DNA of 64,000 bases from Haloarchaeobius salinus (GTDB lineage: Archaea > Halobacteriota > Halobacteria > Halobacteriales > Natrialbaceae). The DNA is taken from the NCBI RefSeq assembly GCF_024464185.1, contig NZ_JANHAU010000001.1, forward strand, positions 372,001-436,000. The letters run 5' to 3'. Below, in pieces: positions 1-64,000 of this stretch; the first letter of the stretch is position 1; each line of letters starts with the position of its first letter. Both the position numbers and the translations under genes were made by a program. The notes below the pieces were generated by a model that was given only the letters and a program-made list of their open reading frames with translations, made no database searches and had not been told where the DNA came from.

Positions 1-1958
1 TGCGCCAGTTCGTCGAGGAGGCCCGGGCCATCACCCGGAAGGAGCCGATCCGCGCGGTCGTCTTCCGCGGGAAGGCCTCGATGTGCCACATCGACGTGGG
101 CTACGAGGAGTGCCAGGTGCTGCGGGACAACACCCGGGAGCTCGTCGACGCACGACGCGAGGCCGCGGAACTGCGCGAACGCGAGCGCGAACTGCTCGCA
201 CAGGCCCAGACGGGCGAGGAAGCCGCGATGGAGGCGCGGCAGGCGGTCGTCGACGAACTTGAGGGCGTGGAGGAGCGCGCGACCGCCATCTCCGACGAGA
301 AGAACGTCTGCGACAACTACCGGAACAACCTCACCGGCGACGTGGAGGGCTTCCGTTCGTGGCTGTTCGACGACGTGCGAACGCCGGACGACGTCTACGA
401 CTACGCGGGCGAGCGGACGATGTGCGGCTACGAGCTGCTGAAGGAGTCGATGGACGGCGTCGACCTCGTCGTCTGCAACTACCACCACCTGCTCGACCCG
501 AACATCCGCGAGCAGTTCTTCCGCTGGCTCGGGCGGGAGCCGGCGGACGTCATCACCGTCTTCGACGAGGCGCACAACGTCGAGGGCGCGGCCCGGGACC
601 ACGCGACGCGCACGCTGACCGAGCAGACGCTCGACGCCGCGCTCGACGAACTCGAGGAGAGCGACGACGCCCGCGCCGAGCGTGCCGAGAACGTCCTCCG
701 GGCGTTCCGCAACGCGCTCGTCGAGACGTACGAGGACTCCTTCGGTTTCGGCGAGCGCGAGCGCGTCGGCGACGACTGGGTGGACGTGGCCGTCGCCAAC
801 GAGGACAAACGGGACGACCTCACGCTCCGGTTCCTCCAGCTCTACAGCGGCCCGGGCTACAAGACGGACCTCGAGGCCGCGGTCACGCTCGGCTCGGACC
901 TCGACGACGCCTACGAGGAGGCGTACAAGAACGGCGAGGCGACGACCAGACAGGAGTGCCAGACCCTGCAGGCCGCGGGCTTCGTCGGCGCGTGGATGCG
1001 GGAGGGCACCGACGAGGGGCTGTACCCGGTCGCCTCGGTCAGGCGGGACGGGGGCACCGACGAGGTGTACGGGCGAGCGGAGCTGTACACCTGCATCCCG
1101 CAGGACGTGACCCGCGAGCTGTTCGAGGAGGTCCACGCCACGGTGCTGATGAGCGCGACCCTGCGACCCTTCAACGTCACCGCCGACGTGCTCGGGCTCA
1201 CGGAGCCGGTGACGATGGCGTACGGGCTCCAGTTCCCACCGGAGCACCGGCGCACCTACGCCGTCTCCACCCCTGCGCTGTTCGCCAGCGCCCGGAACGA
1301 CGCGGAGGTGCAGGAGACCGTCGGCTCGACGCTCGCCGACGCCGTCAAATTCACCCCCGGGAACACGCTCGTGTTCACGCCGAACTACGCCGAGGCAGAA
1401 CGGTACGCGAGCCGCCTGCGCGGCGAGACCGATGCCACGGTGTACCTCGACGAGCCCGGGGTCCGCGCGGAGGACCTCCGCCAGCGGTTCACCGACGACG
1501 ACGACGGCGTCCTCCTCACCTCGCTCTGGGGAACCCTCGCGGAGGGTGTCAGCTTCGACGGCGACGACGCCCGGAGCGTCGTCGTGCTCGGCGTCCCCTA
1601 CCCCCACCTCGACGACCGCGCCGAGGCGGTGCAGGAGGCCTACGGCGAGGCGTTCGGCCGGAAAGGCGAGACGGATGCCGGCTGGCGCTACGCCGTCGAG
1701 ATCCCGACCGTCCGGAAGACCAGACAGGCCATCGGCCGGGTCATCCGGTCGCCCGAGGACTTCGGCGTCCGTATCCTCCTCGACGAGCGCTACACCGCGA
1801 AGAGCAAGGGCGAGATGGGCAAGTACAGCGTCCGCGACACGTTCCCGGTGGAGGAGCGCGACGAGATGCTGGACCTCAGTCCGGAGAAGCTGAAGTTCGC
1901 GATGCTGAACTTCTACCAGGACATGGACGGGTACGACGGGGAGCCGCCGCGACCGTGA
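1..1958 (+). CDS. XPD/Rad3-family ATP-dependent DNA helicase, 5'-truncated
   Basis: The frame is open from base 3, so the N-terminus with the Walker A motif lies outside the window. What remains is a superfamily 2 helicase of the XPD/Rad3 (DEAD_2) type, a 5'-3' DNA helicase expected in repair. Four cysteines encoded at about 84, 111, 309 and 423 fit the family's Fe-S cluster. A charged, coiled-coil-like stretch of about 65 residues separates the second and third. The DEAH box lies in VFDEAHNVEG (about 560-590). SATLRP (about 1150) and QAIGRVIRSP (about 1725-1755) are the later helicase motifs. The assignment to the family is secure; repair versus DinG-like function cannot be separated from sequence alone. 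Confidence 0.9.
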   Translation, partial: RQFVEEARAITRKEPIRAVVFRGKASMCHIDVGYEECQVLRDNTRELVDARREAAELRERERELLAQAQTGEEAAMEARQAVVDELEGVEERATAISDEKNVCDNYRNNLTGDVEGFRSWLFDDVRTPDDVYDYAGERTMCGYELLKESMDGVDLVVCNYHHLLDPNIREQFFRWLGREPADVITVFDEAHNVEGAARDHATRTLTEQTLDAALDELEESDDARAERAENVLRAFRNALVETYEDSFGFGERERVGDDWVDVAVANEDKRDDLTLRFLQLYSGPGYKTDLEAAVTLGSDLDDAYEEAYKNGEATTRQECQTLQAAGFVGAWMREGTDEGLYPVASVRRDGGTDEVYGRAELYTCIPQDVTRELFEEVHATVLMSATLRPFNVTADVLGLTEPVTMAYGLQFPPEHRRTYAVSTPALFASARNDAEVQETVGSTLADAVKFTPGNTLVFTPNYAEAERYASRLRGETDATVYLDEPGVRAEDLRQRFTDDDDGVLLTSLWGTLAEGVSFDGDDARSVVVLGVPYPHLDDRAEAVQEAYGEAFGRKGETDAGWRYAVEIPTVRKTRQAIGRVIRSPEDFGVRILLDERYTAKSKGEMGKYSVRDTFPVEERDEMLDLSPEKLKFAMLNFYQDMDGYDGEPPRP

Positions 1959-2013
1959 TAAAATCGGTCACCTGACAAAGATGATTTGTCATCACCGGAA
2001 CTGTTACTCTGGT

Positions 2014-2706
2014 ATGTGCCCTCCGACCCGGCGGAAGTTACTCACATCGACCATCGGGCTGACCGTCGCAACGACAGGTTGTCTATCCACCAGTGATGCC
2101 CAGAACGGTCCAGAGTCGACAACGAGACAGCAGACAACTACCCAGAGCGTAACCGTCGCCGAAACACCGACGACCGCAGAGACTGTCACGGCCACTCCGG
2201 TAACCGATGGGAGTGCTGGCATGGCCGTCTCCTGTCGGGATGGATACCAGTCCATCGAGCCGTATTGGGTGGTAGAACGCTACGGACGCCTCGCCGGGTA
2301 TCGGCTTGAAATCGAGGATCAGTCGATCTCGGTGGGAGAGACACTCGTCGCGACGCTGGAGAACGTTTCCGGCGAGACCAACACATCCGGGAACAAGGGC
2401 AAGTTCGACATCCAGTACCGGGACACGGACCGGTGGCGGACCATCTTCGGCCGGGAGGACGTGTTCGCGGGCTGGTCGGACGAGGGCGTGATGCACGACC
2501 CCGGGGACGGGTTCCGGTGGGAGCTGACGTTCACGCAAGACGGTGCGTCGGATGCGGTTCGCCACTCGCCGACCTACCACGTCTGTGCGCCGCTCAGTAG
2601 TGGGGAGTATCGATTCGTGTACTGGGGCGTCACGTCCGAGAAGGAAGTCGAGAACGACTACGAAACGGACTACGGGGTCGCTGCCCGGTTCTCCGTTCGC
2701 TCGTAA
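2014..2706 (+). CDS. Tat-exported lipoprotein of unknown function
   Basis: The protein is about 230 residues. Its N-terminus has a twin-arginine motif (PTRRKLL), a short hydrophobic stretch and the lipobox TTGC, so it is probably exported folded by Tat and lipid-anchored outside the cell. A Thr/Gln-rich linker follows, as in many haloarchaeal lipoproteins, and then a soluble domain I cannot name. An upstream ATG at 1981 is in frame, but 2014 puts the RR motif at the usual distance from the N-terminus. The 5' half is less GC-rich than its neighbours and uses codons such as TTA and CTA. A 6-bp hairpin (1974-1990) lies between the helicase gene and this one. Confidence 0.72.
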   Translation: MCPPTRRKLLTSTIGLTVATTGCLSTSDAQNGPESTTRQQTTTQSVTVAETPTTAETVTATPVTDGSAGMAVSCRDGYQSIEPYWVVERYGRLAGYRLEIEDQSISVGETLVATLENVSGETNTSGNKGKFDIQYRDTDRWRTIFGREDVFAGWSDEGVMHDPGDGFRWELTFTQDGASDAVRHSPTYHVCAPLSSGEYRFVYWGVTSEKEVENDYETDYGVAARFSVRS

Positions 2707-2908
2707 CTCCCGCAGAACGAATCGACGACGCCGGCAACGAAACACACGTCGTTACTTCCGGTACTCCGCGCCGAAGAACGCCCGCTCGTCGACCGTCCAT
2801 GTCACCGACATCGACAGTCGGCGACGTGGAGCGCGGCCGCTCGCGAGTGTGAGGGTTGTAGAACGAAATTATCGACCGGTCGCGGGATGCGACGGACGAA
2901 ACTCGTAG

Positions 2909-3103
2909 TTAGTTACGGACGACGTTCGTCGCGCGGGGGCCCTTGGGGGCGTCCTCGATGTCGAACTCGATCTCCTGTCCCTCTTCGAGGTCCGGACCGC
3001 CAACGTCCTCCATGTGGAAGAAAACGTCCTCGTCCGCGTCCTCAGTCTCGATGAAACCGTAGCCGCCTGTGTCGTTGAAGAAGTCAACGTTACCGTTTGC
3101 CAT
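2909..3103 (-). CDS. cspA: Cold-shock domain protein (CspA family)
   Basis: This 64-residue protein is a single cold-shock OB fold. The RNP1-like motif GYGFIETE and the RNP2-like DVFFHMEDV are both present, with the acidic surface typical of haloarchaea. Family members bind single-stranded nucleic acid and act as RNA chaperones in the cytoplasm. It is a monocistronic unit on the minus strand. A TTAT-containing box near 3131-3138 lies about 30 nt before the ATG; an ATATATT run (3111-3117) is closer than usual for a TATA box. It faces the lipoprotein gene across about 200 bp in which I see no gene. Confidence 0.93.
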   Translation of the reverse strand: MANGNVDFFNDTGGYGFIETEDADEDVFFHMEDVGGPDLEEGQEIEFDIEDAPKGPRATNVVRN

Positions 3104-3195
3104 TACAACAATATATTCAGGCGGCTGAGGGATAAGGGTTCCGAGGGTCGCGGTACCACGACGGGGGATGCGGGTTCACACGGACCGGGAACGTC

Positions 3196-3696
3196 TCAGG
3201 CGGGCAACGAGATCCGCCCGGCGACCTCCCGGTACTTCGAGTCGAAGAACTCCAGTTCGGTGACGGTCCACGAGACGGGCTCGACGTCGTACTCGGCGGC
3301 ACGCTCGGCGCTCGCCATATCGCCGTCGCGGGCGAGCGTCACGTGGGGCGTGTAGTCCTCGCCCTCCAGTCCGTCGATGGCCCCGAACTCCTCGACCAGC
3401 GATTCGTGTAGCTCCAGCAGGCCGGGGCTCTCGACGGCGAGGTAGACGACGGGCGCGGTGCCGACGGTCGGCTGGGCGAAGTAGTCGACGCCCGTAACCT
3501 GGACCTCGAAGGTGGGCTGGCCGCGGAGGGCGCGGCGGACCTCGTGGGTGCGGGCGTCGAAGTGGTCCGGGTCGCCGATGCGCTTGGCGAGCAGGGTGTG
3601 GTCGTCGCGGACGCGGTCGAAGCCGAACAGCGCCGGCTGGAGCTCGTCGGCGAGCCGCGAGACCGAGCCGGGGACCGGGACGTTCAGGCTGAACAC
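3196..3696 (-). CDS. 2'-5' RNA ligase / 2H phosphoesterase family protein
   Basis: A GTG start at 3696 gives 166 residues beginning VFSLNVPVPG, the usual first strand of the 2H fold. Two His-containing motifs typical of the family are visible: DDHTLL (about residue 33) and TPHVTL (about residue 117). Such enzymes open 2',3'-cyclic phosphates or act on 2'-5' linkages; the real substrate is unknown. A longer reading into the upstream small membrane gene is rejected because its sequence is unlike the family. A second 2H gene, thpR, lies at 24947-25501, so the genome carries at least two members. Confidence 0.82.
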   Translation of the reverse strand: MFSLNVPVPGSVSRLADELQPALFGFDRVRDDHTLLAKRIGDPDHFDARTHEVRRALRGQPTFEVQVTGVDYFAQPTVGTAPVVYLAVESPGLLELHESLVEEFGAIDGLEGEDYTPHVTLARDGDMASAERAAEYDVEPVSWTVTELEFFDSKYREVAGRISLPA

Positions 3697-3733
3697 GGTC
3701 GTACTCCGCGGTCGCGGGAAAAGAGCGTGACGG

Positions 3734-3937
3734 TCAGATGCGGTCGACCAGCCAGAGGACGATGATGACGACGATGGCCAGCCCGAGCACGGGCTTGAAC
3801 GGGCCGAGCAGCCAGCCGAGGATGCCGAGCAGTTCGCCGACGACCTCCAGTGCGATCCAGACCACGACGAGGGCGAGGATGACCAGCAGCAACGATTCGG
3901 CCTCGATGTCGGCTCTGTCGTCGATTTTATCGAGCAT
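3734..3937 (-). CDS. Small two-helix membrane protein, unknown function
   Basis: About 67 residues: a short acidic N-terminus (MLDKIDDRADIEAES) followed by two hydrophobic segments separated by a GPFKP turn, ending in DRI. The protein is probably a membrane hairpin with no catalytic motif. The ATG at 3937 is preferred over an in-frame GTG at 3943 because an A/T-rich box on this strand (3961-3970) is then about 29 nt upstream, giving a leaderless mRNA. It is divergent from the argG leader; the intervening sequence 3971-4040 holds no other recognisable signal. Confidence 0.68.
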   Translation of the reverse strand: MLDKIDDRADIEAESLLLVILALVVVWIALEVVGELLGILGWLLGPFKPVLGLAIVVIIVLWLVDRI

Positions 3938-4248
3938 GGACACCAGTTACCTGGGAGGCTGTAAAAAACCAGGGCCAATCCGTGTGGAGTGTTCGCACGA
4001 ACCGCGAAACCGCCTGACGTGCAAGCGTTGCCTGCCCGCAAGGTTTTAATAGCGACCTCGTTGTAACTGTGTGTACGATGAGGCAGCACCGCGACCTACG
4101 CGCTCGCACTCCTTCCGCGAGCGGTGTTGCCGTCCGACGACCGCGACCACGACCGGCCCGTTAGGGCCACACTCATTCATCCCCAGCGCTGGGCACAGTT
4201 TGCAACTAACTCCGGCGGACGTCAGTCCGCCAGTCTTCACGACACTCA
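3938..4248. promoter_or_regulatory. Divergent promoter region and long structured leader of argG
   Basis: Reading rightward, a TTTTAAT box (4044-4050) lies about 31 nt before an ATG at 4078 and about 200 nt before argG. No other good TATA box is seen nearer argG, so argG probably has a leader of about 170 nt, which is long for this class. The leader contains a 28-codon Arg-rich ORF (4078-4164), a 5-bp hairpin over its stop codon (4155-4168), a 12-nt palindrome (4182-4193) and a perfect 7-bp hairpin with a 4-nt loop (4214-4231) ending 17 nt before the argG ATG. Transcription start and regulation are inferred. Confidence 0.5.
4078..4164 (+). CDS. Candidate arginine-rich leader peptide upstream of argG
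   Basis: The ORF encodes 28 residues, nine of them Arg (codons AGG, three CGC, four CGA, one CGT), with the Arg codons concentrated toward the 3' half. Its ATG is about 31 nt after the only good TATA-like box, so it could be translated from a leaderless message before argG. A hairpin overlaps its stop codon and a stronger one precedes argG. This is the layout of bacterial amino-acid attenuators, which I do not know to be described in haloarchaea. Caution: Arg codons are frequent in random reading frames of this GC-rich DNA, so chance is a real alternative. Confidence 0.35.
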   Translation: MRQHRDLRARTPSASGVAVRRPRPRPAR

Positions 4249-5526
4249 ATGACACACACGACATCTGACGGCGACACGGACACACACGAAACGGGCGGCA
4301 AAGTAGCACTCGCGTTCTCGGGCGGGCTGGACACCACGGTCTGTGTCCCACTGCTCGAGGAGGAGTACGGCTACGACGAGGTCATCGGCGTCACGGTCGA
4401 CGTCGGCCAGCCGGCGGCCGAGTTCGACGAGGCCGAGGAGACGGCCGAGGCGCTCGGACTCGAGCACTACGTCGTCGACGCGAAGGACGAGTTCGCCGCG
4501 CTCTGTCTCGACTCGGTGACCGCGAACGCGACGTACCAGGGCTACCCGCTCGGGACCGCGATGGCCCGCCCGGTCATCGCGAAAGCCATCCTCGAGGTCG
4601 CCATCGAGCAGGGCTGTACCGGCATCGCCCACGGCTGCACGGGCAAGGGCAACGACCAGCTCCGCTTCGAGGCGGTCTGGCGCGACTCCGACCTCGAGGT
4701 CATCGCGCCGGTGCGCGAACTCGGGCTCACCCGCGAGTGGGAACAGGAGTACGCCGCCGAGAAGGAGCTGCCCGTCGAGGGCGGTAACGAGGGCGACTGG
4801 TCCATCGACACGAACCTCTGGAGCCGCTCGGTCGAGGGCAAGGACCTCGAGGACCCGAGCTACCAGCCGCCGGAGGACATCTACGAGTGGACGACCGCGC
4901 CGGGTGCCGAGACGACGACCATCACCATCGAGTTCGAGGAGGGCTACCCCGTCTCCGTGACCACCGCGGACGGCGAAGGTGGCGAGTTCGAACCGGTCGA
5001 GCTCATCGAGTTCCTCAACGAGTACGCCGGCGCGTACGGCGTCGGTCGCACGGACATGATGGAGGACCGCATGCTCGGCCTGAAGGTGCGCGAGAACTAC
5101 GAGCACCCGGCCGCGACGGTCCTCATCACCGCCCACGAGGCGCTCGAACAGCTCGTGTTCACGAAGGACGAGCGCGACTTCAAGCCGCAGGTCGAGAACC
5201 AGTGGGCACAGAAGGCCTACGAGGGCCTCATCGACGCGCCCATCATGAAGTCGCTGAACGCCTACGTCGCGGCGAGCCAGGAGACGGTGACCGGGACGGT
5301 GACGGTCAAGCTCCAGGGCGGGACGGTCCGCCCGGTCGGCCGCGAGAGCGAGCACGCGGTCTACTCCGAGTCGGCGGCGTCGTTCGACACGGAGACCGTC
5401 GACGGCATCGCACAGGAGGACGCGACGGGCGTCGCCAAGTACCACGGCTTCCAGGCTCGCCTCGCCAACGCTGGAAACACAGCACAGGAAGAGGAGACAG
5501 ATGTCGAACTCACCGCGGACGACTGA
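4249..5526 (+). CDS. argG: Argininosuccinate synthase
   Basis: The enzyme joins citrulline and aspartate with ATP to make argininosuccinate, the penultimate step of arginine synthesis. At 425 residues it has the family's length. The N-type ATP pyrophosphatase P-loop AFSGGLDTT is near residue 22. GVTVDVGQ and the GCTGKGNDQLRFE substrate/ATP segment follow. An acidic, Thr-rich N-terminal tag of about 16 residues precedes the conserved KVALAFSGG. It is the first structural gene of the arginine locus, downstream of the long leader, and its TGA is almost joined to the argH start (TGAGATG). Confidence 0.97.
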   Translation: MTHTTSDGDTDTHETGGKVALAFSGGLDTTVCVPLLEEEYGYDEVIGVTVDVGQPAAEFDEAEETAEALGLEHYVVDAKDEFAALCLDSVTANATYQGYPLGTAMARPVIAKAILEVAIEQGCTGIAHGCTGKGNDQLRFEAVWRDSDLEVIAPVRELGLTREWEQEYAAEKELPVEGGNEGDWSIDTNLWSRSVEGKDLEDPSYQPPEDIYEWTTAPGAETTTITIEFEEGYPVSVTTADGEGGEFEPVELIEFLNEYAGAYGVGRTDMMEDRMLGLKVRENYEHPAATVLITAHEALEQLVFTKDERDFKPQVENQWAQKAYEGLIDAPIMKSLNAYVAASQETVTGTVTVKLQGGTVRPVGRESEHAVYSESAASFDTETVDGIAQEDATGVAKYHGFQARLANAGNTAQEEETDVELTADD

Positions 5527-5527
5527 G

Positions 5528-7078
5528 ATGGCCGGCTTCGGCGGCGACGACGGGGAGTTCGGCCTCGGCGGGAGCGACGCCGACGACCTCCCCGACGCTG
5601 ACGCCGACGGCTTCGGCGGGAGCGACGGGACCGCGGTCCGCGGCGACCGCTTCAGCGGCGGCCCGGCCCGTGGGTTCCTCTCGTCGCTCGCCGACGACGA
5701 GCGCATCTTCGCGGCCGACGTGGCCGTCGACCGCGCACACGTCGTCATGCTGGCCGAACAGGGCATCATCGACGACGACACCGCATCGAAGATACTCACG
5801 GCGCTGAACGTCGTCGAGGTCGAGGGCCACGCCGCGCTGCCGGAGGGCGAGGACGTCCACGAGGCCATCGAGACGGCGGTCGTCGAGCAGGTCGGGCCCG
5901 ACGGCGGGAAGATGCACACCGCCCGCTCGCGCAACGACGAGGTGGCGACCTGTATCCGCTACCGGCTGCGCGGGGACCTGCTCGCGGCGGCCGCGACGGT
6001 CTGTGACCTCCGCGCCGTGCTGGTCGAGGCCGCCGACGAACACGCGGAGACGACGATGCCCGGCTTCACGCACCTGCAGCACGCCCAGCCGACGACGGTC
6101 GGGCACTACCTGCTGTCGTACGAGTCGGCGCTCGCGCGCGACACCGAGCGTCTCCTCGATGCCTTCGAGCGCGTGAACCGCTCGCCGCTCGGCGCGGCCG
6201 CGTTCGCGGGGACGCCGTTCGACGTGGACCGCGAGCGCACCGCCGAGCTGCTCGGCTTCGACGAGACCATCACGAACGCGACCGACGCGGTCGCCGCCCG
6301 CGACTTCCTCGTGGAGTCGGCGGCCGCGCTGGCCGCGCTCGCGACGACCCTGTCGGGGCTCGCGGAGGACGTGATCATCTTCGCGAACCAGGGCTATCTG
6401 GAGCTCTCGGACGACTACTCGTCGACCTCCTCGATCATGCCCCAGAAGAAGAACCCGGACACGTTCGAGCTCGTCCGCTCTGTCGCGGGCGACGCCTCGG
6501 GCAGTCTGACGGGGCTGCTGACGACGCTGAAGGGGCTCCCCCGCGCGTACAACCGCGACCTGCAGAACGCGACGCCGCACGTCTGGGCGACGGTCGACGC
6601 CGTCACCGAGGCGACCGAGGTCGCGGCGGGCGGCGTCGCCACCGCGACGTGGAACGAGGAGACGCTGGCCGCCGAGGCCGGCTCGAACTTCTCGACGGCG
6701 ACGGGCGTCGCCGACCTGCTCGCGATGGCGGGCCTGCCGTTCCGCACGGCCCACGAGGTCGTCGCGACGGCCGGCCAGCTCGCGAGCGCGGCCGGCACGG
6801 AGCCCGACTACGCCATCATCGACGAGGCCACCCAGCAGACCATCGACGAGTCCATCGCGGCGTACGTCGAGCGCGAGGCGGTCGAGACGGCGCTCGACCC
6901 GGCCGCGAGCGTGACGATGCGCGACTCGCCCGGCGGCCCCGCGCCCGACGCCGTCGCCGATGCACTGAACGAGGCCGAGCGCTGCCTCACCAGCGACCAG
7001 GCGGTCGTCGAGGGTATCAGCGAGGGGCTGGACGACGCCCACGACGAACTCACCGCGGAGGTGACCGACTATGTCTGA
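5528..7078 (+). CDS. argH: Argininosuccinate lyase
   Basis: The enzyme splits argininosuccinate into arginine and fumarate. The fumarase/aspartase superfamily signature SSIMPQKKNPD is encoded near 6430-6460, and the HTARSRND and TTMPGFTHLQHAQPT segments are intact. I use the ATG at 5528, two bases after the argG stop; an in-frame ATG at 5501 would overlap argG by 26 nt and add nine residues. Either way, about 37 Gly/Asp/Ser-rich residues precede the conserved RGDRFSGGPARGF start, longer than I expect for haloarchaeal ArgH. It is co-transcribed with argG. Confidence 0.95.
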   Translation: MAGFGGDDGEFGLGGSDADDLPDADADGFGGSDGTAVRGDRFSGGPARGFLSSLADDERIFAADVAVDRAHVVMLAEQGIIDDDTASKILTALNVVEVEGHAALPEGEDVHEAIETAVVEQVGPDGGKMHTARSRNDEVATCIRYRLRGDLLAAAATVCDLRAVLVEAADEHAETTMPGFTHLQHAQPTTVGHYLLSYESALARDTERLLDAFERVNRSPLGAAAFAGTPFDVDRERTAELLGFDETITNATDAVAARDFLVESAAALAALATTLSGLAEDVIIFANQGYLELSDDYSSTSSIMPQKKNPDTFELVRSVAGDASGSLTGLLTTLKGLPRAYNRDLQNATPHVWATVDAVTEATEVAAGGVATATWNEETLAAEAGSNFSTATGVADLLAMAGLPFRTAHEVVATAGQLASAAGTEPDYAIIDEATQQTIDESIAAYVEREAVETALDPAASVTMRDSPGGPAPDAVADALNEAERCLTSDQAVVEGISEGLDDAHDELTAEVTDYV

Positions 7079-7272
7079 GCACGACGTGGCGGTGGCCCCA
7101 CGCCCACCACTGCCACCAGTCCCCCGACGGGGACGAAATATTTAGAATCCGAAATCAGAATCCGGATTCACTCGATTTGGACGCACAGAAACCAGTTAGA
7201 GGCCTCACTACTTGTATAATTTATTTGGTAGGTTCGCAATCTTTAAGTGATGTCGGCGTCGATGGACAGGTG
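7071..7272 (+). promoter_or_regulatory. Promoter and possible operator between argH and argW
   Basis: This stretch is clearly more AT-rich than its surroundings. CTTTAAG (7241-7247) lies about 29 nt before the argW ATG, giving a leaderless start; an alternative TATAATTTA lies at 7215-7223. A perfect 12-nt palindrome GAATCCGGATTC (7158-7169), preceded by a partial copy GAATCC (7145-7150), could bind a dimeric regulator. A 24-codon ORF (7071-7145) starts inside the last codons of argH (ATGTCTGA) and encodes a Pro/Arg-rich peptide of unclear meaning. The argW-F genes can therefore be transcribed separately from argGH. Confidence 0.5.
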
Positions 7273-7437
7273 ATGACAGAATGCGTCGAATGCGGGGCAG
7301 AACTGTCCCTGCACACGGACCTCGAAGCCGGAGAGATCGTCGACTGTACCACCTGCGGCGCGGAGCTCGAAGTGATCGAGGACGACCCCGTCACACTGGA
7401 CGTGGCACCCGAGCTGGCCGAGGACTGGGGTGAGTAG
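7273..7437 (+). CDS. argW: ArgW/LysW amino-group carrier protein
   Basis: This 54-residue acidic protein has a zinc ribbon made of CVEC (residues 4-7) and CTTC (residues 25-28), and it ends in the diagnostic EDWGE. The C-terminal Glu is the attachment point for the alpha-amino group of the substrate, which stays protein-bound through the following steps. Related carriers serve lysine synthesis in Thermus and both lysine and arginine in Sulfolobus. Its place between argH and the argX-argF genes indicates arginine/ornithine synthesis here. The ATG is supported by a TATA-like box 29 nt upstream. Confidence 0.95.
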   Translation: MTECVECGAELSLHTDLEAGEIVDCTTCGAELEVIEDDPVTLDVAPELAEDWGE

Positions 7438-7494
7438 GATGACGGGGCTGGCACAGGCACTCCCGACGCGAGACCGCGAGGCGGGGTGGGCGGC

Positions 7495-8373
7495 GTGAAG
7501 GTCGGACTGCTCTACTCGCGCATCCGCCGGGACGAGAAGCTCCTGCTCGCGGAACTGCGCGAACGCGACCACGAGGTCGTCAAGATCGACGTGCGGAAAC
7601 AGCAGTTCGACCTCCACGACGCGCCCGAGTCGTTCGACGGGCTCGACGTGGTGCTCGACCGCTGCATGGCGACCTCGCGGAGCCTCTACGCGACGCAGTT
7701 CTGCGAGGCCTACGGCATCCCGGTCGTCAACGCGGCCGAGACCGCCGAGGTCTGCGCGGACAAGGCGAAGACGAGCCTCGCGCTCGCGAACGCGGGCGTC
7801 CCCACGCCCGAGACGAAGGTCGCGTTCACCACGGACGCCGCGCTCTCCGCCATCGAGTCGTTCGGCTACCCCTGCGTCCTCAAGCCGGTCGTCGGCTCGT
7901 GGGGTCGGCTGCTGGCGAAGGTCGAGTCGCGCTCGGCCGCCGAGGCCATCCTCGAGCACAAGGCGACGCTCGGCCACTACGAGCACTCGGTGTTCTACGT
8001 CCAGGAGTTCGTCGGCAAGCCGGACCGCGACCTGCGCGTGCTCGCCACCGACGGCGAGCCCGTCGCGGCGATGGCGCGCTCGTCGGACCACTGGCTCACG
8101 AACGCCGCCAAGGGCGCGGAGACGGCGGAGTTCGACCTCGACGACGAGGTCCGCGAGCTCGTCCAGCGCGCCAGCGACGCGGTCGGCGGCGGCCTGCTCG
8201 GCGTCGACCTCATGGAGACCGACGAGGGCGGCTACACCGTCCACGAGGTCAACCACACGGTCGAGTTCAAGTCGCTCAACGACGCGACCGCCGTCGACGT
8301 GCCGGCGAAGGTCGTCGACTGGCTCGAGTCGGTCGTCGAGCCCGGACTGGAGGCCGCGGAGGTGACGGCGTAG
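7495..8373 (+). CDS. argX: Glutamate-ArgW ligase (ArgX/LysX, ATP-grasp)
   Basis: The enzyme uses ATP to link the amino group of glutamate to the C-terminal Glu of ArgW, starting carrier-protein-bound ornithine synthesis. The RimK-like ATP-grasp fold is shown by KVGLLYSRIRRDEK at the N-terminus, the PCVLKPVVGSWGRLL ATP-binding segment (about residue 130) and VNHTVEFKSLN near the C-terminus. I start at the GTG at 7495 (VKVGLLYS); a GTG at 7486 would add only three residues. The last codon runs into argC (TAGTG), implying coupled translation. Sequence alone cannot exclude that alpha-aminoadipate is also used. Confidence 0.93.
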   Translation: MKVGLLYSRIRRDEKLLLAELRERDHEVVKIDVRKQQFDLHDAPESFDGLDVVLDRCMATSRSLYATQFCEAYGIPVVNAAETAEVCADKAKTSLALANAGVPTPETKVAFTTDAALSAIESFGYPCVLKPVVGSWGRLLAKVESRSAAEAILEHKATLGHYEHSVFYVQEFVGKPDRDLRVLATDGEPVAAMARSSDHWLTNAAKGAETAEFDLDDEVRELVQRASDAVGGGLLGVDLMETDEGGYTVHEVNHTVEFKSLNDATAVDVPAKVVDWLESVVEPGLEAAEVTA

Positions 8374-9446
8374 TGGGGACCACCGCTGCGACCGACGCCG
8401 ACACGGACGCGGAGACGAAGACCGCCGGCGTCGTCGGCGGCTCCGGCTTCGCCGGCGGGGAGCTCCTGCGCCTGCTCGACGGCCACCCGAACTTCGAGCT
8501 CGTGCAGGCGACGAGCCGCGAGTATGCCGGCAAGTCCATCGGCGGCGTCCACCCGAACCTCCGGGGGCGCGAACTCCGCTTCTCGGAGCCCTCGGACCTC
8601 GAATCGGTCGACGTGCTGTTCACGGCGACGCCCCACGGCGTCACGATGGAGTACGTCGACGACTACCTCGACGCCGCGGACCTGCTCGTCGACCTCTCGG
8701 CGGACTTCCGCCTCGCCACCGAGGGACAGTACGACGAGTGGTACGACGGCCACACATCCCCCGAGTACCTTGACGTGGCCGAGTACGCGCTGCCCGAACT
8801 GAACCGCGAGAACCTGCAGGATGCGGACATCATCGCCTCCGGCGGCTGCAACGCGACGGCGACGCTGCTCGGGCTGAAACCGCTCGCCGACGCGGGCGTT
8901 CTGGACGACGCACACGTCGTCGTGGACGTGAAGGTCGGCAGCAGCGAGGGCGGCGCGGGCGGCGGCGCGGCCTCCAGCCACGCCGAGCGCTCGGGCGTCG
9001 TCCGCCCGTACGCGCCGACGGGACACCGTCACGAGGCCGAGATCGAGGAGTGGCTCGGGCTCTCCGTCTCGTTCACCTGCCACGCCGTCGACATGGTGCG
9101 TGGCGCGAGCGCGACCTGCCACGTGTTCCCCGACGGCCCCGTCTCGAAGAAGGACCTCTGGACGGCCTACCGCGGCGCGTACGAGGCGGAGCCGTTCGTC
9201 CGCCTCGTCGCCGGCGGCTCGGGTTCGTACCGCTACCCCGAACCGAAGGCCGTCGCCGGCACGAACTACGCCGACGTGGGGTTCGAACTCGACCCCGGGA
9301 ACAAGCGGGTCGTGGTGTTCTCGGCCATCGACAACGTGATGAAGGGCTCGGCCGGGCAGGCGGTCCACGCCGCCAACGTCGCGCTCGGCTTCGACGAGAC
9401 GGCGGGACTCGAGTTCGCGGGGCTGCACCCCGTGGGGAGTCCGTAG
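8373..9446 (+). CDS. argC: ArgW-glutamyl-phosphate reductase (ArgC/LysY)
   Basis: The enzyme reduces the ArgW-bound gamma-glutamyl phosphate to the semialdehyde using NADPH. The 357-residue protein carries a dinucleotide-binding turn GVVGGSGFAGGELL (about residues 16-29), the catalytic-cysteine motif ASGGCNATATL (about residue 160) and the C-terminal AIDNVMKGSAGQAV common to ArgC enzymes. The GTG start shares one base with the argX stop. About 15 acidic residues precede the Rossmann fold. It is followed directly by argB with no gap. Confidence 0.94.
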   Translation: MGTTAATDADTDAETKTAGVVGGSGFAGGELLRLLDGHPNFELVQATSREYAGKSIGGVHPNLRGRELRFSEPSDLESVDVLFTATPHGVTMEYVDDYLDAADLLVDLSADFRLATEGQYDEWYDGHTSPEYLDVAEYALPELNRENLQDADIIASGGCNATATLLGLKPLADAGVLDDAHVVVDVKVGSSEGGAGGGAASSHAERSGVVRPYAPTGHRHEAEIEEWLGLSVSFTCHAVDMVRGASATCHVFPDGPVSKKDLWTAYRGAYEAEPFVRLVAGGSGSYRYPEPKAVAGTNYADVGFELDPGNKRVVVFSAIDNVMKGSAGQAVHAANVALGFDETAGLEFAGLHPVGSP

Positions 9447-10304
9447 ATGGCGGTTGTCGTCAAGGTCGGCGGCGCACGCGCGGTCGACCCCCAGGGTGCA
9501 CTGGCCGACGTGGCCGACCTCGTCGAGTCGGGCGAGCAGGTCGTCGTCGTCCACGGCGGCTCCACCGCGGTCGACGAGACGCTCGAATCGCTCGGCATGG
9601 AGCCCGAGTACGTCGAGACGCCCGGCGGCGTCGTCGGGCGGTTCACCGACGAAGAGACCATCGAGGTGTTCCAGATGGTCATGCCCGGGAAGCTCAACAC
9701 CGGGCTCGTCGAGTCGCTCCAGAGCGAGGGCGTGAACGCGGTCGGGCTCTCCGGTGTCGACGGCGGCCTGCTCGAAGGGCCGCGCAAGTCCGCCGTCCGC
9801 GTCCTCGAAGACGGGAAGAAGAAGATCCGCCGCGGCGACCACTCCGGCACCATCGAGTCGGTGAACGTCGACCTCCTCGACACCCTGCTTTCCGGGGGGT
9901 ACACGCCCGTCGTGACCGTCCCGATGCTCGGCGCGGAGGGCGACGGCACCTACACCGCGGTCAACGCCGACGCCGACCGCGCCGCCGCCGCCGTCGCTGG
10001 CGCACTCGGCGCGGACCTCGTCGTCCTCACCGACGTCTCCGGCGTCTACGCGGACCCCGAGGACGAGTCGACGCGCATCGACAGCGTCGAGACGGCAGCC
10101 GACTGGGACGCGCTCGAAACCGCGGCGGAGGGATTCATGACCCGGAAGGTGCTCGCGGCCGAGGAGGCGCTCTCCGGCGGCGCGTCGTCGGTCGTCGTCG
10201 CCACCGCGAACGCCGACGCACCCATCCAGTCCGCGCTTTCGGGCGACGGGACGACGCTGCTGCCGAGCGCGCTGGATGACGAGAAGAAGGAGGTGAGCCG
10301 GTAG
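9447..10304 (+). CDS. argB: ArgW-glutamate kinase (ArgB/LysZ)
   Basis: This amino-acid kinase of 285 residues phosphorylates the gamma-carboxylate of ArgW-bound glutamate. The family fold is seen in VVKVGGA at the N-terminus, VVVHGGSTAVDE (about residue 35), GLSGVDGGL (about residue 98) and the ATP-site region DADRAAAAVAGALGADLVVLTDV (as blocks around residues 173-194). Its ATG follows the argC stop immediately and argD follows its own stop immediately, so argC, argB and argD are packed without spacers. Confidence 0.94.
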   Translation: MAVVVKVGGARAVDPQGALADVADLVESGEQVVVVHGGSTAVDETLESLGMEPEYVETPGGVVGRFTDEETIEVFQMVMPGKLNTGLVESLQSEGVNAVGLSGVDGGLLEGPRKSAVRVLEDGKKKIRRGDHSGTIESVNVDLLDTLLSGGYTPVVTVPMLGAEGDGTYTAVNADADRAAAAVAGALGADLVVLTDVSGVYADPEDESTRIDSVETAADWDALETAAEGFMTRKVLAAEEALSGGASSVVVATANADAPIQSALSGDGTTLLPSALDDEKKEVSR

Positions 10305-11438
10305 ATGCCCGCCGACTTCGTCTTCTCGCGCAAGCCCATCACCATCGAGCGCGGCGAGGACGTGTACCTCTACGACGACTCGGGGACCGAGTACCTGGAC
10401 ATGGGCGCGAGCTACGCCTGCGTCCCCGCCGGCCACGGTCACCCGGACATCGTCGAGGCCGCACAGTCACAGCTCGCCGACCTGACGTTCGTGCAGGGTT
10501 CGTACCCGACGAGCGCCCGCGACGAGCTGTACGAGAAGCTGTCGTCGGTCGCGCCGCCGGGGCTGGACAACGTCTGGCTCTGCAACTCCGGCACCGAGGC
10601 CAACGAGGCGGCGCTGAAGTTCGCCCGGAGCGCGACGGAGGGTACAAAATTCGTCGCGACGAAGCGCGGCTTCCACGGCCGGACGATGGGCGCGCTGTCG
10701 ACGACGTGGAAGCCGAAGTACCGGAAACCGTTCGAGCCGCTACTGGACGACGTCGAGTTCGTGGACTACGGCGACGGCGAGGCCATCGCCGAGGCGGTCG
10801 ACGACGACACCGCGGCGGTCATCCTCGAACCCGTCCAGGGCGAGGGCGGCGTCAACCCGAGCACGACGGCGTTCCTGCAGGCCGCCCGCGAGGCGACCGA
10901 TGACCACGGCGCGGCGCTCGTCTTCGACGAGGTCCAGACCGGCCTCGGCAGGACGGGGACGTTCTGGGCCTGCGAGGCCGCCGGCGTCACGCCCGACGTG
11001 GTGACGACGGCGAAGGGGCTCGCCAACGGCCTGCCGATGGGCGCGACGCTCTGTGCCGACTGGGTCGCCGAGGAATCGGGCCCGCACGGCTCGACGTTCT
11101 CGGGTGGCCCCGCCGTCTCCGCGGCGGCGGCGGCGACGCTCGACACCATCGTCGACGACGACCTGCCCGGCAACGCCGCGGCGGTGGGCGACTCCCTCGT
11201 CGACCAGCTCTCGGACCTGCCGGTGCGTGACGTGCGCGGCGAGGGGCTGCTCGTCGGTATCGAGGTCGGACGCGGCGCGAACCGCGTCCTGCGCGACCTC
11301 GCCATCGAGCACGGGATCCTCGCGCTCCCGGCGGGCCGGACCGTCGTGCGTCTGCTCCCGCCGCTGACGATGACCCGGGAGCACGCCGACCAGGTCGTCG
11401 CGGCGCTCGAGGCCACGCTGGAGGTGACGGAGGCGTGA
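10305..11438 (+). CDS. argD: ArgW-glutamate-semialdehyde aminotransferase (ArgD/LysJ)
   Basis: This is a class III PLP-dependent aminotransferase that converts the carrier-bound semialdehyde to carrier-bound ornithine with glutamate as donor. It has 377 residues. Visible marks are CNSGTEANEAALKFAR (cofactor phosphate region, about residue 90), FDEVQTGLGRTG (about residue 207) and the PLP lysine in VVTTAKGLANG (about residue 230). The gene ends in GTGA shared with the argE start, which implies translational coupling. Confidence 0.94.
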   Translation: MPADFVFSRKPITIERGEDVYLYDDSGTEYLDMGASYACVPAGHGHPDIVEAAQSQLADLTFVQGSYPTSARDELYEKLSSVAPPGLDNVWLCNSGTEANEAALKFARSATEGTKFVATKRGFHGRTMGALSTTWKPKYRKPFEPLLDDVEFVDYGDGEAIAEAVDDDTAAVILEPVQGEGGVNPSTTAFLQAAREATDDHGAALVFDEVQTGLGRTGTFWACEAAGVTPDVVTTAKGLANGLPMGATLCADWVAEESGPHGSTFSGGPAVSAAAAATLDTIVDDDLPGNAAAVGDSLVDQLSDLPVRDVRGEGLLVGIEVGRGANRVLRDLAIEHGILALPAGRTVVRLLPPLTMTREHADQVVAALEATLEVTEA

Positions 11439-12556
11439 GCGACGCGGCCGTGGCCGACGGCGGGACGGTCTCCGACGCCGCCGCGCGGGACCTGCTCGAA
11501 TCCATGGTCGCCATCCCCTCGCCGTCGGGCGAGGAGCACGCGGCCGCCGAGCACCTGCGCGACTTCCTGCTGGACCACGGCCGCAGGGCGTGGCTGGACG
11601 ACGTGGGCAACGTCCGGGCACCCGGCGACGATTCGGTGCTGCTGACCTCGCACGTCGACACCGTTCCGGGAGACGTGCCCGTCGGTATCGAGACCCCCAG
11701 CGCCGGCGACACCGAGGACCCTATCCCGTGGGGAGGCGGCGACGAGGCACCCCAGAATGCCGCCGTCCTCCGGGGTCGGGGCAGCGTCGACGCGACCGGC
11801 CCGCTCTGTGCGATGGCCGTCGCGGCGGTGCGGACCGGCGTCTCCTTCGCCGGCGTCGTCGGCGAGGAGACCGACTCCCGCGGCGCGCGCCACCTGGTCG
11901 CCGACCGCGAGGCACCCGACGCGGTCGTCAACGGTGAGCCCTCGGGCTGGGACGCCGTGACGCTCGGCTACCGCGGCTTCCTCGCCGGGACCTACCGCGC
12001 CGAGACCGAGGCGGGCCACAGCTCGCGCCCGGAAGCGAACGCCATCCAGCACGCGATGTCGTGGTGGAACCGGGTCGAACGCGCGTTCGAGTCAGGCGAC
12101 GACGCCGTCTTCGAGTCGGTGACGGCCAAGCCGGTCGACGTCTCCGGCGGCGTCGCCGACGACGGGCTGTCCGTCGCAGCGGAGATGTCGGTGCAGTTCC
12201 GCATCCCGCCGGGCAGCAGCGCGGCCGGGATACGCGAGACGGTCGAGGCAGAACTCGCCGACGGCGCGGGTACAATCGAGTGGCGCGACGCCATCCCGCC
12301 CGTGCTCGACAGCCCGCGCAGCGAGGTCGGGCGCGCGTTCCGCGTCGGCATCCGAGAGCGAGGGGGCTCCCCTCGCCTCCTCAAGAAGACCGGAACGGCC
12401 GACGTGAACCTGTTCGCCGGCGCGTGGGACTGCCCGATGGCCACCTACGGCCCGGGTGACTCCGCACTCGACCACGCCCCGGACGAACGCCTCGCACTGC
12501 CCGAGTACGACCGCGCCATCGCGGTCCTCGAGACCGTCTGCGACGACCTGCAATGA
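11435..12556 (+). CDS. argE: ArgW-ornithine hydrolase (ArgE/LysK, M20 family)
   Basis: This zinc peptidase of the M20 family releases ornithine from the C-terminal Glu of ArgW, regenerating the carrier. It has 373 residues from a GTG that overlaps the argD stop. Metal-ligand motifs are LLTSHVDTVPGD (about residue 70), GRGSVDATGPL (about residue 112) and VVGEETDSRGARHL (about residue 140); the late GTADVNLFAGAW segment is also typical. The acidic N-terminal 18 residues are not conserved in the family. An ATGA overlap joins it to argF. Confidence 0.93.
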   Translation: MSDAAVADGGTVSDAAARDLLESMVAIPSPSGEEHAAAEHLRDFLLDHGRRAWLDDVGNVRAPGDDSVLLTSHVDTVPGDVPVGIETPSAGDTEDPIPWGGGDEAPQNAAVLRGRGSVDATGPLCAMAVAAVRTGVSFAGVVGEETDSRGARHLVADREAPDAVVNGEPSGWDAVTLGYRGFLAGTYRAETEAGHSSRPEANAIQHAMSWWNRVERAFESGDDAVFESVTAKPVDVSGGVADDGLSVAAEMSVQFRIPPGSSAAGIRETVEAELADGAGTIEWRDAIPPVLDSPRSEVGRAFRVGIRERGGSPRLLKKTGTADVNLFAGAWDCPMATYGPGDSALDHAPDERLALPEYDRAIAVLETVCDDLQ

Positions 12557-13488
12557 GCACACACACCGACGTGACATCCACGAACCCAGCACAGCCACCG
12601 AAGCACTTCCTCACCGTCGACGACCTGTCGGCGGCCGAGCTCCAGTCCGTCCTCGATCTCGCGGCCGAGTACAAGGCCGCCGTCGAGAACGGCGAGTCAC
12701 ACGGCGACCTCGGGGGCAAGACGCTCGCGATGCTGTTCGAGAAGCCCTCGACGCGCACCCGCGTCTCCTTCGAGACGGGGATGACCCAGCTCGGCGGCCA
12801 CGCCGTCTTCCTCGGTCCGGAGGACACACAGCTCGACCGGGGCGAGCCGGTGAAGGACACCGCCCGCGCGCTCTCTGGCTACGTCGACGCCATCATGGCC
12901 CGCGTGTTCGACCACGACGACCTGACCGAGCTCGCGGCGTACGCCGAGGTGCCCGTCGTCAACGGCCTGACCGACGACGCGCACCCGTGCCAGACGCTCG
13001 CCGACCTGCTGACCATCCAGGAGCTGTTCGGCGGCTTCGAGGACGTGACGGCTGCCTGGGTCGGCGACGGCAACAACGTCGCCAGCTCGTTCGCCGTCGG
13101 CTGTGCGATGGTCGGCATCGACCTCACCGTCGCCTGTCCCGACGGCCACGGGCTGGACGACGAGGTGCTCGACGCGGCGGCCGAGGCGGGGTCGGCACCG
13201 ACGGTGACGACCGACCCGGAGGCCGCGGTCGCCGACGCCGACGTGGTCTACACCGACGTCTGGGTGAGCATGGGCGAGGACGACGCGAAGGTCGACGACT
13301 TCGACGGCTTCACCCTCGATTCGGCGCTGCTCGCGGGCACCGACGCGAAGGTGATGCACTGTCTCCCGGCGGTCCGCGGCCAGGAGATAACCGACGACAC
13401 CATCGAGAGCGAGCGCTCGGTCGTCTGGCAGCAGGCGGAGAACCGGATGCACGCCCAGAAGGCGCTGCTCGCGACGCTCGTCGGGTAG
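12553..13488 (+). CDS. argF: Ornithine carbamoyltransferase
   Basis: The enzyme transfers a carbamoyl group to ornithine, giving citrulline for ArgG. The 311-residue protein has the carbamoyl-phosphate motif EKPSTRTRVSFE (about residue 57), AHPCQTLADL (about residue 145) and the ornithine-site motif MHCLPAVRGQE (about residue 273). It ends the operon. Its TAG directly abuts the stop of the convergent membrane gene (TAGCTA), leaving no intergenic space for a terminator. Confidence 0.96.
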   Translation: MSTHTDVTSTNPAQPPKHFLTVDDLSAAELQSVLDLAAEYKAAVENGESHGDLGGKTLAMLFEKPSTRTRVSFETGMTQLGGHAVFLGPEDTQLDRGEPVKDTARALSGYVDAIMARVFDHDDLTELAAYAEVPVVNGLTDDAHPCQTLADLLTIQELFGGFEDVTAAWVGDGNNVASSFAVGCAMVGIDLTVACPDGHGLDDEVLDAAAEAGSAPTVTTDPEAAVADADVVYTDVWVSMGEDDAKVDDFDGFTLDSALLAGTDAKVMHCLPAVRGQEITDDTIESERSVVWQQAENRMHAQKALLATLVG

Positions 13489-13989
13489 CTACGGCGCGTC
13501 GACCGCACCCTCGCCGGCGAGGCGGGCGAACGCCGCCAGGAACAGCCCGAGCAGCAGGCCGTAGACGACGTGGCCCACCAGCGGCATCCTCGCGAGGTTC
13601 GGGAGCGGGAGGTCGGCCCCGAAACCGACGCCGTTGAGCCACAGCGGCCAGAGGAAGACGATGTTCACCGCCCAGAGCGCCACCGCGTAGGCGAGGGCGA
13701 GGCCGACACCGCCGTGGTACTTCCAGACGTGCTGTCGGAGCGGTGGCCGGTCGACGAGGAGGCCGAACAGTGCGCCGAAGACGACGCTGTGGAGGATGTG
13801 TGCGACCCACCCGACGGTCAGGCTCGGATCGCCGAGCGTGTACATCGCTCCGATGGCGGTCATGCGCTGCAGCCGGAACTGGATGAGCAGTCCGAAGGCG
13901 ACGCCGGCGAGCAGTCCGGCGGCTCCCGCCCGGAGGAGGAGGCTGTCGGTCCTGTCGACATCGTCGCTCACGTCGGTCGTAGTCGACAT
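13489..13989 (-). CDS. Haloarchaeal four-helix membrane protein, paralog A
   Basis: The 166-residue protein has an acidic cytoplasmic N-terminus of about 18 residues and four or more hydrophobic segments. The pattern (small-residue-rich helix; VGWVAHILHSVVFGALFG; GVGLALAYAVALWAVN; a WPLWLNGVGFGADLPLPN loop; GHVVYGLLLG) closely matches the next gene on the same strand, so the two are paralogs from a tandem duplication. I recognise no enzyme motif; the conserved His, Trp and Tyr in the membrane region could matter. The downstream end meets argF with no gap. Confidence 0.72.
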   Translation of the reverse strand: MSTTTDVSDDVDRTDSLLLRAGAAGLLAGVAFGLLIQFRLQRMTAIGAMYTLGDPSLTVGWVAHILHSVVFGALFGLLVDRPPLRQHVWKYHGGVGLALAYAVALWAVNIVFLWPLWLNGVGFGADLPLPNLARMPLVGHVVYGLLLGLFLAAFARLAGEGAVDAP

Positions 13990-14052
13990 GGCTCACAGTT
14001 CACTTCGGCAACAAAAGTTCTCGCCCGGTCGTGTGCCGGGGACGCACCGCCG

Positions 14053-14523
14053 TCAGTCCGCGAACGTGACGAACGGGTACACCAGTCCGAGCACGCCGCC
14101 GTAGACGAGGTGCCCGACGAGGCTCTGGACGTTCACGTTCGGGAGCGCCGGTGCCCCGGCGAAGCCGACGGCCCCGAGCCACACCGGCATCACCAGCACC
14201 GCCAGCACGGCCCACAGGACGACACCGTAGGCGAGCCCGACACCGACGCTCGGCACGAGCGAGTCGAGCTCGACCTGCTGTGCCACGGCGGCGAAGCCGA
14301 CGCCGAGGATGGCCGCGTGGACCATGTGGATCACCCAGCCGGCCGCACCGCCGGAGAGACCGTACATCGCGGGGATGGCGTTCTCGATGACGGGCGTCAT
14401 CTGCATCGTGAGCATGACGCCCATGGCCGCACCGCCGACGAGCCCGCCGACGACGCCGCCCTGCCACGGTTCCATTCGTGTGTTCCGTCCGACTATCGTC
14501 TCGGTGGTTGTCTCGGATGCCAT
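14053..14523 (-). CDS. Haloarchaeal four-helix membrane protein, paralog B
   Basis: This 156-residue protein is the tandem paralog of the 13489-13989 product. GWVIHMVHAAILGVGF, GVGLAYGVVLWAV, MPVWLGAVGFAGAPALPN and GHLVYGGVLGLVYP line up with the same blocks there. I start at the ATG at 14523; an in-frame ATG at 14551 would add nine residues. It lies upstream of paralog A on the same strand, separated by 63 bp that include an A-rich stretch (13993-14015). Function is unknown; an integral membrane location is the only safe statement. Confidence 0.72.
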   Translation of the reverse strand: MASETTTETIVGRNTRMEPWQGGVVGGLVGGAAMGVMLTMQMTPVIENAIPAMYGLSGGAAGWVIHMVHAAILGVGFAAVAQQVELDSLVPSVGVGLAYGVVLWAVLAVLVMPVWLGAVGFAGAPALPNVNVQSLVGHLVYGGVLGLVYPFVTFAD

Positions 14524-14643
14524 ACCGGAGAGGATGCCGTTTGGTAGCATAGCCGTATCTCGGACTGGCGCGACGACCGCATTCGGCCACAATGTTGAAG
14601 TAGGGGAAAAGAGCGAAGGGGCCGAAGCGAGCAGATGTAGACG

Positions 14644-14889
14644 ATGACAGAGCCGCTCCGCGTCCGGGCCGGTGAGCTCGAAGCCGACGAGATACTCACC
14701 GCCCTCCGCGAGGGACGCCGCGTCCGCATCGTCACCGAACTGCTCGGGTCGGACCACGAGGTGACTCTCAGACACGACGGGACCATCTTCTACTGCGACA
14801 CCCCGACGACGCTGCACAAACACGAGACGGAGGACGAGATGCGCCAGTGCATCGAGAACCAGGGGTACGCGCCGACGCGGGAGGAGTAG
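14644..14889 (+). CDS. Small acidic protein of unknown function
   Basis: This 81-residue soluble protein has a pattern of short strands (RVRAGELEADEILTALREGRRVRIVTELLGSDHEVTLRHDGTIFYCD, seen as separate blocks) and a C-terminal helix ending in YAPTREE. Codon use is like that of its neighbours and the frame is clean, so I regard it as real, but I recognise no domain. It lies 120 bp from the divergent membrane paralog B and 58 bp before a winged-helix regulator on the same strand. Confidence 0.62.
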   Translation: MTEPLRVRAGELEADEILTALREGRRVRIVTELLGSDHEVTLRHDGTIFYCDTPTTLHKHETEDEMRQCIENQGYAPTREE

Positions 14890-14947
14890 CCGCGTCGGGG
14901 ATGCCGCGGTGGGTAGCCTTTAGGTCACACCCGCCGTGCGTTCGCCC

Positions 14948-15328
14948 ATGAGCGACGCCTCCCCCGACGACCTCGGCGACCTGCTCGAACAGCCCGAGCC
15001 GGGGTTCCGGCAGGTGATGAGCTGTGTCTTCGGTATCCACGAACACGAGACGCGGACGTACCTGACGCTGCTCGACCAGCCCGGCAGCACCGTCGAGGAG
15101 CTCGCGAACCAGCTCGAGCGCGACCGCAGCAACGTCAACCGGTCGCTCTCGACGCTGCTCGAACGCGGGCTCGTCGAGCGGGAGCGTCGACTGCTCGACT
15201 CCGGCGGCTACGTCTACCAGTACACCGGTGTCGAACTACCCGAGGCCAAGGGGATGCTCCACACCGCGCTCGACGAGTGGACCGAGCACGTCCACGGCGT
15301 CATCGAGACGTTCGACGGCGAGGCCTGA
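14948..15328 (+). CDS. Winged-helix transcriptional regulator
   Basis: This 126-residue regulator has a helix-turn-helix in the middle: TYLTLLDQPGSTVEELANQL, then ERDRSNVNRSLSTLLERGLVERE as recognition helix and wing entry, and a wing around LLDSGGYVYQYTGV. This resembles TrmB/MarR-like haloarchaeal regulators. The C-terminal helix may dimerise. The ATG at 14948 is supported by CCTTTAGG (14917-14924) about 27 nt upstream. Its target is unknown; the neighbouring thrC and 14644 genes are candidates by position only. Confidence 0.82.
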   Translation: MSDASPDDLGDLLEQPEPGFRQVMSCVFGIHEHETRTYLTLLDQPGSTVEELANQLERDRSNVNRSLSTLLERGLVERERRLLDSGGYVYQYTGVELPEAKGMLHTALDEWTEHVHGVIETFDGEA

Positions 15329-15396
15329 GGCCGCGACGTCGGCATCACTTCGCACGAACCTGCGTCTTTTTCCCCGCGCAGCGCCACCCCCCGACA

Positions 15397-16656
15397 ATGA
15401 GTTCGCTCTCGCTCTCGGCCGAGACGCCCGCGGCTCCGACGGCCGCCGTCGACGGCGTCTGGCTCGAATGCATCGACTGTGGTGACGCCTACGCGCCGTT
15501 CGAGTCCGTCCGGTACACCTGCGACTGCGGGTCGCTGCTGGAGGTCCGGTACGACGACCTGCCCACCTGGGACGAGTTCTCCGGCCGCGGCGTCTGGCGC
15601 TACTCGGCCGCGCTCCCCTTCGAGGAGGGCGTCTCCCTCCCCGAGGGCGACACCCAGTTCCACCGCGTCCCCCGGCTGGAGGACGAGGTCGGCGTCGAGA
15701 GCCTCCGGGTGAAGCACGAGGGGATGAACCCGACCGGCTCGTTCAAGGACCGCGGGATGACCGTCGGCGTGCGGACCGCCGAGGAGCTGGGGGTCGGTCG
15801 CCTCGCCTGCGCCTCGACGGGCAACACCTCCGCCGCGCTCGCGGCCTACGGCGCACGCGCCGGGCTGGAGACGCTCGTCCTGCTGCCCGCGGGCAAGGTC
15901 GCCGCCGGGAAGGTCGCACAGGCCAGCCTCCACGGCGCGCGCATCCTCGAGGTGGACGGCAACTTCGACACCTGCCTCGACATCGTGCAGGACCTCGCGG
16001 AGCGGGGCGAGGCGTACCTGCTCAACTCGCTGAACCCCTTCAGACTCGAGGGACAGAAGACCATCGGGCTGGAGATCCTCGAGGCCCACCGCGAGGACTA
16101 CGGCGAGTACCCCGACCGCATCGTCCTGCCCGTCGGCAACGCCGGCAACACCGCGGCGCTGTACAAGTGCTTCCGCGAGCTCGTGCAGGCCGGCGCGATG
16201 GCCCGCGACGAGGTGCCGAAGCTGACCGGCGTGCAGGCCGCCGGCGCGGCCCCGATGGTCGAGGCCATCGAGGAGGGGAACGACGAGACGCGCCGCTGGG
16301 ACGAGGTCGAGACCGTCGCGACCGCCATCCGGATCGGCAACCCGGTCAACGCGCCGAAGGCCCTGCCCGGCATCCGCGAGACCGGCGGGACCGCCGTCGC
16401 CGTCGAGGACGACGCCATCACGCAGGCCCAGCGCGACCTCGCGGGCGAGGGCGTCGGCGTCGAACCCGCCTCCGCCGCGAGCCTCGCCGGGCTCCGCAAG
16501 CTCCGCGAGCGCGGCGACGTGAGCGACGACGAGCGCGTCGTCTGCCTCACCACCGGTCACCTGCTGAAGGACCCCGATGCGGCCGCCGCGGCCGGTGCCG
16601 CCCCCGAGCCAGTTCCGGGCGACACGGCGGGCGTGCTCGAACACCTCGGGCGCTGA
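15397..16656 (+). CDS. thrC: Threonine synthase
   Basis: This PLP enzyme converts O-phosphohomoserine to threonine. The 419-residue protein starts with a short zinc-ribbon-like segment (CIDCG ... CDCG, about residues 27-48) found in archaeal and some bacterial ThrC. The PLP lysine lies in PTGSFKDRGM (about residue 113), the cofactor loop is STGNTSAAL and the phosphate-binding turn is VGNAGNTAA (about residue 248). A CTTTTT run (15365-15370) about 28 nt upstream supports the ATG at 15397. The closest upstream gene is the winged-helix regulator, 68 bp away. Confidence 0.95.
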   Translation: MSSLSLSAETPAAPTAAVDGVWLECIDCGDAYAPFESVRYTCDCGSLLEVRYDDLPTWDEFSGRGVWRYSAALPFEEGVSLPEGDTQFHRVPRLEDEVGVESLRVKHEGMNPTGSFKDRGMTVGVRTAEELGVGRLACASTGNTSAALAAYGARAGLETLVLLPAGKVAAGKVAQASLHGARILEVDGNFDTCLDIVQDLAERGEAYLLNSLNPFRLEGQKTIGLEILEAHREDYGEYPDRIVLPVGNAGNTAALYKCFRELVQAGAMARDEVPKLTGVQAAGAAPMVEAIEEGNDETRRWDEVETVATAIRIGNPVNAPKALPGIRETGGTAVAVEDDAITQAQRDLAGEGVGVEPASAASLAGLRKLRERGDVSDDERVVCLTTGHLLKDPDAAAAAGAAPEPVPGDTAGVLEHLGR

Positions 16657-16744
16657 ACGCGACCACTTCCACCGGCCAGTCAGACGGCCGTCGTTCGGGA
16701 GTCTGCCGCCGATTTTTGTAGTGTGTCGCCGTAGCATACGGTCC

Positions 16745-17017
16745 GTGTCCCGAAACGCCCAACCCGACCTGACGACGACCCAGCTGGGGGAGGAACCGAG
16801 CGACGCAAGCGACGGCACCCGGACAGACCCCGCCGCGTTGCGTGCGAGCGTGGCGCTGCTCGAACGGGACCTCGCGGCTCGCGAGGCACAGGTGAGCGCG
16901 ATGCGGGAGCAGTACGAGACCGCGCTCGCGGCCCACGACGCCGACGAGGACCGCGAGCTCCGGACCGACGGCGGGTGGACGCTCGTCGGCCGGCTCAGGC
17001 ACGTCCTGTCGCTGTAG
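16745..17017 (+). CDS. Small coiled-coil protein, haloarchaeal hypothetical
   Basis: A GTG start gives 90 residues: an acidic disordered N-terminus, one clear coiled coil (PAALRASVALLERDLAAREAQVSAMREQYETALA, seen as heptads from about residue 33 to 66), then a conserved-looking WTLVGRLRHVL tail. The layout matches a family of small haloarchaeal coiled-coil proteins of unknown function. A TTTTTGTAG box (16714-16722) lies about 27 nt before the start. No partner is evident; the convergent giant exported protein gene ends 53 bp downstream. Confidence 0.6.
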   Translation: MSRNAQPDLTTTQLGEEPSDASDGTRTDPAALRASVALLERDLAAREAQVSAMREQYETALAAHDADEDRELRTDGGWTLVGRLRHVLSL

Positions 17018-17070
17018 CCTTCGAGCCGCAACGAACGGTGTCCCGTCCGGGGCCGTGGTTCCCGTCCCTC

Positions 17071-20000
17071 TCACTCCCGCCGCCACGTACCGAGTGCGAC
17101 GAACGCGAGCAGCGCGGCCGCCAGCCCGAGGGCGGGCAGGGCCGGGAGCCCGCTCCCACCGTCTGCGGGTGCCTCGTCGGTCGGTGCGGTCGTGTCCGCG
17201 ACGGTCGTCGGTGGCGTCGTCTGCACGGCGGTGGTCGGCGGCTGCGTGGTCGACTCCTGCTCGACGACCAGCGCCCCGACGGGCTCGCCGTCGACGACGA
17301 CCTCGTGGGTGCCGGCCTCCGACGGGGCGAGTTCGACCGTCAGCGTCGTCGCGGAGCGTGCGTCCACGTCGACCGTCCGGGTCGCGACGCGGTCGCCGTC
17401 GACCGTGATCGGCACGGTGACCGTCCCGGCGGCGTTCCCGATGTTCTCCACCGCGACCGAGAGCGTCACCGGTTCGCCGACGGTCGTCGTCCCGGTGTCG
17501 AGTTCGGCGCTCGACACCTCGAACACCGGTTCGGCGACGCCGATGGCGAACCGCGAGAGGCCGGGCGAGTCGGCCTCGAACCGGTAGTGGCTCTCCGTCT
17601 CGCCGACGACCGTCGTCGGGAGCTGGTTCCAGCGGGTCGTCTCGTCGCGGTAGAGCGCCAGCGAGTTGCTGTCGACGCCGCGGTCGTCGAGGTACCGCTT
17701 CGACACCTCGAAGGTGAAGCCGACGTCGTCGACGTCGTCGTCACTGATGGTGTGCTCGACGGTGACGTAGCCGACCGGCCGTGCGCCCGTCGACTCGACG
17801 AACCGGCGGTCGCCGTCGGCCAGGCGCTCCGGCTCGTGGACCGACCCCCTGTCGTCGATGGACGGGGCGGCCGCGGGTGGCAGCTCCACGGTGGTGACGT
17901 TCAGGGTGAAGTCGCCGTCGCGGGTGACGTTCATCCCGAGACCCGTCACGGAGACGTTGGGCTGCTCGGCACCGATTTCGGACTGCCCGTCGTCGTCGCC
18001 GTCGTCGACGAGTTCGATGCCGACGGTCTCGTTCGCCCTGGCGTTCCGGACGGTCACGTTCAGGCGGTCGTTCCCCCCGGTCGTGGTCGGCTCGTCGGTC
18101 TCGCCCCCGCCGTCGACGGTGACGATGGTGTCGCCGTCGTCGGCGGTGTCGTCCGTGTTGTCGTCCCCCTCGTCGACCGTCGCCCTGCCACCGCCACTCC
18201 TGCTCGCACGCTCGACGGTGACGTTCACGGTGGCGGTGTCCGTCGCACCGCCGCCGTCGGTGACGGTGAGCGTCGCGGTGTATGTCCCGGGCGCGCCGTA
18301 GGTGTGCTGGACCGTCTCGCCGGTCGCGTTCGTGCCGTCGCCGAACGCCCACTCGTGGCTGGCGACGTGGACGTTGTCGGTCGAGCCGGAGCCGTCGAAG
18401 CTCACGGCGGTCCCCTCCTCGACGGTCACGTTGGAGCCGGCCACCGCGGTCGGCGCGGTCGTGTCGACCGTAATGGCGGCGTCGGCCGCGGAGTAGTGGA
18501 TGCCGAAGTCGACGCGGACGCCACCGCCCTGAACGGCGGTGACCGTCGTGTTCCGGCTGACTCCGTTGAGCTCACCGGCGAGCTCGGTCGCGTTGACGCC
18601 CCAGTCGTCGAGGAGCGCCTGCGGGAGGTACGCCTCGAAGAAGCCGGTGTTGTTCGTCCCGTCCTCGGCGAAGTGCGGTCCCTTCACGTGGAGCCCGATC
18701 CGGTCGTTCGGCCCGGAGTCGTCGTACCGCGGACTGCCGAACTCCTGGGCGTCGGTGGTCATGATCGAGCCGTTGAGCCGCTCGCGGTGGGTCGTGGACA
18801 TCGTCGAGAGGTCGTCGACCGCGAACGTCCAGGCGGCGTCCTGTGACTCGTTGGCCCGGATGGTCCCCGGCCAGCTGCTCGGGCTGGAGCCGTCGGCCTC
18901 GAAGTAGGAGTCGACCGCGGCGGGGCTGCCCTCGATGACGACGGTCCACGTACCGTTGCCGTTGTTCGTCCGGGTCCACGTCGCGTCGTGCGCGCTCCCG
19001 ATGAGCACCCGCGGCGTGGTGTTCTGGACCGTGACCGTCGCCCGGATGACGGTCGTCTCGTCCGCTCCGAGGCCGGCGAGCTCGTAGTCCGGCCCGGTGT
19101 CGAAGTCGCCGAAGTCGGCGGTGGCGTTCTTCGCCTGCACCTGCAGCAGCCCGCCGGCGAACCACGAGTCGAGCGTGACGTTCGCCATGTCGGGCTCGGT
19201 ACCAGCGACGTGCTCGACTGACGAGGAGACGACGGCGGTGCCGACTGGCACGCTCGCGGACTGGCCCCTCGCGCCGTCGTTGCCGGCGGCGTCGGTCGCG
19301 CTGTAGACGGTCGCCCCGTAGTTGCCGTCGCTTCCGCCCTCGTACGTCGCGGTGTAGGTGTACGGCCCGCTGCCGCTCTCGGTGAAGTTGGCCAGGGAGA
19401 GGCTGGCGAACTCCGCGCCGTCGATGCCGACCAGCATCGTCCCGAGCTGCTCGTTCGACTGGAACGACACCGTCACGTTCTGGGCGTCGGGATTCGTCAC
19501 GGTGATGTTCGAGATGGTGGGTGCGACGGTGTCGACGGTGACGCTGGCGGACTCGCCGCCCGCGCCGTCGAGGCCGACGGAGTCGTTCGCGTGGTCGAGC
19601 GTCACCGTGTAGCTCCCGTCGCTGCCGCCGGCGTAGGTGGTGGTGTACTCGTAGGTACCGTCGCCGTTGTCGGTCTCGGTGAAGTCGCCCGTCGAGAGCG
19701 AGGCGGATTCGGTGCCGGAGACCGTCCCGTCGACCGTCACGAGCTGCTCGCTCGCGTCGAAGCTGACCTGCACGTCCGACCCGGACGGGTTCGACACCAG
19801 GTAGTCCGAGATGGTCGGCGCGGTCGTGTCCACGTCGACGCTGGCGGACTCGCCGCCCGCGCCGTCGTTGCCGCTGGTGTCCTCGGCGGTGTCGAGTCCG
19901 ACGGTGTACTCGCCGTCGCTGCTGCCCGCGTACGTCGCGGTGTAGGTGTAGCTGCCGCCGTTGTCCGTCTCGGTGAAGTCGCCGAGGGTGAGCGTGGCGG

Positions 20001-21864
20001 ACTCCGCGCCGGAGACGGTGGCTTCGACGGTCCCGAGCTGTTCGCTTGCGTTGAACGAGACGGTCACGTCCTGTCCGGCGGGGTTCGAGACCGTGTACCC
20101 GGAGACCGTCGGCGCGGTCGTGTCGACGGTGACGCTGTCCGATTCGCCGTCGCCGCCGTCCTTCGCGTCCGAGTCCTCGGCGGTGTCGACGGTCGCGGTG
20201 TACGTGCCGTCGCTGCCGCCCGCGTACGTCGCGGTGTACGTGTAGCTCCCCACACTCCCGGTCTCAGTGAAGTCGCTCCCGGTCAGCGTCGCACTCCCCG
20301 CGCCCGAGATGGACACCGAGATGTTCACCAGCTGGCTGTCCGAGTCGAACGCGACCTGTACGTCCTGTCCCGACGGGTTCGTGACGGCCACGTTCGTGAT
20401 GGCCGGTGCGGGCTGTTCGAGCGCGTAGAAGTGGCTTCCGGAGCCGTAGTAGAGGAAGCCGTTCCAGGCGAGCACCGTCGGGTAGGTGTACCCCGTCGGC
20501 GAGTCGTACTGCCAGAGCTCGGTGCCGTCGGTCGCGTCGAACGCGTGAACGGTCTGGTTGCCGAAGTCCGAGATGTACAGGACGTCACCCGCGACGACCG
20601 GCGCGCCACGGAAGTCGGAGCCGGTGACGTTCCAGATCCGCTGTCCGGTCGTCGCGTCCAGCGCGACGAGGTCGCCGCCGCGGCTGCCCGCGTAGACGAC
20701 GCCGTCGGCGTACACCTGACCGGCATCCACGTCGCCGCTCACGTTGTAGTGCCAGCGTTCGGTTCCGTCGGTGGCGTTCAGCGCGTGGACGGCACCGACG
20801 CCCGACGTCTCACCCATCGTACTGTCGCTCCCGATGTACACCGTGTCCTGGGCGACCGTCGGGTCGGACTGGCTCTCGTCGCGGAGGGTGTACCGCCAGC
20901 GTACCTGCCCGGTCTCCGCGTCCAGCGCGGTGACGTTGGCGTCGTAGGCACCGACGTAGACGACGCCGTCGACGACCGCGGGGTTCGACTCGACGAGGAC
21001 GGGCTGGTACATGGTGTAGTACCACAGCTCCTCGCCGGTCGTCGCGTTCACCGCCGTCACGTTGCCGTCGTTGCTCCCGAAGTAGACGACACCATCGACG
21101 ACCGCCGGCGCGGACCGGACGTTCGTCTGCGTCGAGTAGTTCCACAGCTCATCGCCGGTGTCGGCGTCGATGGCGTGGAGCTTGTAGTCGTTGCTGCCGA
21201 GGTAGAGAACGCCATTCGCGTAGGCGGGCGTCGTCCACGTCGAGCCCGAGCCACCTCCGGGCGTGGCGTTCCAGTGCTCCTCGCCGGTCTCGGGGTCGAG
21301 TGCGTACAGCTTCCCGCCGTCGTGGAACGCCGTGTAGAGCGTCCCGTCCACGATGGTCGGCTGCATCACATGGGGCGTGCCGTCCGAGACGCTCCACGCT
21401 TCCACGGGTTCGCTGGTCGGGCCGTACTGGTCCGGGTAGTGCCCGAGGTTCTCCGGGCCGCCGTGGTACGTCGGGTTCGCCGCCCGCACCGTCACCGTCT
21501 CGGTCGCGCTCGCGCCCCCGCCCGCGACGGTGACCGTCCGGTCGCCGGTCTCCCAGAGCGTCTCGGTGACGGTCACCGTCCGGGTGACGCCGGCACCGAT
21601 GGTACCGTTCGTCCACTGCTCGACCGTGCCGTCGACGGAGACGGAGACGTTGTAGACGCCCACACTGTCGCCGGTGTTGCTGACGACGACGCTCGCGTTC
21701 ACCGCGCTACCCGCGTCGAGTGTCGTCGGTGTGACGGACGCACTGCCGTAGGAGACCGACGGCGGTGTCGCGGCTGTCCCCGTACCGGCTCCTGCGCCGA
21801 CGGAGCCGAGGACGAGGAGGCAGAGGAACAGCGTCGAGAGCCGTCTGCGGGCCCCGGTCGGCAC
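17071..21864 (-). CDS. Giant secreted beta-propeller/Ig-like surface protein with C-terminal membrane anchor
   Basis: This 1597-residue protein is probably displayed on the cell surface. In order: Sec signal peptide (about 1-32); CARDB-like beta domain (33-128); PQQ-type beta-propeller with repeated ALD..TGE..W blades (about 130-482); four Ig-like repeats of 96-97 residues (489-875); an unnamed domain; a PKD domain (EWAFGDGT, about 1150-1215); an acidic linker; a PGF-pre-PGF-like domain; a second CARDB domain (about 1445-1525); a Thr/Pro-rich stalk; and one C-terminal membrane helix followed by WRRE. No PGF triplet is seen, so archaeosortase processing is uncertain. Many NxT/NxS sites suggest N-glycosylation. 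The start is a GTG at 21864. Confidence 0.88.
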   Translation of the reverse strand: MPTGARRRLSTLFLCLLVLGSVGAGAGTGTAATPPSVSYGSASVTPTTLDAGSAVNASVVVSNTGDSVGVYNVSVSVDGTVEQWTNGTIGAGVTRTVTVTETLWETGDRTVTVAGGGASATETVTVRAANPTYHGGPENLGHYPDQYGPTSEPVEAWSVSDGTPHVMQPTIVDGTLYTAFHDGGKLYALDPETGEEHWNATPGGGSGSTWTTPAYANGVLYLGSNDYKLHAIDADTGDELWNYSTQTNVRSAPAVVDGVVYFGSNDGNVTAVNATTGEELWYYTMYQPVLVESNPAVVDGVVYVGAYDANVTALDAETGQVRWRYTLRDESQSDPTVAQDTVYIGSDSTMGETSGVGAVHALNATDGTERWHYNVSGDVDAGQVYADGVVYAGSRGGDLVALDATTGQRIWNVTGSDFRGAPVVAGDVLYISDFGNQTVHAFDATDGTELWQYDSPTGYTYPTVLAWNGFLYYGSGSHFYALEQPAPAITNVAVTNPSGQDVQVAFDSDSQLVNISVSISGAGSATLTGSDFTETGSVGSYTYTATYAGGSDGTYTATVDTAEDSDAKDGGDGESDSVTVDTTAPTVSGYTVSNPAGQDVTVSFNASEQLGTVEATVSGAESATLTLGDFTETDNGGSYTYTATYAGSSDGEYTVGLDTAEDTSGNDGAGGESASVDVDTTAPTISDYLVSNPSGSDVQVSFDASEQLVTVDGTVSGTESASLSTGDFTETDNGDGTYEYTTTYAGGSDGSYTVTLDHANDSVGLDGAGGESASVTVDTVAPTISNITVTNPDAQNVTVSFQSNEQLGTMLVGIDGAEFASLSLANFTESGSGPYTYTATYEGGSDGNYGATVYSATDAAGNDGARGQSASVPVGTAVVSSSVEHVAGTEPDMANVTLDSWFAGGLLQVQAKNATADFGDFDTGPDYELAGLGADETTVIRATVTVQNTTPRVLIGSAHDATWTRTNNGNGTWTVVIEGSPAAVDSYFEADGSSPSSWPGTIRANESQDAAWTFAVDDLSTMSTTHRERLNGSIMTTDAQEFGSPRYDDSGPNDRIGLHVKGPHFAEDGTNNTGFFEAYLPQALLDDWGVNATELAGELNGVSRNTTVTAVQGGGVRVDFGIHYSAADAAITVDTTAPTAVAGSNVTVEEGTAVSFDGSGSTDNVHVASHEWAFGDGTNATGETVQHTYGAPGTYTATLTVTDGGGATDTATVNVTVERASRSGGGRATVDEGDDNTDDTADDGDTIVTVDGGGETDEPTTTGGNDRLNVTVRNARANETVGIELVDDGDDDGQSEIGAEQPNVSVTGLGMNVTRDGDFTLNVTTVELPPAAAPSIDDRGSVHEPERLADGDRRFVESTGARPVGYVTVEHTISDDDVDDVGFTFEVSKRYLDDRGVDSNSLALYRDETTRWNQLPTTVVGETESHYRFEADSPGLSRFAIGVAEPVFEVSSAELDTGTTTVGEPVTLSVAVENIGNAAGTVTVPITVDGDRVATRTVDVDARSATTLTVELAPSEAGTHEVVVDGEPVGALVVEQESTTQPPTTAVQTTPPTTVADTTAPTDEAPADGGSGLPALPALGLAAALLAFVALGTWRRE

Positions 21865-22048
21865 GTCACGGCCTCCGTGTGGTCGCCGGAGTGGTGTTAC
21901 GGGTCGGGTCGTCGTCGTCGCCGTCGGACGGCAGCGTCGCCACTACCGGGATGTCTGAGAGAGCCATGTCTGCTCGCCTTATAGCAACCCTGACAGTCCA
22001 TGGTGGGTTAACCGTAACGGCCGCCTGTGTGGTCGGACCCCTGACGGA

Positions 22049-23632
22049 TCAGTCGTCGTCGAGGACGATCTGGCGCACCTCGATGATGCGCCCGTCGGCG
22101 AGCAGCTTCTCCATGGCTTCCTCGGGCACCTCGCCGTCGACGTTGTAGACGGTCAGCGCCTCGCCGCCGATGGTCTCGCGGGCGTTGAACATCCCGGCGA
22201 TGTTCACGCCGTAGTCGCCCATGACGCTCCCGATGAGGCCGATGACGCCGGGCTCGTCGGCGTTGCGTGCCACGACCATGCGCCCGTGCGGGATGGCGTC
22301 GACGCGGTAGCCGTCGACGCGGACGATGCGCGGGTCGTCGCCCGCGAACAGGGTGCCACAGACCGAGACCTCGCGGTCGCCGTCGGCGACCTTCACGGTG
22401 ACGAGGCTCTGGAAGTCCTCGGCCGAACGGGTCTTCGACTCGGTGACGTCGACGCCGCGCTCCTCGGCGATCCGGGGGGCGTTGACGGCGTTGACCTGCC
22501 ACTCCAGCGGTTCGAAGACGCCCTTGAGCGCGCTGGCGGTGACGAAGTCGACGTCCTCCTCGGCGATCTCGCCCTGGTAGACGACCTCGACGTTCGAGAT
22601 GCGGTCGTCGAGCAGCTGTGCGGCGACCTTGCCGGCGGTCTCGGCGAGTTCGACGTAGGGCTGGACGCGCGGGAACGCCGTCTCGTCGATGGAGGGCGCG
22701 TTCAGCGCGTTCATCACGGGTTCGCCGGCGAACGCGGCGACGACCTGCTCGGCCGTCGAGGTCGCGACGTTCTCCTGTGCGGCCTCCGTGCTCGCCCCGA
22801 GGTGGGGCGTGACGACCACGTCCTCGACGGCGAGCAGCGGGTTGTCCTGGCTCACGGGCTCCTCGGCGAACACGTCGACGGCCGCGCCGGCGAGCACGCC
22901 GTCCTCGACCGCCTCGGCCAGCGCCGTCTCGTCGACGACGCCGCCGCGGGCGCAGTTGACGACGTAGCCGCCCTCGAGTTGGGCGAGCTCGCGCTCGCCG
23001 ATCATGCCCGCCGTCTCGTCGGTCAGCGGGACGTGGACCGTGAGGAAGTCGGCGCGGTCGAGACAGCCGTCGAGGTCGACGAGCTCGGCCCCGAGCTGGT
23101 CGGCGCGCTCCTCGGAGATGTACGGGTCGAACGCGACGATGTCCATGCCGAGCGAGGCGCACTTCTTGGCGACCTCCTGGCCGACGCGGCCGAGGCCGAC
23201 GACGCCGAGTGTCTTGCCGTTGACCTCGGTGCCGAGGTAGTCGCCCTTCGCCCAGTCGCCGCCCTTCAGCCGGATGTGCGCCTGCGGGATGGAGCGCGCC
23301 GTGGCGAACGCCATCGCGACCGTGTGCTCGGCGGCCGCGCGGACGTTGCCCTCGGGTGCGTTCGCGACGATGACGCCGTGGTCGGTCGCGGCGTCGATGT
23401 CGATGTTGTCGACGCCGATGCCGGCCCGCCCGACGATGACGAGCTCGGGGGCCGCCTCGAAGACGGCCTCGGTGACCTCCGTTCCGGAGCGGACGACGAG
23501 TGCGTTCGCATCACTCACTGCCTCCAGCAGGTCGTCGCCGGAGACCTCGTACGCCGTCTCGACCTCGTGCCCCGCGTCGCGGAGCACGTCCAGACCCGCG
23601 TCCGCGATGGGGTCCGTTACGAGAACCTTCAT
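22049..23632 (-). CDS. serA: D-3-phosphoglycerate dehydrogenase
   Basis: The enzyme oxidises 3-phosphoglycerate with NAD in the first step of serine synthesis. The 527-residue protein is the long type: substrate/NAD domains with VVGRAGIGVDNID (about residue 70) and VGLGRVGQEVAKKC (about 145-158), the catalytic H in VVTPHLGASTEAAQ (about 280), a middle allosteric-substrate domain and a C-terminal ACT domain (RNADEPGVIGLIGSVMG, about 455-471) that probably senses serine. The ATG at 23632 begins MKVLVTDP as in the family; an upstream reading is discarded. Confidence 0.96.
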   Translation of the reverse strand: MKVLVTDPIADAGLDVLRDAGHEVETAYEVSGDDLLEAVSDANALVVRSGTEVTEAVFEAAPELVIVGRAGIGVDNIDIDAATDHGVIVANAPEGNVRAAAEHTVAMAFATARSIPQAHIRLKGGDWAKGDYLGTEVNGKTLGVVGLGRVGQEVAKKCASLGMDIVAFDPYISEERADQLGAELVDLDGCLDRADFLTVHVPLTDETAGMIGERELAQLEGGYVVNCARGGVVDETALAEAVEDGVLAGAAVDVFAEEPVSQDNPLLAVEDVVVTPHLGASTEAAQENVATSTAEQVVAAFAGEPVMNALNAPSIDETAFPRVQPYVELAETAGKVAAQLLDDRISNVEVVYQGEIAEEDVDFVTASALKGVFEPLEWQVNAVNAPRIAEERGVDVTESKTRSAEDFQSLVTVKVADGDREVSVCGTLFAGDDPRIVRVDGYRVDAIPHGRMVVARNADEPGVIGLIGSVMGDYGVNIAGMFNARETIGGEALTVYNVDGEVPEEAMEKLLADGRIIEVRQIVLDDD

Positions 23633-23803
23633 GGCGGACGGAACCACTTCGGCGGGGTTAACGTTTCCCCTAGCGGCCCGCGTTGCGTGGCTGTGCGGGA
23701 TGTTCGCGCGGGGCACGGGCGTCCTAGCCGACCGGCGGTCGGGTAAGCCGATGCTACCTGTGGTGGTTGGCCGTCCATGGTCGGGACGACGAGAAGCGTC
23801 GGC

Positions 23804-24097
23804 CTACCCGAGCCGCAGCAACTGCGCGTGCAGCGTGTCCTCGATGGCCAGCACGTTCGCCTCCTCGACGATGCCGGCGTCGATGGCCACCGTCACGGCG
23901 CGCTCGCCGACGATGTTGGCGACGCTGGCCCGGCGCAGGCTGTCGACGACGGCGTCCTCGTCGACCTCGTCGCCCGCGTAGAACTCCTCGGTCACCGTCA
24001 GCGAGAGGTCGCCGTCCTCGAACGTCTCGCCGAGCACGTCCGGGTCGCAGACGGAGACGAGCAGTCCCTCCTCGGTTCGTCGCTCGTTGAGTATCAT
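23804..24097 (-). CDS. DUF424 family protein
   Basis: This 97-residue protein has the features of the archaeal DUF424 family: ILNERRTEEGLLVSVCDPD at the N-terminus, FYAGDEVDED in the middle and NIVGERAVTVAIDAGIVEEANVL near the end. Function is unknown. Its ATG overlaps the stop of the upstream TPR gene by four bases (ATGA), so the two are translated together. Confidence 0.85.
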   Translation of the reverse strand: MILNERRTEEGLLVSVCDPDVLGETFEDGDLSLTVTEEFYAGDEVDEDAVVDSLRRASVANIVGERAVTVAIDAGIVEEANVLAIEDTLHAQLLRLG

Positions 24098-24825
24098 CCG
24101 TCGACGAGTTCCTGCTCCTGCTGCCGCCGGATGGCCTCGGCCTCCTCGGCGACCTCCTCGGCCTCCTGGTGTCTGTCCAGCTCCTCCAGCGCGCGCGCCT
24201 TCTCCTCGAGTACGTCGGCGTTACGCATGCCGAGGCGGATGGCGTTGTCGAGCGCGTTCAGCGCGTCCTCGGCGAGCCCGCGCTCGAGCAGGAAGAACCC
24301 GCGGTTGTACCACGCCTGGGCGAACCGCGAGTCGAGCTCGACGGCCCGCTCGGCGTGTTCGAGCGCCATCGAGACGTCGCCGGACTCCCAGAGCGCGTAG
24401 GCGAGGTTCGTCTCGGCGGAGGCGGCGTGCTCGGAGTCGTCGTCGATGTGCAGCGCCTCGCGGTACGCGCCGATGGCGGCGTCCCACTCCTCCATCTCGG
24501 CGTGGGCGACGCCCTTGTTCACCCAGCCCTCCTGTGCGACGAGCTCGTCGTCGGCGAAACGGGCGGCACGCTCGAACGCGTCGGCGGCCTGCTCGTGGCG
24601 GTTGATGCCCATGTAGTTCAGGCCGATGTCGATGAGCGCGTCGGCGTCGACGTTGCCGCTGTCGAGGTTCTCCCGGTCGAGCATGTCGGTGACGACGCGG
24701 GAGTCGACGGGGTCGACCTTGCTCGGGTCGACGCCCAGCTCTGGGGGGTCGAGGTCGAAGCCCTCGTACGGGTCGGAGAAGCCCTGACCCTCGGAGAACT
24801 CGTGCTTTCGCTCCTCGTCGGTCAT
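24094..24825 (-). CDS. TPR-repeat protein
   Basis: This 243-residue protein opens with an acidic, Pro/Asp-rich segment (FDLDPPELGVDPSKVDPVDSR) and then has four to five tetratricopeptide repeats from about residue 55 to 225, such as NLAYALWESGDVSMALEHAERAVELD and AWYNRGFFLLERGLAEDALNALDNAI (as repeat units). TPR arrays mediate protein contacts; no enzyme domain is present. The C-terminal helix is highly charged (EEAEEVAEEAEAIRRQQEQE). The ATG at 24825 is chosen because conservation-like acidic sequence starts there. It forms an operon with the DUF424 gene. Confidence 0.82.
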   Translation of the reverse strand: MTDEERKHEFSEGQGFSDPYEGFDLDPPELGVDPSKVDPVDSRVVTDMLDRENLDSGNVDADALIDIGLNYMGINRHEQAADAFERAARFADDELVAQEGWVNKGVAHAEMEEWDAAIGAYREALHIDDDSEHAASAETNLAYALWESGDVSMALEHAERAVELDSRFAQAWYNRGFFLLERGLAEDALNALDNAIRLGMRNADVLEEKARALEELDRHQEAEEVAEEAEAIRRQQEQELVDG

Positions 24826-24946
24826 ACACCGCGGTTGGCGGTCCGGACGGGTAAGGGTTGCGACGTGCAGACCGGGGCTGAACCCGCCTTCTGCTTGCGA
24901 TTGAACGGAAGATAGTTTCAAGTCGCAGTCGGGCATCTGGTGGGCC

Positions 24947-25501
24947 ATGCGACTGTTCGTCAGTGTCGACCTCCCCCCGGACCTCGCCGACGACGTGGCG
25001 TCGGTGCAGGAGCGGTTCGCCGACACCAGCGGACTGGACCGGACGGACCCTGGCAGCGTCCACGTCACGCTCAAGTTCCTCGGGGAGGTGAGCGAGGCAC
25101 GCCTCGGCCGGGTCGAGGACGCCGTCGCCGCGGGGGTCGACCGGGCAGCAGTCGGGCCGTTCGAGGCGACGTTCGGCGGGCTCGGCGTCTTCCCCTCGCT
25201 CGACTACATCAACGTCGTCTGGCTCGGGCTCCGCGACGGCGCGGCGGAACTCACCACGCTCCACGAGGGCATCGAGGCCGAGACGACGGCCATCGGCTTC
25301 TCGCCGGAGGACCACGCGTTCACGCCGCACGTCACCCTCGGGCGGATGCGCCACGCGGGCGGCAAGGAGCGGGTGCAGGAGCTGGTCCGCGAGACCGACC
25401 CGTCGGCCGGCTCGATGCGCGTCGACGAGGTCCACCTGACCGAGAGCACGCTGACCGACGACGGGCCGGAGTACGGGACGGTCGCGCGGTTCCCGCTCTA
25501 G
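24947..25501 (+). CDS. thpR: RNA 2',3'-cyclic phosphodiesterase
   Basis: This 184-residue 2H phosphoesterase of the ThpR/LigT type opens 2',3'-cyclic phosphate RNA ends and can ligate 2'-5' ends in vitro. Both HxTL motifs are intact: [10 protein letters not shown] (about residue 40) and [10 protein letters not shown] (about residue 127); the family N-terminus [10 protein letters not shown] is clear. TAGTTTCAAG (24912-24921) about 30 nt upstream supports the start. It diverges from the TPR gene. Confidence 0.92.
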
Positions 25502-25605
25502 CCCGTCCGCCCCGCCGCTCCGGCGGACGCCCCGACCGGTTCGGCCCCGCGTGGCGGCTCGAAAAGAACAACACTATAAACGCGGACGGGGTATCTGCGG
25601 GCACT

Positions 25606-25758
25606 ATGGGTAAGAAGTCGAAGGCGAAGAAAAAGCGCCTCGCCAAGCTCGAGCGACAGAACAGCCGGGTGCCCGCGTGGGTCATGCTGAAGACCGACAT
25701 GGAGACCCAGCGCAACTACAAGCGCCGGAACTGGCGGCGTAACGACACCGACGAATAA
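25606..25758 (+). CDS. rpl39e: Large-subunit ribosomal protein eL39
   Basis: This 50-residue basic protein starts [25 protein letters not shown] in blocks and ends [11 protein letters not shown], the archaeal/eukaryotic L39e sequence that lies near the exit tunnel of the large subunit. CTATAAAC (25574-25581) is about 28 nt before the ATG, giving a strong leaderless promoter. The TAA overlaps the ATG of rpl31e (TAATG), so translation is coupled. Confidence 0.97.
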
Positions 25759-26036
25759 TGAGCGCGAACGACTTCGAGGAGCGCGTCATGACCGTGCCGC
25801 TCCGCGACGTGAACGCGGAGGCGAAGCACAAGCGCGCCGACAAGGCGATGTCCCTCATCCGGGACCACCTCGCACAGCACTTCAGCGTCGACGGCGACGC
25901 CGTGCGCCTCGACCCCTCCATCAACGAGGCGGTCTGGTCGCGCGGTCGGAAGAAGCCCCCGAGCAAGCTCCGCGTTCGCGCCGCCCGCTTCGACGAGGAC
26001 GGCGAGTCGATCGTGGAAGCCGAACACGCGGAGTAA
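25758..26036 (+). CDS. rpl31e: Large-subunit ribosomal protein eL31
   Basis: The 92-residue protein matches archaeal L31e: [11 protein letters not shown] near the N-terminus, [18 protein letters not shown] in the middle and [18 protein letters not shown] near the end, with an acidic tail. It is the second gene of the L39e-L31e-aIF6 operon and starts within the rpl39e stop codon. Confidence 0.97.
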
Positions 26037-26043
26037 CGAAGCC

Positions 26044-26709
26044 GTGCTACGGACCGCGTTCGCCGGGTCTCCCTACGTCGGCGTGTTCGCGCGGGCCACC
26101 GACACCTGTCTGCTGTGTCGTCCCGACCTCGACGAGTCCCAACAGTCGGAGCTCGCCGACGAGCTCGAGGTGCCGGCCATCCCCACGAACGTCGCCGGCT
26201 CCTCGACCGTCGGTGCGCTCGCGGCCGGTAACTCCAACGGTCTGGTCGTGACGAGTCGCATCCGCGACAACGAGCGCGAGCGGATCGCGGACGCCATCGA
26301 CGGCACGCTCGGCGAGCTCCCCGGTCGGCACAACGCCGCCGGCAACATCATCCTCGCCAACGACACCGGCGCGTACGTCCACCCGGACCTCTCGGACGAG
26401 GCCGTCGCCGTCGTCGAGGACACCCTCGAGGTGCCCGTCGAGCGCGGCGACCTCGCGGGCGTCCGCACCGTCGGCACCGCCGCCGTCGCGACGAACAGGG
26501 GCGTGCTCTGTCACCCCAAGTCGACCGACGCGGAGCTCGACGCGCTCGAGGAGCTGCTCGGCGTCCCGGCCGACGTCGGCACCGTCAACTACGGCGCGCC
26601 GCTCGTCGGCTCCGGCCTCGTCGTCAACGACTACGGCTACGTCGCCGGCGAGGACACCACCGGCCCCGAGCTCGGGCGCATCGAGGACGCGCTCGGCCTC
26701 GTGGACTGA
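26044..26709 (+). CDS. eif6: Translation initiation factor aIF6
   Basis: The 221-residue protein of the aIF6/eIF6 family binds the large subunit and blocks premature joining to the small subunit. Five pseudo-repeats give the pentein fold; typical blocks are VPTN-like [45 protein letters not shown] and [23 protein letters not shown] (shown as separate repeat cores). The GTG start is seven bases after rpl31e. The genes for ribosomal protein LX, prefoldin alpha and FtsY that commonly follow eif6 in haloarchaea are absent here. Confidence 0.96.
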
Positions 26710-26938
26710 CTCTCCGCGCTTCTGCCGTCGATCTTCGACTTGGTCGTGTTCGGTGAGTCCGGACGAAGGCCGAGCGGCGGCTGCGATGTTCGAAACCGGT
26801 GGTCCAGCACGGTGGCGTCGAACACCGCGTTCCGGCGACCGCGCCGGCGTTGCGTCTCCGGACACTGCCGGACGGTTCGGCCGCTATCGCAGTGGGCCGA
26901 CACGAGCGCTCTTACGCTTCGGGTCCCAACGCGCAGGT

Positions 26939-28030
26939 ATGCGGCGTCTCCCGTTCGAACCGTCGCCCCGGGTGGTCGACGCGGGCATCCTCGCGTCGGT
27001 GCTCGTGGCGGGCGCGACGGGGCTGTTGAGCCTGACCGCGCGACCCGACGACGGCTGGGTGTTCGTCGTCCACGGCGTCGTCGGGGTGACGCTGGTCGTC
27101 CTGCTGGGGTTCAAGTTCCGGCGTGTCTGGCGGCGCGTCGTGGGCAGGTGGAGCCGGACCGTCGCGGTGAGCGTGTTGCTCTCGGTGCTCGCCGTGGCCG
27201 CGCTCGTGACGGGTGTGGCGTGGACGCTGGGCGCGGACTCGCCGGTCCCTGGGGTGACGCTGCTCGTTCTCCACGGCTACCTCGGGGCGCTCGTCCTGCC
27301 CGTCCTCCTCGTCCACCTCGCGGCCCGGTTCCGGCTGCCCGACCGCGAGACCGTGACCGAGCGACGGCAGGCGCTGCGGGTCGGCGGGCTGCTCGTCGGC
27401 GGCGCGGCGGCCTGGCGGCTGAAGCAGTCCGTGGCTGGTGACCTCGTCCCGGGCCGTCGGTTCACGGGCTCGCGCGAGGAAGGCAGCGACGAGGGCAACG
27501 CGTTCCCGGTCACCTCGTGGGTCGCGGACGACCCGGAGCCGGTGGACGCGGGTTCGTGGAGACTCGACGTACGCGGTGCGGTGGCGGAGGAGTTGTCGCT
27601 CCCCGAGGCCGCCCTGCTCGAACCCGAACGCGACGGCGACGCCCCGGCCGCCAGCGCCGACGAGCGCGCACTGCTCGACTGCACGAGCGGCTGGTACTCA
27701 GCGCACGACTGGCGCGGGGTCCGCGTTGGCGACCTGCTCGACGCCGCCGGGGCCGATCCCGACGCGGGCTACGTCAGGCTCCGGTCGGTGACGGGCTACC
27801 GGTGGAGCCTCCCCGTCGCGGAGGCCCGCGACGCGCTGCTCGCGACGCACGTCGACGGCGAGCGGCTGAGCCACGGCCACGGCTTCCCGTGCAGACTCGT
27901 CGCGCCGGGCCGTCGCGGCTTCCAGTGGGTGAAGTGGGTCGAGACCGTCGAGGTGCGCCACGACCCCGACCCGGCGCAGTGGGTGGCGACGCTCGTCTCG
28001 GGCTTCGACGGCGACGGCAGCGGTGGTTGA
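26939..28030 (+). CDS. Membrane-fused sulfite-oxidase-fold molybdopterin oxidoreductase
   Basis: This 363-residue protein is a fusion. The N-terminal part (about residues 12-150) has four hydrophobic helices with conserved-looking His residues (VVHGVVG, VLHGYLGAL, LLVHLAARF), like a small b-type cytochrome. The C-terminal part (about 190-350) is the oxidoreductase molybdopterin domain of the SUOX family, with the likely Mo-ligand Cys in LDCTSGWYSAHDW and the HGHGFPCRLVAPGRRGFQWVKWV segment. The arrangement recalls a fused MsrQ-MsrP pair, though in one chain and without a Tat signal. The ATG at 26939 is supported by CTCTTACG (26909-26916) upstream. Confidence 0.85.
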   Translation: MRRLPFEPSPRVVDAGILASVLVAGATGLLSLTARPDDGWVFVVHGVVGVTLVVLLGFKFRRVWRRVVGRWSRTVAVSVLLSVLAVAALVTGVAWTLGADSPVPGVTLLVLHGYLGALVLPVLLVHLAARFRLPDRETVTERRQALRVGGLLVGGAAAWRLKQSVAGDLVPGRRFTGSREEGSDEGNAFPVTSWVADDPEPVDAGSWRLDVRGAVAEELSLPEAALLEPERDGDAPAASADERALLDCTSGWYSAHDWRGVRVGDLLDAAGADPDAGYVRLRSVTGYRWSLPVAEARDALLATHVDGERLSHGHGFPCRLVAPGRRGFQWVKWVETVEVRHDPDPAQWVATLVSGFDGDGSGG

Positions 28031-28091
28031 CGAACTTCCAGTTCTAGAGAAACCGCGACAGGTACAAGCCCGCTCGCCCGAACACGTTCGC

Positions 28092-28874
28092 ATGAGCGAG
28101 ACGGCCACCCACGCGACACTGGCCGACACCGACCTCGTCCGCCTGTTCGACCAGGAGCGCCTGCACGACCGCCTCGCGGCGGGGGCGCTCCCCGACTGGG
28201 CGCGCGAGCACTACGAGACCTTCCGCGCCGACATGCTCGGCGAGCGCGACGGCACGCCCTTCCCCTGCTTCTTCGGCGTCGACTCCGAGAAGGAGGGCTG
28301 GGCGCTGTACACGTTCGTCCCGGGCTTCGACGACGAGTCGCTGGCGCGGTTCGCCGACGTGACCCGGGCGTACCTCCGGACGCAGGAGCACCACTCGCCG
28401 CGCACGTCCCTCGTCGCGTTCTTCCGGAACGAGGACGGTGAGCAGCCGGAGCAGCACTGGCACGACCGCTACTGGGAGGTGCTCCAGTTCCTCCACGACC
28501 ACGACCCCGAGCCGTGGCCCGAGGAGTTCCCGACCGACCCCGACCACCACCAGTTCGAGTTCTGCTACGCCGGCGAGCCGATCTTCCCGACGGCCCGCAC
28601 GCCCGCCCACGACCGGCGGCACAGCCGGCACAACCCCCACGGCCTGGAGGTAACGGTCCAGCCCCGGAGCGTCTTCGCCGGCGTCACGGGCGACACCGTG
28701 GCCGGCCAGCGCGCCCGCGAGGTCATCCACGACCGGCTGGAGGGCTACGACGACGTCTGCCCGCACGCCCACCTCGGCGACTGGGAGGACGACGAGAGCC
28801 ACGAGTGGAAGCAGTACGTGCTCCCGAACGACGAGCGCGACCTCGAGGACTGCCCGCTGGAGGTCCGGGCGTGA
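28092..28874 (+). CDS. YqcI/YcgG family protein
   Basis: The 260-residue soluble protein resembles the YqcI/YcgG family: [21 protein letters not shown] (in two blocks), a middle [20 protein letters not shown] and the [14 protein letters not shown] motif, followed by [18 protein letters not shown]. Several conserved His and Cys residues could bind a metal or haem, but the biochemical role is not known to me. The GTGA overlap with the next gene makes a two-gene operon with a cysteine hydrolase. Confidence 0.8.
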
Positions 28875-29410
28875 GCGACGTACTCCTCGTCGTCGACGCC
28901 CAGCGGGCGTTCGAGGACCCCGCACGCGGCGACCGGAACAACCCCGACGCCGGGGACAACATCGCCGCCCTCCTCGCCGCCTGGCGCGAGCGCGGCTGGC
29001 CGGTCGCCCACGCGAGACACGACTCGACGGAGCCCGATTCCACGTTGCGGCCCGAACAGCCCGGCAACGCCTACATCGAAGGGCTGGAACCCCGCGACGG
29101 CGAGCCGGTGTTCGCCAAGTCGGTCAACGGTGCGTTCCTCGACACCGACCTCGAACCCTGGCTGCGCGAGACCTCCCACGACCGAATCGTCCTCTGCGGG
29201 TTCACCACCGACCACTGCGTCTCGACGACCACGCGGATGGCCGAGAACCGCGGCTTCTCGCCCGTCGTCGTGTCGGACGCGACGGCGACGTACGCCCGGG
29301 ACGTGCCCGGTGGTGGAACGATCTCGGCGGAAGCCAACCACCGGGCCGCGCTGGCGCAGCTGTCGGGCGAGTTCGCCGAGGTCGTGGAGGCCGCGTCGTT
29401 GGTCGATTGA
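28871..29410 (+). CDS. Isochorismatase-family cysteine hydrolase
   Basis: The 179-residue protein has the isochorismatase-like fold. [10 protein letters not shown] carries the catalytic Asp (about residue 9), a Lys follows in FAKSVNGAF, and the nucleophile Cys is in [17 protein letters not shown] (about residue 117). Members hydrolyse isochorismate, nicotinamide or other small amides; the substrate here is not predictable. The GTG start overlaps the upstream YqcI-like gene. Repeat element R1 begins 11 bp after the stop. Confidence 0.87.
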
Positions 29411-29420
29411 ACGAACCACC

Positions 29421-29600
29421 TGGCGCGCGGCTGGCGAGCGTGCCGAACGGAGCGAGGTCCCCGCGAACGCAGTGAGCGGAGGGCAGCGAGACGGCGGAGG
29501 AGTCTCGCGAGTCCCCCGAGTCGAGACGCTCGGGGCTTTCTGACGGGGTAGCACCGGTGAAATCCTTCGTCAGGGGAGCTCTCTGACTGTTCGTTGAGCT
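29421..29600 (+). repeat. Dispersed intergenic repeat, copy R1
   Basis: The element begins TGGCGCGCGGCTGG, contains GCAGCGAGACGGCGGAGGAG (29483-29502) and CTCGGGGCTTTCTG (29529-29542), and ends near CTGACTGTTCG (29583-29593). The same blocks recur in the same order in other intergenic regions (34460-34661 inverted, 46391-46740, and mosaic at 59472-59830). Confidence 0.7.
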
Positions 29601-29631
29601 GTACAGGACCGACACCGAACGGCAAAAAATC

Positions 29632-29653
29632 GATTGGCTGTTTACAGCCAATC
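29632..29653 (-). terminator. Perfect hairpin with T tract on the minus strand
   Basis: GATTGGCTG and CAGCCAATC are exact inverted copies around TTTA. Six A residues lie on the left, so read on the minus strand this is a 9-bp hairpin followed by GATTTTTT, the form of an intrinsic terminator. No minus-strand gene upstream of it is evident, so it may instead be an operator or the end of an unseen RNA. Confidence 0.4.
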
Positions 29654-29964
29654 TACGTTCCCTGGACACGGTTGGGAGTGTGGGGGGTGGGAGATCGGTG
29701 AGTAATCTGCTCACCGCTGGTTGTGGGGGTCATATCTCCCGTCTCGAAGATGGGTGGGAAAACGTATCAACCCCTACACTCACCCGTTTAATTGTTCGTT
29801 ATGAGGCCAGTGACAGAGCACCCAGTCAACCGGAGTCCGTAGACGCGGAGAATCGGGACGGACACAGGGTTACTTATCGGAAACACTCCCGACGAACCAG
29901 CATCAGCATCTACGACTCGTTTCGCACGCTTTTTCCCGCTCCGGACCGACTCACAGTACAACGA

Positions 29965-30960
29965 ATGATCTCGAAGGGCTGTGAACAGTGCGCCGAGGGG
30001 GGCAAGATGGTCATGTTCGTCTACGGCTACTGCGACCAGCGCGACTGTTTCTACTGCCCGCTCGGCGAGAACCGGAAGAACGTCACGGACGTCTACGCCA
30101 ACGAGCGCCTCGTCGAGTCCGACGAGGACGTCATCATCGAGGCGAAGCGGATGGACGCACTCGGCACCTCCATCACGGGCGGCGAGCCCCAGGAGGCGAT
30201 GGACCGGACGTGTCACTACCTCTCGCTGCTGAAAGACGAGTTCGGCGAGGACCACCACACGCACCTCTACACCGGCATCCCGGGCGGCCGGGAGAACATG
30301 CGCCGCCTCTCGGAGGCGGGCCTCGACGAGATCCGCTTCCACCCGCCCCTCGAACTCTGGGGCGACATGCACGGCACGGAGTGGGAGGAGATCCTCTACA
30401 TCGCCCGCGAGGAGGGGCTGACCCCGGCGTTCGAGATCCCGGGTATCCGCCCCGAGGAGGAGTTCCTGGAGTTCCTCGACGAGGGCGCGGCGGAGTTCTG
30501 CAACGTCAACGAGTTCGAGATGAGCGACGGGAACTACCGCCGGATGCAGGAGGAGGGCTTCGAGCTGAAGGAGGACCACATGAGCGCGGTCGACGGTTCC
30601 CGGGAAGCCATCCTCGACGTGATGGGCGACCACGACCGGGTGTACTTCTGCACCTCGGTGTTCAAGGACGCCGCCCAGCACCGTCGCCGCCTCAAACGGA
30701 TGGCCCGGAACGTCCGCCGCGAGTTCGACGACGTGACCGACGACGGGACCCTGGTGTACGGAAAGACCTACGCCGACCCCGCGGAGTTCGAGGCGCTCGG
30801 CGTCCCCGAGGAGTTCTACACCGTCAAGTCGAACCACGTCGAGATAGCCTGGTGGCTGCTCGAGGAGATGATACAGGACGGCGACGTGGACGACGGCGAG
30901 ATCGTCGAGCAGTACCCGACGTACGACGGGCAGGTCGTCGAGCGGACGCCGCTGGCCTGA
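29965..30960 (+). CDS. Radical SAM protein with unusual CX4CX2C cluster motif
   Basis: This 331-residue radical SAM protein is related to pyruvate-formate-lyase-activating-type enzymes of the uncharacterised COG2108 kind. The cluster motif reads CDQRDCFYC (about residues 23-31), that is CX4CX2C rather than CX3CX2C. SITGGEPQEAM (about residue 68) is the SAM-binding GGE motif, and GIPGG, IRFHPPLELW and FEIPGIRPEE continue the barrel. The C-terminal third, with several acidic motifs, is not recognised. The ATG at 29965 is chosen because the cluster then lies near the N-terminus. The substrate is unknown and no partner gene is adjacent. Confidence 0.85.
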   Translation: MISKGCEQCAEGGKMVMFVYGYCDQRDCFYCPLGENRKNVTDVYANERLVESDEDVIIEAKRMDALGTSITGGEPQEAMDRTCHYLSLLKDEFGEDHHTHLYTGIPGGRENMRRLSEAGLDEIRFHPPLELWGDMHGTEWEEILYIAREEGLTPAFEIPGIRPEEEFLEFLDEGAAEFCNVNEFEMSDGNYRRMQEEGFELKEDHMSAVDGSREAILDVMGDHDRVYFCTSVFKDAAQHRRRLKRMARNVRREFDDVTDDGTLVYGKTYADPAEFEALGVPEEFYTVKSNHVEIAWWLLEEMIQDGDVDDGEIVEQYPTYDGQVVERTPLA

Positions 30961-31055
30961 ACGGGAGCGGAGCGACCCCGACCAGGAGGGCAACTTCTTC
31001 GCACAGCCGCCGACAGGCAGCAGACATATACACAATCGTGCAGAAACCTCGTACG

Positions 31056-31316
31056 ATGAACAGGTCCCTCCTCTACCACGGTTCGCTCGTCGTCTGCGGG
31101 TTCGTCCTCGCCGCCGTGAGCGTGCCCTCGCTCGTCGCCGGCAAGTTCAGCGTCAGCGGCGTACTGATGGCGGTCGGTGGCGTCGGGATGGTCGTCGCGT
31201 CGACGTACGAGCAGCTGACGAACGACGACCCGGCCGTCCCCGAGACGCCGGGGCTGGTGGTCGTCACCGGCTTCGCCGCCGTCGCGCTGCTCGCGTGGGG
31301 TATCAGCCTGCTGTAG
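31056..31316 (+). CDS. Small three-helix membrane protein
   Basis: The 86-residue protein has three hydrophobic segments (LYHGSLVVCGFVLAAVSVP, VSGVLMAVGGVGMVVAST and LVVVTGFAAVALLAWGISLL) joined by short polar loops. No functional motif is seen. ACATATAC (31023-31030) is about 29 nt before the ATG, so a leaderless transcript is likely. The convergent membrane gene ends eight bases downstream. Confidence 0.68.
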   Translation: MNRSLLYHGSLVVCGFVLAAVSVPSLVAGKFSVSGVLMAVGGVGMVVASTYEQLTNDDPAVPETPGLVVVTGFAAVALLAWGISLL

Positions 31317-31324
31317 CACGCCCG

Positions 31325-32005
31325 TCACCAGCGCGACGGTCGCGAGAGGAACCGCGCCCCCACAGCGCCGCCGAAGCCGACCGTGAGCGCGGTCGCCAGC
31401 GTGACCGACGGCGACCGACCGAGCGCGACGCTCGCACCGACGAGCGCGGCGGCGACGAGTGCGCTCGCGCCGAACACGAGCGTCGCGGAGAGCAGCGGCG
31501 CGCCGGCGCGGTCGTGGACGGCGACGCCGCCGAGGAAGGCGGCGAGGGCGACGGGTGCGGCGAGGTACGGCTGTCCCGCGAGCAGTCCGGCGGTCAGCAC
31601 GCCGACCCCGACGACCGTCCCGGCCGCGAGCGTCGCCCGAGCCGGGGGGAGCGAGTCGCCGTACGTGAGCGCGTACACCGCCGGCGGGAGGGCGACCGTG
31701 GTGGCGACGAGCAGGCCGAACAGCGCCCGACCGCCGAGCGCACCGGCCAGCACGGGGACGAGTGCGAGCAGCCCCGCGACCGCGGCGACCGGTCCCGGCG
31801 GGAACGTACCCGCGGGGTCGTCGTCGAAGTACACCGCCCAGGCGGCGAAGGGGTAGCAGAGGGCGGCGGCGACGAGCACGACCGGGAGGATGGCGGCGGG
31901 CTCGCTGAGCAGCCGGTCACCCTCGACGAGGACGACGAACGCGAGCCAGCCGGCGGCGAACAGCACGCCGACGACGATGGCCATCTCGGGGACGCGCCGT
32001 GACAT
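31325..32005 (-). CDS. Multi-spanning membrane protein, unknown function
   Basis: This 226-residue protein has about seven hydrophobic helices, Ala/Val/Leu-rich, with an acidic loop YFDDDPAGTFPPGP near residue 58. No transporter or enzyme motif is recognised. It lies between a convergent small membrane gene and the exported metalloprotease-like gene on the same strand (60 bp upstream), so it may share a transcript with the latter. Confidence 0.68.
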   Translation of the reverse strand: MSRRVPEMAIVVGVLFAAGWLAFVVLVEGDRLLSEPAAILPVVLVAAALCYPFAAWAVYFDDDPAGTFPPGPVAAVAGLLALVPVLAGALGGRALFGLLVATTVALPPAVYALTYGDSLPPARATLAAGTVVGVGVLTAGLLAGQPYLAAPVALAAFLGGVAVHDRAGAPLLSATLVFGASALVAAALVGASVALGRSPSVTLATALTVGFGGAVGARFLSRPSRW

Positions 32006-32065
32006 ACCTCCGGCTCGGGGTGGGACGGGGGAAACGGTTGCGCTCGCGGACGCCTCTCGCCGCGA

Positions 32066-33562
32066 CTACTCGACCACGGCGAGCAGGCCGAGCGCGACGC
32101 TCACGAACGCCGCGAGCAGTGCGAGCGCCCCCGCGACGGGTCGCTGGACGCCCAGTGCGGCGACAGTCGTCGTCTCGGCGGGCGAGGCTGCTGCCGGGTC
32201 CACGGCGTCGATGTCGGCCTCCATCGCGTCGGCGTCGAGCGACGTCGGCGGGTCGTCCGGGATCGTGTCCAGCCCGGGAGCGCCCCCGGGGACAGCCGGA
32301 GCAGCGTCCGTCCGGACGTAGCGGTCGAGCCAGCCCTCCATCTCGCCCCCGGCGACGGCCTCGACCACCGCCACGAAGTCGGCGTAGCTGACGGTGCCGT
32401 CGTGGGCGTTCAGCAGCCGCCAGACGTCGACGATGCTGCGCTCGCCGCCGGTCGCCAGCCGTATCTCGGCGTCGAGCGCGGCGACGACCCGCTCGCCCTT
32501 GTCGTAGGGCACGTTCGGCGAGGACCACGTCGAGCGGTCGGCGAGGGTCGCGTCGACGTGTGCGTCGGTGGTGACGCGCTCGCGGAACCGGTCCTCGGCT
32601 AGCCGACCGGCGCGCAGTTCGACGACGGCGGCCTGGTACTCGGCCATGCCCTCCAGCAGCCAGTGCATCGACGGGCCGTCGCTGCCGTCGGCGAGCGTGA
32701 ACGACTGCCGGACGTGGGCGAGCTCGTGGGCGAACACCGCGGTCGAGCCGTGCGCCCAGAGCTCGCGGTCGGGACCACGACGGACCGTCGCCAGCCCGCC
32801 CGAGCGGATGGCCGCGGGCGGCAGGACCACCGTCGTGGTGTCGCCGCGGTCGCCGACCGGGAAGGAGGCGTCGGCGCTGGCGAGCAGGTCGAACACCTCG
32901 TCGGTCGGTCGTGCGCCGTCGGCGCGGTCCGACCTGACGACCCGGTAGGTGTGCCCGCCACGGGTCTCCTCGGTGACGGTGACCGGGCCGACCACGGCAA
33001 CGTCGTCGCCGGCCCAGCCCTCGACCCCGTCGGCGAGCGCGAGGGTGCGGCTGCTCCCCGGCTGTTCGCCGTAGTACCACCAGTCGATGGTCGCGAGGTC
33101 GACGGCGTCCTCGTAGAGGAACGACCACTCCTGCGTCGAGATGGACTCCAGCCCGCCGTTGGCGAAGCGCGTGGCGTCGACGACGTAGGTTATCGAGGCG
33201 TCGCCGTGCTGGTCCCACCGGTAGTCGTAGCCGTCGCCGGCGGCGTCGAACCCTTCGGTGGACTCGACGCTCGCGCCGTCCGGGACGGCGATTGCGGCCC
33301 GCGAGACCGACTCCGAGAGCCGGAACTGGGCACGCACGCGAACACGTCCGTCGGCCGCGTCGACCGGTGCCAGCTCGTACTGGACCGACAACCCGGTGTC
33401 GGACGTTCCCCCAACCCCCGACCGTTGCTGGGTCGGCGATACGTCGTCAAGCCGCGGCGTGGCCGCGGCCCCGCCGAACGCCGTGGCCCCCACCAGCGGC
33501 GTCGCGACGAGCAACAGGACGAGCACCGCCGCCAGTGACCGTGTTGGGCGGGTGGTTGTCAT
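32066..33562 (-). CDS. Membrane-anchored gluzincin-like metalloprotease
   Basis: This 498-residue protein has an N-terminal signal sequence (SLAAVLVLLLVATPLVGATAF), a large extracellular domain and a single C-terminal helix (ALALLAAFVSVALGLLAVVE), so it is anchored outside the cell. The zinc-binding motif HELAH (about residue 280) and a downstream Glu in WLLEGMAEYQA fit gluzincins of the M1/M61-like type. The N-terminal half has beta-rich sequence with WWYYGEQPGSS. The substrate is unknown. The ATG at 33562 is chosen for the signal peptide; no TATA box is obvious at leaderless spacing. Confidence 0.8.
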   Translation of the reverse strand: MTTTRPTRSLAAVLVLLLVATPLVGATAFGGAAATPRLDDVSPTQQRSGVGGTSDTGLSVQYELAPVDAADGRVRVRAQFRLSESVSRAAIAVPDGASVESTEGFDAAGDGYDYRWDQHGDASITYVVDATRFANGGLESISTQEWSFLYEDAVDLATIDWWYYGEQPGSSRTLALADGVEGWAGDDVAVVGPVTVTEETRGGHTYRVVRSDRADGARPTDEVFDLLASADASFPVGDRGDTTTVVLPPAAIRSGGLATVRRGPDRELWAHGSTAVFAHELAHVRQSFTLADGSDGPSMHWLLEGMAEYQAAVVELRAGRLAEDRFRERVTTDAHVDATLADRSTWSSPNVPYDKGERVVAALDAEIRLATGGERSIVDVWRLLNAHDGTVSYADFVAVVEAVAGGEMEGWLDRYVRTDAAPAVPGGAPGLDTIPDDPPTSLDADAMEADIDAVDPAAASPAETTTVAALGVQRPVAGALALLAAFVSVALGLLAVVE

Positions 33563-33836
33563 CTGGTGTCCGTACTCAGTCTGTATCCGGTCCGAAGCGG
33601 TCACCACTGTTAACGATTCGGGCCGTACAGGCCCTCTCACGCTCGTTTTATTGCAAACCGGTTGCGGCGATATCAAGCGCCGGTCTGTGGGGTGTCGCCC
33701 CCCGACCAGTCCACCGGTTGCGAGTCCGGTGTGGGTGGTGCTGCCTGGGCCGCCGTCACGGCCAGCCACAGGCGGCTCCTGCCGGCCCGTCCCCCGATGC
33801 GCAAGCGTTTAGACGCCCGCCCCGCTACACGAGTCC

Positions 33837-34295
33837 ATGCCGGACTGTCCACTCGCAGACGACTGCCCCAGTTTTCAGGAGCGAATCTCGGGGATGGGTT
33901 GCAACCACTACGGTGATCGTGGCGGCATGGAGTGGTGCGGTCACTACGACCAGCCCATCTCCGACCTCAAGACCCAGCCCGTCAAGCGTGGCGAGGAGAT
34001 CGTCGTCGACGTCACCGACATCCACGAGTCCGGTGCCGGTGTCGGCCGCACCGAGGACGGCTTCATCGTCATGGTCGACGGCGTCCTCCCCGAGGCCCGT
34101 GCGAAGGTCAAGATCACGAAGGTCCACAACAACCACGCCCGCGCCGACGAGGTCGAACGCCTCCCCATGGAGGGCGAGGACGACGACGGTGAGGAGAGCG
34201 AGGCCGACGACGGTGCGGGCGAGGACGAGGAGGAGAGCGACCGGCCAGCCAAGCGCGAACGCCTCGGAAGCCGCGATAACTTCTGGGGCAACTGA
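33837..34295 (+). CDS. TRAM-domain protein with Cys-rich N-terminus
   Basis: The 152-residue protein starts with a Cys/His-rich segment (CPLADDCPSFQ, GMGCNHYGD, EWCGHYD) that may bind zinc. A TRAM OB-fold follows, with the family pattern VKRGEEIVVDVTDIHESGAGVGR then GFIVMVDGVLPEARAKVKI in separate blocks (about residues 48-95). The tail is very acidic. TRAM domains bind RNA; small TRAM proteins of archaea can act as RNA chaperones. CGTTTAGAC (33805-33813) about 28 nt before the ATG supports the start. Confidence 0.87.
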   Translation: MPDCPLADDCPSFQERISGMGCNHYGDRGGMEWCGHYDQPISDLKTQPVKRGEEIVVDVTDIHESGAGVGRTEDGFIVMVDGVLPEARAKVKITKVHNNHARADEVERLPMEGEDDDGEESEADDGAGEDEEESDRPAKRERLGSRDNFWGN

Positions 34296-34745
34296 CGGCC
34301 GAACGAACCCGCGTCGGGGCATCTGGACAGTCCACCGACCGGCCTATCCTGTATTTGAGTTCACAACCTGCGTGGCAGAGCCGTTCCTGTTGTACAGAGA
34401 TGCAGCGTCGCAGAGGCGACCTCGAAGGGTCCAGCTCCTCGTCTTGGGAGTGGCTCACCTGACTCGAACAGCCAGAGATCCCCGGCGGGCCACGCTCCCG
34501 GGAGCCGTACGAGACTCCTCCGTCGTCTCGCTGCTTCCCGCTCGGTCGCACGCTCCCTCGCACGAGTGCGGCTCGCGGGCTTCGCCACGCTCGCCAGCGT
34601 GAGAGCGAGCTCTCACTGGCCATCGGAATCGCGGAGCGATTCCGAGACAGCTGCGCGCCACCCGGCCAGTCGAAGTACCGACGCGGACGGAACCCCGGTT
34701 ACCGCCGTCCCCAACGCTTAGTCCTCGGGCCACGTCGTCACGTCC
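34296..34745. other. 450-bp gap containing inverted repeat R2
   Basis: No gene is supported. Bases 34460-34661 are repeat copy R2 on the minus strand, with perfect hairpins at 34599-34616 and 34624-34644. The left part (34296-34459) contains GTATTTGAGTT (34351-34361), which could be a TATA-like box for a short RNA, but nothing obvious follows it. A GCTTAGTC box near 34715-34722 serves the downstream SDR gene. Confidence 0.55.
34460..34661 (-). repeat. Dispersed intergenic repeat, copy R2 (inverted)
   Basis: Read on the minus strand it starts TGGCGCGCAGCTG (34661 downward), carries the core GCAGCGAGACGACGGAGGAG (reverse of about 34515-34534) and ends ATCTCTGGCTGTTCGAG, matching R1 and R3. Two perfect hairpins, 7 bp (34599-34616) and 8 bp (34624-34644), have stem sequences not shared with the other copies. 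Confidence 0.7.
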
Positions 34746-35525
34746 ATGGACCTGCATCTCGACGGCGATACGGCACTGGTCACGGCGAGTTCGGCCGGGC
34801 TCGGCCTCGCCAGCGCGAAGGCACTCGCCCGCGAGGGCGCGAACGTCACCATCTGCGGCCGGGACGCCGACCGGCTCGCCGAGGCCGAGGCGGCGTTCGA
34901 GGGCCTCGACGGCGACGTGCTCGCACGACAGGCGGACATCACCGACCCCGACGACATCACGGACCTCGTCGACACCACGGTCGAGGCCTTCGGCGGACTG
35001 GACCACGTCGTCACCTCCGCCGGTGGTCCACGTTCGGGCCCGTTCCTCGACATGACGGAGCGGGACTTCTACGAGGCGTACGACCTGCTCGTGATGAGCG
35101 CCGTCTGGACGCTCCAGGAGGCGTCCCCCCACCTCGCCGACGGCGGCGGAACCTGGACGGCCGTCACCTCGACCAGCGTGCAGGAGGCCATCGACGGGCT
35201 GGTGCTCTCGAACGGCGTGCGCCGGGCCGTCGTCGGCGTCGCGAAGACCGTCGCCCGGGAGTGGGCTCCGGACGTGCGGGCGAACGTCGTCCTGCCCGCC
35301 GCCCACGAGACGAGCCGCATCGAGGAGCTGGTCGAACAGGGCCTGGAGCGCGGGGAGTACAGCACCTACGAGGAGGGCCTCGAGGACTGGGCCGACGGCA
35401 TCCCGATGGGCCGCATCGGCGACCCCGACGAGTTCGGGGACGTCGTCGCGTTCCTCGCGTCGGACCGGGCGAGCTTCGTCACCGGCGCGTCGGTGCCGGT
35501 GGACGGCGGGCGGCTGCGGAGCTGA
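34746..35525 (+). CDS. SDR-like protein lacking the usual Tyr/Lys catalytic pair
   Basis: The 259-residue protein has the Rossmann fold of short-chain dehydrogenases and resembles 3-oxoacyl-ACP reductase-like proteins. The cofactor turn reads TASSAGLGLASA (about residues 13-24) instead of the canonical TGxxxGxG, and the NAG-like VTSAGGPRSG follows at about residue 83. At the YxxxK position the sequence is SNGVRRAVVGVAKT (about residue 156), so Tyr and Lys are replaced. This matches the atypical SDR subgroup with imperfect cofactor and catalytic motifs; activity is uncertain. The end lies one base from the convergent nucleotidyltransferase gene. Confidence 0.85.
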   Translation: MDLHLDGDTALVTASSAGLGLASAKALAREGANVTICGRDADRLAEAEAAFEGLDGDVLARQADITDPDDITDLVDTTVEAFGGLDHVVTSAGGPRSGPFLDMTERDFYEAYDLLVMSAVWTLQEASPHLADGGGTWTAVTSTSVQEAIDGLVLSNGVRRAVVGVAKTVAREWAPDVRANVVLPAAHETSRIEELVEQGLERGEYSTYEEGLEDWADGIPMGRIGDPDEFGDVVAFLASDRASFVTGASVPVDGGRLRS

Positions 35526-35526
35526 G

Positions 35527-36552
35527 TCAGAACAGGTTCTCCTCCCGCAGTGCGCTCACGACCTCCCGAACCCGCTGGGCCTCGTCTTTCGGCACGACCA
35601 GCACCCGGTCGTCGAAGGCGGCGACGACGAGGTCGTCCACGCCGACGAGCGAGACGTGCTTTTCGTCGCTGGCGACGACGTTGCCCGATGCATCGACGGT
35701 GAGCCCGTCGCCGAGTACGGCGTTCCCGTCCCGGTCCTCGACGCCGAGACCCGCGTCGGTCAGCCGCTCCAGCGCGTCCCACGCGCCGAGGTCGTCCCAG
35801 TCGAAGGCGGCGGGGACGACGTACGCGTCGTCGGTGCGTTCGAGCACGGCGTAGTCGACGCTGAGTGCTTCCGCACGGGCGAAGCCCTCGGCGGGGTCGT
35901 CCGCCGTGGCGACCGGTTCGAGCGGCGTCCCGCGGCACTCCCGGAGGAAGGCGTCGGGTGTCCACGCGAAGATGCCGGCGTTCCAGAGACAGCCAGCGTC
36001 GACCAGCTCGTGAGCCGTCACCTCGTCGGGTTTCTCGCGGAATGACGCGACGGGTGCGACGCCGTCGGCGGGATCGCCGCCGCCGTCCTCGAAGCTCCCG
36101 GCGGGCTCGATGTAGCCGTAGCCGGTCGCCGCCCTGGTCGGCTCGACGCCCATCGTCACCAGCCCGCCCGTCTCGACGGCGACCTCGCAGGCGTGCCCGG
36201 CGACGGTCGCGAAGTCGCCGTCGACGTGGTGGTCGCTGGGCACGCAGACGAGGACGGCGTCGTCGACCTGCTCGCGGATTCTGCGGGCGGCGTAGGCGAG
36301 TGCCGGTCCCGTATCCTTCCCCGTGGGTTCGACCAGCACGCCGGCACGGGGCGCGTGCTCCCGCACTGCCTCGGCGTAGCGGTCGCCGGTGAGCACGTAC
36401 GTCTCGTCGGCGAAGGCGACGCGGTCGACGGTGCGGGCGAGCAGCGAACCCTCGCCGCCGAAGTCGAGGAACTGCTTCGGGCGGTCGGCCCTGCTGGCGG
36501 GATAGAGCCGGGTGCCGGTGCCGCCGGCGAGCACCAGCGCGACGGTCGTCAC
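35527..36552 (-). CDS. Mannose-1-phosphate guanylyltransferase-like nucleotidyltransferase
   Basis: The 341-residue protein matches GDP-mannose pyrophosphorylases. VALVLAGGTGTRLYPASRADRPKQFL (in two blocks) holds the nucleotide-binding signature, and VCVPSDHHV (about 100), TGYGYIEP (about 140), SFREKPDE and GCLWNAGIFAW (about 185) follow. The likely product is an activated mannose for N-glycans or surface polysaccharide. The GTG start overlaps the stop of the upstream Cys-containing gene by four bases (GTGA). Confidence 0.9.
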   Translation of the reverse strand: MTTVALVLAGGTGTRLYPASRADRPKQFLDFGGEGSLLARTVDRVAFADETYVLTGDRYAEAVREHAPRAGVLVEPTGKDTGPALAYAARRIREQVDDAVLVCVPSDHHVDGDFATVAGHACEVAVETGGLVTMGVEPTRAATGYGYIEPAGSFEDGGGDPADGVAPVASFREKPDEVTAHELVDAGCLWNAGIFAWTPDAFLRECRGTPLEPVATADDPAEGFARAEALSVDYAVLERTDDAYVVPAAFDWDDLGAWDALERLTDAGLGVEDRDGNAVLGDGLTVDASGNVVASDEKHVSLVGVDDLVVAAFDDRVLVVPKDEAQRVREVVSALREENLF

Positions 36553-36833
36553 CACGTCTCGATGACCCCCTCGCGGATGTCCTCCAGACAGCCCTGACAG
36601 TCGCGGTTCTCGGCCTCGAAACAGGGTGGGACGCCGTCCTCGGAGAGCATGACGGCGCGCCGGTCGGCGTGACGGCGGCAGACGATCTTCGCGCGGCCGT
36701 GCTCGTCGGCCGGCAGCCGGTTCACGGTGCGCCCGGTGGTGAACTGCTCGCGGGACTGCTCGTACTGCCGGCCGGCCGAGCGGATGGCGCGGCGGATGTA
36801 GCCGCCGATGCCGCGCTCGGGGTCGTCGCTCAC
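36549..36833 (-). CDS. Small haloarchaeal protein with C-terminal Cys motif
   Basis: A GTG at 36833 gives 94 residues. There is a basic helix (YIRRAIRSAGRQYEQSREQF), a middle KIVCRRHADRRAV and a tail with PCFEAENRDCQGCLEDI, whose four cysteines could bind a metal. It resembles a conserved haloarchaeal family of unknown function. Its stop overlaps the nucleotidyltransferase start, so the two are co-translated; a functional link to sugar activation is only positional. Confidence 0.66.
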   Translation of the reverse strand: MSDDPERGIGGYIRRAIRSAGRQYEQSREQFTTGRTVNRLPADEHGRAKIVCRRHADRRAVMLSEDGVPPCFEAENRDCQGCLEDIREGVIETW

Positions 36834-37103
36834 CGGGACCACCGCCCGGCGGCGGGCGTTCGGGCACGGAGTCGGCGCAGGCCCGTTGACATGGACGACC
36901 GTAGCGGGGCGGGCCACAAAGTCGCGTCGGTCGTCCACCTCCGCTCACCTCCAACCGACGGATACTGCCGTTCTGGGGCCGGAAGACCTCGTTTCGCGTC
37001 CAGACGCCGATTTCACTTTCACCGCGCTTGGCACAGTTTAAATACCATCGCGCCCCAACGTCGATACGTCTCCCACTGAACACACGCGGAGACAGAGCCA
37101 ACC

Positions 37104-38033
37104 ATGACCGATGTGCGACAGCACGCCGAAGACCTACACGAACAGTTCTCCGGACACGCGGACGTGTCCGTCGACGAGATCGAGGAACGACTGGAACGAC
37201 TGGTCGACGAGTTCAAGGTACCGATGGACGAGGCAACGCGCAGCGTCCGGAGCCACTACGTCGACGAGACCGGTGTCGACCGCGACGAGCTCGCGGGCGG
37301 CTCCAGCCAGGAAGTCGAACTGGGCGACATCGACCAGGACGAGCAGTGGGTCGACCTGACGGTGAAGGTCACCCAGCTCTGGGAGCCGCGCTCCGATTCC
37401 ATCGCCCAGGTCGGGCTGGTCGGCGACGAGTCCGGCACCAAGAAGTTCGTCTCGTTCACCACCTCCGAGCTCCCCGAACTCGAGGAGGGGAAGGTGTACC
37501 GCCTCTCGAACGTCGTCACCGACGAGTACGAGGGCCAGTACTCCGTGAAGCTCAACCGGACCACGACCATCGAGGAGCTCGACGAGGAGATCGAGGTCGG
37601 CGACGACGACGTCACCATCGAGGGCGCGCTCGTCGACATCCAGTCCGGCTCGGGCCTCATCAAGCGCTGTCCGGAGGAGGACTGCACGCGCGTCCTGCAG
37701 AACGGGCGCTGTGCGGAACACGGCGAGGTCGAGGGCACCTTCGACCTGCGCATCAAGGCGGTCGTCGACGACGGCGTCGACGCCCACGAGGTCATCTTCA
37801 ACGAGGCCGCGACGGAGGACGTCGCGGACATCTCGCTGGAGGAGGCCAAGGACATGGCCATGGACGCACTCGACACGACCGTCGTCGCCGACGAGATCCG
37901 CGACGAGGTCATGGGAGTGTACTACCGCGTGACGGGCCCGACGTTCGGCCGCTACGTGCTGGCCGACGACGTCGAGGAACTGACCGAGCGTCCGGACACC
38001 GAGGCGACGCTCATCCGAGCGAGGTCGATGTGA
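37104..38033 (+). CDS. rpa3: Replication protein A (single-stranded DNA-binding, Rpa3-like)
   Basis: The 309-residue protein binds single-stranded DNA during replication and repair. A helical N-terminus (about 1-70) precedes an OB fold (DLTVKVTQLWEPRSDSIAQVGLVGDESG in blocks, about 80-150), a second beta region and a zinc finger CPEEDC...CAEH (about 195-212). Length and single main OB fold fit the haloarchaeal Rpa3 type better than the longer Rpa1. GTTTAAATA (37036-37044) probably drives transcription with a 5' UTR of about 35-40 nt. The next gene encodes its usual partner. Confidence 0.92.
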   Translation: MTDVRQHAEDLHEQFSGHADVSVDEIEERLERLVDEFKVPMDEATRSVRSHYVDETGVDRDELAGGSSQEVELGDIDQDEQWVDLTVKVTQLWEPRSDSIAQVGLVGDESGTKKFVSFTTSELPELEEGKVYRLSNVVTDEYEGQYSVKLNRTTTIEELDEEIEVGDDDVTIEGALVDIQSGSGLIKRCPEEDCTRVLQNGRCAEHGEVEGTFDLRIKAVVDDGVDAHEVIFNEAATEDVADISLEEAKDMAMDALDTTVVADEIRDEVMGVYYRVTGPTFGRYVLADDVEELTERPDTEATLIRARSM

Positions 38034-38034
38034 C

Positions 38035-38637
38035 ATGAGCCAGGCACCCACCCGCGAGGTCGCAAAGCGCGTCTTCGCACGCGAGTTCAACGACGCGACG
38101 TACACGTTCAAGGAGTCCGACGAGGAGCGCGCCCCGAACTTCGCGCTCCTGCCGACGGGCGACCGCGCGAACCGCGTGTTCGTCGTCGGCACGCTCACCG
38201 AGACCGAGGACATCGGCGAGGACTCCGAGTACTGGCGCGGCCGCGTGGTCGACCCCACGGGGACGTTCTTCATCTACGCCGGGCAGTACCAGCCCGAGGC
38301 GGCGGCGTTCCTCCGCGACACGGAGCCGCCGGCGTACGTCTCGGTCGTCGGCAAGCCCCGGACGTTCGAGACCGACGACGGCAGCATCAACGTCTCGCTG
38401 CGGCCCGAGTCCATCACCGCCGTCGACGAGGCGACCCGTGACCGCTGGGTCGTCGAGACGGCGGAGCGGACCCTCGACCGCATCGAGGCGTTCGACGACG
38501 ACACCAACGAGTACGCCGCGATGGCGACCGAGCGCTACGACGCGAGCCTGCTCGACAGCTACCGCGAGGAGGTCCTGACCGCGCTGGAGAGCCTCGACGG
38601 CGTCGACGTCGACGCGGAGCCGGAAGCGACGGCCTGA
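38035..38637 (+). CDS. rpap3: RPA-associated protein (Rpap3-like)
   Basis: The 200-residue protein belongs to the archaeal RPA-associated family (COG3390): REVAKRVFAREFNDATYTFKE at the N-terminus, RVFVVGTLTE and GRVVDPTGTFFIYAGQYQPEA as an OB-fold strand set, then a helical acidic tail. In Haloferax such proteins work with their cognate RPA in DNA-damage tolerance. It starts two bases after the rpa stop (TGACATG), so the pair is one operon. The following ATTTTTCG (38653-38660) may be part of a termination signal. Confidence 0.92.
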   Translation: MSQAPTREVAKRVFAREFNDATYTFKESDEERAPNFALLPTGDRANRVFVVGTLTETEDIGEDSEYWRGRVVDPTGTFFIYAGQYQPEAAAFLRDTEPPAYVSVVGKPRTFETDDGSINVSLRPESITAVDEATRDRWVVETAERTLDRIEAFDDDTNEYAAMATERYDASLLDSYREEVLTALESLDGVDVDAEPEATA

Positions 38638-38687
38638 AGGGCCACTCGGCGATATTTTTCGTCTCGGAAGCGCCCGCGAGCCGCGAG

Positions 38688-39416
38688 CTACCGCTCCGTC
38701 CCGCGTTCTGTCTCGCGGAGCAGTTCGAGTCGCCGTTCGTACTCCTCGTCGGAGACCCCGCCCTCGGCGTACCGCTGTCTGAGGAGTTCGATGGCGGTCG
38801 GGTCGCCGTTCGCCCCCGTGGGCCGGTCGACCGTGAACGTCACGCTCGACACGTCGTCCTCGAACACGCGGGGACCTCCAGCGGCCGTGGTGTCGGGACC
38901 GAGGAGCCCCTCGAGCTCTTCCGGTCTGACCGCCGGTTCGGCCGCGTCGAGACGCTCGATGCCGGCGGCGAGTTCGTCCCGGTCGATTTCGCCGCGTGCG
39001 TAGCGGATCGCCAGCTGCTCGACCCGTGGATGCGCGTCGAACTCGCCGTCGAGCTCGAAGAGCCGTTCCAGCCGGTGTTCGTACTCCTCGAGGTCTATCC
39101 CCCCGTCCGTGTACCGGGCTTCGAGGACGTCCAGGGGGTCCGCCGCCGCGTGCTCGTCGTCGCCCGCCTGCGCCGACGAGCCGCGGGCCGACAGCCAGAC
39201 GGCGAGACCGACGACCCCGACGACGAGGAACGGCACGAGGAACGGGAGGTACCAGAGCAGGGTCCCGAGGGAACCGCCGCCGAACCCGAACACGAAAAAG
39301 AGCGGGAGCAGGGTGGTGGCGAGCACGACGAGGACGCTCAGGAGGATGGCACCGACCAGCACTGGTGTCGTACGGGTCCCCGACGGTCCGACGCGTGGCC
39401 CATCGGTACCATTCAT
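38688..39416 (-). CDS. Membrane protein with three SHOCT-like motifs
   Basis: The 242-residue protein has two membrane helices (about residues 17-75) and then three short charged modules of the SHOCT type: LEARYTDGGIDLEEYEHRLERL (about 96), LAIRYARGEIDRDELAAGI (about 130) and LRQRYAEGGVSDEEYERRLELL (about 212) each quoted in part. SHOCT modules occur at the ends of many membrane proteins and may mediate oligomerisation. A related one-motif protein is encoded at 54946-55179. No enzyme domain is present. Confidence 0.78.
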   Translation of the reverse strand: MNGTDGPRVGPSGTRTTPVLVGAILLSVLVVLATTLLPLFFVFGFGGGSLGTLLWYLPFLVPFLVVGVVGLAVWLSARGSSAQAGDDEHAAADPLDVLEARYTDGGIDLEEYEHRLERLFELDGEFDAHPRVEQLAIRYARGEIDRDELAAGIERLDAAEPAVRPEELEGLLGPDTTAAGGPRVFEDDVSSVTFTVDRPTGANGDPTAIELLRQRYAEGGVSDEEYERRLELLRETERGTER

Positions 39417-39601
39417 ACCCAACACTCGCTGAAACGAACAATGAAGATTGTGGTTGGGCCGACGCAGCCGGCCGGATTCGGAGCGGACGGTGTCGGTCCG
39501 ACGAACCGACCGGGCGTTGCTGCCCCGTCCGGCGGCCAACGGCACCACCGCACCGAGCGTCTGACGAACGTTCAAGTGCCTGTGTGACAGTTACGGGTAG
39601 C

Positions 39602-40015
39602 ATGGGCAACAAGAACAAGACGGTCTCGTTCCGCGTCAACGAGGACGCGTTCGAGACGCTGCAGGAGATCGCCGAGGAGCGCGACCTCTCGCTGTCTGCG
39701 GTGTTCCGCGACTACGTCGACATGCTCGTCGCCCACGACGGGCAGGTCGCGGTGATGCCCGAGCACGAGGCACCGGCGGAGACGCCGGTGGACGAGGCGT
39801 GGCCGCCGAAGGTAGAGGTGCCGAAGAGCTTCGTCCGCGAGCACGAACGCCTCGAACTCGAGACCGACCACCTGCGCGAGCAGCTCGACGAGTACAAGCA
39901 GTACGTCACCTACCTCCGCGAGCGCGTCGACGACGAGGACGAGGAGGACGTCATCCATCTCGAGGACCTCGACGCGGGCGAGGACGGGGACGACGAACCG
40001 TACCAGCTGGGCTAG
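39602..40015 (+). CDS. Ribbon-helix-helix protein with C-terminal coiled coil
   Basis: The 137-residue protein begins with a CopG-like ribbon-helix-helix: KTVSFRVNEDAFETLQEIAEE then RDLSLSAVFRDYVDMLVA (residues about 6-45). A Pro/Glu linker and a coiled coil (REHERLELETDHLREQLDEYKQYVTYL in heptads) follow, then an acidic tail. It is probably a DNA-binding dimer, possibly a regulator; the target is unknown. Its TAG shares CTAG with the stop of the convergent gene. Confidence 0.78.
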   Translation: MGNKNKTVSFRVNEDAFETLQEIAEERDLSLSAVFRDYVDMLVAHDGQVAVMPEHEAPAETPVDEAWPPKVEVPKSFVREHERLELETDHLREQLDEYKQYVTYLRERVDDEDEEDVIHLEDLDAGEDGDDEPYQLG

Positions 40016-40470
40016 CCCGAGAGCGTCTCCTTCTCGCGTTTCGCTGCCTTCCGGGCATCCTCGTTGCCCTCGACCCGCGCCAGCTCTTCCATCGCCTCCA
40101 GCGTTCGGACCGAGTTGTCGAGGAACGAGAGCACGTCGCCCTCGTAGGCGTACACCATGTAGTCGTCGCCCATCACGTCGACGATGGCCGACGGGCGAAG
40201 GCCCTGGGCGCGGAGTTCGAGGAGGTAGCGCACGAACTTCTCCTCGGGGTGGCCACAGTACGGGCTGTTGTCACAGCCACAGTCCATGAAGTCCTTCGAG
40301 AAGTCGAGGATGCGCTCGCGCGTCGTCTCGTCGAGCTTCTCCAGCGCCTCACCACCGTTGAACAGCATGTCCAGTGTCGCCCCCTTGAACACGCCCTTGG
40401 GGATGTTCGTGTCGAGCTGGGAGCTCAACTGCCGGTGGTTCTTGACGTAGATCTTGTCCGTGATGGCCAC
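40012..40470 (-). CDS. Conserved haloarchaeal protein with Cys/His cluster
   Basis: A GTG start gives 152 residues: AITDKIYVKNHRQLSSQLD at the N-terminus, a GATLDMLFNGGEALEKL helix, then MDCGCDNSPYCGHPEEKFV (about residues 62-80) whose Cys and His residues suggest a zinc or Fe-S site. The rest is helical. I recognise no named domain. The stop overlaps the convergent ribbon-helix-helix gene by four bases. Confidence 0.72.
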   Translation of the reverse strand: MAITDKIYVKNHRQLSSQLDTNIPKGVFKGATLDMLFNGGEALEKLDETTRERILDFSKDFMDCGCDNSPYCGHPEEKFVRYLLELRAQGLRPSAIVDVMGDDYMVYAYEGDVLSFLDNSVRTLEAMEELARVEGNEDARKAAKREKETLSG

Positions 40471-40592
40471 GCTTGCCCCACGATAGCGTCGTGACGGGCA
40501 AAAACGTCGCGGTTCCGACCGTGACACCGCATGACGGAGCCCCCACCGAGTCGTAACGTATTTGAGTTCGACCCGGGTACGTTCTGGTGCGT

Positions 40593-40666
40593 GTCCGGGT
40601 TAGGGTAGTGGACTATCCTTCAGCCTTGTGGAGGCTGAGACGCGGGTTCGATTCTCGCACCCGGAC
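40593..40666 (+). tRNA. tRNA-His (anticodon GTG)
   Basis: The acceptor stem TCCGGGT (40594-40600) pairs perfectly with ACCCGGA (40659-40665). G at 40593 is the encoded G-1 that marks tRNA-His, opposite discriminator C (40666). The anticodon stem CAGCC/GGCTG encloses loop TTGTGGA with anticodon GTG (40628-40630). The T arm is GCGGG-TTCGATT-CTCGC (40642-40658). CCA is not encoded and no intron is present. It stands alone between protein genes. Confidence 0.95.
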
Positions 40667-41075
40667 CTTCTTCTGCGAACAACGTGACCAGACGACGGTC
40701 CGTCGAAGCGAATCGAAGCAGGGAGGACACGCGCAGCGGAGCGAGCAAGTCCGACCGAGGTTCGATTCTCGCACCCAGTCCTTTTCTCTCACCGGTGAGC
40801 GTGTGCGCTGGCAGACGTCCAGTGGAACCCATCGCGCCGCTCGACCGCTACGACGACGTCGCCGCCGCTAGCACGGTTCTCGCGGCGGTGTTGTCCGTCT
40901 CGACGGCGGTGCGTACCGGCCGTACGTACTCCTCCGTCTCGGTCTCGCCCTCGTCACGGTTGTCGTCGCCATATCCCGGCCCTCGCCAACGGACCGGGGT
41001 GCCGGGCTGGAGGACCACCGCCATAACCGACGCCAGAAGAAGCTGAAGATGGAGAGCGGTGGCTACGGCGGGTCG
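40667..41075. other. 409-bp gap after tRNA-His with a duplicated tRNA 3' end
   Basis: No intact gene is supported. At 40759-40776 the 18 bases GGTTCGATTCTCGCACCC repeat the tRNA-His T arm and acceptor exactly, followed by AGTCCTTTT. Between the copies, GCGCAGCGGAGCGAGCA (40731-40747) also occurs in repeat R3. From about 40865 to 41070 a + strand frame reads GGVVRLDGG, AYRPYVLLRLGLALVTVVVAI and LEDHRHNRRQKKLKM, which looks like part of a membrane protein but has no start and overlaps the next gene's end; it may be a remnant. Confidence 0.5.
40759..40776 (+). repeat. Direct repeat of the tRNA-His 3' end (possible att-site scar)
   Basis: These 18 nt are identical to 40645-40662 inside tRNA-His, 114 bp upstream. 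A copy of a tRNA 3' end downstream of the intact tRNA is the usual product of tyrosine-recombinase integration at a tRNA gene. No integrase or element genes lie between the copies, so an element, if there was one, has been lost. Confidence 0.6.
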
Positions 41076-42395
41076 TCAGTCGTCGTCCTCCTCCGGGGTC
41101 GCGGTCGGGTCGTCGTCCCCGGCTCGCGTCGGGTCGGGTGCCTCCGCTCCGGCGTCGGCTTCGGTGCTTCCGTCGTCCGGTTCCTCGCTCCAGATTCCGC
41201 CCTCGGGCAGCACCGTTCCCTCTGAATCCGGGAACTCGAAGGTGCTCTCGTCGTCGCCCCCTCGTGTCCCCCCGGGAACCGCGAGCACGTCGTCGTGCGC
41301 GCCGGGTTCCGTTGGTGGTTCGTACACGTAGCAGAGCTCGCCGTCCGGGACGTAGAACCGGCCGTCGTCGTTCGACTCGATGACGCGGGAGTCGGTGTCG
41401 ATGGCGACGTCCACGAGCCCCGTGAGCGAGTCCATCTCGACGGCCGTCCGTGACCGTATCGACTCGGGGACCGTTCCCGTGGAGATCCACTCCGCGAACT
41501 CCTCGCGCTCGGTCTCGAACTGCGAGCGGGCCAGCTCGGTATCGGTGGGAGCGATGCGCACGTCGCGGTATCGGGCCGCGACGCCCACGATCACGAGACC
41601 GAACGTGAGCAGCCAGAGGATGACCGAGCCAACGAGGGACACCGCGACGACAGGCCCGTTCGGCGGTTCGGTGACGGTCCGTCGTTCGGTGGCGGTCACC
41701 GGGGGCGCGTCGAGGCCCGACGGCTCGACACGGACGGCGGTGTCGTCACCGGTGAAGCGGATGCGGAGCCCGTCGGACTGATCGACGGCCCGCCCGGACA
41801 CCTGTCCCCGTCTGTGGACCGTGGCCCGGAGGAACACCTGTGTCTCGCCGGCGCTGCTGTCGAGCGCGCGCTGGATGGCGTCCACGCGGTCGAACAGCGC
41901 GGTGGCATCGACGGCGTACGGAACGTGAAGCTGCTCGCCGCCCTCGAGCGTCTCGCTGGTGGTGTTCCGCGCGAACGTCCGCTCCCAGTAGACGGTCGTC
42001 TCGGTGTCCTGTTCGCTGGTGCTGTCCGACCCACCGCCACTGGCGACCGCTCGGATGACCACCGCCGTCTCGACGGTCGTGTTCAGCGTCGCGTCGCCCT
42101 GATGTCCGACGGTGACGTTGCCCGAGATGACCGGCGAGACGTTCGCGAAGTAGACCGGCCGGTTCTCGAGTCGCTCGCGGTCGTAGACGGGTGTCTCGGT
42201 GACGACGTCCGCACCGTGGCTGACCGACGCGGTCGGTTCGTACAGCGTCCGCTGTTCCGAGACCGTTCTCGACTGCGCCTGTACCGCGTCGGCGACGACG
42301 ACACCGGCGACTGCGCTCGCGACGAGACAGACGACCAGCAGCGCCCGGTAGTTGTCTGCAATCAGTGCTCGGACACGCGTCCCTCCTCGAGTCAC
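41076..42395 (-). CDS. DUF5305-like membrane protein
   Basis: The 439-residue protein has an N-terminal membrane helix (ALLVVCLVASAVAGVVVADAV), an extracellular beta-rich domain with YEPTASVSHGADV and RPVYFANVSPVISGNVTV blocks, a second helix near residue 275 (VVAVSLVGSVILWLLTFGLVIVG, quoted in part) and a cytoplasmic domain ending in an acidic, disordered tail. This order matches DUF5305 proteins, which in other haloarchaea often sit beside signal peptidase genes; none is beside it here. The tail (EDPD-rich) is unusually long. Confidence 0.78.
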   Translation of the reverse strand: MTRGGTRVRALIADNYRALLVVCLVASAVAGVVVADAVQAQSRTVSEQRTLYEPTASVSHGADVVTETPVYDRERLENRPVYFANVSPVISGNVTVGHQGDATLNTTVETAVVIRAVASGGGSDSTSEQDTETTVYWERTFARNTTSETLEGGEQLHVPYAVDATALFDRVDAIQRALDSSAGETQVFLRATVHRRGQVSGRAVDQSDGLRIRFTGDDTAVRVEPSGLDAPPVTATERRTVTEPPNGPVVAVSLVGSVILWLLTFGLVIVGVAARYRDVRIAPTDTELARSQFETEREEFAEWISTGTVPESIRSRTAVEMDSLTGLVDVAIDTDSRVIESNDDGRFYVPDGELCYVYEPPTEPGAHDDVLAVPGGTRGGDDESTFEFPDSEGTVLPEGGIWSEEPDDGSTEADAGAEAPDPTRAGDDDPTATPEEDDD

Positions 42396-42515
42396 TCGGC
42401 GTCACCCCCCAGTTAGCGTGCCTCTCTGCTAACAATAAGCGTATACGTTGGTATGTCACGCACCCACCGGAGCCATTAGATATCGCCGAAAGACTCGGTG
42501 ACTGGTTATCTCGGT

Positions 42516-43682
42516 CTACGTCTCCCGGACGGGCGCACGTCGACTCGGCTCGACCGAGCCGGTCTCCTGGACCACGTCGAAGGCGGTCATGAGGTCCGAG
42601 CGCGAGATGAGGCCGACGAGGTCGCCACCACGGACGACGAGCAGACGCCCGACGCTCTCGGACTGCATCGTCTGGAGCGCCTCCATCGCGTCGGCGTGTG
42701 GATCGATGGTGTGGAGCTCCCGCGTCATAATCTCCGTGACGGTGTAGGCGTCGCGCTCGACGGGTTTGATGTCACGTGCGTCCTCCAGCGTGACGAGCCC
42801 GACGAGGTTCCCACCGTCGTCCATCACCGGGTAGCCGGTGTGGCGCTCGGAGAACATCCGCGACATCAGCTCGGAGACGCTGGTGTCGGGCGTGACGGTG
42901 TGCAGCTCCGGTCCGGGCGTCATCACGTCACGGACCGTCACGCCCTCGAAGGCGGCCTTCATGACGACCTGCTGGGCCTCGGAGGACGCGCCGATGTAGA
43001 TGAAGAAGGCGATACCGATGAGCAGCCACTGAAGGTTGAGCAGGCCGAACAGGCCCAGCAGGAGCGCGAACACCTTGCCGACCTCGGCGGCCATCTGCGT
43101 CGCCTTCGCGTACGGTCGGGTGCGAGCGAGCAGCGCGCGCAGGACCCGACCGCCGTCCATCGGGAAGCCCGGGAGCATGTTGAACAGCGCGAGCGCGACG
43201 TTCATCACGGCGAGGTAGCCGAGTACGAACCGCGCCGACGGGAGACCCTCGGGGACGGCGAGGAACGCGGCGTAGGAGACGGCCCCGACGGCGATGGAGA
43301 CGACCGGGCCGGCGATGGCGATCTGGAGCTCTTGCTTCCAGTCCTCGGGCATCTCCGAGAGGGAGGCGATGCCGCCGAAGATCCAGAGCGTGATGGAGTC
43401 GATGGGGAACCCGTACCGCATCGCGACGACCGAGTGCCCGAGCTCGTGCAGTACGACGCCGACGAACAGGCCGATGGCGACCGAGAACCCGAGCACCCAG
43501 GGCATCCAGCCGGCCAGCAGCGGATCGACCGGCAGGTTGGCTCCCATCGTCTCGTTGAGGAGGTCCGTCACGGGTCCGACCTGCTGCTGGATGAGGAACG
43601 CAAAGAGCGGCAGCACCAGCAGGAACGTCAGGTCCAGCTTGATGGGGATGCCGAACACCGACCCGATCCTGAAGCTTCGCAT
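42516..43682 (-). CDS. Site-2-protease-family zinc metalloprotease with two CBS domains
   Basis: The 388-residue protein is an intramembrane protease of the M50/SpoIVFB type. Zinc ligands are in HELGHSVVA (about residue 79) and GFPMDGGRVLRAL (about residue 168). Several membrane helices surround them. Two CBS domains follow (about residues 250-310 and 312-370; VRDVMTPGP and VTEIMTRELHTI mark them) and probably sense adenine nucleotides. AATTTAAGAG on this strand (43707-43716) about 30 nt upstream supports the ATG. The substrate is unknown. Confidence 0.92.
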   Translation of the reverse strand: MRSFRIGSVFGIPIKLDLTFLLVLPLFAFLIQQQVGPVTDLLNETMGANLPVDPLLAGWMPWVLGFSVAIGLFVGVVLHELGHSVVAMRYGFPIDSITLWIFGGIASLSEMPEDWKQELQIAIAGPVVSIAVGAVSYAAFLAVPEGLPSARFVLGYLAVMNVALALFNMLPGFPMDGGRVLRALLARTRPYAKATQMAAEVGKVFALLLGLFGLLNLQWLLIGIAFFIYIGASSEAQQVVMKAAFEGVTVRDVMTPGPELHTVTPDTSVSELMSRMFSERHTGYPVMDDGGNLVGLVTLEDARDIKPVERDAYTVTEIMTRELHTIDPHADAMEALQTMQSESVGRLLVVRGGDLVGLISRSDLMTAFDVVQETGSVEPSRRAPVRET

Positions 43683-43780
43683 GGTAGCGAGTAGCCGCCG
43701 GCCACTCTTAAATTGGGGGACGATGTCCGTCGGTCGGCGGGTCGAAACCCGTTAAGTGCCCCACGCACCTACCATCGTGC

Positions 43781-44152
43781 ATGTCCGACCCGAAGCCGGT
43801 CATCCGCCGCAGCGACGACGTATCCTACGAGCCGGTCGACGCCGCCGACGGGCTGTCGAAGGGCGTGCTCATCGACGCCGACGACGGCGCACCGAACTTC
43901 GCCATCCGGCGGTTCACACTCGACGCCGGAGCCGAGGTGCCCAAGCACACGAACGCCGTCGAGCACGAGCAGTACGTGCTGGAAGGTGAGTACGTCGTCG
44001 GCATCGGCGACGAGGAGCACGTCGTCTCCGCCGGCGACTCCCTGCTGATTCCTGCGGGCGTCGTCCACTGGTACCGCAACGAGGGCGACACACAGGGCGC
44101 GTTCCTCTGTGCGGTGCCCAACGGCGACGACGAGATCCAGCTGCAGGAGTGA
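43781..44152 (+). CDS. Cupin-domain protein
   Basis: The 123-residue single-domain cupin has EVPKHTNAVEHEQYVLEGEYVVG (first motif, in part; His and Glu ligands) and GDSLLIPAGVVHWYRN (second motif with the last His). Metal binding is likely; the reaction is unknown. GTTAAGT (43751-43757) lies about 27 nt before the ATG. It diverges from the site-2 protease and is followed after 67 bp by the helicase gene on the same strand. Confidence 0.88.
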   Translation: MSDPKPVIRRSDDVSYEPVDAADGLSKGVLIDADDGAPNFAIRRFTLDAGAEVPKHTNAVEHEQYVLEGEYVVGIGDEEHVVSAGDSLLIPAGVVHWYRNEGDTQGAFLCAVPNGDDEIQLQE

Positions 44153-44219
44153 CCGACCCCGCCGAGGTGCCCGAAGAAGTTCCGAACCCCTGAAATACCT
44201 CCCTCGCATACCGACTCGC

Positions 44220-46304
44220 GTGTCACGACAGGTCCAGCGCGTCGACACCCTGTTCCTCCACGAGGCCGGCAGGAGCTACCTCGCGGTCGTCGAGCGCGAC
44301 GGCGAGCGCGTCTTCCGTGGGAAGCTCGAGCTCAAGGAGACGAACGCCGGCCCCCGGCCCGGGAAGTTCCGGCTCGTCCGCGATTCCAGCGAGGAGCCAC
44401 GCAGCCCCGAGGAGTTCGTCGAGATCGCACGCCGCGCCGAGCGCATCCGCATCTCCGAGCAGACCACCCAGCGTGCACGGGAGGAGCTCCAGGCGATGCT
44501 CGACGGCTACCAGCTCGACGCGAAGGTCGTCCGGACCTGTCGCTACTGCGCCTCCGCCGGTCGGTACTCCCCGGTCACGACCGACACCGCGGTCAAGTCC
44601 GGCGACGACTGGATCTGCACCGACTGCGCCCGCCGCGAGCTCGAACAGGAGCTCGCGTTCCACGGCGAGTTCACGAGCGCCGCGAAGGAGCGCCTCGAGG
44701 AGCTGCTGCTCGACGTGCAGGACATCGAACGCATCAAGAACCTGCTCAAGGGCCAGCTCGACCCCGACCTGACGAAGTTCGACGAGATATCCGCGACGAC
44801 GGACGACATCGACCTCGTCCCCGTCGACGACCTCGACCTGCACCCGGAGCTGCAGGGGCTGCTCGAACAGCGGTTCGACACCCTGCTGCCCGTCCAGAGC
44901 CTCGCCGTCGAGAACGGCCTGTTCGGCGAGCGAAGCGGCGACGCCCCCCGGGGGATGGGCGACGACCAGCTCGTCGTCAGCGCGACGGCGACCGGGAAGA
45001 CGCTCATCGGCGAGCTCGCCGGGCTCCAGAACGTCCTCGACGGGAAGGGGAAGATGCTCTTCCTCGTCCCGCTGGTCGCCCTCGCGAACCAGAAGCACGA
45101 GGACTTCGCGGACGAGTACGGCGACCTCGTCGACGTCACCATCCGGGTCGGGGCGAGCCGCGTCAACGACTCCGGCTCCCGGTTCGACCCCGGCGCGGAC
45201 GTCATCGTCGGCACCTACGAGGGCATCGACCACGCGCTGCGGACCGGCAAGGACCTCGGCGACATCGGGACCGTCGTCATCGACGAGGTCCACACGCTCA
45301 AGGAGGAGGGCCGGGGGCACCGCCTCGACGGGCTCATCTCCCGGCTGAAGCACTACAGCCAGCAGCGCCAGAAACAACGGTCGAGCTACGACGGCGCGCA
45401 GTGGGTCTACCTCTCCGCGACCGTCGGCAACCCCGCCGAACTGGGTCGTGCGCTCGAGGCGAAGCTCATCGAGTTCGAGGAGCGCCCGGTGCCCATCGAG
45501 CGCCACGTCACCTTCGCCGACGGGCGCGAGAAGCCCAGGATCATCAACCGGCTCGTCAAGCGCGAGTTCGACCGCGAGTCCTCCAAGGGCTACCGCGGGC
45601 AGACCATCGTCTTCACCAACTCGCGGCGGCGCTGTCACGAGATCTCCCGCAAGCTGGAGTACAGCGCCGCCCCCTACCACGCCGGGCTGGACTACGGCCG
45701 CCGGAAGAAGGTCGAACGGATGTTCGGCGACCAGGAGATCTCGGCGGTCGTCACCACGGCCGCGCTGGCGGCGGGCGTCGACTTCCCCGCCTCGCAGGTC
45801 ATCTTCGACTCGCTCGCCATGGGAATCGAGTGGCTCTCCGTCCAGGAGTTCAGCCAGATGCTCGGGCGGGCGGGTCGCCCGGACTACCACGACCGCGGGA
45901 AGGTGTACATGCTCGTCGAGCCCGAGTGCACCTACCACAACTCCATGGAGATGTCCGAGGACGAGGTCGCGTTCAAGCTGCTGAAGGGCGAGATGGAGCC
46001 GGTCATCACCCGGTACGACGAGGACGCCGCCGTCGAGGAGACCCTGGCGAACGTCGCCGTCGCGGGTAAGTCCGCGAAGGCGCTCAACGACCGGATGCTC
46101 GGCGACATCCCCACGAAACACGCCGTCGGCAAGCTGCTCGAGTACGGCTTCATCGACGGCTTCGAGCCGACGCCGCTCGGGCGGGTGGTGTGCCAGCACT
46201 TCCTGACCCCGGGTGACGCGTTCGCGATCATCGACGGCATCCGGAAGGAGAAGCACCCGTATCAGGTGGTTGCTGACCTGGAGCTGCGCGAGACCGAGTT
46301 GTGA
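44220..46304 (+). CDS. Ski2-like DEAD/DEAH-box helicase with N-terminal DUF5814 region
   Basis: The 694-residue protein has an N-terminal domain with RTCRYCASAGRYSP and CTDCARRE (zinc-ribbon-like cysteines, about 105-145) and a superfamily 2 helicase core: SATATGKTLIGELAG (Walker A, about 257), VIDEVHTLKEEG (DEVH, about 352), LSATVGN, and TTAALAAGVDFPASQ with QMLGRAGRPDYHD (motif VI, about 545). A winged-helix-like C-terminus follows. It likely acts on RNA or on DNA in repair. The GTG start is supported by GAAATACC (44190-44197) about 26 nt upstream. Confidence 0.88.
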   Translation: MSRQVQRVDTLFLHEAGRSYLAVVERDGERVFRGKLELKETNAGPRPGKFRLVRDSSEEPRSPEEFVEIARRAERIRISEQTTQRAREELQAMLDGYQLDAKVVRTCRYCASAGRYSPVTTDTAVKSGDDWICTDCARRELEQELAFHGEFTSAAKERLEELLLDVQDIERIKNLLKGQLDPDLTKFDEISATTDDIDLVPVDDLDLHPELQGLLEQRFDTLLPVQSLAVENGLFGERSGDAPRGMGDDQLVVSATATGKTLIGELAGLQNVLDGKGKMLFLVPLVALANQKHEDFADEYGDLVDVTIRVGASRVNDSGSRFDPGADVIVGTYEGIDHALRTGKDLGDIGTVVIDEVHTLKEEGRGHRLDGLISRLKHYSQQRQKQRSSYDGAQWVYLSATVGNPAELGRALEAKLIEFEERPVPIERHVTFADGREKPRIINRLVKREFDRESSKGYRGQTIVFTNSRRRCHEISRKLEYSAAPYHAGLDYGRRKKVERMFGDQEISAVVTTAALAAGVDFPASQVIFDSLAMGIEWLSVQEFSQMLGRAGRPDYHDRGKVYMLVEPECTYHNSMEMSEDEVAFKLLKGEMEPVITRYDEDAAVEETLANVAVAGKSAKALNDRMLGDIPTKHAVGKLLEYGFIDGFEPTPLGRVVCQHFLTPGDAFAIIDGIRKEKHPYQVVADLELRETEL

Positions 46305-46833
46305 AGCTGTGTTTCTGATTTCTGGTGGAACTCCTGGCCTGGCGCCGCGGGTTCGGGGTGAGGTGTGGCGACATCGCTTCCGCAGCCGGGTGGCGCGCGG
46401 CTGGTGAACGTGCCGAGCCCCGCGAGGCCGTGAGCCATCCGCGCGAGGGATGAGAAGCGCAGCGGAGCGAGCATCGCAATCGGCTGGGGAGGCGTGAGGT
46501 GCGGTCGCGGCGGGTGTCCCCGTGAGCGAGCCTGCGAGCGAACGGGGGCTCGTCGGACCGCAGGTCCGACGGTGGGACTGAAAGGGGCGAGTCGCTGGAG
46601 GAAGGCGGCCGACGCAAGGACCGCAGGAACGAGGACCGGTCACGAGACGCTCGCGTCTCGTGAGCACACCAGAAATCTTCGATTTCTGGGGACGCAGCGA
46701 GGCCCCCGACTCCAGCGACTCGGAGCTTTCTGGCTGTTCGCGGTTCCAACGAGTCCTGCGACGCACCTGTTCCTCCAGACCATTCGCAGACGTAACCCCC
46801 ATGCCGTCGCGCCACCTAATCCAATCAGAACCG
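46305..46833. other. 529-bp gap: repeat R3 with three perfect hairpins, then the uvrC promoter
   Basis: No gene is supported, although long frames are open because of base composition. Repeat R3 fills 46391-46740. Three perfect inverted repeats lie inside it: 9 bp with loop GCA (46551-46571), 10 bp with loop TC (46641-46662) and 9 bp with loop TTC (46669-46689). CACCTAATCC (46812-46821) is a weak TATA candidate before uvrC. Confidence 0.6.
46391..46740 (+). repeat. Dispersed intergenic repeat, copy R3
   Basis: It starts TGGCGCGCGGCTGG like R1 and ends with CTCGGAGCTTTCTGGCTG then TTCG (46719-46740), close to R1 (29529-29542) and to the end of R2. The inner part is longer than in the other copies and is made largely of hairpins with unrelated stem sequences. 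Confidence 0.7.
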
Positions 46834-48585
46834 ATGGACGCGCAGACGGTCCGGGAGCACGCGAGCGACCTGCCCACTGAGCCGGGGGTCTACCAGTTCC
46901 TCGAGGGCGACACGGTGCTGTACGTCGGGAAGGCCGTGGACCTGCGCTCTCGCGTCCGGTCGTACGCGGACCCGCGCTCGGCGCGCATCGCGGGGATGGT
47001 CGAGCGCGCGGACGACCTCGACGTGGCCGTCACCGACACGGAGACGCAGGCGCTGCTGCTGGAGGCGAACCTCATCAAGCGCCATCAGCCGCGGTACAAC
47101 GTGCGGCTGAAGGACGACAAGTCGTATCCCCTGGTGCAGCTGACCGACCACGAGTTCCCCCGCATCGAGGTGACGCGGGACCCGAACGAGGGCGCGACCG
47201 TCTTCGGCCCGTACACGAGCATGGGCACCGTCGAGACGGTCGTGAAGGCGCTGCGGGAGACGTTCGGCGTGCGGGGCTGTTCGGACCACAAGTTCGCGGG
47301 ACGGGCGCGCCCCTGTCTGGACTACGAGATGGGGCTCTGCACCGCGCCCTGCACCGACGAGATAGCGAGAGAGGACTATATCGCCGACGTCGACTCGGTG
47401 ACGCAGTTCTTCGCCGGCGAGACGGGCGTGCTGGCCGACCCGCTGTCCCGGGAGATGGAGCAGGCGGCGGCGAGCCAGTCGTTCGAGCGCGCGGCGAACC
47501 TGCGCGACCGGCTGGAGGTCGTCGAGTCGTTCCACGGGGGCGGCGGCGAGGCCGTCAGCGGCCGGGAAGAGTACGAGCGCTCGGTCGACGTGCTCGGGGT
47601 GGCGCTCCGGGGCGACGACGCGACCGTGGCGCGGCTCCACGCGGAGGGCGGCCAGCTCGTCGAGCGGGACCGGCACGCCGTCGCCGCGCCGGCGGGAACC
47701 GACCAGGAGGCGAGCGACGCCGTCCCGGCCGTGCTTGCGGCGTTCCTCGTGCAGTACTACGCGGAGCGGTCGCTGCCCGACGCCATCCTGCTCCCCGAGC
47801 ACCACGGCGACGAGGAGGTGGCGGCGTGGCTCGACGCCGCGGACGTGGCGGTCCGGGTGCCGGGCGCGGGTCGGGAGGCGAAGCTGGTCGAGCTGGCGCT
47901 GAAGAACGCCCGCCGGAACGTCGGCCGCCGGGACGAGTCCGCCGCGCTCGCGGACGAACTCTGCCTCTCGCGGGTCTCTAGAATCGAGGGCTTCGACGTG
48001 AGCCACGCGCAGGGGAGAGCGGTCGTCGGCTCGAACGTCTGCTTCGTCGACGGCTCCGCCGAGAAGTCGGACTACCGGCGGAAGAAGCTCGACGAGACGA
48101 ACGACGACTACGCGAACATGGCCGCCCTCGTGCGCTGGCGGGCCGAGCGCGCGCTCGAGGGCCGCGACGACCGGCCCGACCCGGACCTCCTCCTGATAGA
48201 CGGCGGCGAGGGCCAGCTCTCGGCGGCAATGGATGCGCTCGAAGCGACGGGCTGGGACGTGCCCGCGGTCGCGCTCGCGAAGGCCGAGGAGCTGGTCATC
48301 ACGCCCGACCGCACCCACGACTGGGACGACGACGCGCCGCAGCTCCACCTGCTCCAGCGCGTCCGCGACGAGGCCCACCGCTTCGCCGTGCAGTACCACC
48401 AGTCGGTTCGGGACGACGTGTCGACGGTGCTCGACGACGTGTCCGGCATCGGCCCGGCGACACGCCGGCGGCTGCTCGGACGGTTCGGCAGCGTCGAGAA
48501 CGTGCGTGCGGCCAGCGTCGACGAGCTACTGGCCGTCGAGGGCGTCGGCGAGAAGACCGCGGAACGGCTGCGTCGGCGGCTCTAG
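46834..48585 (+). CDS. uvrC: Excinuclease ABC subunit C
   Basis: UvrC makes both incisions in bacterial-type nucleotide excision repair. The 583-residue protein has the GIY-YIG domain ([18 protein letters not shown], about 17-34, with R and E residues following), the UVR helix region ([21 protein letters not shown], quoted in part, near 210), the RNase H-like endonuclease core ([17 protein letters not shown], about 388; [10 protein letters not shown], about 450) and C-terminal HhH motifs ([30 protein letters not shown]). The ATG at 46834 gives MDAQTVREH; an ATG at 46801 would add 11 residues. Its stop shares CTAG with the convergent DUF4013 gene. Confidence 0.96.
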
Positions 48586-49313
48586 TAGGCGTCGCCGGCC
48601 CGTGGGTCGCTGGTGCCTGGCGCAGCGCTCCCCGTCGTCGCGATGTCGCGGGCGACGGTGCCGAGGTAGTGGAAGATACCGGCCTGCAGGATGAACGCGA
48701 GCGGGAAGCCGACGAGCAGGAGCATCAGCGGGAGGATGACGAGGAACGCGAGGAAGTTCACGATGGCCGCGACGACCAGCGCGACGAAGTAGTCGACCGT
48801 GAACGCGATCTCGCGGATGGAGTCGAAGTCGAACGCAGCACTGAACTCCTCCTCGGTCGCGAGGCCGACGAGCGCGGCCGGCATCACGTAGTACGCGAGC
48901 AGCAACAGCAGGAGGGCGATGCCGCCGAGGACGAGCATGACGATGAGGCCGATGCCGCCACCCGCGGCCGCCCCACCCTCGCCGGCGGCGCTGCCGGCTG
49001 CCGCGCCGAAGGAGAACACGAAGAAGCCGAGGAAGAACAGCCCGAACAGGAGCATCATCGGTATCAGCGTGTACACGAGCGTGACGCCGAACATCAGTGC
49101 GCCGTCTTTCAGCAGGCTCTCCCAGTCCTCGAACTCGGGTGGGTTCGGGTCGTTCCGAGCGCCGGCACGCATCGACTGGAGGCTGTACCCGTTCACGATG
49201 AGCTGTGGAAGCAGCGGGATGATGGCCGAGGCGAGCAGCAGGCCACCACCGATGATGGCCCGCAGTAGCCCGTCCTCACCCTTCGTCGGGAACTTCAGTG
49301 AATCGACTACCAT
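48582..49313 (-). CDS. DUF4013 membrane protein
   Basis: The 243-residue protein has about five to six hydrophobic segments. The first part ([22 protein letters not shown] then [19 protein letters not shown]) and the middle ([22 protein letters not shown]) match the DUF4013 family of archaeal and bacterial membrane proteins of unknown function. A Gly/Ala-rich loop lies near residue 105. The stop overlaps uvrC by four bases on the opposite strand. Confidence 0.82.
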
Positions 49314-49384
49314 GGGTCGACGTCCAGCGGCCGGCTAAAAAATGTTCGGACATCGAAACGACGAAGCGAAATCACGGGGCAGGC

Positions 49385-50233
49385 TCAACCGAGCTCCGAC
49401 CGGCGGAACGAGAGGTAGCCGACGGCGAGCGAGACGGCCGACCACGCGAGCATCACCAGGACGGCGAACCACGTCTGGTCGTGGAGCCTGTCGCTCTCGG
49501 GCTGGAAGTTCAGCTGGAACGCCTGGTACTGGTCGAACACCCCCGCGTACACCGGTTCGGTCGACTGGAGGTACGCCGTCGCGGGCGACATGATGGCGAC
49601 GTAGCTCCGGGTGTTCTCGGAGATGGTCACCCCGAGCAGGCTCCCGACCGTGTCGAGGATGGTCCCGAGGTTGATGACCGGGAAGAAGCCGAACCAGAAC
49701 ACCACGAACACGAAGTACGCGCCGAGCGCGCCGAACATCGCACGCGACCGCGAGGAGGCGGCGGCGGAGATGGCGACGAAGATACTGACGAACGACACTG
49801 TGTAGACGAGCGAGACGCCGGTAAAGATGGCGAAGCGCTCGACGCTCGGGGCCTGCACGTACGTCGCGAACGCGACGACGAGTCCCACGAGCATTCCGAG
49901 GACGACGGCGGCGGCCGCGACGCTCAGCCGGGAGAGGAACTTCCCGAAGAAGTACTCGGCGCGGCTGTTCGGCAGCCCCATGACGTACTTGATGGTCCCA
50001 TCCATCCGGTCGCCCGCGATGGAGAGGTACGCAAGCGGCGCGAGAAAGAGCGGGAAGACGAACGAGACGAACGCCGAGACGTCGAACAGCGTCCGGTAGG
50101 GCTCGTCGTAGATGCCGTACTCCGAGGCGAAGATCATCGCGACGAGCAGCGTGAACACGCCGATGACCGCCAGCACGATGGAGGAGCGCCTGGCGTTCGT
50201 GAAGTCGTCGCGGGCGATGGTGGCGAGGCGCAT
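49385..50233 (-). CDS. ABC-2 type transporter permease
   Basis: The 282-residue protein has six hydrophobic helices and the ABC-2 pattern of an N-terminal cytoplasmic helix (ARDDFTNARRSSIVLAVIG), a large loop after the first helix and the conserved-like DGTIKYVMGLPNSRAEYFFGK segment (in part, about residue 75). It is the membrane half of an exporter of unknown substrate. Its ATG overlaps the ATPase stop by one base (TGATG), so the two subunits are co-translated. Confidence 0.88.
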   Translation of the reverse strand: MRLATIARDDFTNARRSSIVLAVIGVFTLLVAMIFASEYGIYDEPYRTLFDVSAFVSFVFPLFLAPLAYLSIAGDRMDGTIKYVMGLPNSRAEYFFGKFLSRLSVAAAAVVLGMLVGLVVAFATYVQAPSVERFAIFTGVSLVYTVSFVSIFVAISAAASSRSRAMFGALGAYFVFVVFWFGFFPVINLGTILDTVGSLLGVTISENTRSYVAIMSPATAYLQSTEPVYAGVFDQYQAFQLNFQPESDRLHDQTWFAVLVMLAWSAVSLAVGYLSFRRSELG

Positions 50234-51207
50234 CAGTCCTCGCCTCCGGTGACGGCGGTGGCGTCTTCGGCGGTGGTCGCCTCGGCGGCCGTCGCATCCC
50301 GCCCGTGTTCACCGTTCGTGTACTGCTCGAACAGCGATTCGAGCGACGTGGTGTCGATACCGATGTCCGAGACGGTCGCGGCGTCGTCGATGCGTCGGAG
50401 CGCCGGCATCTTCGCCGCCGGCTCGGCGCAGGTCACGCGGACCACGTCGTCCTCCGCGGTCACGTCACGGACGCCCTCGACGGCCCGGACGGGGCCGAGG
50501 TCCGGCACCGCGTCGACCGTCGCCTCGACGACACCGCCGACGCCGAGCTGCTCGCGCAGGTTCCCCAGCGTGTCGAGCGCGACGAGCTCGCCCTTCGCCA
50601 TGATGCCGACGCGGTCGCAGACCTTCTCGACCTGGTCGAGGATGTGGCTGGAGAAGAACACCGTCGCGCCGCGGTCGGTCTCCTCGCGGACGATGTCCCG
50701 GAGGAGCTTGATGCCCTTCGGGTCCAGTCCGGAGGAGGGTTCGTCGAGGACGAGCAGGTCCGGGTCGCCGACGAGCGCGATGGCCAGCCCGAGGCGCTGT
50801 TGCATCCCCTTCGAGTAGCCACCGGCGGCCCGCCGTGCGTCGCCGGCGTCGAGGCCGACCCGGTCGAGCAACTCGTCGGGGTCGTCGGCCGAACCCTTCG
50901 TCTCGATGGCCGAGACGAGGTGCTCGCGCCCGGTCAGGTTCTCGTAGAGGCCGTACCCCTCCGGGAGCAGGCCGATGCGCTCGCGGACGGACCGCGAGTG
51001 CGTCGTCACGTCCGCACCGAGCACCTCGGCTCCGCCGCTGGAGGGCTCGATGAAGCCGAGGAGCACGTTGATGGTCGTCGACTTCCCGGCCCCGTTCGGG
51101 CCGAGGAAGCCGAACACCTCCCCCTCCTCGACGGTCAGGTCGAGACCGTCGACCGCGACGACGTCACCGAACCGTCTGGTGAGGTCGTCTGTTCGTATCG
51201 CTGCCAT
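50233..51207 (-). CDS. ABC transporter ATP-binding protein
   Basis: The 324-residue ATPase partner of the downstream permease has Walker A GPNGAGKST (about residue 36), the signature YSKGMQQRLGLAIAL (about 133) and Walker B LLVLDEPSSGLDP (about 153), with the H-loop in FFSSHILDQVE. A C-terminal regulatory extension ends in an Ala/Thr/Asp-rich tail. CCTTATAAATG-like sequence lies just upstream (TTATAAA, 51234-51240), about 30 nt before the start, a strong promoter. Confidence 0.93.
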   Translation of the reverse strand: MAAIRTDDLTRRFGDVVAVDGLDLTVEEGEVFGFLGPNGAGKSTTINVLLGFIEPSSGGAEVLGADVTTHSRSVRERIGLLPEGYGLYENLTGREHLVSAIETKGSADDPDELLDRVGLDAGDARRAAGGYSKGMQQRLGLAIALVGDPDLLVLDEPSSGLDPKGIKLLRDIVREETDRGATVFFSSHILDQVEKVCDRVGIMAKGELVALDTLGNLREQLGVGGVVEATVDAVPDLGPVRAVEGVRDVTAEDDVVRVTCAEPAAKMPALRRIDDAATVSDIGIDTTSLESLFEQYTNGEHGRDATAAEATTAEDATAVTGGED

Positions 51208-51274
51208 GTACCTCGACGTACTCCCGTCCGTTCCTTATAAATGCCCGACGAGTTTCACGGCGAGCAACTGCCGC

Positions 51275-53344
<2,070 letters not shown>

Positions 53345-53514
53345 CTTGCCCGTCGTATGCGAGCCAGGGCAAAGAGTCGTGCGTTCGCGGGTGACGGTGG
53401 TCACAGCCGCCACCCCGCCCACCCGCTCCGCCCCACCGGAACACCGAGGGCGGTTGACACGCTCCAACACACATCCGATACGGTTTTCCCGACCCCACAG
53501 CAACCACCTTGCAA

Positions 53515-54891
53515 ATGCTCGACCGCCGATACCTCCGGGAGAACCCCGAGGAAGTCCGCGAGAGCCTCGACGACCGGGGCTACGACGTGGACCTCGACGA
53601 GATCCTGGAACTGGACGCGGAGTGGCGCGAACTGAAAGCCGAAGGCGACGACCTCCGCCACGAGCGCAACGAGGTCAGCAGCAAGATCGGCCAGCTCAAG
53701 CAGGAGGGCGACGAGGAGGCGGCCCAGGAGGCCATCGAGCGGTCCAGCGAGCTGAAGGAGAGACTCCAGCGGGTCGAGGAACGCACCGACGAGCTGGAGG
53801 ACGAACTCGACGAGGCGATGCTCGAACTGCCGCAGGTCCCCGACGACAGCGTCCCCGTCGGCGACGACGAGGCCGACAACGTCGAGGTCGAGCGCTGGGG
53901 GTTCGACGACCTGCGCGACCTGCCGGACGAGGTCACGCCGCACTACGACCTCGGCGAGGACCTCGACATCATCGACGAGGCCCGCGGCGCGAAGACGACG
54001 GGTGCCGGCTTCTACTTCCTCAAGGGCGACGGCGCGCGCCTCGAGCACGCACTCATCCAGTTCATGCTGGACGTCCACCGCGAGCAGGAGTACGTCGACG
54101 TGTTCCCGCCGGTCCCCGTGAAGTCGACCTCGATGCGCGGCACCGGCCAGCTCCCGAAGTTCAACGAGGACGCCTACCGCATCGGCGGCGACGAGTTCGA
54201 CGCGTACGACGACGACGACCTCTGGCTCTGCCCCACCGCGGAGGTGCCGGTCACGAACATGTACCGCGACGACATCCTCCTCCGCGAGGACCTGCCCCTC
54301 AAGCATCAGGCGTACACGCCGAACTTCCGGCGCGAGGCGGGCGAGCACGGCACCGAGACCCGGGGCATCGTCCGCGTCCACCAGTTCAACAAGGTCGAAC
54401 TCGTCAACTTCGTCGAGCCCGAGGAGAGCTACGACCGCCTCGACGCGCTCGTCGAGGAGGCCGCCGAGGTGCTCGAACGCCTCGGACTCCCGTATCGGGT
54501 GCTCGACCTCTGCACGGGCGACCTCACGTTCGCCTCCGCGAAGACGTACGACCTCGAGGTCTGGGCCCCCGGCACCGACAGCGAAGACGCCCCCGAGGGC
54601 ATGGGCGGCCGCTGGCTGGAGGTCTCCAGCGCCTCGAACTTCGAGGCGTTCCAGGCGCGCCGGGCGGGCATCCGCTACCGTCCCGAACATCACGAGAGCG
54701 CGGAGTACCTGCACACGCTCAACGCCTCCGGCACCGCCGTCGGCCGCGTGATGGTCGCCATCCTCGAGTACTACCAGAACGAGGACGGCACCGTCGACGT
54801 GCCCGAACCCCTCCAGCCGTACATGGGCGGCACCGAGGTCATCGAGGGCCACGAGAAGGTCGGCGAGAGCGCGCTCGGCACCGACGAGTAA
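53515..54891 (+). CDS. serS: Seryl-tRNA synthetase
   Basis: This class II synthetase of 458 residues has the N-terminal coiled-coil arm that contacts tRNA-Ser (about 25-110) and the three class II motifs: motif 1 around [20 protein letters not shown] (in part, about 200), motif 2 [21 protein letters not shown] (in part, about 270) and motif 3 with [16 protein letters not shown] (about 410). It is the common SerRS, not the rare methanogen type. CGGTTTTCC (53481-53489) about 28 nt upstream supports the ATG at 53515 over an in-frame TTG six bases earlier. Confidence 0.96.
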
Positions 54892-54945
54892 CGCCCGACC
54901 CCGCCGCCGCGAAACGCTTTTTCGACGCGACGACGTTGCTATCGT

Positions 54946-55179
54946 ATGTTCCCGCCCGCGTTCTTCGGCAGCGTCGGTGCTCCCGAGATCGTCATCATCC
55001 TGTTCGTCTTCTCCCTCCCGGTCGCGCTGGTGCTCCTCGCCGGCGTCATCCACGCCGCGCGTTCACAGCAGTCCAGCACGGACCGCGCACTCGAGGAGCT
55101 GCGCATCGCCTACGCCCGCGGCGAGATGGACGACGACGAGTTCGAACGCCGGAAACGGACGCTCGAGGGCGAGGACTGA
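54946..55179 (+). CDS. Small membrane protein with one SHOCT motif
   Basis: The 77-residue protein has one membrane helix (PEIVIILFVFSLPVALVLLAGVIHAA, in part) followed by a SHOCT module LEELRIAYARGEMDDDEFERRKRTLEG (in part). It is a reduced version of the 38688-39416 product. GCTTTTTCG (54916-54924) about 27 nt upstream gives a leaderless start. Function is unknown. Confidence 0.78.
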   Translation: MFPPAFFGSVGAPEIVIILFVFSLPVALVLLAGVIHAARSQQSSTDRALEELRIAYARGEMDDDEFERRKRTLEGED

Positions 55180-55186
55180 GCCACCC

Positions 55187-55543
55187 TCACCGGGTGTACG
55201 TCTCGACGCGCTCGATCAGTCCGTCGGCGAGCGCGAACGCGTCGACGAACCGGAGCAGCACCTCGCCGTCCTCGCACACCCGACCACGGACGAGAACCGT
55301 GGGTCCGTCGCCGTCCTCGCCGTCGCCACCAGCACCGTCCAGCCGGAACCGACCCTCGAGCTCGTGGCTCGTCTCCGGGGACGGCCGGCCGTCGCGCATG
55401 AACCGGACGAACGACTCGCGGTCCTCGAACGTGCGGTCCGGTCGGTGCTGGACGAACGACGGCGAGAGGACCGCACGGAGCGTCTCGTAGTCGTGCTCGT
55501 CGAGCGCGCGGTAGTACGTCGCGACCGGGTCGTCGGTGGCCAT
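55187..55543 (-). CDS. NTF2-like (SnoaL-type) small protein
   Basis: The 118-residue protein has the alpha+beta pattern of the NTF2 fold: DPVATYYRALDEHDYETLRAVLS, then FVQHRPDRTFEDRESFVRFMR (in parts) and strands ending LLRFVDAFALADGLIERVETYTR. Such folds occur in enzymes such as limonene-epoxide hydrolases and in ligand-binding proteins; the role here is open. It ends seven bases from the convergent SHOCT gene. Confidence 0.78.
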   Translation of the reverse strand: MATDDPVATYYRALDEHDYETLRAVLSPSFVQHRPDRTFEDRESFVRFMRDGRPSPETSHELEGRFRLDGAGGDGEDGDGPTVLVRGRVCEDGEVLLRFVDAFALADGLIERVETYTR

Positions 55544-55614
55544 ACGACGGCTTCGGTCGCCGGCACCAGAAACCCGGCGGTCGGCGGCTGGTCGCCAACA
55601 GCCGACGCCGACGG

Positions 55615-56493
55615 CTACTCCTCCGGGAACAGCGACGACGGCGTCGGGAGCGCGTCGCCGGTGCTCGCTGCCTCGTGTGGCCCCTCCGCGTCGGCGCGGT
55701 ACTCGTCGCCCAGCGGTTCGTCGTCGGCGGCGTAGTGCTCTGCCGACCGGGCGTACCAGCGGGCCGCCTGCCGGTAGTCGTCGGCACGGTCGCCGGCCTC
55801 CTGACACGCCACCTCGACGCGCTCGGACTCGGCGAACCGTTCGGCCGAGCGGAGGCTCTCGCTCGCCGCGTCGAAGTACGCAACCGCCTCGTCGAAGTGC
55901 TCGACCGCGCCACGCCACGCGCCGACCTCGTACTCGCTCCAGGCGGTCTCGAAGCGGTCCCGACCGGCTCCGAGGTGTTCGTACCCGCGGGCGTACCGCT
56001 GGACGGCGGTCCGGTCGTCGCGCACGTCGTCGATGGCCGCGCGGACCTCGCCCACGTCCGGGAGGACGGTCTGATCGTCGGCCGACCAGGCGTACCGTAC
56101 CCGCTGGCGTTCGTCGACGACGAACACCGACCGTTTCGGGACGTTCCGGTGGCCGCGCCAGTCCGGCATGCAGACGCCGTACTCCGCAGCGACCTCGCCC
56201 ATGCTGTCGGCCAGCAGCGGGTAGGTGATGTCGTACTCCTCGGCGAAGCGCCGGTGGCTGTACATCGAGTCGCCCGAGATACCGAACAGTGTCACGTCGG
56301 CATCCAGATTCAGCAGGTCCATATCCTGGAGCGTACAGAGCTCCTCGGTGCAGGTCGGGCTGAAGTCGGCCGGATAGAACGCGATGACGACGAGGTCCTC
56401 GCGGAGCGCCTCGACCAGCGAGTACTCGTCGAACTCGCCGTTCTCGACGCCGGGGAGGGAGAAGTTCGGGGCTTCGGAGCCGACGGAAAGCAT
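55615..56493 (-). CDS. Peroxiredoxin-like protein with C-terminal helical extension
   Basis: The 292-residue protein has an AhpC/TSA thioredoxin-fold domain (about 1-150): GSEAPNFSLPGV, the peroxidatic Cys in FSPTCTEELC (about residues 45-54; the second Cys fits a BCP-type resolving residue) and LLADSMGEVAAEYGV. Residues about 160-265 form helices resembling TPR-like pairs (AWSEYEVGAWRGAVEHFDEA, ARWYARSAEHYAADDE), not usual for peroxiredoxins. It probably reduces peroxides in the cytoplasm; the extension may bind a partner. Confidence 0.85.
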   Translation of the reverse strand: MLSVGSEAPNFSLPGVENGEFDEYSLVEALREDLVVIAFYPADFSPTCTEELCTLQDMDLLNLDADVTLFGISGDSMYSHRRFAEEYDITYPLLADSMGEVAAEYGVCMPDWRGHRNVPKRSVFVVDERQRVRYAWSADDQTVLPDVGEVRAAIDDVRDDRTAVQRYARGYEHLGAGRDRFETAWSEYEVGAWRGAVEHFDEAVAYFDAASESLRSAERFAESERVEVACQEAGDRADDYRQAARWYARSAEHYAADDEPLGDEYRADAEGPHEAASTGDALPTPSSLFPEE

Positions 56494-56604
56494 GCACCAG
56501 TGTATCGACCCCGGCGACTTAACCGTGGTTGCTCACCAGACGGGGACCACGTCCCGACACCGCCGCCAGCCAACGGTTTTCACGCTTGCACGCCAAGATG
56601 ACCC

Positions 56605-58359
56605 ATGGCAACTACCGACGAGGAGTTCGTGCGGGTCAGTACGCTCGCCCAGCTCCGCGACGAAGGGCGCGCACTCGTCACCGAAGGTGGGCACGCCATC
56701 GCCCTGTTCCACCACGAGGACGAGGTCCGGGCGGTGGACAACCGGTGCCCGCACATGGGTTTTCCACTCGTCGAGGGCACCGTCGACGAGGGCGTCCTCA
56801 CCTGTCACTGGCACCACGCACGGTTCGAACTCGGTTGCGGCGACACGTTCGACCCCTGGGCCGACGACGTGGCGACGTACCCCGTCGAGGTACGTGACGG
56901 CGACGTGTTCGTCCGCCCACGGCCACGACGGGACGCCCCGCCGGCCGAACACTGGTCGAACCGCCTCCAGACCGGACTCGAGGAGAACCTGCGGCTCGTC
57001 GTCGCCAAGGCGGTCGTCGGGCTGGACGACGCCGGCGTGGACCGGACCGACGTGCTCGACCGCGGCGTCAGGTTCGGCACGAAGTACCGCGAGGACGGCT
57101 GGTCCTCCGGGCTGACCATCCTCGCAGCGATGGCGAACGTCGCACCGGAGCTCGATACCGACGACCGGAAGCGGGCGATGTACACCGGGCTCAGACACGT
57201 CGCCTCGGACTGTGCGGGCGAGCCGCCACGGTTCGCACAGCCGCCGTTCGAGCGCGAGGACGTCGACCCCGACCGGCTCGCGTCGTGGTTCCGCGAGAAC
57301 GTCGAGGTCCGCGACGGGGACGGCGCGGAGCGCGTGCTCCGGACCGCCGTCGCCGCCTGCGACCGCGAGGGCGTGGAACGGATGCTCTACGCGGCCGCCA
57401 CCGACCACCGGTACCTCGACACCGGGCACACGTTCGACTTCGTCAACAAGGCCATCGAGACGCTCGACCACGTCGGCTGGGACCACGCCGACGACACGCT
57501 CGCCAGTCTGGTTCCTTCGCTGACCGACGCCGAACGGAGCGAGGAGCTCTCCTCGTGGCGACAGCCGGTCGACCTCGCCGGACTGGTCGAGGATGTCACC
57601 GCGGAGCTGGACGACCTCGCGGCTCGCGGTGCGGACGACTCGTGGACCGAACCCGACGAGTTCCGGGCGCTGCTACTCTCGGACGACCCGCACGCCATCG
57701 TCGACGGGCTCCGCGACGCCATCGCCGACGGGGCGACGCCGGAGCAACTCGCGAGTACGGTCGCAGCGGCCGCCGCGACCCGTGTCGCGCAGTTCGGCAC
57801 GAGCAACGAGTTCTCGGACTGGAACACGGTCCATCACACGTTCACCTACGCGAACGCGGTCCACCAGGCGACCCGACGGGTCGACGCGCCCGTACTCTAC
57901 CGGGGGGTGCTCGACGGCGCGGTGAACGTCTACCTCGACCGGTTCCTCAACACGCCGCCCGCGCCGATACCAGAGCCGGCCGAGACGGATCGTAACCCGG
58001 AAGCCATCCTCGACGACCTCGACGGGACGTTCGACGCCGAAGGTCGGGTCAACGAGGCCGGCCGGCTCGTCGGCGAGTTCCTCGACGCGGGTGGCGACCC
58101 CGCCGACCTGCGGCGGCGACTCGGCCACGCACTGCTTCGGGAGGACGCGGGGTTCCACACGCTGCAGGCGCTCGAAGCCGGCTTCCGGCAGTTCGACTGC
58201 GCGAGCGACGAGCGCGACCAGCGGGTGGCCATGGTCGCCGTCGCGCGCTACCTCGCGGCGCACTTCCCGACGCGCCGGGAGGCCGAGCAGACGTTCACCA
58301 TCGCGTCGCGGCTACTTCGTGGTGAGGCGGTTCACGAGGAGAGCGAGGCCGACGACTGA
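56605..58359 (+). CDS. Rieske [2Fe-2S] protein with large unrecognised C-terminal domain
   Basis: The 584-residue protein starts with a Rieske domain: CPHMGFPL (about residue 49) and [10 protein letters not shown] (about residue 71) supply the two Cys and two His cluster ligands. From about residue 115 to the end is a long, mainly helical domain with many His residues ([37 protein letters not shown], each in part) that resembles questin-oxidase-like proteins only loosely. It could be an oxygenase with its own ferredoxin-like module. GGTTTTCAC (56574-56582) about 27 nt upstream supports the ATG. Confidence 0.82.
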
Positions 58360-58365
58360 GCGAAG

Positions 58366-58482
58366 CGAAGGAGTCGGCCTCGTCCTCGCGAGCGGGGAGC
58401 GAAGCGACCCGCGAGCCGCCGAGCGAAGGGGTCGGCCTCGTCCTCGTGAGCGGAGGAGTCGGCCTCGTCGTCGCGACCGCTC
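58366..58482 (+). repeat. Three imperfect direct repeats after the Rieske gene
   Basis: GTCGGCCTCGTC occurs at 58373-58384, 58431-58442 and 58458-58469, each preceded by GGAG or GGGG and followed by a CTCG/TCG-rich tail. The last codons of the Rieske gene (GAGGCCGACGAC, 58346-58357) are the inverse of the unit, so hairpins can form between the gene end and any of the copies. This may act in 3'-end formation. Confidence 0.5.
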
Positions 58483-58520
58483 TCGGAGCCTTTTACCCGA
58501 TCCGGAACTACCTCTCGACC

Positions 58521-58937
58521 ATGGTACGGTTTCGACTCGACGGCGTCCACGGCGGCTGGGAGGCCGCGGTCACCGGTCCCTCCGACCACGTGGAGTTCGC
58601 CGTCGAGACCGACGACGACACTGTGTACCAGGGATACGGCTCGATCCACTCCCTGCTCCGGCTCTACGACCTCGCGCGATTCGAACGAGCGGTCCACCCG
58701 TTGTTCCTCGGGTACGACGTGGCCGAGCGCGGCGGGACGGTCCTCGTCGACCTGCAGATGGGCCACGTCGAGACGAGCTACGACGAGCTACGGGACGCCA
58801 TGGAGCCGTTCCTCGCCGAGCTGTTCGAGTCGATGGACGGGCAGACGGTCGGCGACCGCGCCGACCACATCGCCACGATGCAGGACCGAGAGCTGACGCT
58901 GGTCGACGTCGACGACCTGTACGACCGGCTGGTGTAG
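58521..58937 (+). CDS. Small soluble protein of unknown function
   Basis: The 138-residue acidic protein has alternating strands and helices ([62 protein letters not shown], in parts). No domain is recognised. CCTTTTAC (58489-58496) is about 28 nt before the ATG, a good leaderless promoter. The next gene, tsr3, follows after 36 bp with its own T-rich box, so co-transcription is not certain. Confidence 0.65.
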
Positions 58938-58973
58938 CGTGGCGCTTTTGCCCGCTGCCGGGCAACCACTGGT

Positions 58974-59471
58974 GTGAAGCTCCACGTCCGGTACGAGGGC
59001 GACGACGACCCCGACAAGTGCACCGCCCGGAAGCTCGCGAAGTTCGACCTCGCCGAGCTGCACCGCTCGAACCGGGCGACGCCGTACGGCCTGGTTCTGG
59101 ACCCGCACGCGGAGCAGGCGCTCTCGCCGGCCGACGACCCCGACGCGCTCGTCGCGCTCGACTGCTCGTGGGAGAGCGCGGACGTGGACGCGTTCGACCT
59201 CCGCGGCGAGCACCGGGCGCTCCCGTTCCTCGTCGCCGCCAACCCGGTGAACTTCGGGAAGCCGTTCGCGCTCACGACCGTCGAGGCGCTGGCCGCGGCG
59301 CTCTGTATCCTCGGCGAGCGCGACCACGCCGAGCGGATCCTCGCGAAGTTCACGTGGGGCGAGACGTTCCTCGAACTCAACGACGAGCCGCTGCGGCGCT
59401 ACGCGGACTGTGCCGACTCCACCGAGGTCGTCGCGGTCCAGGACGACTACCTCGCCGACGAGTCGGTGTAG
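58974..59471 (+). CDS. tsr3: 16S rRNA aminocarboxypropyltransferase Tsr3
   Basis: The 165-residue protein of the Tsr3 (former DUF367) family transfers the aminocarboxypropyl group of SAM to a conserved N1-methylpseudouridine of small-subunit rRNA. Blocks include [14 protein letters not shown] (about residue 11), [12 protein letters not shown] (about 59), [30 protein letters not shown] (in part, about 80) and [11 protein letters not shown] (about 125). The GTG start is supported by GCGCTTTTG (58941-58949) about 29 nt upstream. Confidence 0.92.
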
Positions 59472-59830
59472 CGAACAGACGGCGCGCTCACGGGTCGCGA
59501 GCTCCCCGTTCGCACTCGCGGAGCTGGCGAGACTCCTCCGTCGTCTTGCTGCGTTCCGCTCTCTCCGTTCGCGGAACCCTCGCTGGCGCTCGGCCCGCGC
59601 ACTCCGCGCGAGGGTGTGCCGTGCTCCCGCCTCGGCCCCCGCGCGACCGTACTCAGGTCACGGTGGCTCTGGCTCCGGCTTCGTATTTGAAGGGTGCCCC
59701 GGCGATGGTCGCCGAGCGCCTCGGGGCTTTCTGGCCGTTGTCGACAGCAGAGACTCCAACGACAGACCGGAGTTTCCGGCTGTTCGAATCGGTCCCCTCT
59801 CCAAGTTCGAAACAGACTACAGCCCGCGGA
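59472..59830. repeat. Dispersed intergenic repeat, mosaic copy R4
   Basis: GAGACTCCTCCGTCGTCTTG (59529-59548) is the core in the inverted orientation seen at 34511-34530, while CTCGGGGCTTTCTG (59720-59733) is the end block in forward orientation, identical to 29529-29542. TCCGGCTGTTCGAATC (59776-59791) echoes the end of R2. The copy therefore combines pieces of both orientations. Confidence 0.6.
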
Positions 59831-59875
59831 CGCACTCGGAAACGCTTTTACCCGCAGCACGGTGTAGGGAGGAGT
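59472..59875. other. 404-bp gap: mosaic repeat R4 and the rpl40e promoter
   Basis: No protein gene is supported. Bases about 59472-59830 carry a rearranged copy of the dispersed repeat. TATTTGAAGG (59684-59693) is AT-richer than its surroundings. CTTTTAC (59845-59851) lies about 28 nt before the rpl40e ATG, and GGGAGGAG (59867-59874) just precedes that ATG. Confidence 0.55.
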
Positions 59876-60025
59876 ATGGCACGATTCGAGGCTGCGGAGA
59901 AGCGGTCGCTCGAGAAGATGATCTGCATGCGCTGCAACGCGCGGAACCCGAAGCGGGCGGAGAAGTGCCGCAAGTGCGGCTACAAGAAGCTCCGTCCGAA
60001 GGCGAAGGAAGCGCGCGCGGCGTAG
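59876..60025 (+). CDS. rpl40e: Large-subunit ribosomal protein eL40
   Basis: The 49-residue basic protein has the L40e zinc finger: [30 protein letters not shown] (in part) with CMRC and CRKC pairs (about residues 17-37). Unlike in eukaryotes it is not fused to ubiquitin. CTTTTAC (59845-59851) is the likely TATA element. It is a single-gene unit following repeat R4. Confidence 0.97.
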
Positions 60026-60094
60026 TCGCAGTCGTCTTTCTCGTCTCACCCGTACGGTGAGTAGCGACGCTGGCGCGTACGCTATCGGGGCCAG

Positions 60095-60709
60095 CTACTC
60101 GTCGGGGTACTTCGGCTCGCGTTTCTCTGCGCGGACGAGTGCGGTCTCGACCACGTCGCGGACGTCACCGTGGAAGGTGGAGCCGTGACCGGCGTACATG
60201 TACTCGACGGTGTCGGGCATCCTGTCGAGCAGGGTGCTGATGCTCTCGATGAGGCGTTCGCGGGACTGCCCGGCCATATCGGTGCGGCCGAAGCTGCCGT
60301 AGTCGAACGCGCCGTCGTCGTGGACGACGACGTCGCCGCTGAACAGGGTGGTGTCGCTGACCAGCGAGACGTGGTCCGCGGCGTGGCCGGGGGTGTAGAC
60401 GACCTCGAAGCGCTCGTCGCCGATGACGACGTCGTCGCCGTCGGTGAGGGCGTGGGTGCGACGGGGGTGGTCGCCGTAGGCGTAGCAGTCGGGGTCGTCG
60501 AACGCCTCGAGCACCGCGTCGAGCTGGGCGACGTGGTCGCCGTGCTGGTGGGTGAGCACGACCGCGTCGAGGTGGTCGGTGTGCTCGCGGACGACGTCGA
60601 CGACGCCGTCCATCGCCCCCGCGTCGACGAGTACCGTCCGGTCACCGACGGTGAGGTAGGCGTTGCAGGTGAACGTCTCCGCGTCGGCAGTGACGTTGTG
60701 GACTTCCAT
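60095..60709 (-). CDS. MBL-fold metallohydrolase
   Basis: The 204-residue metallo-beta-lactamase-fold protein has the metal motif LTHQHGDHV (HxHxDH, about residue 52), a later His in YTPGHAADHVSLV (about 108), the bridging Asp in LFSGDVVV (about 122) and a final His in MYAGHGS (about 170). It resembles glyoxalase-II-like hydrolases; the substrate is unknown. CACTTAAGT on this strand (60731-60739) about 26 nt before the ATG gives a leaderless promoter. Confidence 0.9.
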   Translation of the reverse strand: MEVHNVTADAETFTCNAYLTVGDRTVLVDAGAMDGVVDVVREHTDHLDAVVLTHQHGDHVAQLDAVLEAFDDPDCYAYGDHPRRTHALTDGDDVVIGDERFEVVYTPGHAADHVSLVSDTTLFSGDVVVHDDGAFDYGSFGRTDMAGQSRERLIESISTLLDRMPDTVEYMYAGHGSTFHGDVRDVVETALVRAEKREPKYPDE

Positions 60710-60853
60710 ACACCGGCGTACGGCTGGTGGACTTAAGTGCTGACTGGAGCCTGCAACGAACTCAAGACACACTCCGATGGCCATTTCCGAACGTAATAAA
60801 AGCGGCGCGGCCGCCGTGGTTTTTTTGAGTCCGCCACGATTATTGTACAGTGT

Positions 60854-61030
60854 ATGGGTTTCGGGAGCTACGACGAATCGGAACAGGACAATCAGAGCAT
60901 CGACACAGAGCTCGACGAAGAGTCGGTCGATTCGCGCGAGACCGACCACCAGGGCCGAATCGAGTTCGAGAACGGGGCGAGCAACGACGAACTCATCGAC
61001 CGACTGAAGGACATCAAAGACGACGGCTGA
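60854..61030 (+). CDS. DUF5786-like small acidic protein
   Basis: The 58-residue protein is very acidic: MGFGSYDESEQDNQSIDTEL, then RETDHQGRIEFENGASNDEL and a terminal LIDRLKDIKDDG helix. This matches a short haloarchaeal family (DUF5786) of unknown function. GTTTTTTTGAG (60819-60829) lies about 29 nt before the ATG. It is followed after four bases by the DUF99 gene, so the two form an operon. Confidence 0.8.
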   Translation: MGFGSYDESEQDNQSIDTELDEESVDSRETDHQGRIEFENGASNDELIDRLKDIKDDG

Positions 61031-61034
61031 CGCG

Positions 61035-61589
61035 ATGAAAGCCGGCGTGCGGGCGGTCGGCATCGCCGAGTCCACGCAGGGGAACGTGAGCACGCTCGCC
61101 GGCGTCGTCGTCAGAGCGGATCGCACCGTCGATGGACTCTCTTTTGCGACGTGCACGGTCGGCGGGAGCGACGCGACCGACGCTGTCGTCGAGACGTACG
61201 AACGCCTCGGCCGCGAGGACGTCCGATACGTCGTCCTCGCCGGTCTCGCGCTGGCGTGGTACAACGTCGTCGACCTCCACGCCGTCCGCGAGGCGGTCGC
61301 CCGACCCGTGCTCTCGGTCACGTTCGAGGCGAGTCCGGGGCTCGAACCCGCCATCGAGGAGGCGTTCGACGGTCGGGCGCGTGAACGACGGCTCGAGGTG
61401 TACCGCCGCCAGCCGTCGCGAACGCCCGTCGCGGTCAACGACGAGACGGTGTACGTCCGTGCCGTCGGCGTCGACGACAGCGAGGCACGCGACGTTGTCC
61501 GCGCGTTCACCCCCGAAGGCGGCCGGCCGGAGCCGCTCCGTGTCGCCCGGTTCGCGGCGCGGGCCGGCGACGCGCTCCGCCGGGAGTGA
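61035..61589 (+). CDS. DUF99 family protein (endonuclease V-like fold)
   Basis: The 184-residue protein matches the archaeal DUF99 family, whose fold is like endonuclease V. Typical blocks are KAGVRAVGIAESTQ at the N-terminus, VVVRADRTVDGLSFATCTVGG, YVVLAGLALAWYNVVDLHAV and RPVLSVTFEASPGLEPAI (in parts). Biochemical role is unclear. It overlaps no gene but lies four bases after the DUF5786 stop; uracil-DNA glycosylase follows 59 bp later. Confidence 0.88.
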   Translation: MKAGVRAVGIAESTQGNVSTLAGVVVRADRTVDGLSFATCTVGGSDATDAVVETYERLGREDVRYVVLAGLALAWYNVVDLHAVREAVARPVLSVTFEASPGLEPAIEEAFDGRARERRLEVYRRQPSRTPVAVNDETVYVRAVGVDDSEARDVVRAFTPEGGRPEPLRVARFAARAGDALRRE

Positions 61590-61648
61590 CGTGGAGCCGC
61601 CGGTGCCAGAGCGTAGCGGTTAGGTGGCCCGCCCACGCGTGGAGGCGT

Positions 61649-62248
61649 ATGGAGACCATGGACGGGCTGGAGGTCCACGACTGCGAGCGCTGCCCGGCGC
61701 TCTGTGACTCCCGCAGCCGGATCGTCAACGGCGTCGGTCCCGCCGACGCCGACGTGCTGTTCGTCGGCGAGGCACCCGGCGCGAACGAGGACGAGCAGGG
61801 CGAGCCGTTCGTCGGCCGCTCCGGCGACGTGCTCACCGACACGCTCCGCGAGGTCGGCCTCGACCGCGAGACGGTCCGCATCACCAACTGCGTGCGCTGT
61901 CGTCCACCGGACAACCGCGACCCGCACGCCGACGAGCTCGAGAACTGCCGCCCCTACCTCGAGAGCGAGATCGACCTGGTCGACCCCGAGGTGCTCGTCA
62001 CGCTCGGGAAGGTGCCCGCCGAACACCTGCTCGGGCGCTCCGTGGCGGTGACGAAGGAGGCCGGGGACCTCTCCGACGTTCGTATCGAGGGGGAGCCACG
62101 ACGGCTGCTCGTCTGTGTCCACCCCGCCGCGACGCTGTACGACCCGAGCCAGAAGGAGACGTTCCTCTCGGCGCTCGAAACTGCCGCGGAACTGGTCGGC
62201 GGCCGCGAGAACGGGAGCGACGGGCAGTCCCGTCTCGGCGAGTTCTGA
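61649..62248 (+). CDS. Uracil-DNA glycosylase, family 4
   Basis: The 199-residue enzyme removes uracil from DNA. Family-4 marks are the N-terminal Fe-S cysteines CERCPALCDSR (about residues 10-20), GEAPGANEDEQGEPFVGRSG (about 41-60; water-activating region), TNCVRCRPPDNRDP (about 76) with further cluster cysteines through ENCRPYL, and the C-terminal VCVHPAATLYDP (about 156) with the catalytic His. CGGTTAGG (61616-61623) about 28 nt upstream supports the ATG at 61649. Its stop is one base from the convergent phnE stop. Confidence 0.93.
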   Translation: METMDGLEVHDCERCPALCDSRSRIVNGVGPADADVLFVGEAPGANEDEQGEPFVGRSGDVLTDTLREVGLDRETVRITNCVRCRPPDNRDPHADELENCRPYLESEIDLVDPEVLVTLGKVPAEHLLGRSVAVTKEAGDLSDVRIEGEPRRLLVCVHPAATLYDPSQKETFLSALETAAELVGGRENGSDGQSRLGEF

Positions 62249-62249
62249 G

Positions 62250-63233
62250 CTACTTCCCGAGCGACTCCGTCATCCGCTGGGGGAACTCCTTCAGCAGCGT
62301 GAGGAAGCTCTTCGTCTCGGTGTCGCTTCGGAGGTGTGCGCGGGTCCGCTGGGAGACCATCTCGACGGAGATGACCAGGATGAGGATGACGAGGATGGTC
62401 GCCATCATGTTCGTGTAGTGGAACAGCTTGCGCTGGGTCTGGAGGACGTACCCGATACCGCCGCCACCGATGAGGCCCATCGTGACGGCGATGCGCGTGT
62501 TGATCTCGAAGATGTAGAGCGTCCACGCGATAAAGGGCGTGAACACCTGCGAGAGCATCCCGAAGACGACCGTCTGTGGTTTGTCCGCGCCGGTCGACCG
62601 GATCCCCTCGATGGGGCCCTCCTCGATCTCCTCCAGTTCGTCGGTGAACAGGCGACCGAGGTTCCCCATCGTGTCAGTCCCGATGGCCAGCGTCGCGGTG
62701 AACGGCGAGACACCGCCGAGCGGGATGTAGATGAGCGCCCACACCAGCGCCGGGATGGCGCGGATGGTGGACATGATGCCACGGAAGATGAAGTTGAGCG
62801 GGAACGGGAGCACCCGCTCCGAGCCCAGGATGCCCATGATGAGCGCGCCGGGGAAGCCGAGGACGGTCCCCGCAAAGCCCATCGCCAGGGTGACGATAGC
62901 CTGCTCCAGGAGACTCGCCTCCTGGATGAAGTCGAAGTACGCCCCGACGTCGATGAACGGGATGCCGACGACTGGCGCGAGCGGGAAGAACTGGCCGAGG
63001 GCCTCGAAGAACTCGCCACGGTATCGGTACAGCTCACCGATGGTGAAGCCGACCTCGCCGAGTGCGAGATAGAAGAGGAACCCGAAGACGACCGCGCCGA
63101 CGAGCATCAGCAGCCGTCGGATGGTCTTGGCGCGCTTCAGCTCGATGAGCCGCTGTTCGACTGCTGTGTCGCCGGTGACGCCGAATCCGAAGCGGGCGAG
63201 GGTACCGCGCTCGGAGCCGTCGTCGGTACTCAT
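62250..63233 (-). CDS. phnE: Phosphonate-type ABC transporter permease
   Basis: The 327-residue inner-membrane subunit has an N-terminal helix (LLMLVGAVVFGFLFYLALGEV) and about five more helices. The EAA-like loop DELEEIEEGPIEGIRSTGADK (in part, about residue 205) would contact the ATPase, and GLIGGGGIGYVLQ follows near 265. It matches PhnE of phosphonate/phosphate-ester uptake systems. The ATG overlaps the phnC stop by four bases. The binding protein phnD presumably lies beyond the window. Confidence 0.88.
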   Translation of the reverse strand: MSTDDGSERGTLARFGFGVTGDTAVEQRLIELKRAKTIRRLLMLVGAVVFGFLFYLALGEVGFTIGELYRYRGEFFEALGQFFPLAPVVGIPFIDVGAYFDFIQEASLLEQAIVTLAMGFAGTVLGFPGALIMGILGSERVLPFPLNFIFRGIMSTIRAIPALVWALIYIPLGGVSPFTATLAIGTDTMGNLGRLFTDELEEIEEGPIEGIRSTGADKPQTVVFGMLSQVFTPFIAWTLYIFEINTRIAVTMGLIGGGGIGYVLQTQRKLFHYTNMMATILVILILVISVEMVSQRTRAHLRSDTETKSFLTLLKEFPQRMTESLGK

Positions 63234-63994
63234 ACTGCGGCCTCCTCGCTCTCCGCACCGGAGTTCCGTGCGGCGTTGGTCTCCTGGCCGTAGATGCGGT
63301 CGACGGCCTCGATGGTGAGGTCGTCGAGCCCACCGTCGAACACCTTGTTCCCGTCTTTGAGGCCGATGAACCGGCTCCCGAACTCGCGAGCGATGTTCAC
63401 CTGGTGGAGGCTGGCGACCGTCGTGATGTCGCGTTCCTCGGCGGCCGTCCGGAGGTAGCTCATCACGGTCTCCGCGCTCGCGGGGTCGAGGCTCGCGACC
63501 GGCTCGTCGGCGAGCAGCGTGGTCGGGTCCTGGACGAGCGCACGCGCGATGCCGACGCGCTGTTGCTGGCCCCCGCTCATGCTCCCCGCCCGTTGGTCGG
63601 CCTCCGCGAGGAGCCCGACGGTGTCGAGCGCTTCGAGTGCCTCAAGCTTGTCGTCGTGCGAGTACATGCTCAGCATGCTCTTGAGGAACTGTGTCCGGTT
63701 GAGCGCCCCCGTCAGGGCGTTCGTGTAGGCGGAGGCCTCGGTGAGGACGTTGTGCTGCTGGAACACCATGGCGATGTCGTCACGGGGACCGACGACCTCG
63801 TTCCCGTCGATGCTGACGGTTCCCTCGGTCGGCGTCGTGAGACCGTTGAGACACCTGAGAAGCGTCGACTTCCCTGCTCCCGACGTGCCGAGGAGAATCG
63901 CGAACTCACCGGACTCGATGGTGAACGAGATATCTGATAGCGCTTGCACGTCCCCGTATGATTTGCTTAGATTTTCGACTTGTATGCGGCCCAT
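63230..63994 (-). CDS. phnC: Phosphonate-type ABC transporter ATP-binding protein
   Basis: The 254-residue ATPase has Walker A GTSGAGKSTLL (about residue 37), signature SGGQQQRVGIARAL (about 139), Walker B TTLLADEPVASLDP (about 158) and the H-loop in TTVASLHQVN (about 191). The specific features MLSMYSHDDK and GLKDGNKVFDG fit PhnC. The start ATG is at 63994, six bases from the window end, so promoter and upstream genes cannot be seen. It is co-translated with phnE. Confidence 0.92.
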   Translation of the reverse strand: MGRIQVENLSKSYGDVQALSDISFTIESGEFAILLGTSGAGKSTLLRCLNGLTTPTEGTVSIDGNEVVGPRDDIAMVFQQHNVLTEASAYTNALTGALNRTQFLKSMLSMYSHDDKLEALEALDTVGLLAEADQRAGSMSGGQQQRVGIARALVQDPTTLLADEPVASLDPASAETVMSYLRTAAEERDITTVASLHQVNIAREFGSRFIGLKDGNKVFDGGLDDLTIEAVDRIYGQETNAARNSGAESEEAAV

Positions 63995-64000
63995 TGTTGG

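Follow-up and report, generated by a model that had tools for sequence, protein, structure and literature searches.

The fungal arginine attenuator peptide of arg-2 and CPA1 is encoded by an upstream ORF and acts on translation through its conserved amino-acid sequence. In the pyrBI operon of Escherichia coli, the leader ORF ends within its terminator hairpin, and the ribosome itself blocks that hairpin, with no antiterminator hairpin involved; UTP is sensed via polymerase pausing. In mycobacteria, leaderless polycysteine short ORFs reportedly attenuate cys operons, a finding attributed to Canestrari and colleagues in 2020. Bacterial attenuation of the trp, his and ilv type, in the scheme of Yanofsky (1981, cited in PMC8576121), combines a leader peptide bearing codons for the product with a downstream hairpin, and starvation is sensed by ribosome stalling. 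That work is cited in PMC9031893, and the mycobacterial ORFs were first noted in PMC4633059.

According to PMC8576121, nearly nothing is known about transcription-translation coupling in archaea; a review of that coupling does not mention attenuation (PMC8116511), and searches of an open-access library turned up no leader-peptide attenuator from an archaeon. The leader described here precedes argG in haloarchaea; by analogy with the bacterial cases it looks like a bacterial-style, ribosome-based amino-acid sensor, the first archaeal case as far as those searches reach, and it bears on the question of whether archaeal coupling is close enough for regulation. It is most like the mycobacterial polycysteine ORFs, with which it shares a short ORF (predicted here to be leaderless), a C-terminal run of codons for the end product, a place upstream of a biosynthetic gene and a conserved position. 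Those ORFs differ in being bacterial, in encoding cysteine and in working with another polymerase and termination system, whereas the argG leader has its stop codon in the loop of a covarying hairpin, a run limited to CGA and CGG, and archaeal hosts.

The window, that is, the whole 64,000-nt stretch of Haloarchaeobius salinus DNA that was analysed, carries the leader and the genes behind it on the forward strand. A TATA box read from the sequence, TTTTAATA (4044–4051), lies about 31 nt 5′ of an ATG at 4078 and represents the putative leader promoter. This ATG opens an unannotated ORF of 28 codons (4078–4164) encoding MRQHRDLRARTPSASGVAVRRPRPRPAR and closed by a TAG at 4162–4164. Nine of its codons specify arginine (four CGA, three CGC, one CGT and one AGG), and 84 nt separate its end from the ATG of argG (argininosuccinate synthase, 4249–5526; PF00764, PF20979). 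Behind argG follow argH, a small ORF (7281–7433), argX, argC, argB, argD, an argE-like M20 gene and argF (together 5501–13488), identified by Pfam. An earlier note on this DNA had reported the box and its spacing, the arginine content of the ORF, its distance from argG and the position of argG at the head of a full arginine locus; the coordinates and counts are exact, and Pfam matches run from argG through argF.

The nearest named argG loci belong to Haloarchaeobius iranensis and Haloarchaeobius sp. FL176. Among the six members of the genus compared, the TATA box (kept in 6/6), the ATG, the ORF length, the hairpin at the ORF end (hairpin B) and most of the last 16 codons are retained, and codons 6–12 differ (MRQHRDLRARTP... 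vs MKQHRSHLAHSF...).

Counterparts of this ORF occur across the class. For comparison we fetched 80 named haloarchaeal argG loci, and we searched with a covariance model (R1) of the leader core, which comprises the Arg run, hairpin B and the tract that follows it. The gene argG is present in all 195 genomes of class Halobacteria, and the core model matches 167 of them; where an argG position was listed, 120 of 121 matches fall 35–202 nt upstream of the aligned argG start on the same strand. Fourteen further genomes gave no match, a weak one or a misplaced one, and inspection by eye of their argG-upstream regions revealed a diverged leader in 14 of 14, for instance MTAEARRDPALFRQRRAPRPRRAVRPPRPVSGAARRPAP before the stop in one genus and a GTG-started form in another. 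Close relatives of Haloferax volcanii carry MATRST(F/C)ATFAPLRAAAVRPRRRAL, again up to the stop, before argG. Searched with the same model, the wider phylum outside Halobacteria yielded chance-level matches only, and the matches in the window's own genome other than the argG leader have E-values of at least 0.056 and were taken as chance. Rfam covariance models gave no match up to E = 1 in the window or up to E = 0.5 in six relatives. The leader is real, class-wide and absent from Rfam.

Hairpin B was located at 81 loci, and at 79 of these an ORF that runs into the hairpin begins at an ATG preceded by a TATA-like core. The distance from core to ATG is 29–34 nt in all 79 scored loci, a narrow spacing that was not itself a selection criterion, the criterion having been a TATA-like core at 22–38 nt. 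Such spacing predicts transcripts whose 5′ end coincides with the start of the ORF, in other words a leaderless start. The ORF varies from 22 to 53 codons, and its peptide is variable (mean column identity 29%), with M1 and one C-terminal Arg as the only invariant residues. What is conserved while peptide and length vary is the predicted leaderless start, the frame, the CGA/CGG run, hairpin B and the G-free tract. The earlier note had proposed looking in relatives for a short Arg-rich ORF kept at leaderless spacing while its other residues vary, and such an ORF was found class-wide.

Codon and frame counts were made on 50 non-redundant haloarchaeal leaders, from which near-duplicates had been removed. 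Over the 12 codons that precede hairpin B, the frame of the ORF contains 239 Arg codons and the other two frames 119 and 80. When these bases are shuffled with dinucleotides preserved, the count is 137 ± 10 with a maximum of 172 (300 shuffles), with the qualification that the leaders share ancestry and are not independent trials; the arginine enrichment over shuffled sequence that the earlier note had proposed as a test is present. The combination of ATG spacing, stop position and at least three Arg in the last nine codons occurs in 44 of 50 real leaders and in 0 of 2000 shuffled regions, the same lack of independence applying. The distance from ATG to hairpin takes 21 different values, and codon −2 before hairpin B, read in frame with the ATG, is Arg in 50/50. 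In clades where hairpin B has moved by one base the Arg run moves along with it, and the in-loop stop is in frame in most. Counted by codon (n = 50), Arg occurs 50, 34, 30 and 35 times at positions −2 to −5, and 21, 16, 16 and 7 times from −6 on.

A chance ORF is rejected on class-wide conservation together with the shuffles. The same counts bear on whether the conserved stretch is a protein-binding element in DNA or RNA (CGACGACC plus the hairpin) with the ORF incidental. Strong nucleotide conservation of CGACC-GG and of the tract speaks for such an element, but a frame with a leaderless ATG held through 21 spacings, a stop in that frame within the hairpin, and the excess of Arg in one frame over the other two leave it hardly credible. 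On its sequence features, it is very probable that the leader is translated, that it serves as a sensor of arginyl-tRNA and that it regulates argG in cis.

Directly 3′ of the Arg run stands hairpin B (4155–4168), which in the window is a perfect GGCCC-GTTA-GGGCC with the stop TAG (4162–4164) in its loop, a placement that the earlier note overlooked. The stem recurs in clade variants (GGGCC/GGCCC, GGCCC/GGGCC, GGGGTC/GACCCC, GGGCTC/GAGCCC). Its covariation score is 0.188, compared with 0.085 ± 0.015 in shuffles, and about five rows of alignment A2 are one base out of register, so that the paired-cell count for the hairpin is conservative. The stop codon falls inside hairpin B or at its edge in 72 of 79 loci. 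At four loci (L023, L024, L027 and L029) the frame passes through the hairpin unstopped and ends 65–77 nt after the hairpin start, so an in-loop stop is not strictly required.

Upstream of the run, hairpin A (4082–4131) lies within the 5′ two thirds of the ORF, with a folding z of −3.6 in the window and a mean z of −1.7 over 49 leaders; its covariation is modest in Natrialbales-type leaders (9 two-sided cells vs 3.4 ± 1.7 in shuffles). Downstream of hairpin B lies a G-free tract with a C block at its end, ACACTCATTCATCCCCA (4169–4185). Over 50 leaders, positions +2 to +17 are almost without G and C reaches 64–80% at +14 to +17; the tract has no T stretch, the longest T run being at most 4 in 49 of the 50.

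Two elements further downstream, the ones that the earlier note had considered relevant, were rejected as regulatory. The palindrome CCCAGCGCTGGG (4182–4193) is found in only 4 of 6 genus members, and hairpin C (GGCGGAC-GTCA-GTCCGCC, 4214–4231), just 5′ of argG, was traced within the genus, where its pairing is kept in 6/6 species, one of them with a G-U pair. The relevant hairpin is hairpin B. As a separate observation, in three Halovenus-like loci (L062, L073 and L083) the stretch from hairpin B to argG contains, just 5′ of the gene, interleaved inverted repeats, CCGCCC ... GTCGGGT ... GGGGCGG ... ACCCGAC; these might fold into a pseudoknot or into either of two hairpins that exclude each other.

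The earlier note had treated Arg codons in general as control codons. The Arg run is indeed kept, but its conserved content is specifically CGA and CGG. In the window the control codons read CGA CGA CCG CGA CCA CGA CC (4135–4154). Among the last nine codons of the 50 leaders, Arg is encoded by CGA 153 times, CGG 59, CGT 5 and CGC 4; outside this run, these ORFs have CGC 49, CGT 18, CGA 12, CGG 11 and AGR 3. CGA and CGG thus make up 212/221 (96%) of Arg codons in the run vs 23/93 (25%) in the rest (Fisher p = 7e-38 for CGR vs CGY, run vs rest). In argG at these loci, CGC accounts for 77% and CGA for 1.7% of Arg codons, and in the long ORFs of the window CGA accounts for 7%. tRNA-Arg(UCG) can read both CGA and CGG, whereas CGC and CGT need tRNA-Arg(GCG); the window's own genome has five of five tRNA-Arg isoacceptors. 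Because CGA and CGG dominate the run while being scarce elsewhere, the run looks built to sense the charging of one isoacceptor. Avoidance of structure fails to explain the missing CGC, since CGG, which is as GC-rich, is common. Elsewhere in the same genome (L205, C2:921600-926000) some 15 tRNA genes, an extra tRNA-Arg(TCG) among them, form a dense array; it is unlike the scattered chromosomal tRNAs and is possibly a mobile element or provirus.

The codon bias also weighs on a nascent-peptide explanation, in which an Arg/Pro-rich C-terminus would stall the ribosome at the stop in response to arginine, in the manner of the fungal arginine attenuator peptide. In both systems an upstream ORF precedes an arginine gene, and R-P-G/A-x-stop recurs at the C-terminus of the leader peptides. 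Those residues, however, are dictated by the 5′ arm of hairpin B (GGGCC gives PG and GGCCC gives PA), the rest of the peptide outside the Arg run is, unlike the fungal one, unconserved, and arrest by the peptide leaves the preference for CGA/CGG over CGC unexplained. We consider it very improbable.

Like leaders of the trp and his type, the argG leader is a short ORF enriched in codons for the product, its control codons are biased to scarce or isoacceptor-specific codons, a hairpin lies downstream, and starvation would be read as stalling. We tested three candidate alternative pairings, of the Arg run plus hairpin B with downstream sequence and of the arms of B with the 5′ half of the leader. 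Compared with shuffles in 50 leaders, their mean z values are −0.09, 0.24 and 0.23; none is conserved, no conserved antiterminator was found, and a classical antiterminator switch is rejected. Because the exclusive antiterminator fold and a U-run terminator are both missing, we keep the leader out of the trp/his/ilv type, from which its leaderless start also sets it apart. As to the suggested change of folding on stalling, no two conserved folds were found that exclude each other, so a ribosome that sterically blocks the hairpin is a better fit than a classical switch.

The leading mechanism is that the leader acts as a cis-acting, ribosome-mediated transcription attenuator of argG in which the ribosome sterically blocks hairpin B, a statement to which, taken whole, we assign a probability of about two in three. 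The general direction of the earlier note, an arginyl-tRNA-sensing leader acting on a hairpin, is the best explanation, with its choice of hairpin, its fold switch and its codon set corrected. From the parts, the geometry, the frame and the linkage to argG, all present in the sequence, we infer each dynamic step as follows. Transcription would start within a few bases of the ATG at 4078, and a ribosome following RNA polymerase would load on the 5′ AUG. If charged tRNA-Arg(UCG) is plentiful, the ribosome would reach the stop and depart, hairpin B would fold, and most polymerases would terminate in or past the G-free tract, either intrinsically or aided by FttA/aCPSF1. Under arginine shortage, the ribosome would stall on CGR codons 5–14 nt upstream of hairpin B, cover its 5′ arm and perhaps shield the tract, so that polymerase continues through argG and on into the other arginine genes. 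The part of antiterminator would thus fall to the ribosome, making an alternative RNA fold unnecessary.

The geometry is consistent with such blocking. From the codon in its A site, a bacterial ribosome extends about 12 nt in the 3′ direction. Hairpin B begins 5–14 nt after the starts of codons −2 to −5, so a ribosome there would cover or abut the 5′ arm, and the drop in Arg density beyond −5 fits, since a ribosome stalled further upstream would not reach it. The steric logic is common to pyrBI and the argG leader; the signal would be charged tRNA-Arg here and is UTP in pyrBI.

Several observations stand against attenuation. There is no conserved antiterminator, and at four loci the frame passes through the hairpin. 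The T5C terminator of H. volcanii has no match in the tract, which is poor in T. Hairpin B would be covered by a terminating ribosome as well and could then fold only after ribosome release, so a paused polymerase would be needed. Since neither a conserved antiterminator nor a T stretch was found, the termination step is one that we infer by analogy. In one H. volcanii reporter a hairpin terminated 59% of transcripts, T stretches being stronger (PMC7237163), and RNA polymerase and transcription factors co-isolate with translation factors in that species (PMC8576121). On U-rich RNA, FttA cleaves the transcript and brings about termination, and a role as monitor of transcription-translation coupling has been proposed for it (PMC11616081).

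That last proposal also favours a different account, in which translation of the leader governs factor-dependent termination: the C-rich, G-free tract would be the loading or termination site of FttA/aCPSF1, masked by the ribosome or exposed, and hairpin B would only position or protect it. An unstructured G-free tract of 17 nt follows hairpin B across clades with no canonical T stretch, as this account would have it. FttA, however, prefers U-rich RNA (PMC11616081) and the tract is C-rich, and a conserved, covarying hairpin B is needless for a pure loading site, so we regard the account as unlikely. Steric attenuation at hairpin B, in its fuller form as archaeal ribosome-mediated transcription attenuation by a class-wide, isoacceptor-specific (CGA/CGG) sensor of arginyl-tRNA that combines a leaderless ORF, a stalled ribosome blocking the hairpin that contains its own stop, and possibly FttA-assisted termination, is in our judgement somewhat better than an even bet.

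The leader could instead be an independent small gene or a trans-acting small RNA, with argG driven mainly by its own promoter. A second TATA box does lie 24–36 nt before argG in 55 of 79 loci, where the leader cannot control every argG transcript, and the leader RNA would be only ~100–130 nt. In the other 24 loci, including the window, this box is missing, so argG is probably read there from the leader promoter on a shared transcript. Moreover, the leader adjoins argG and is not found elsewhere, and its peptide is unconserved; taken together, these points make an independent gene quite improbable. The second promoter is seen in Haloferax loci; Halobacterium and Haloarchaeobius lack one. In L012, L032, L013 and other Natrialbales/Haloferacales loci, the stretch ~30–110 nt before argG holds the promoter-like second TATA box and, 5′ of it, a conserved operator-like sequence, e.g., GGTTAGCAGNCGCTCTAT or TATAGGCATCTCTA; the class seems to have two argG promoter architectures.

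If attenuation by a stalled ribosome holds, bacterial-style attenuation logic would work with an archaeal polymerase, and an attenuator conserved among Haloferax, Halobacterium and related genera would make coupling a reporter question in genetically tractable strains. Two further things would be predicted: short ORFs of a kind missing from annotation, and an archaeal context for conditional termination, consisting of a stop in a hairpin loop followed by a G-free tract.

We rejected a general system of such leaders: none precedes trpC in 25 relatives, and the apparent ORFs before leuA overlap the known leuA-Halobacteria RNA (Rfam RF03001). That RNA is likewise a cis-regulatory candidate before a haloarchaeal amino-acid biosynthesis gene, but it differs from the argG leader in sequence and structure. 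In L143, L148, L160 (reverse strand) and L163:290-342, the conserved leuA element is overlapped by a leaderless short ORF, EDRGSRxxAAGREI, and two frames overlying the element are open and similar across genera. In L154, L156 and L140 a different leaderless short ORF, MTG(E/G)RFIRG..PR, precedes leuA; it overlies an inverted repeat that resembles GTTTTATTCGGGGGTTCCCCCGAA and lies near the gene.
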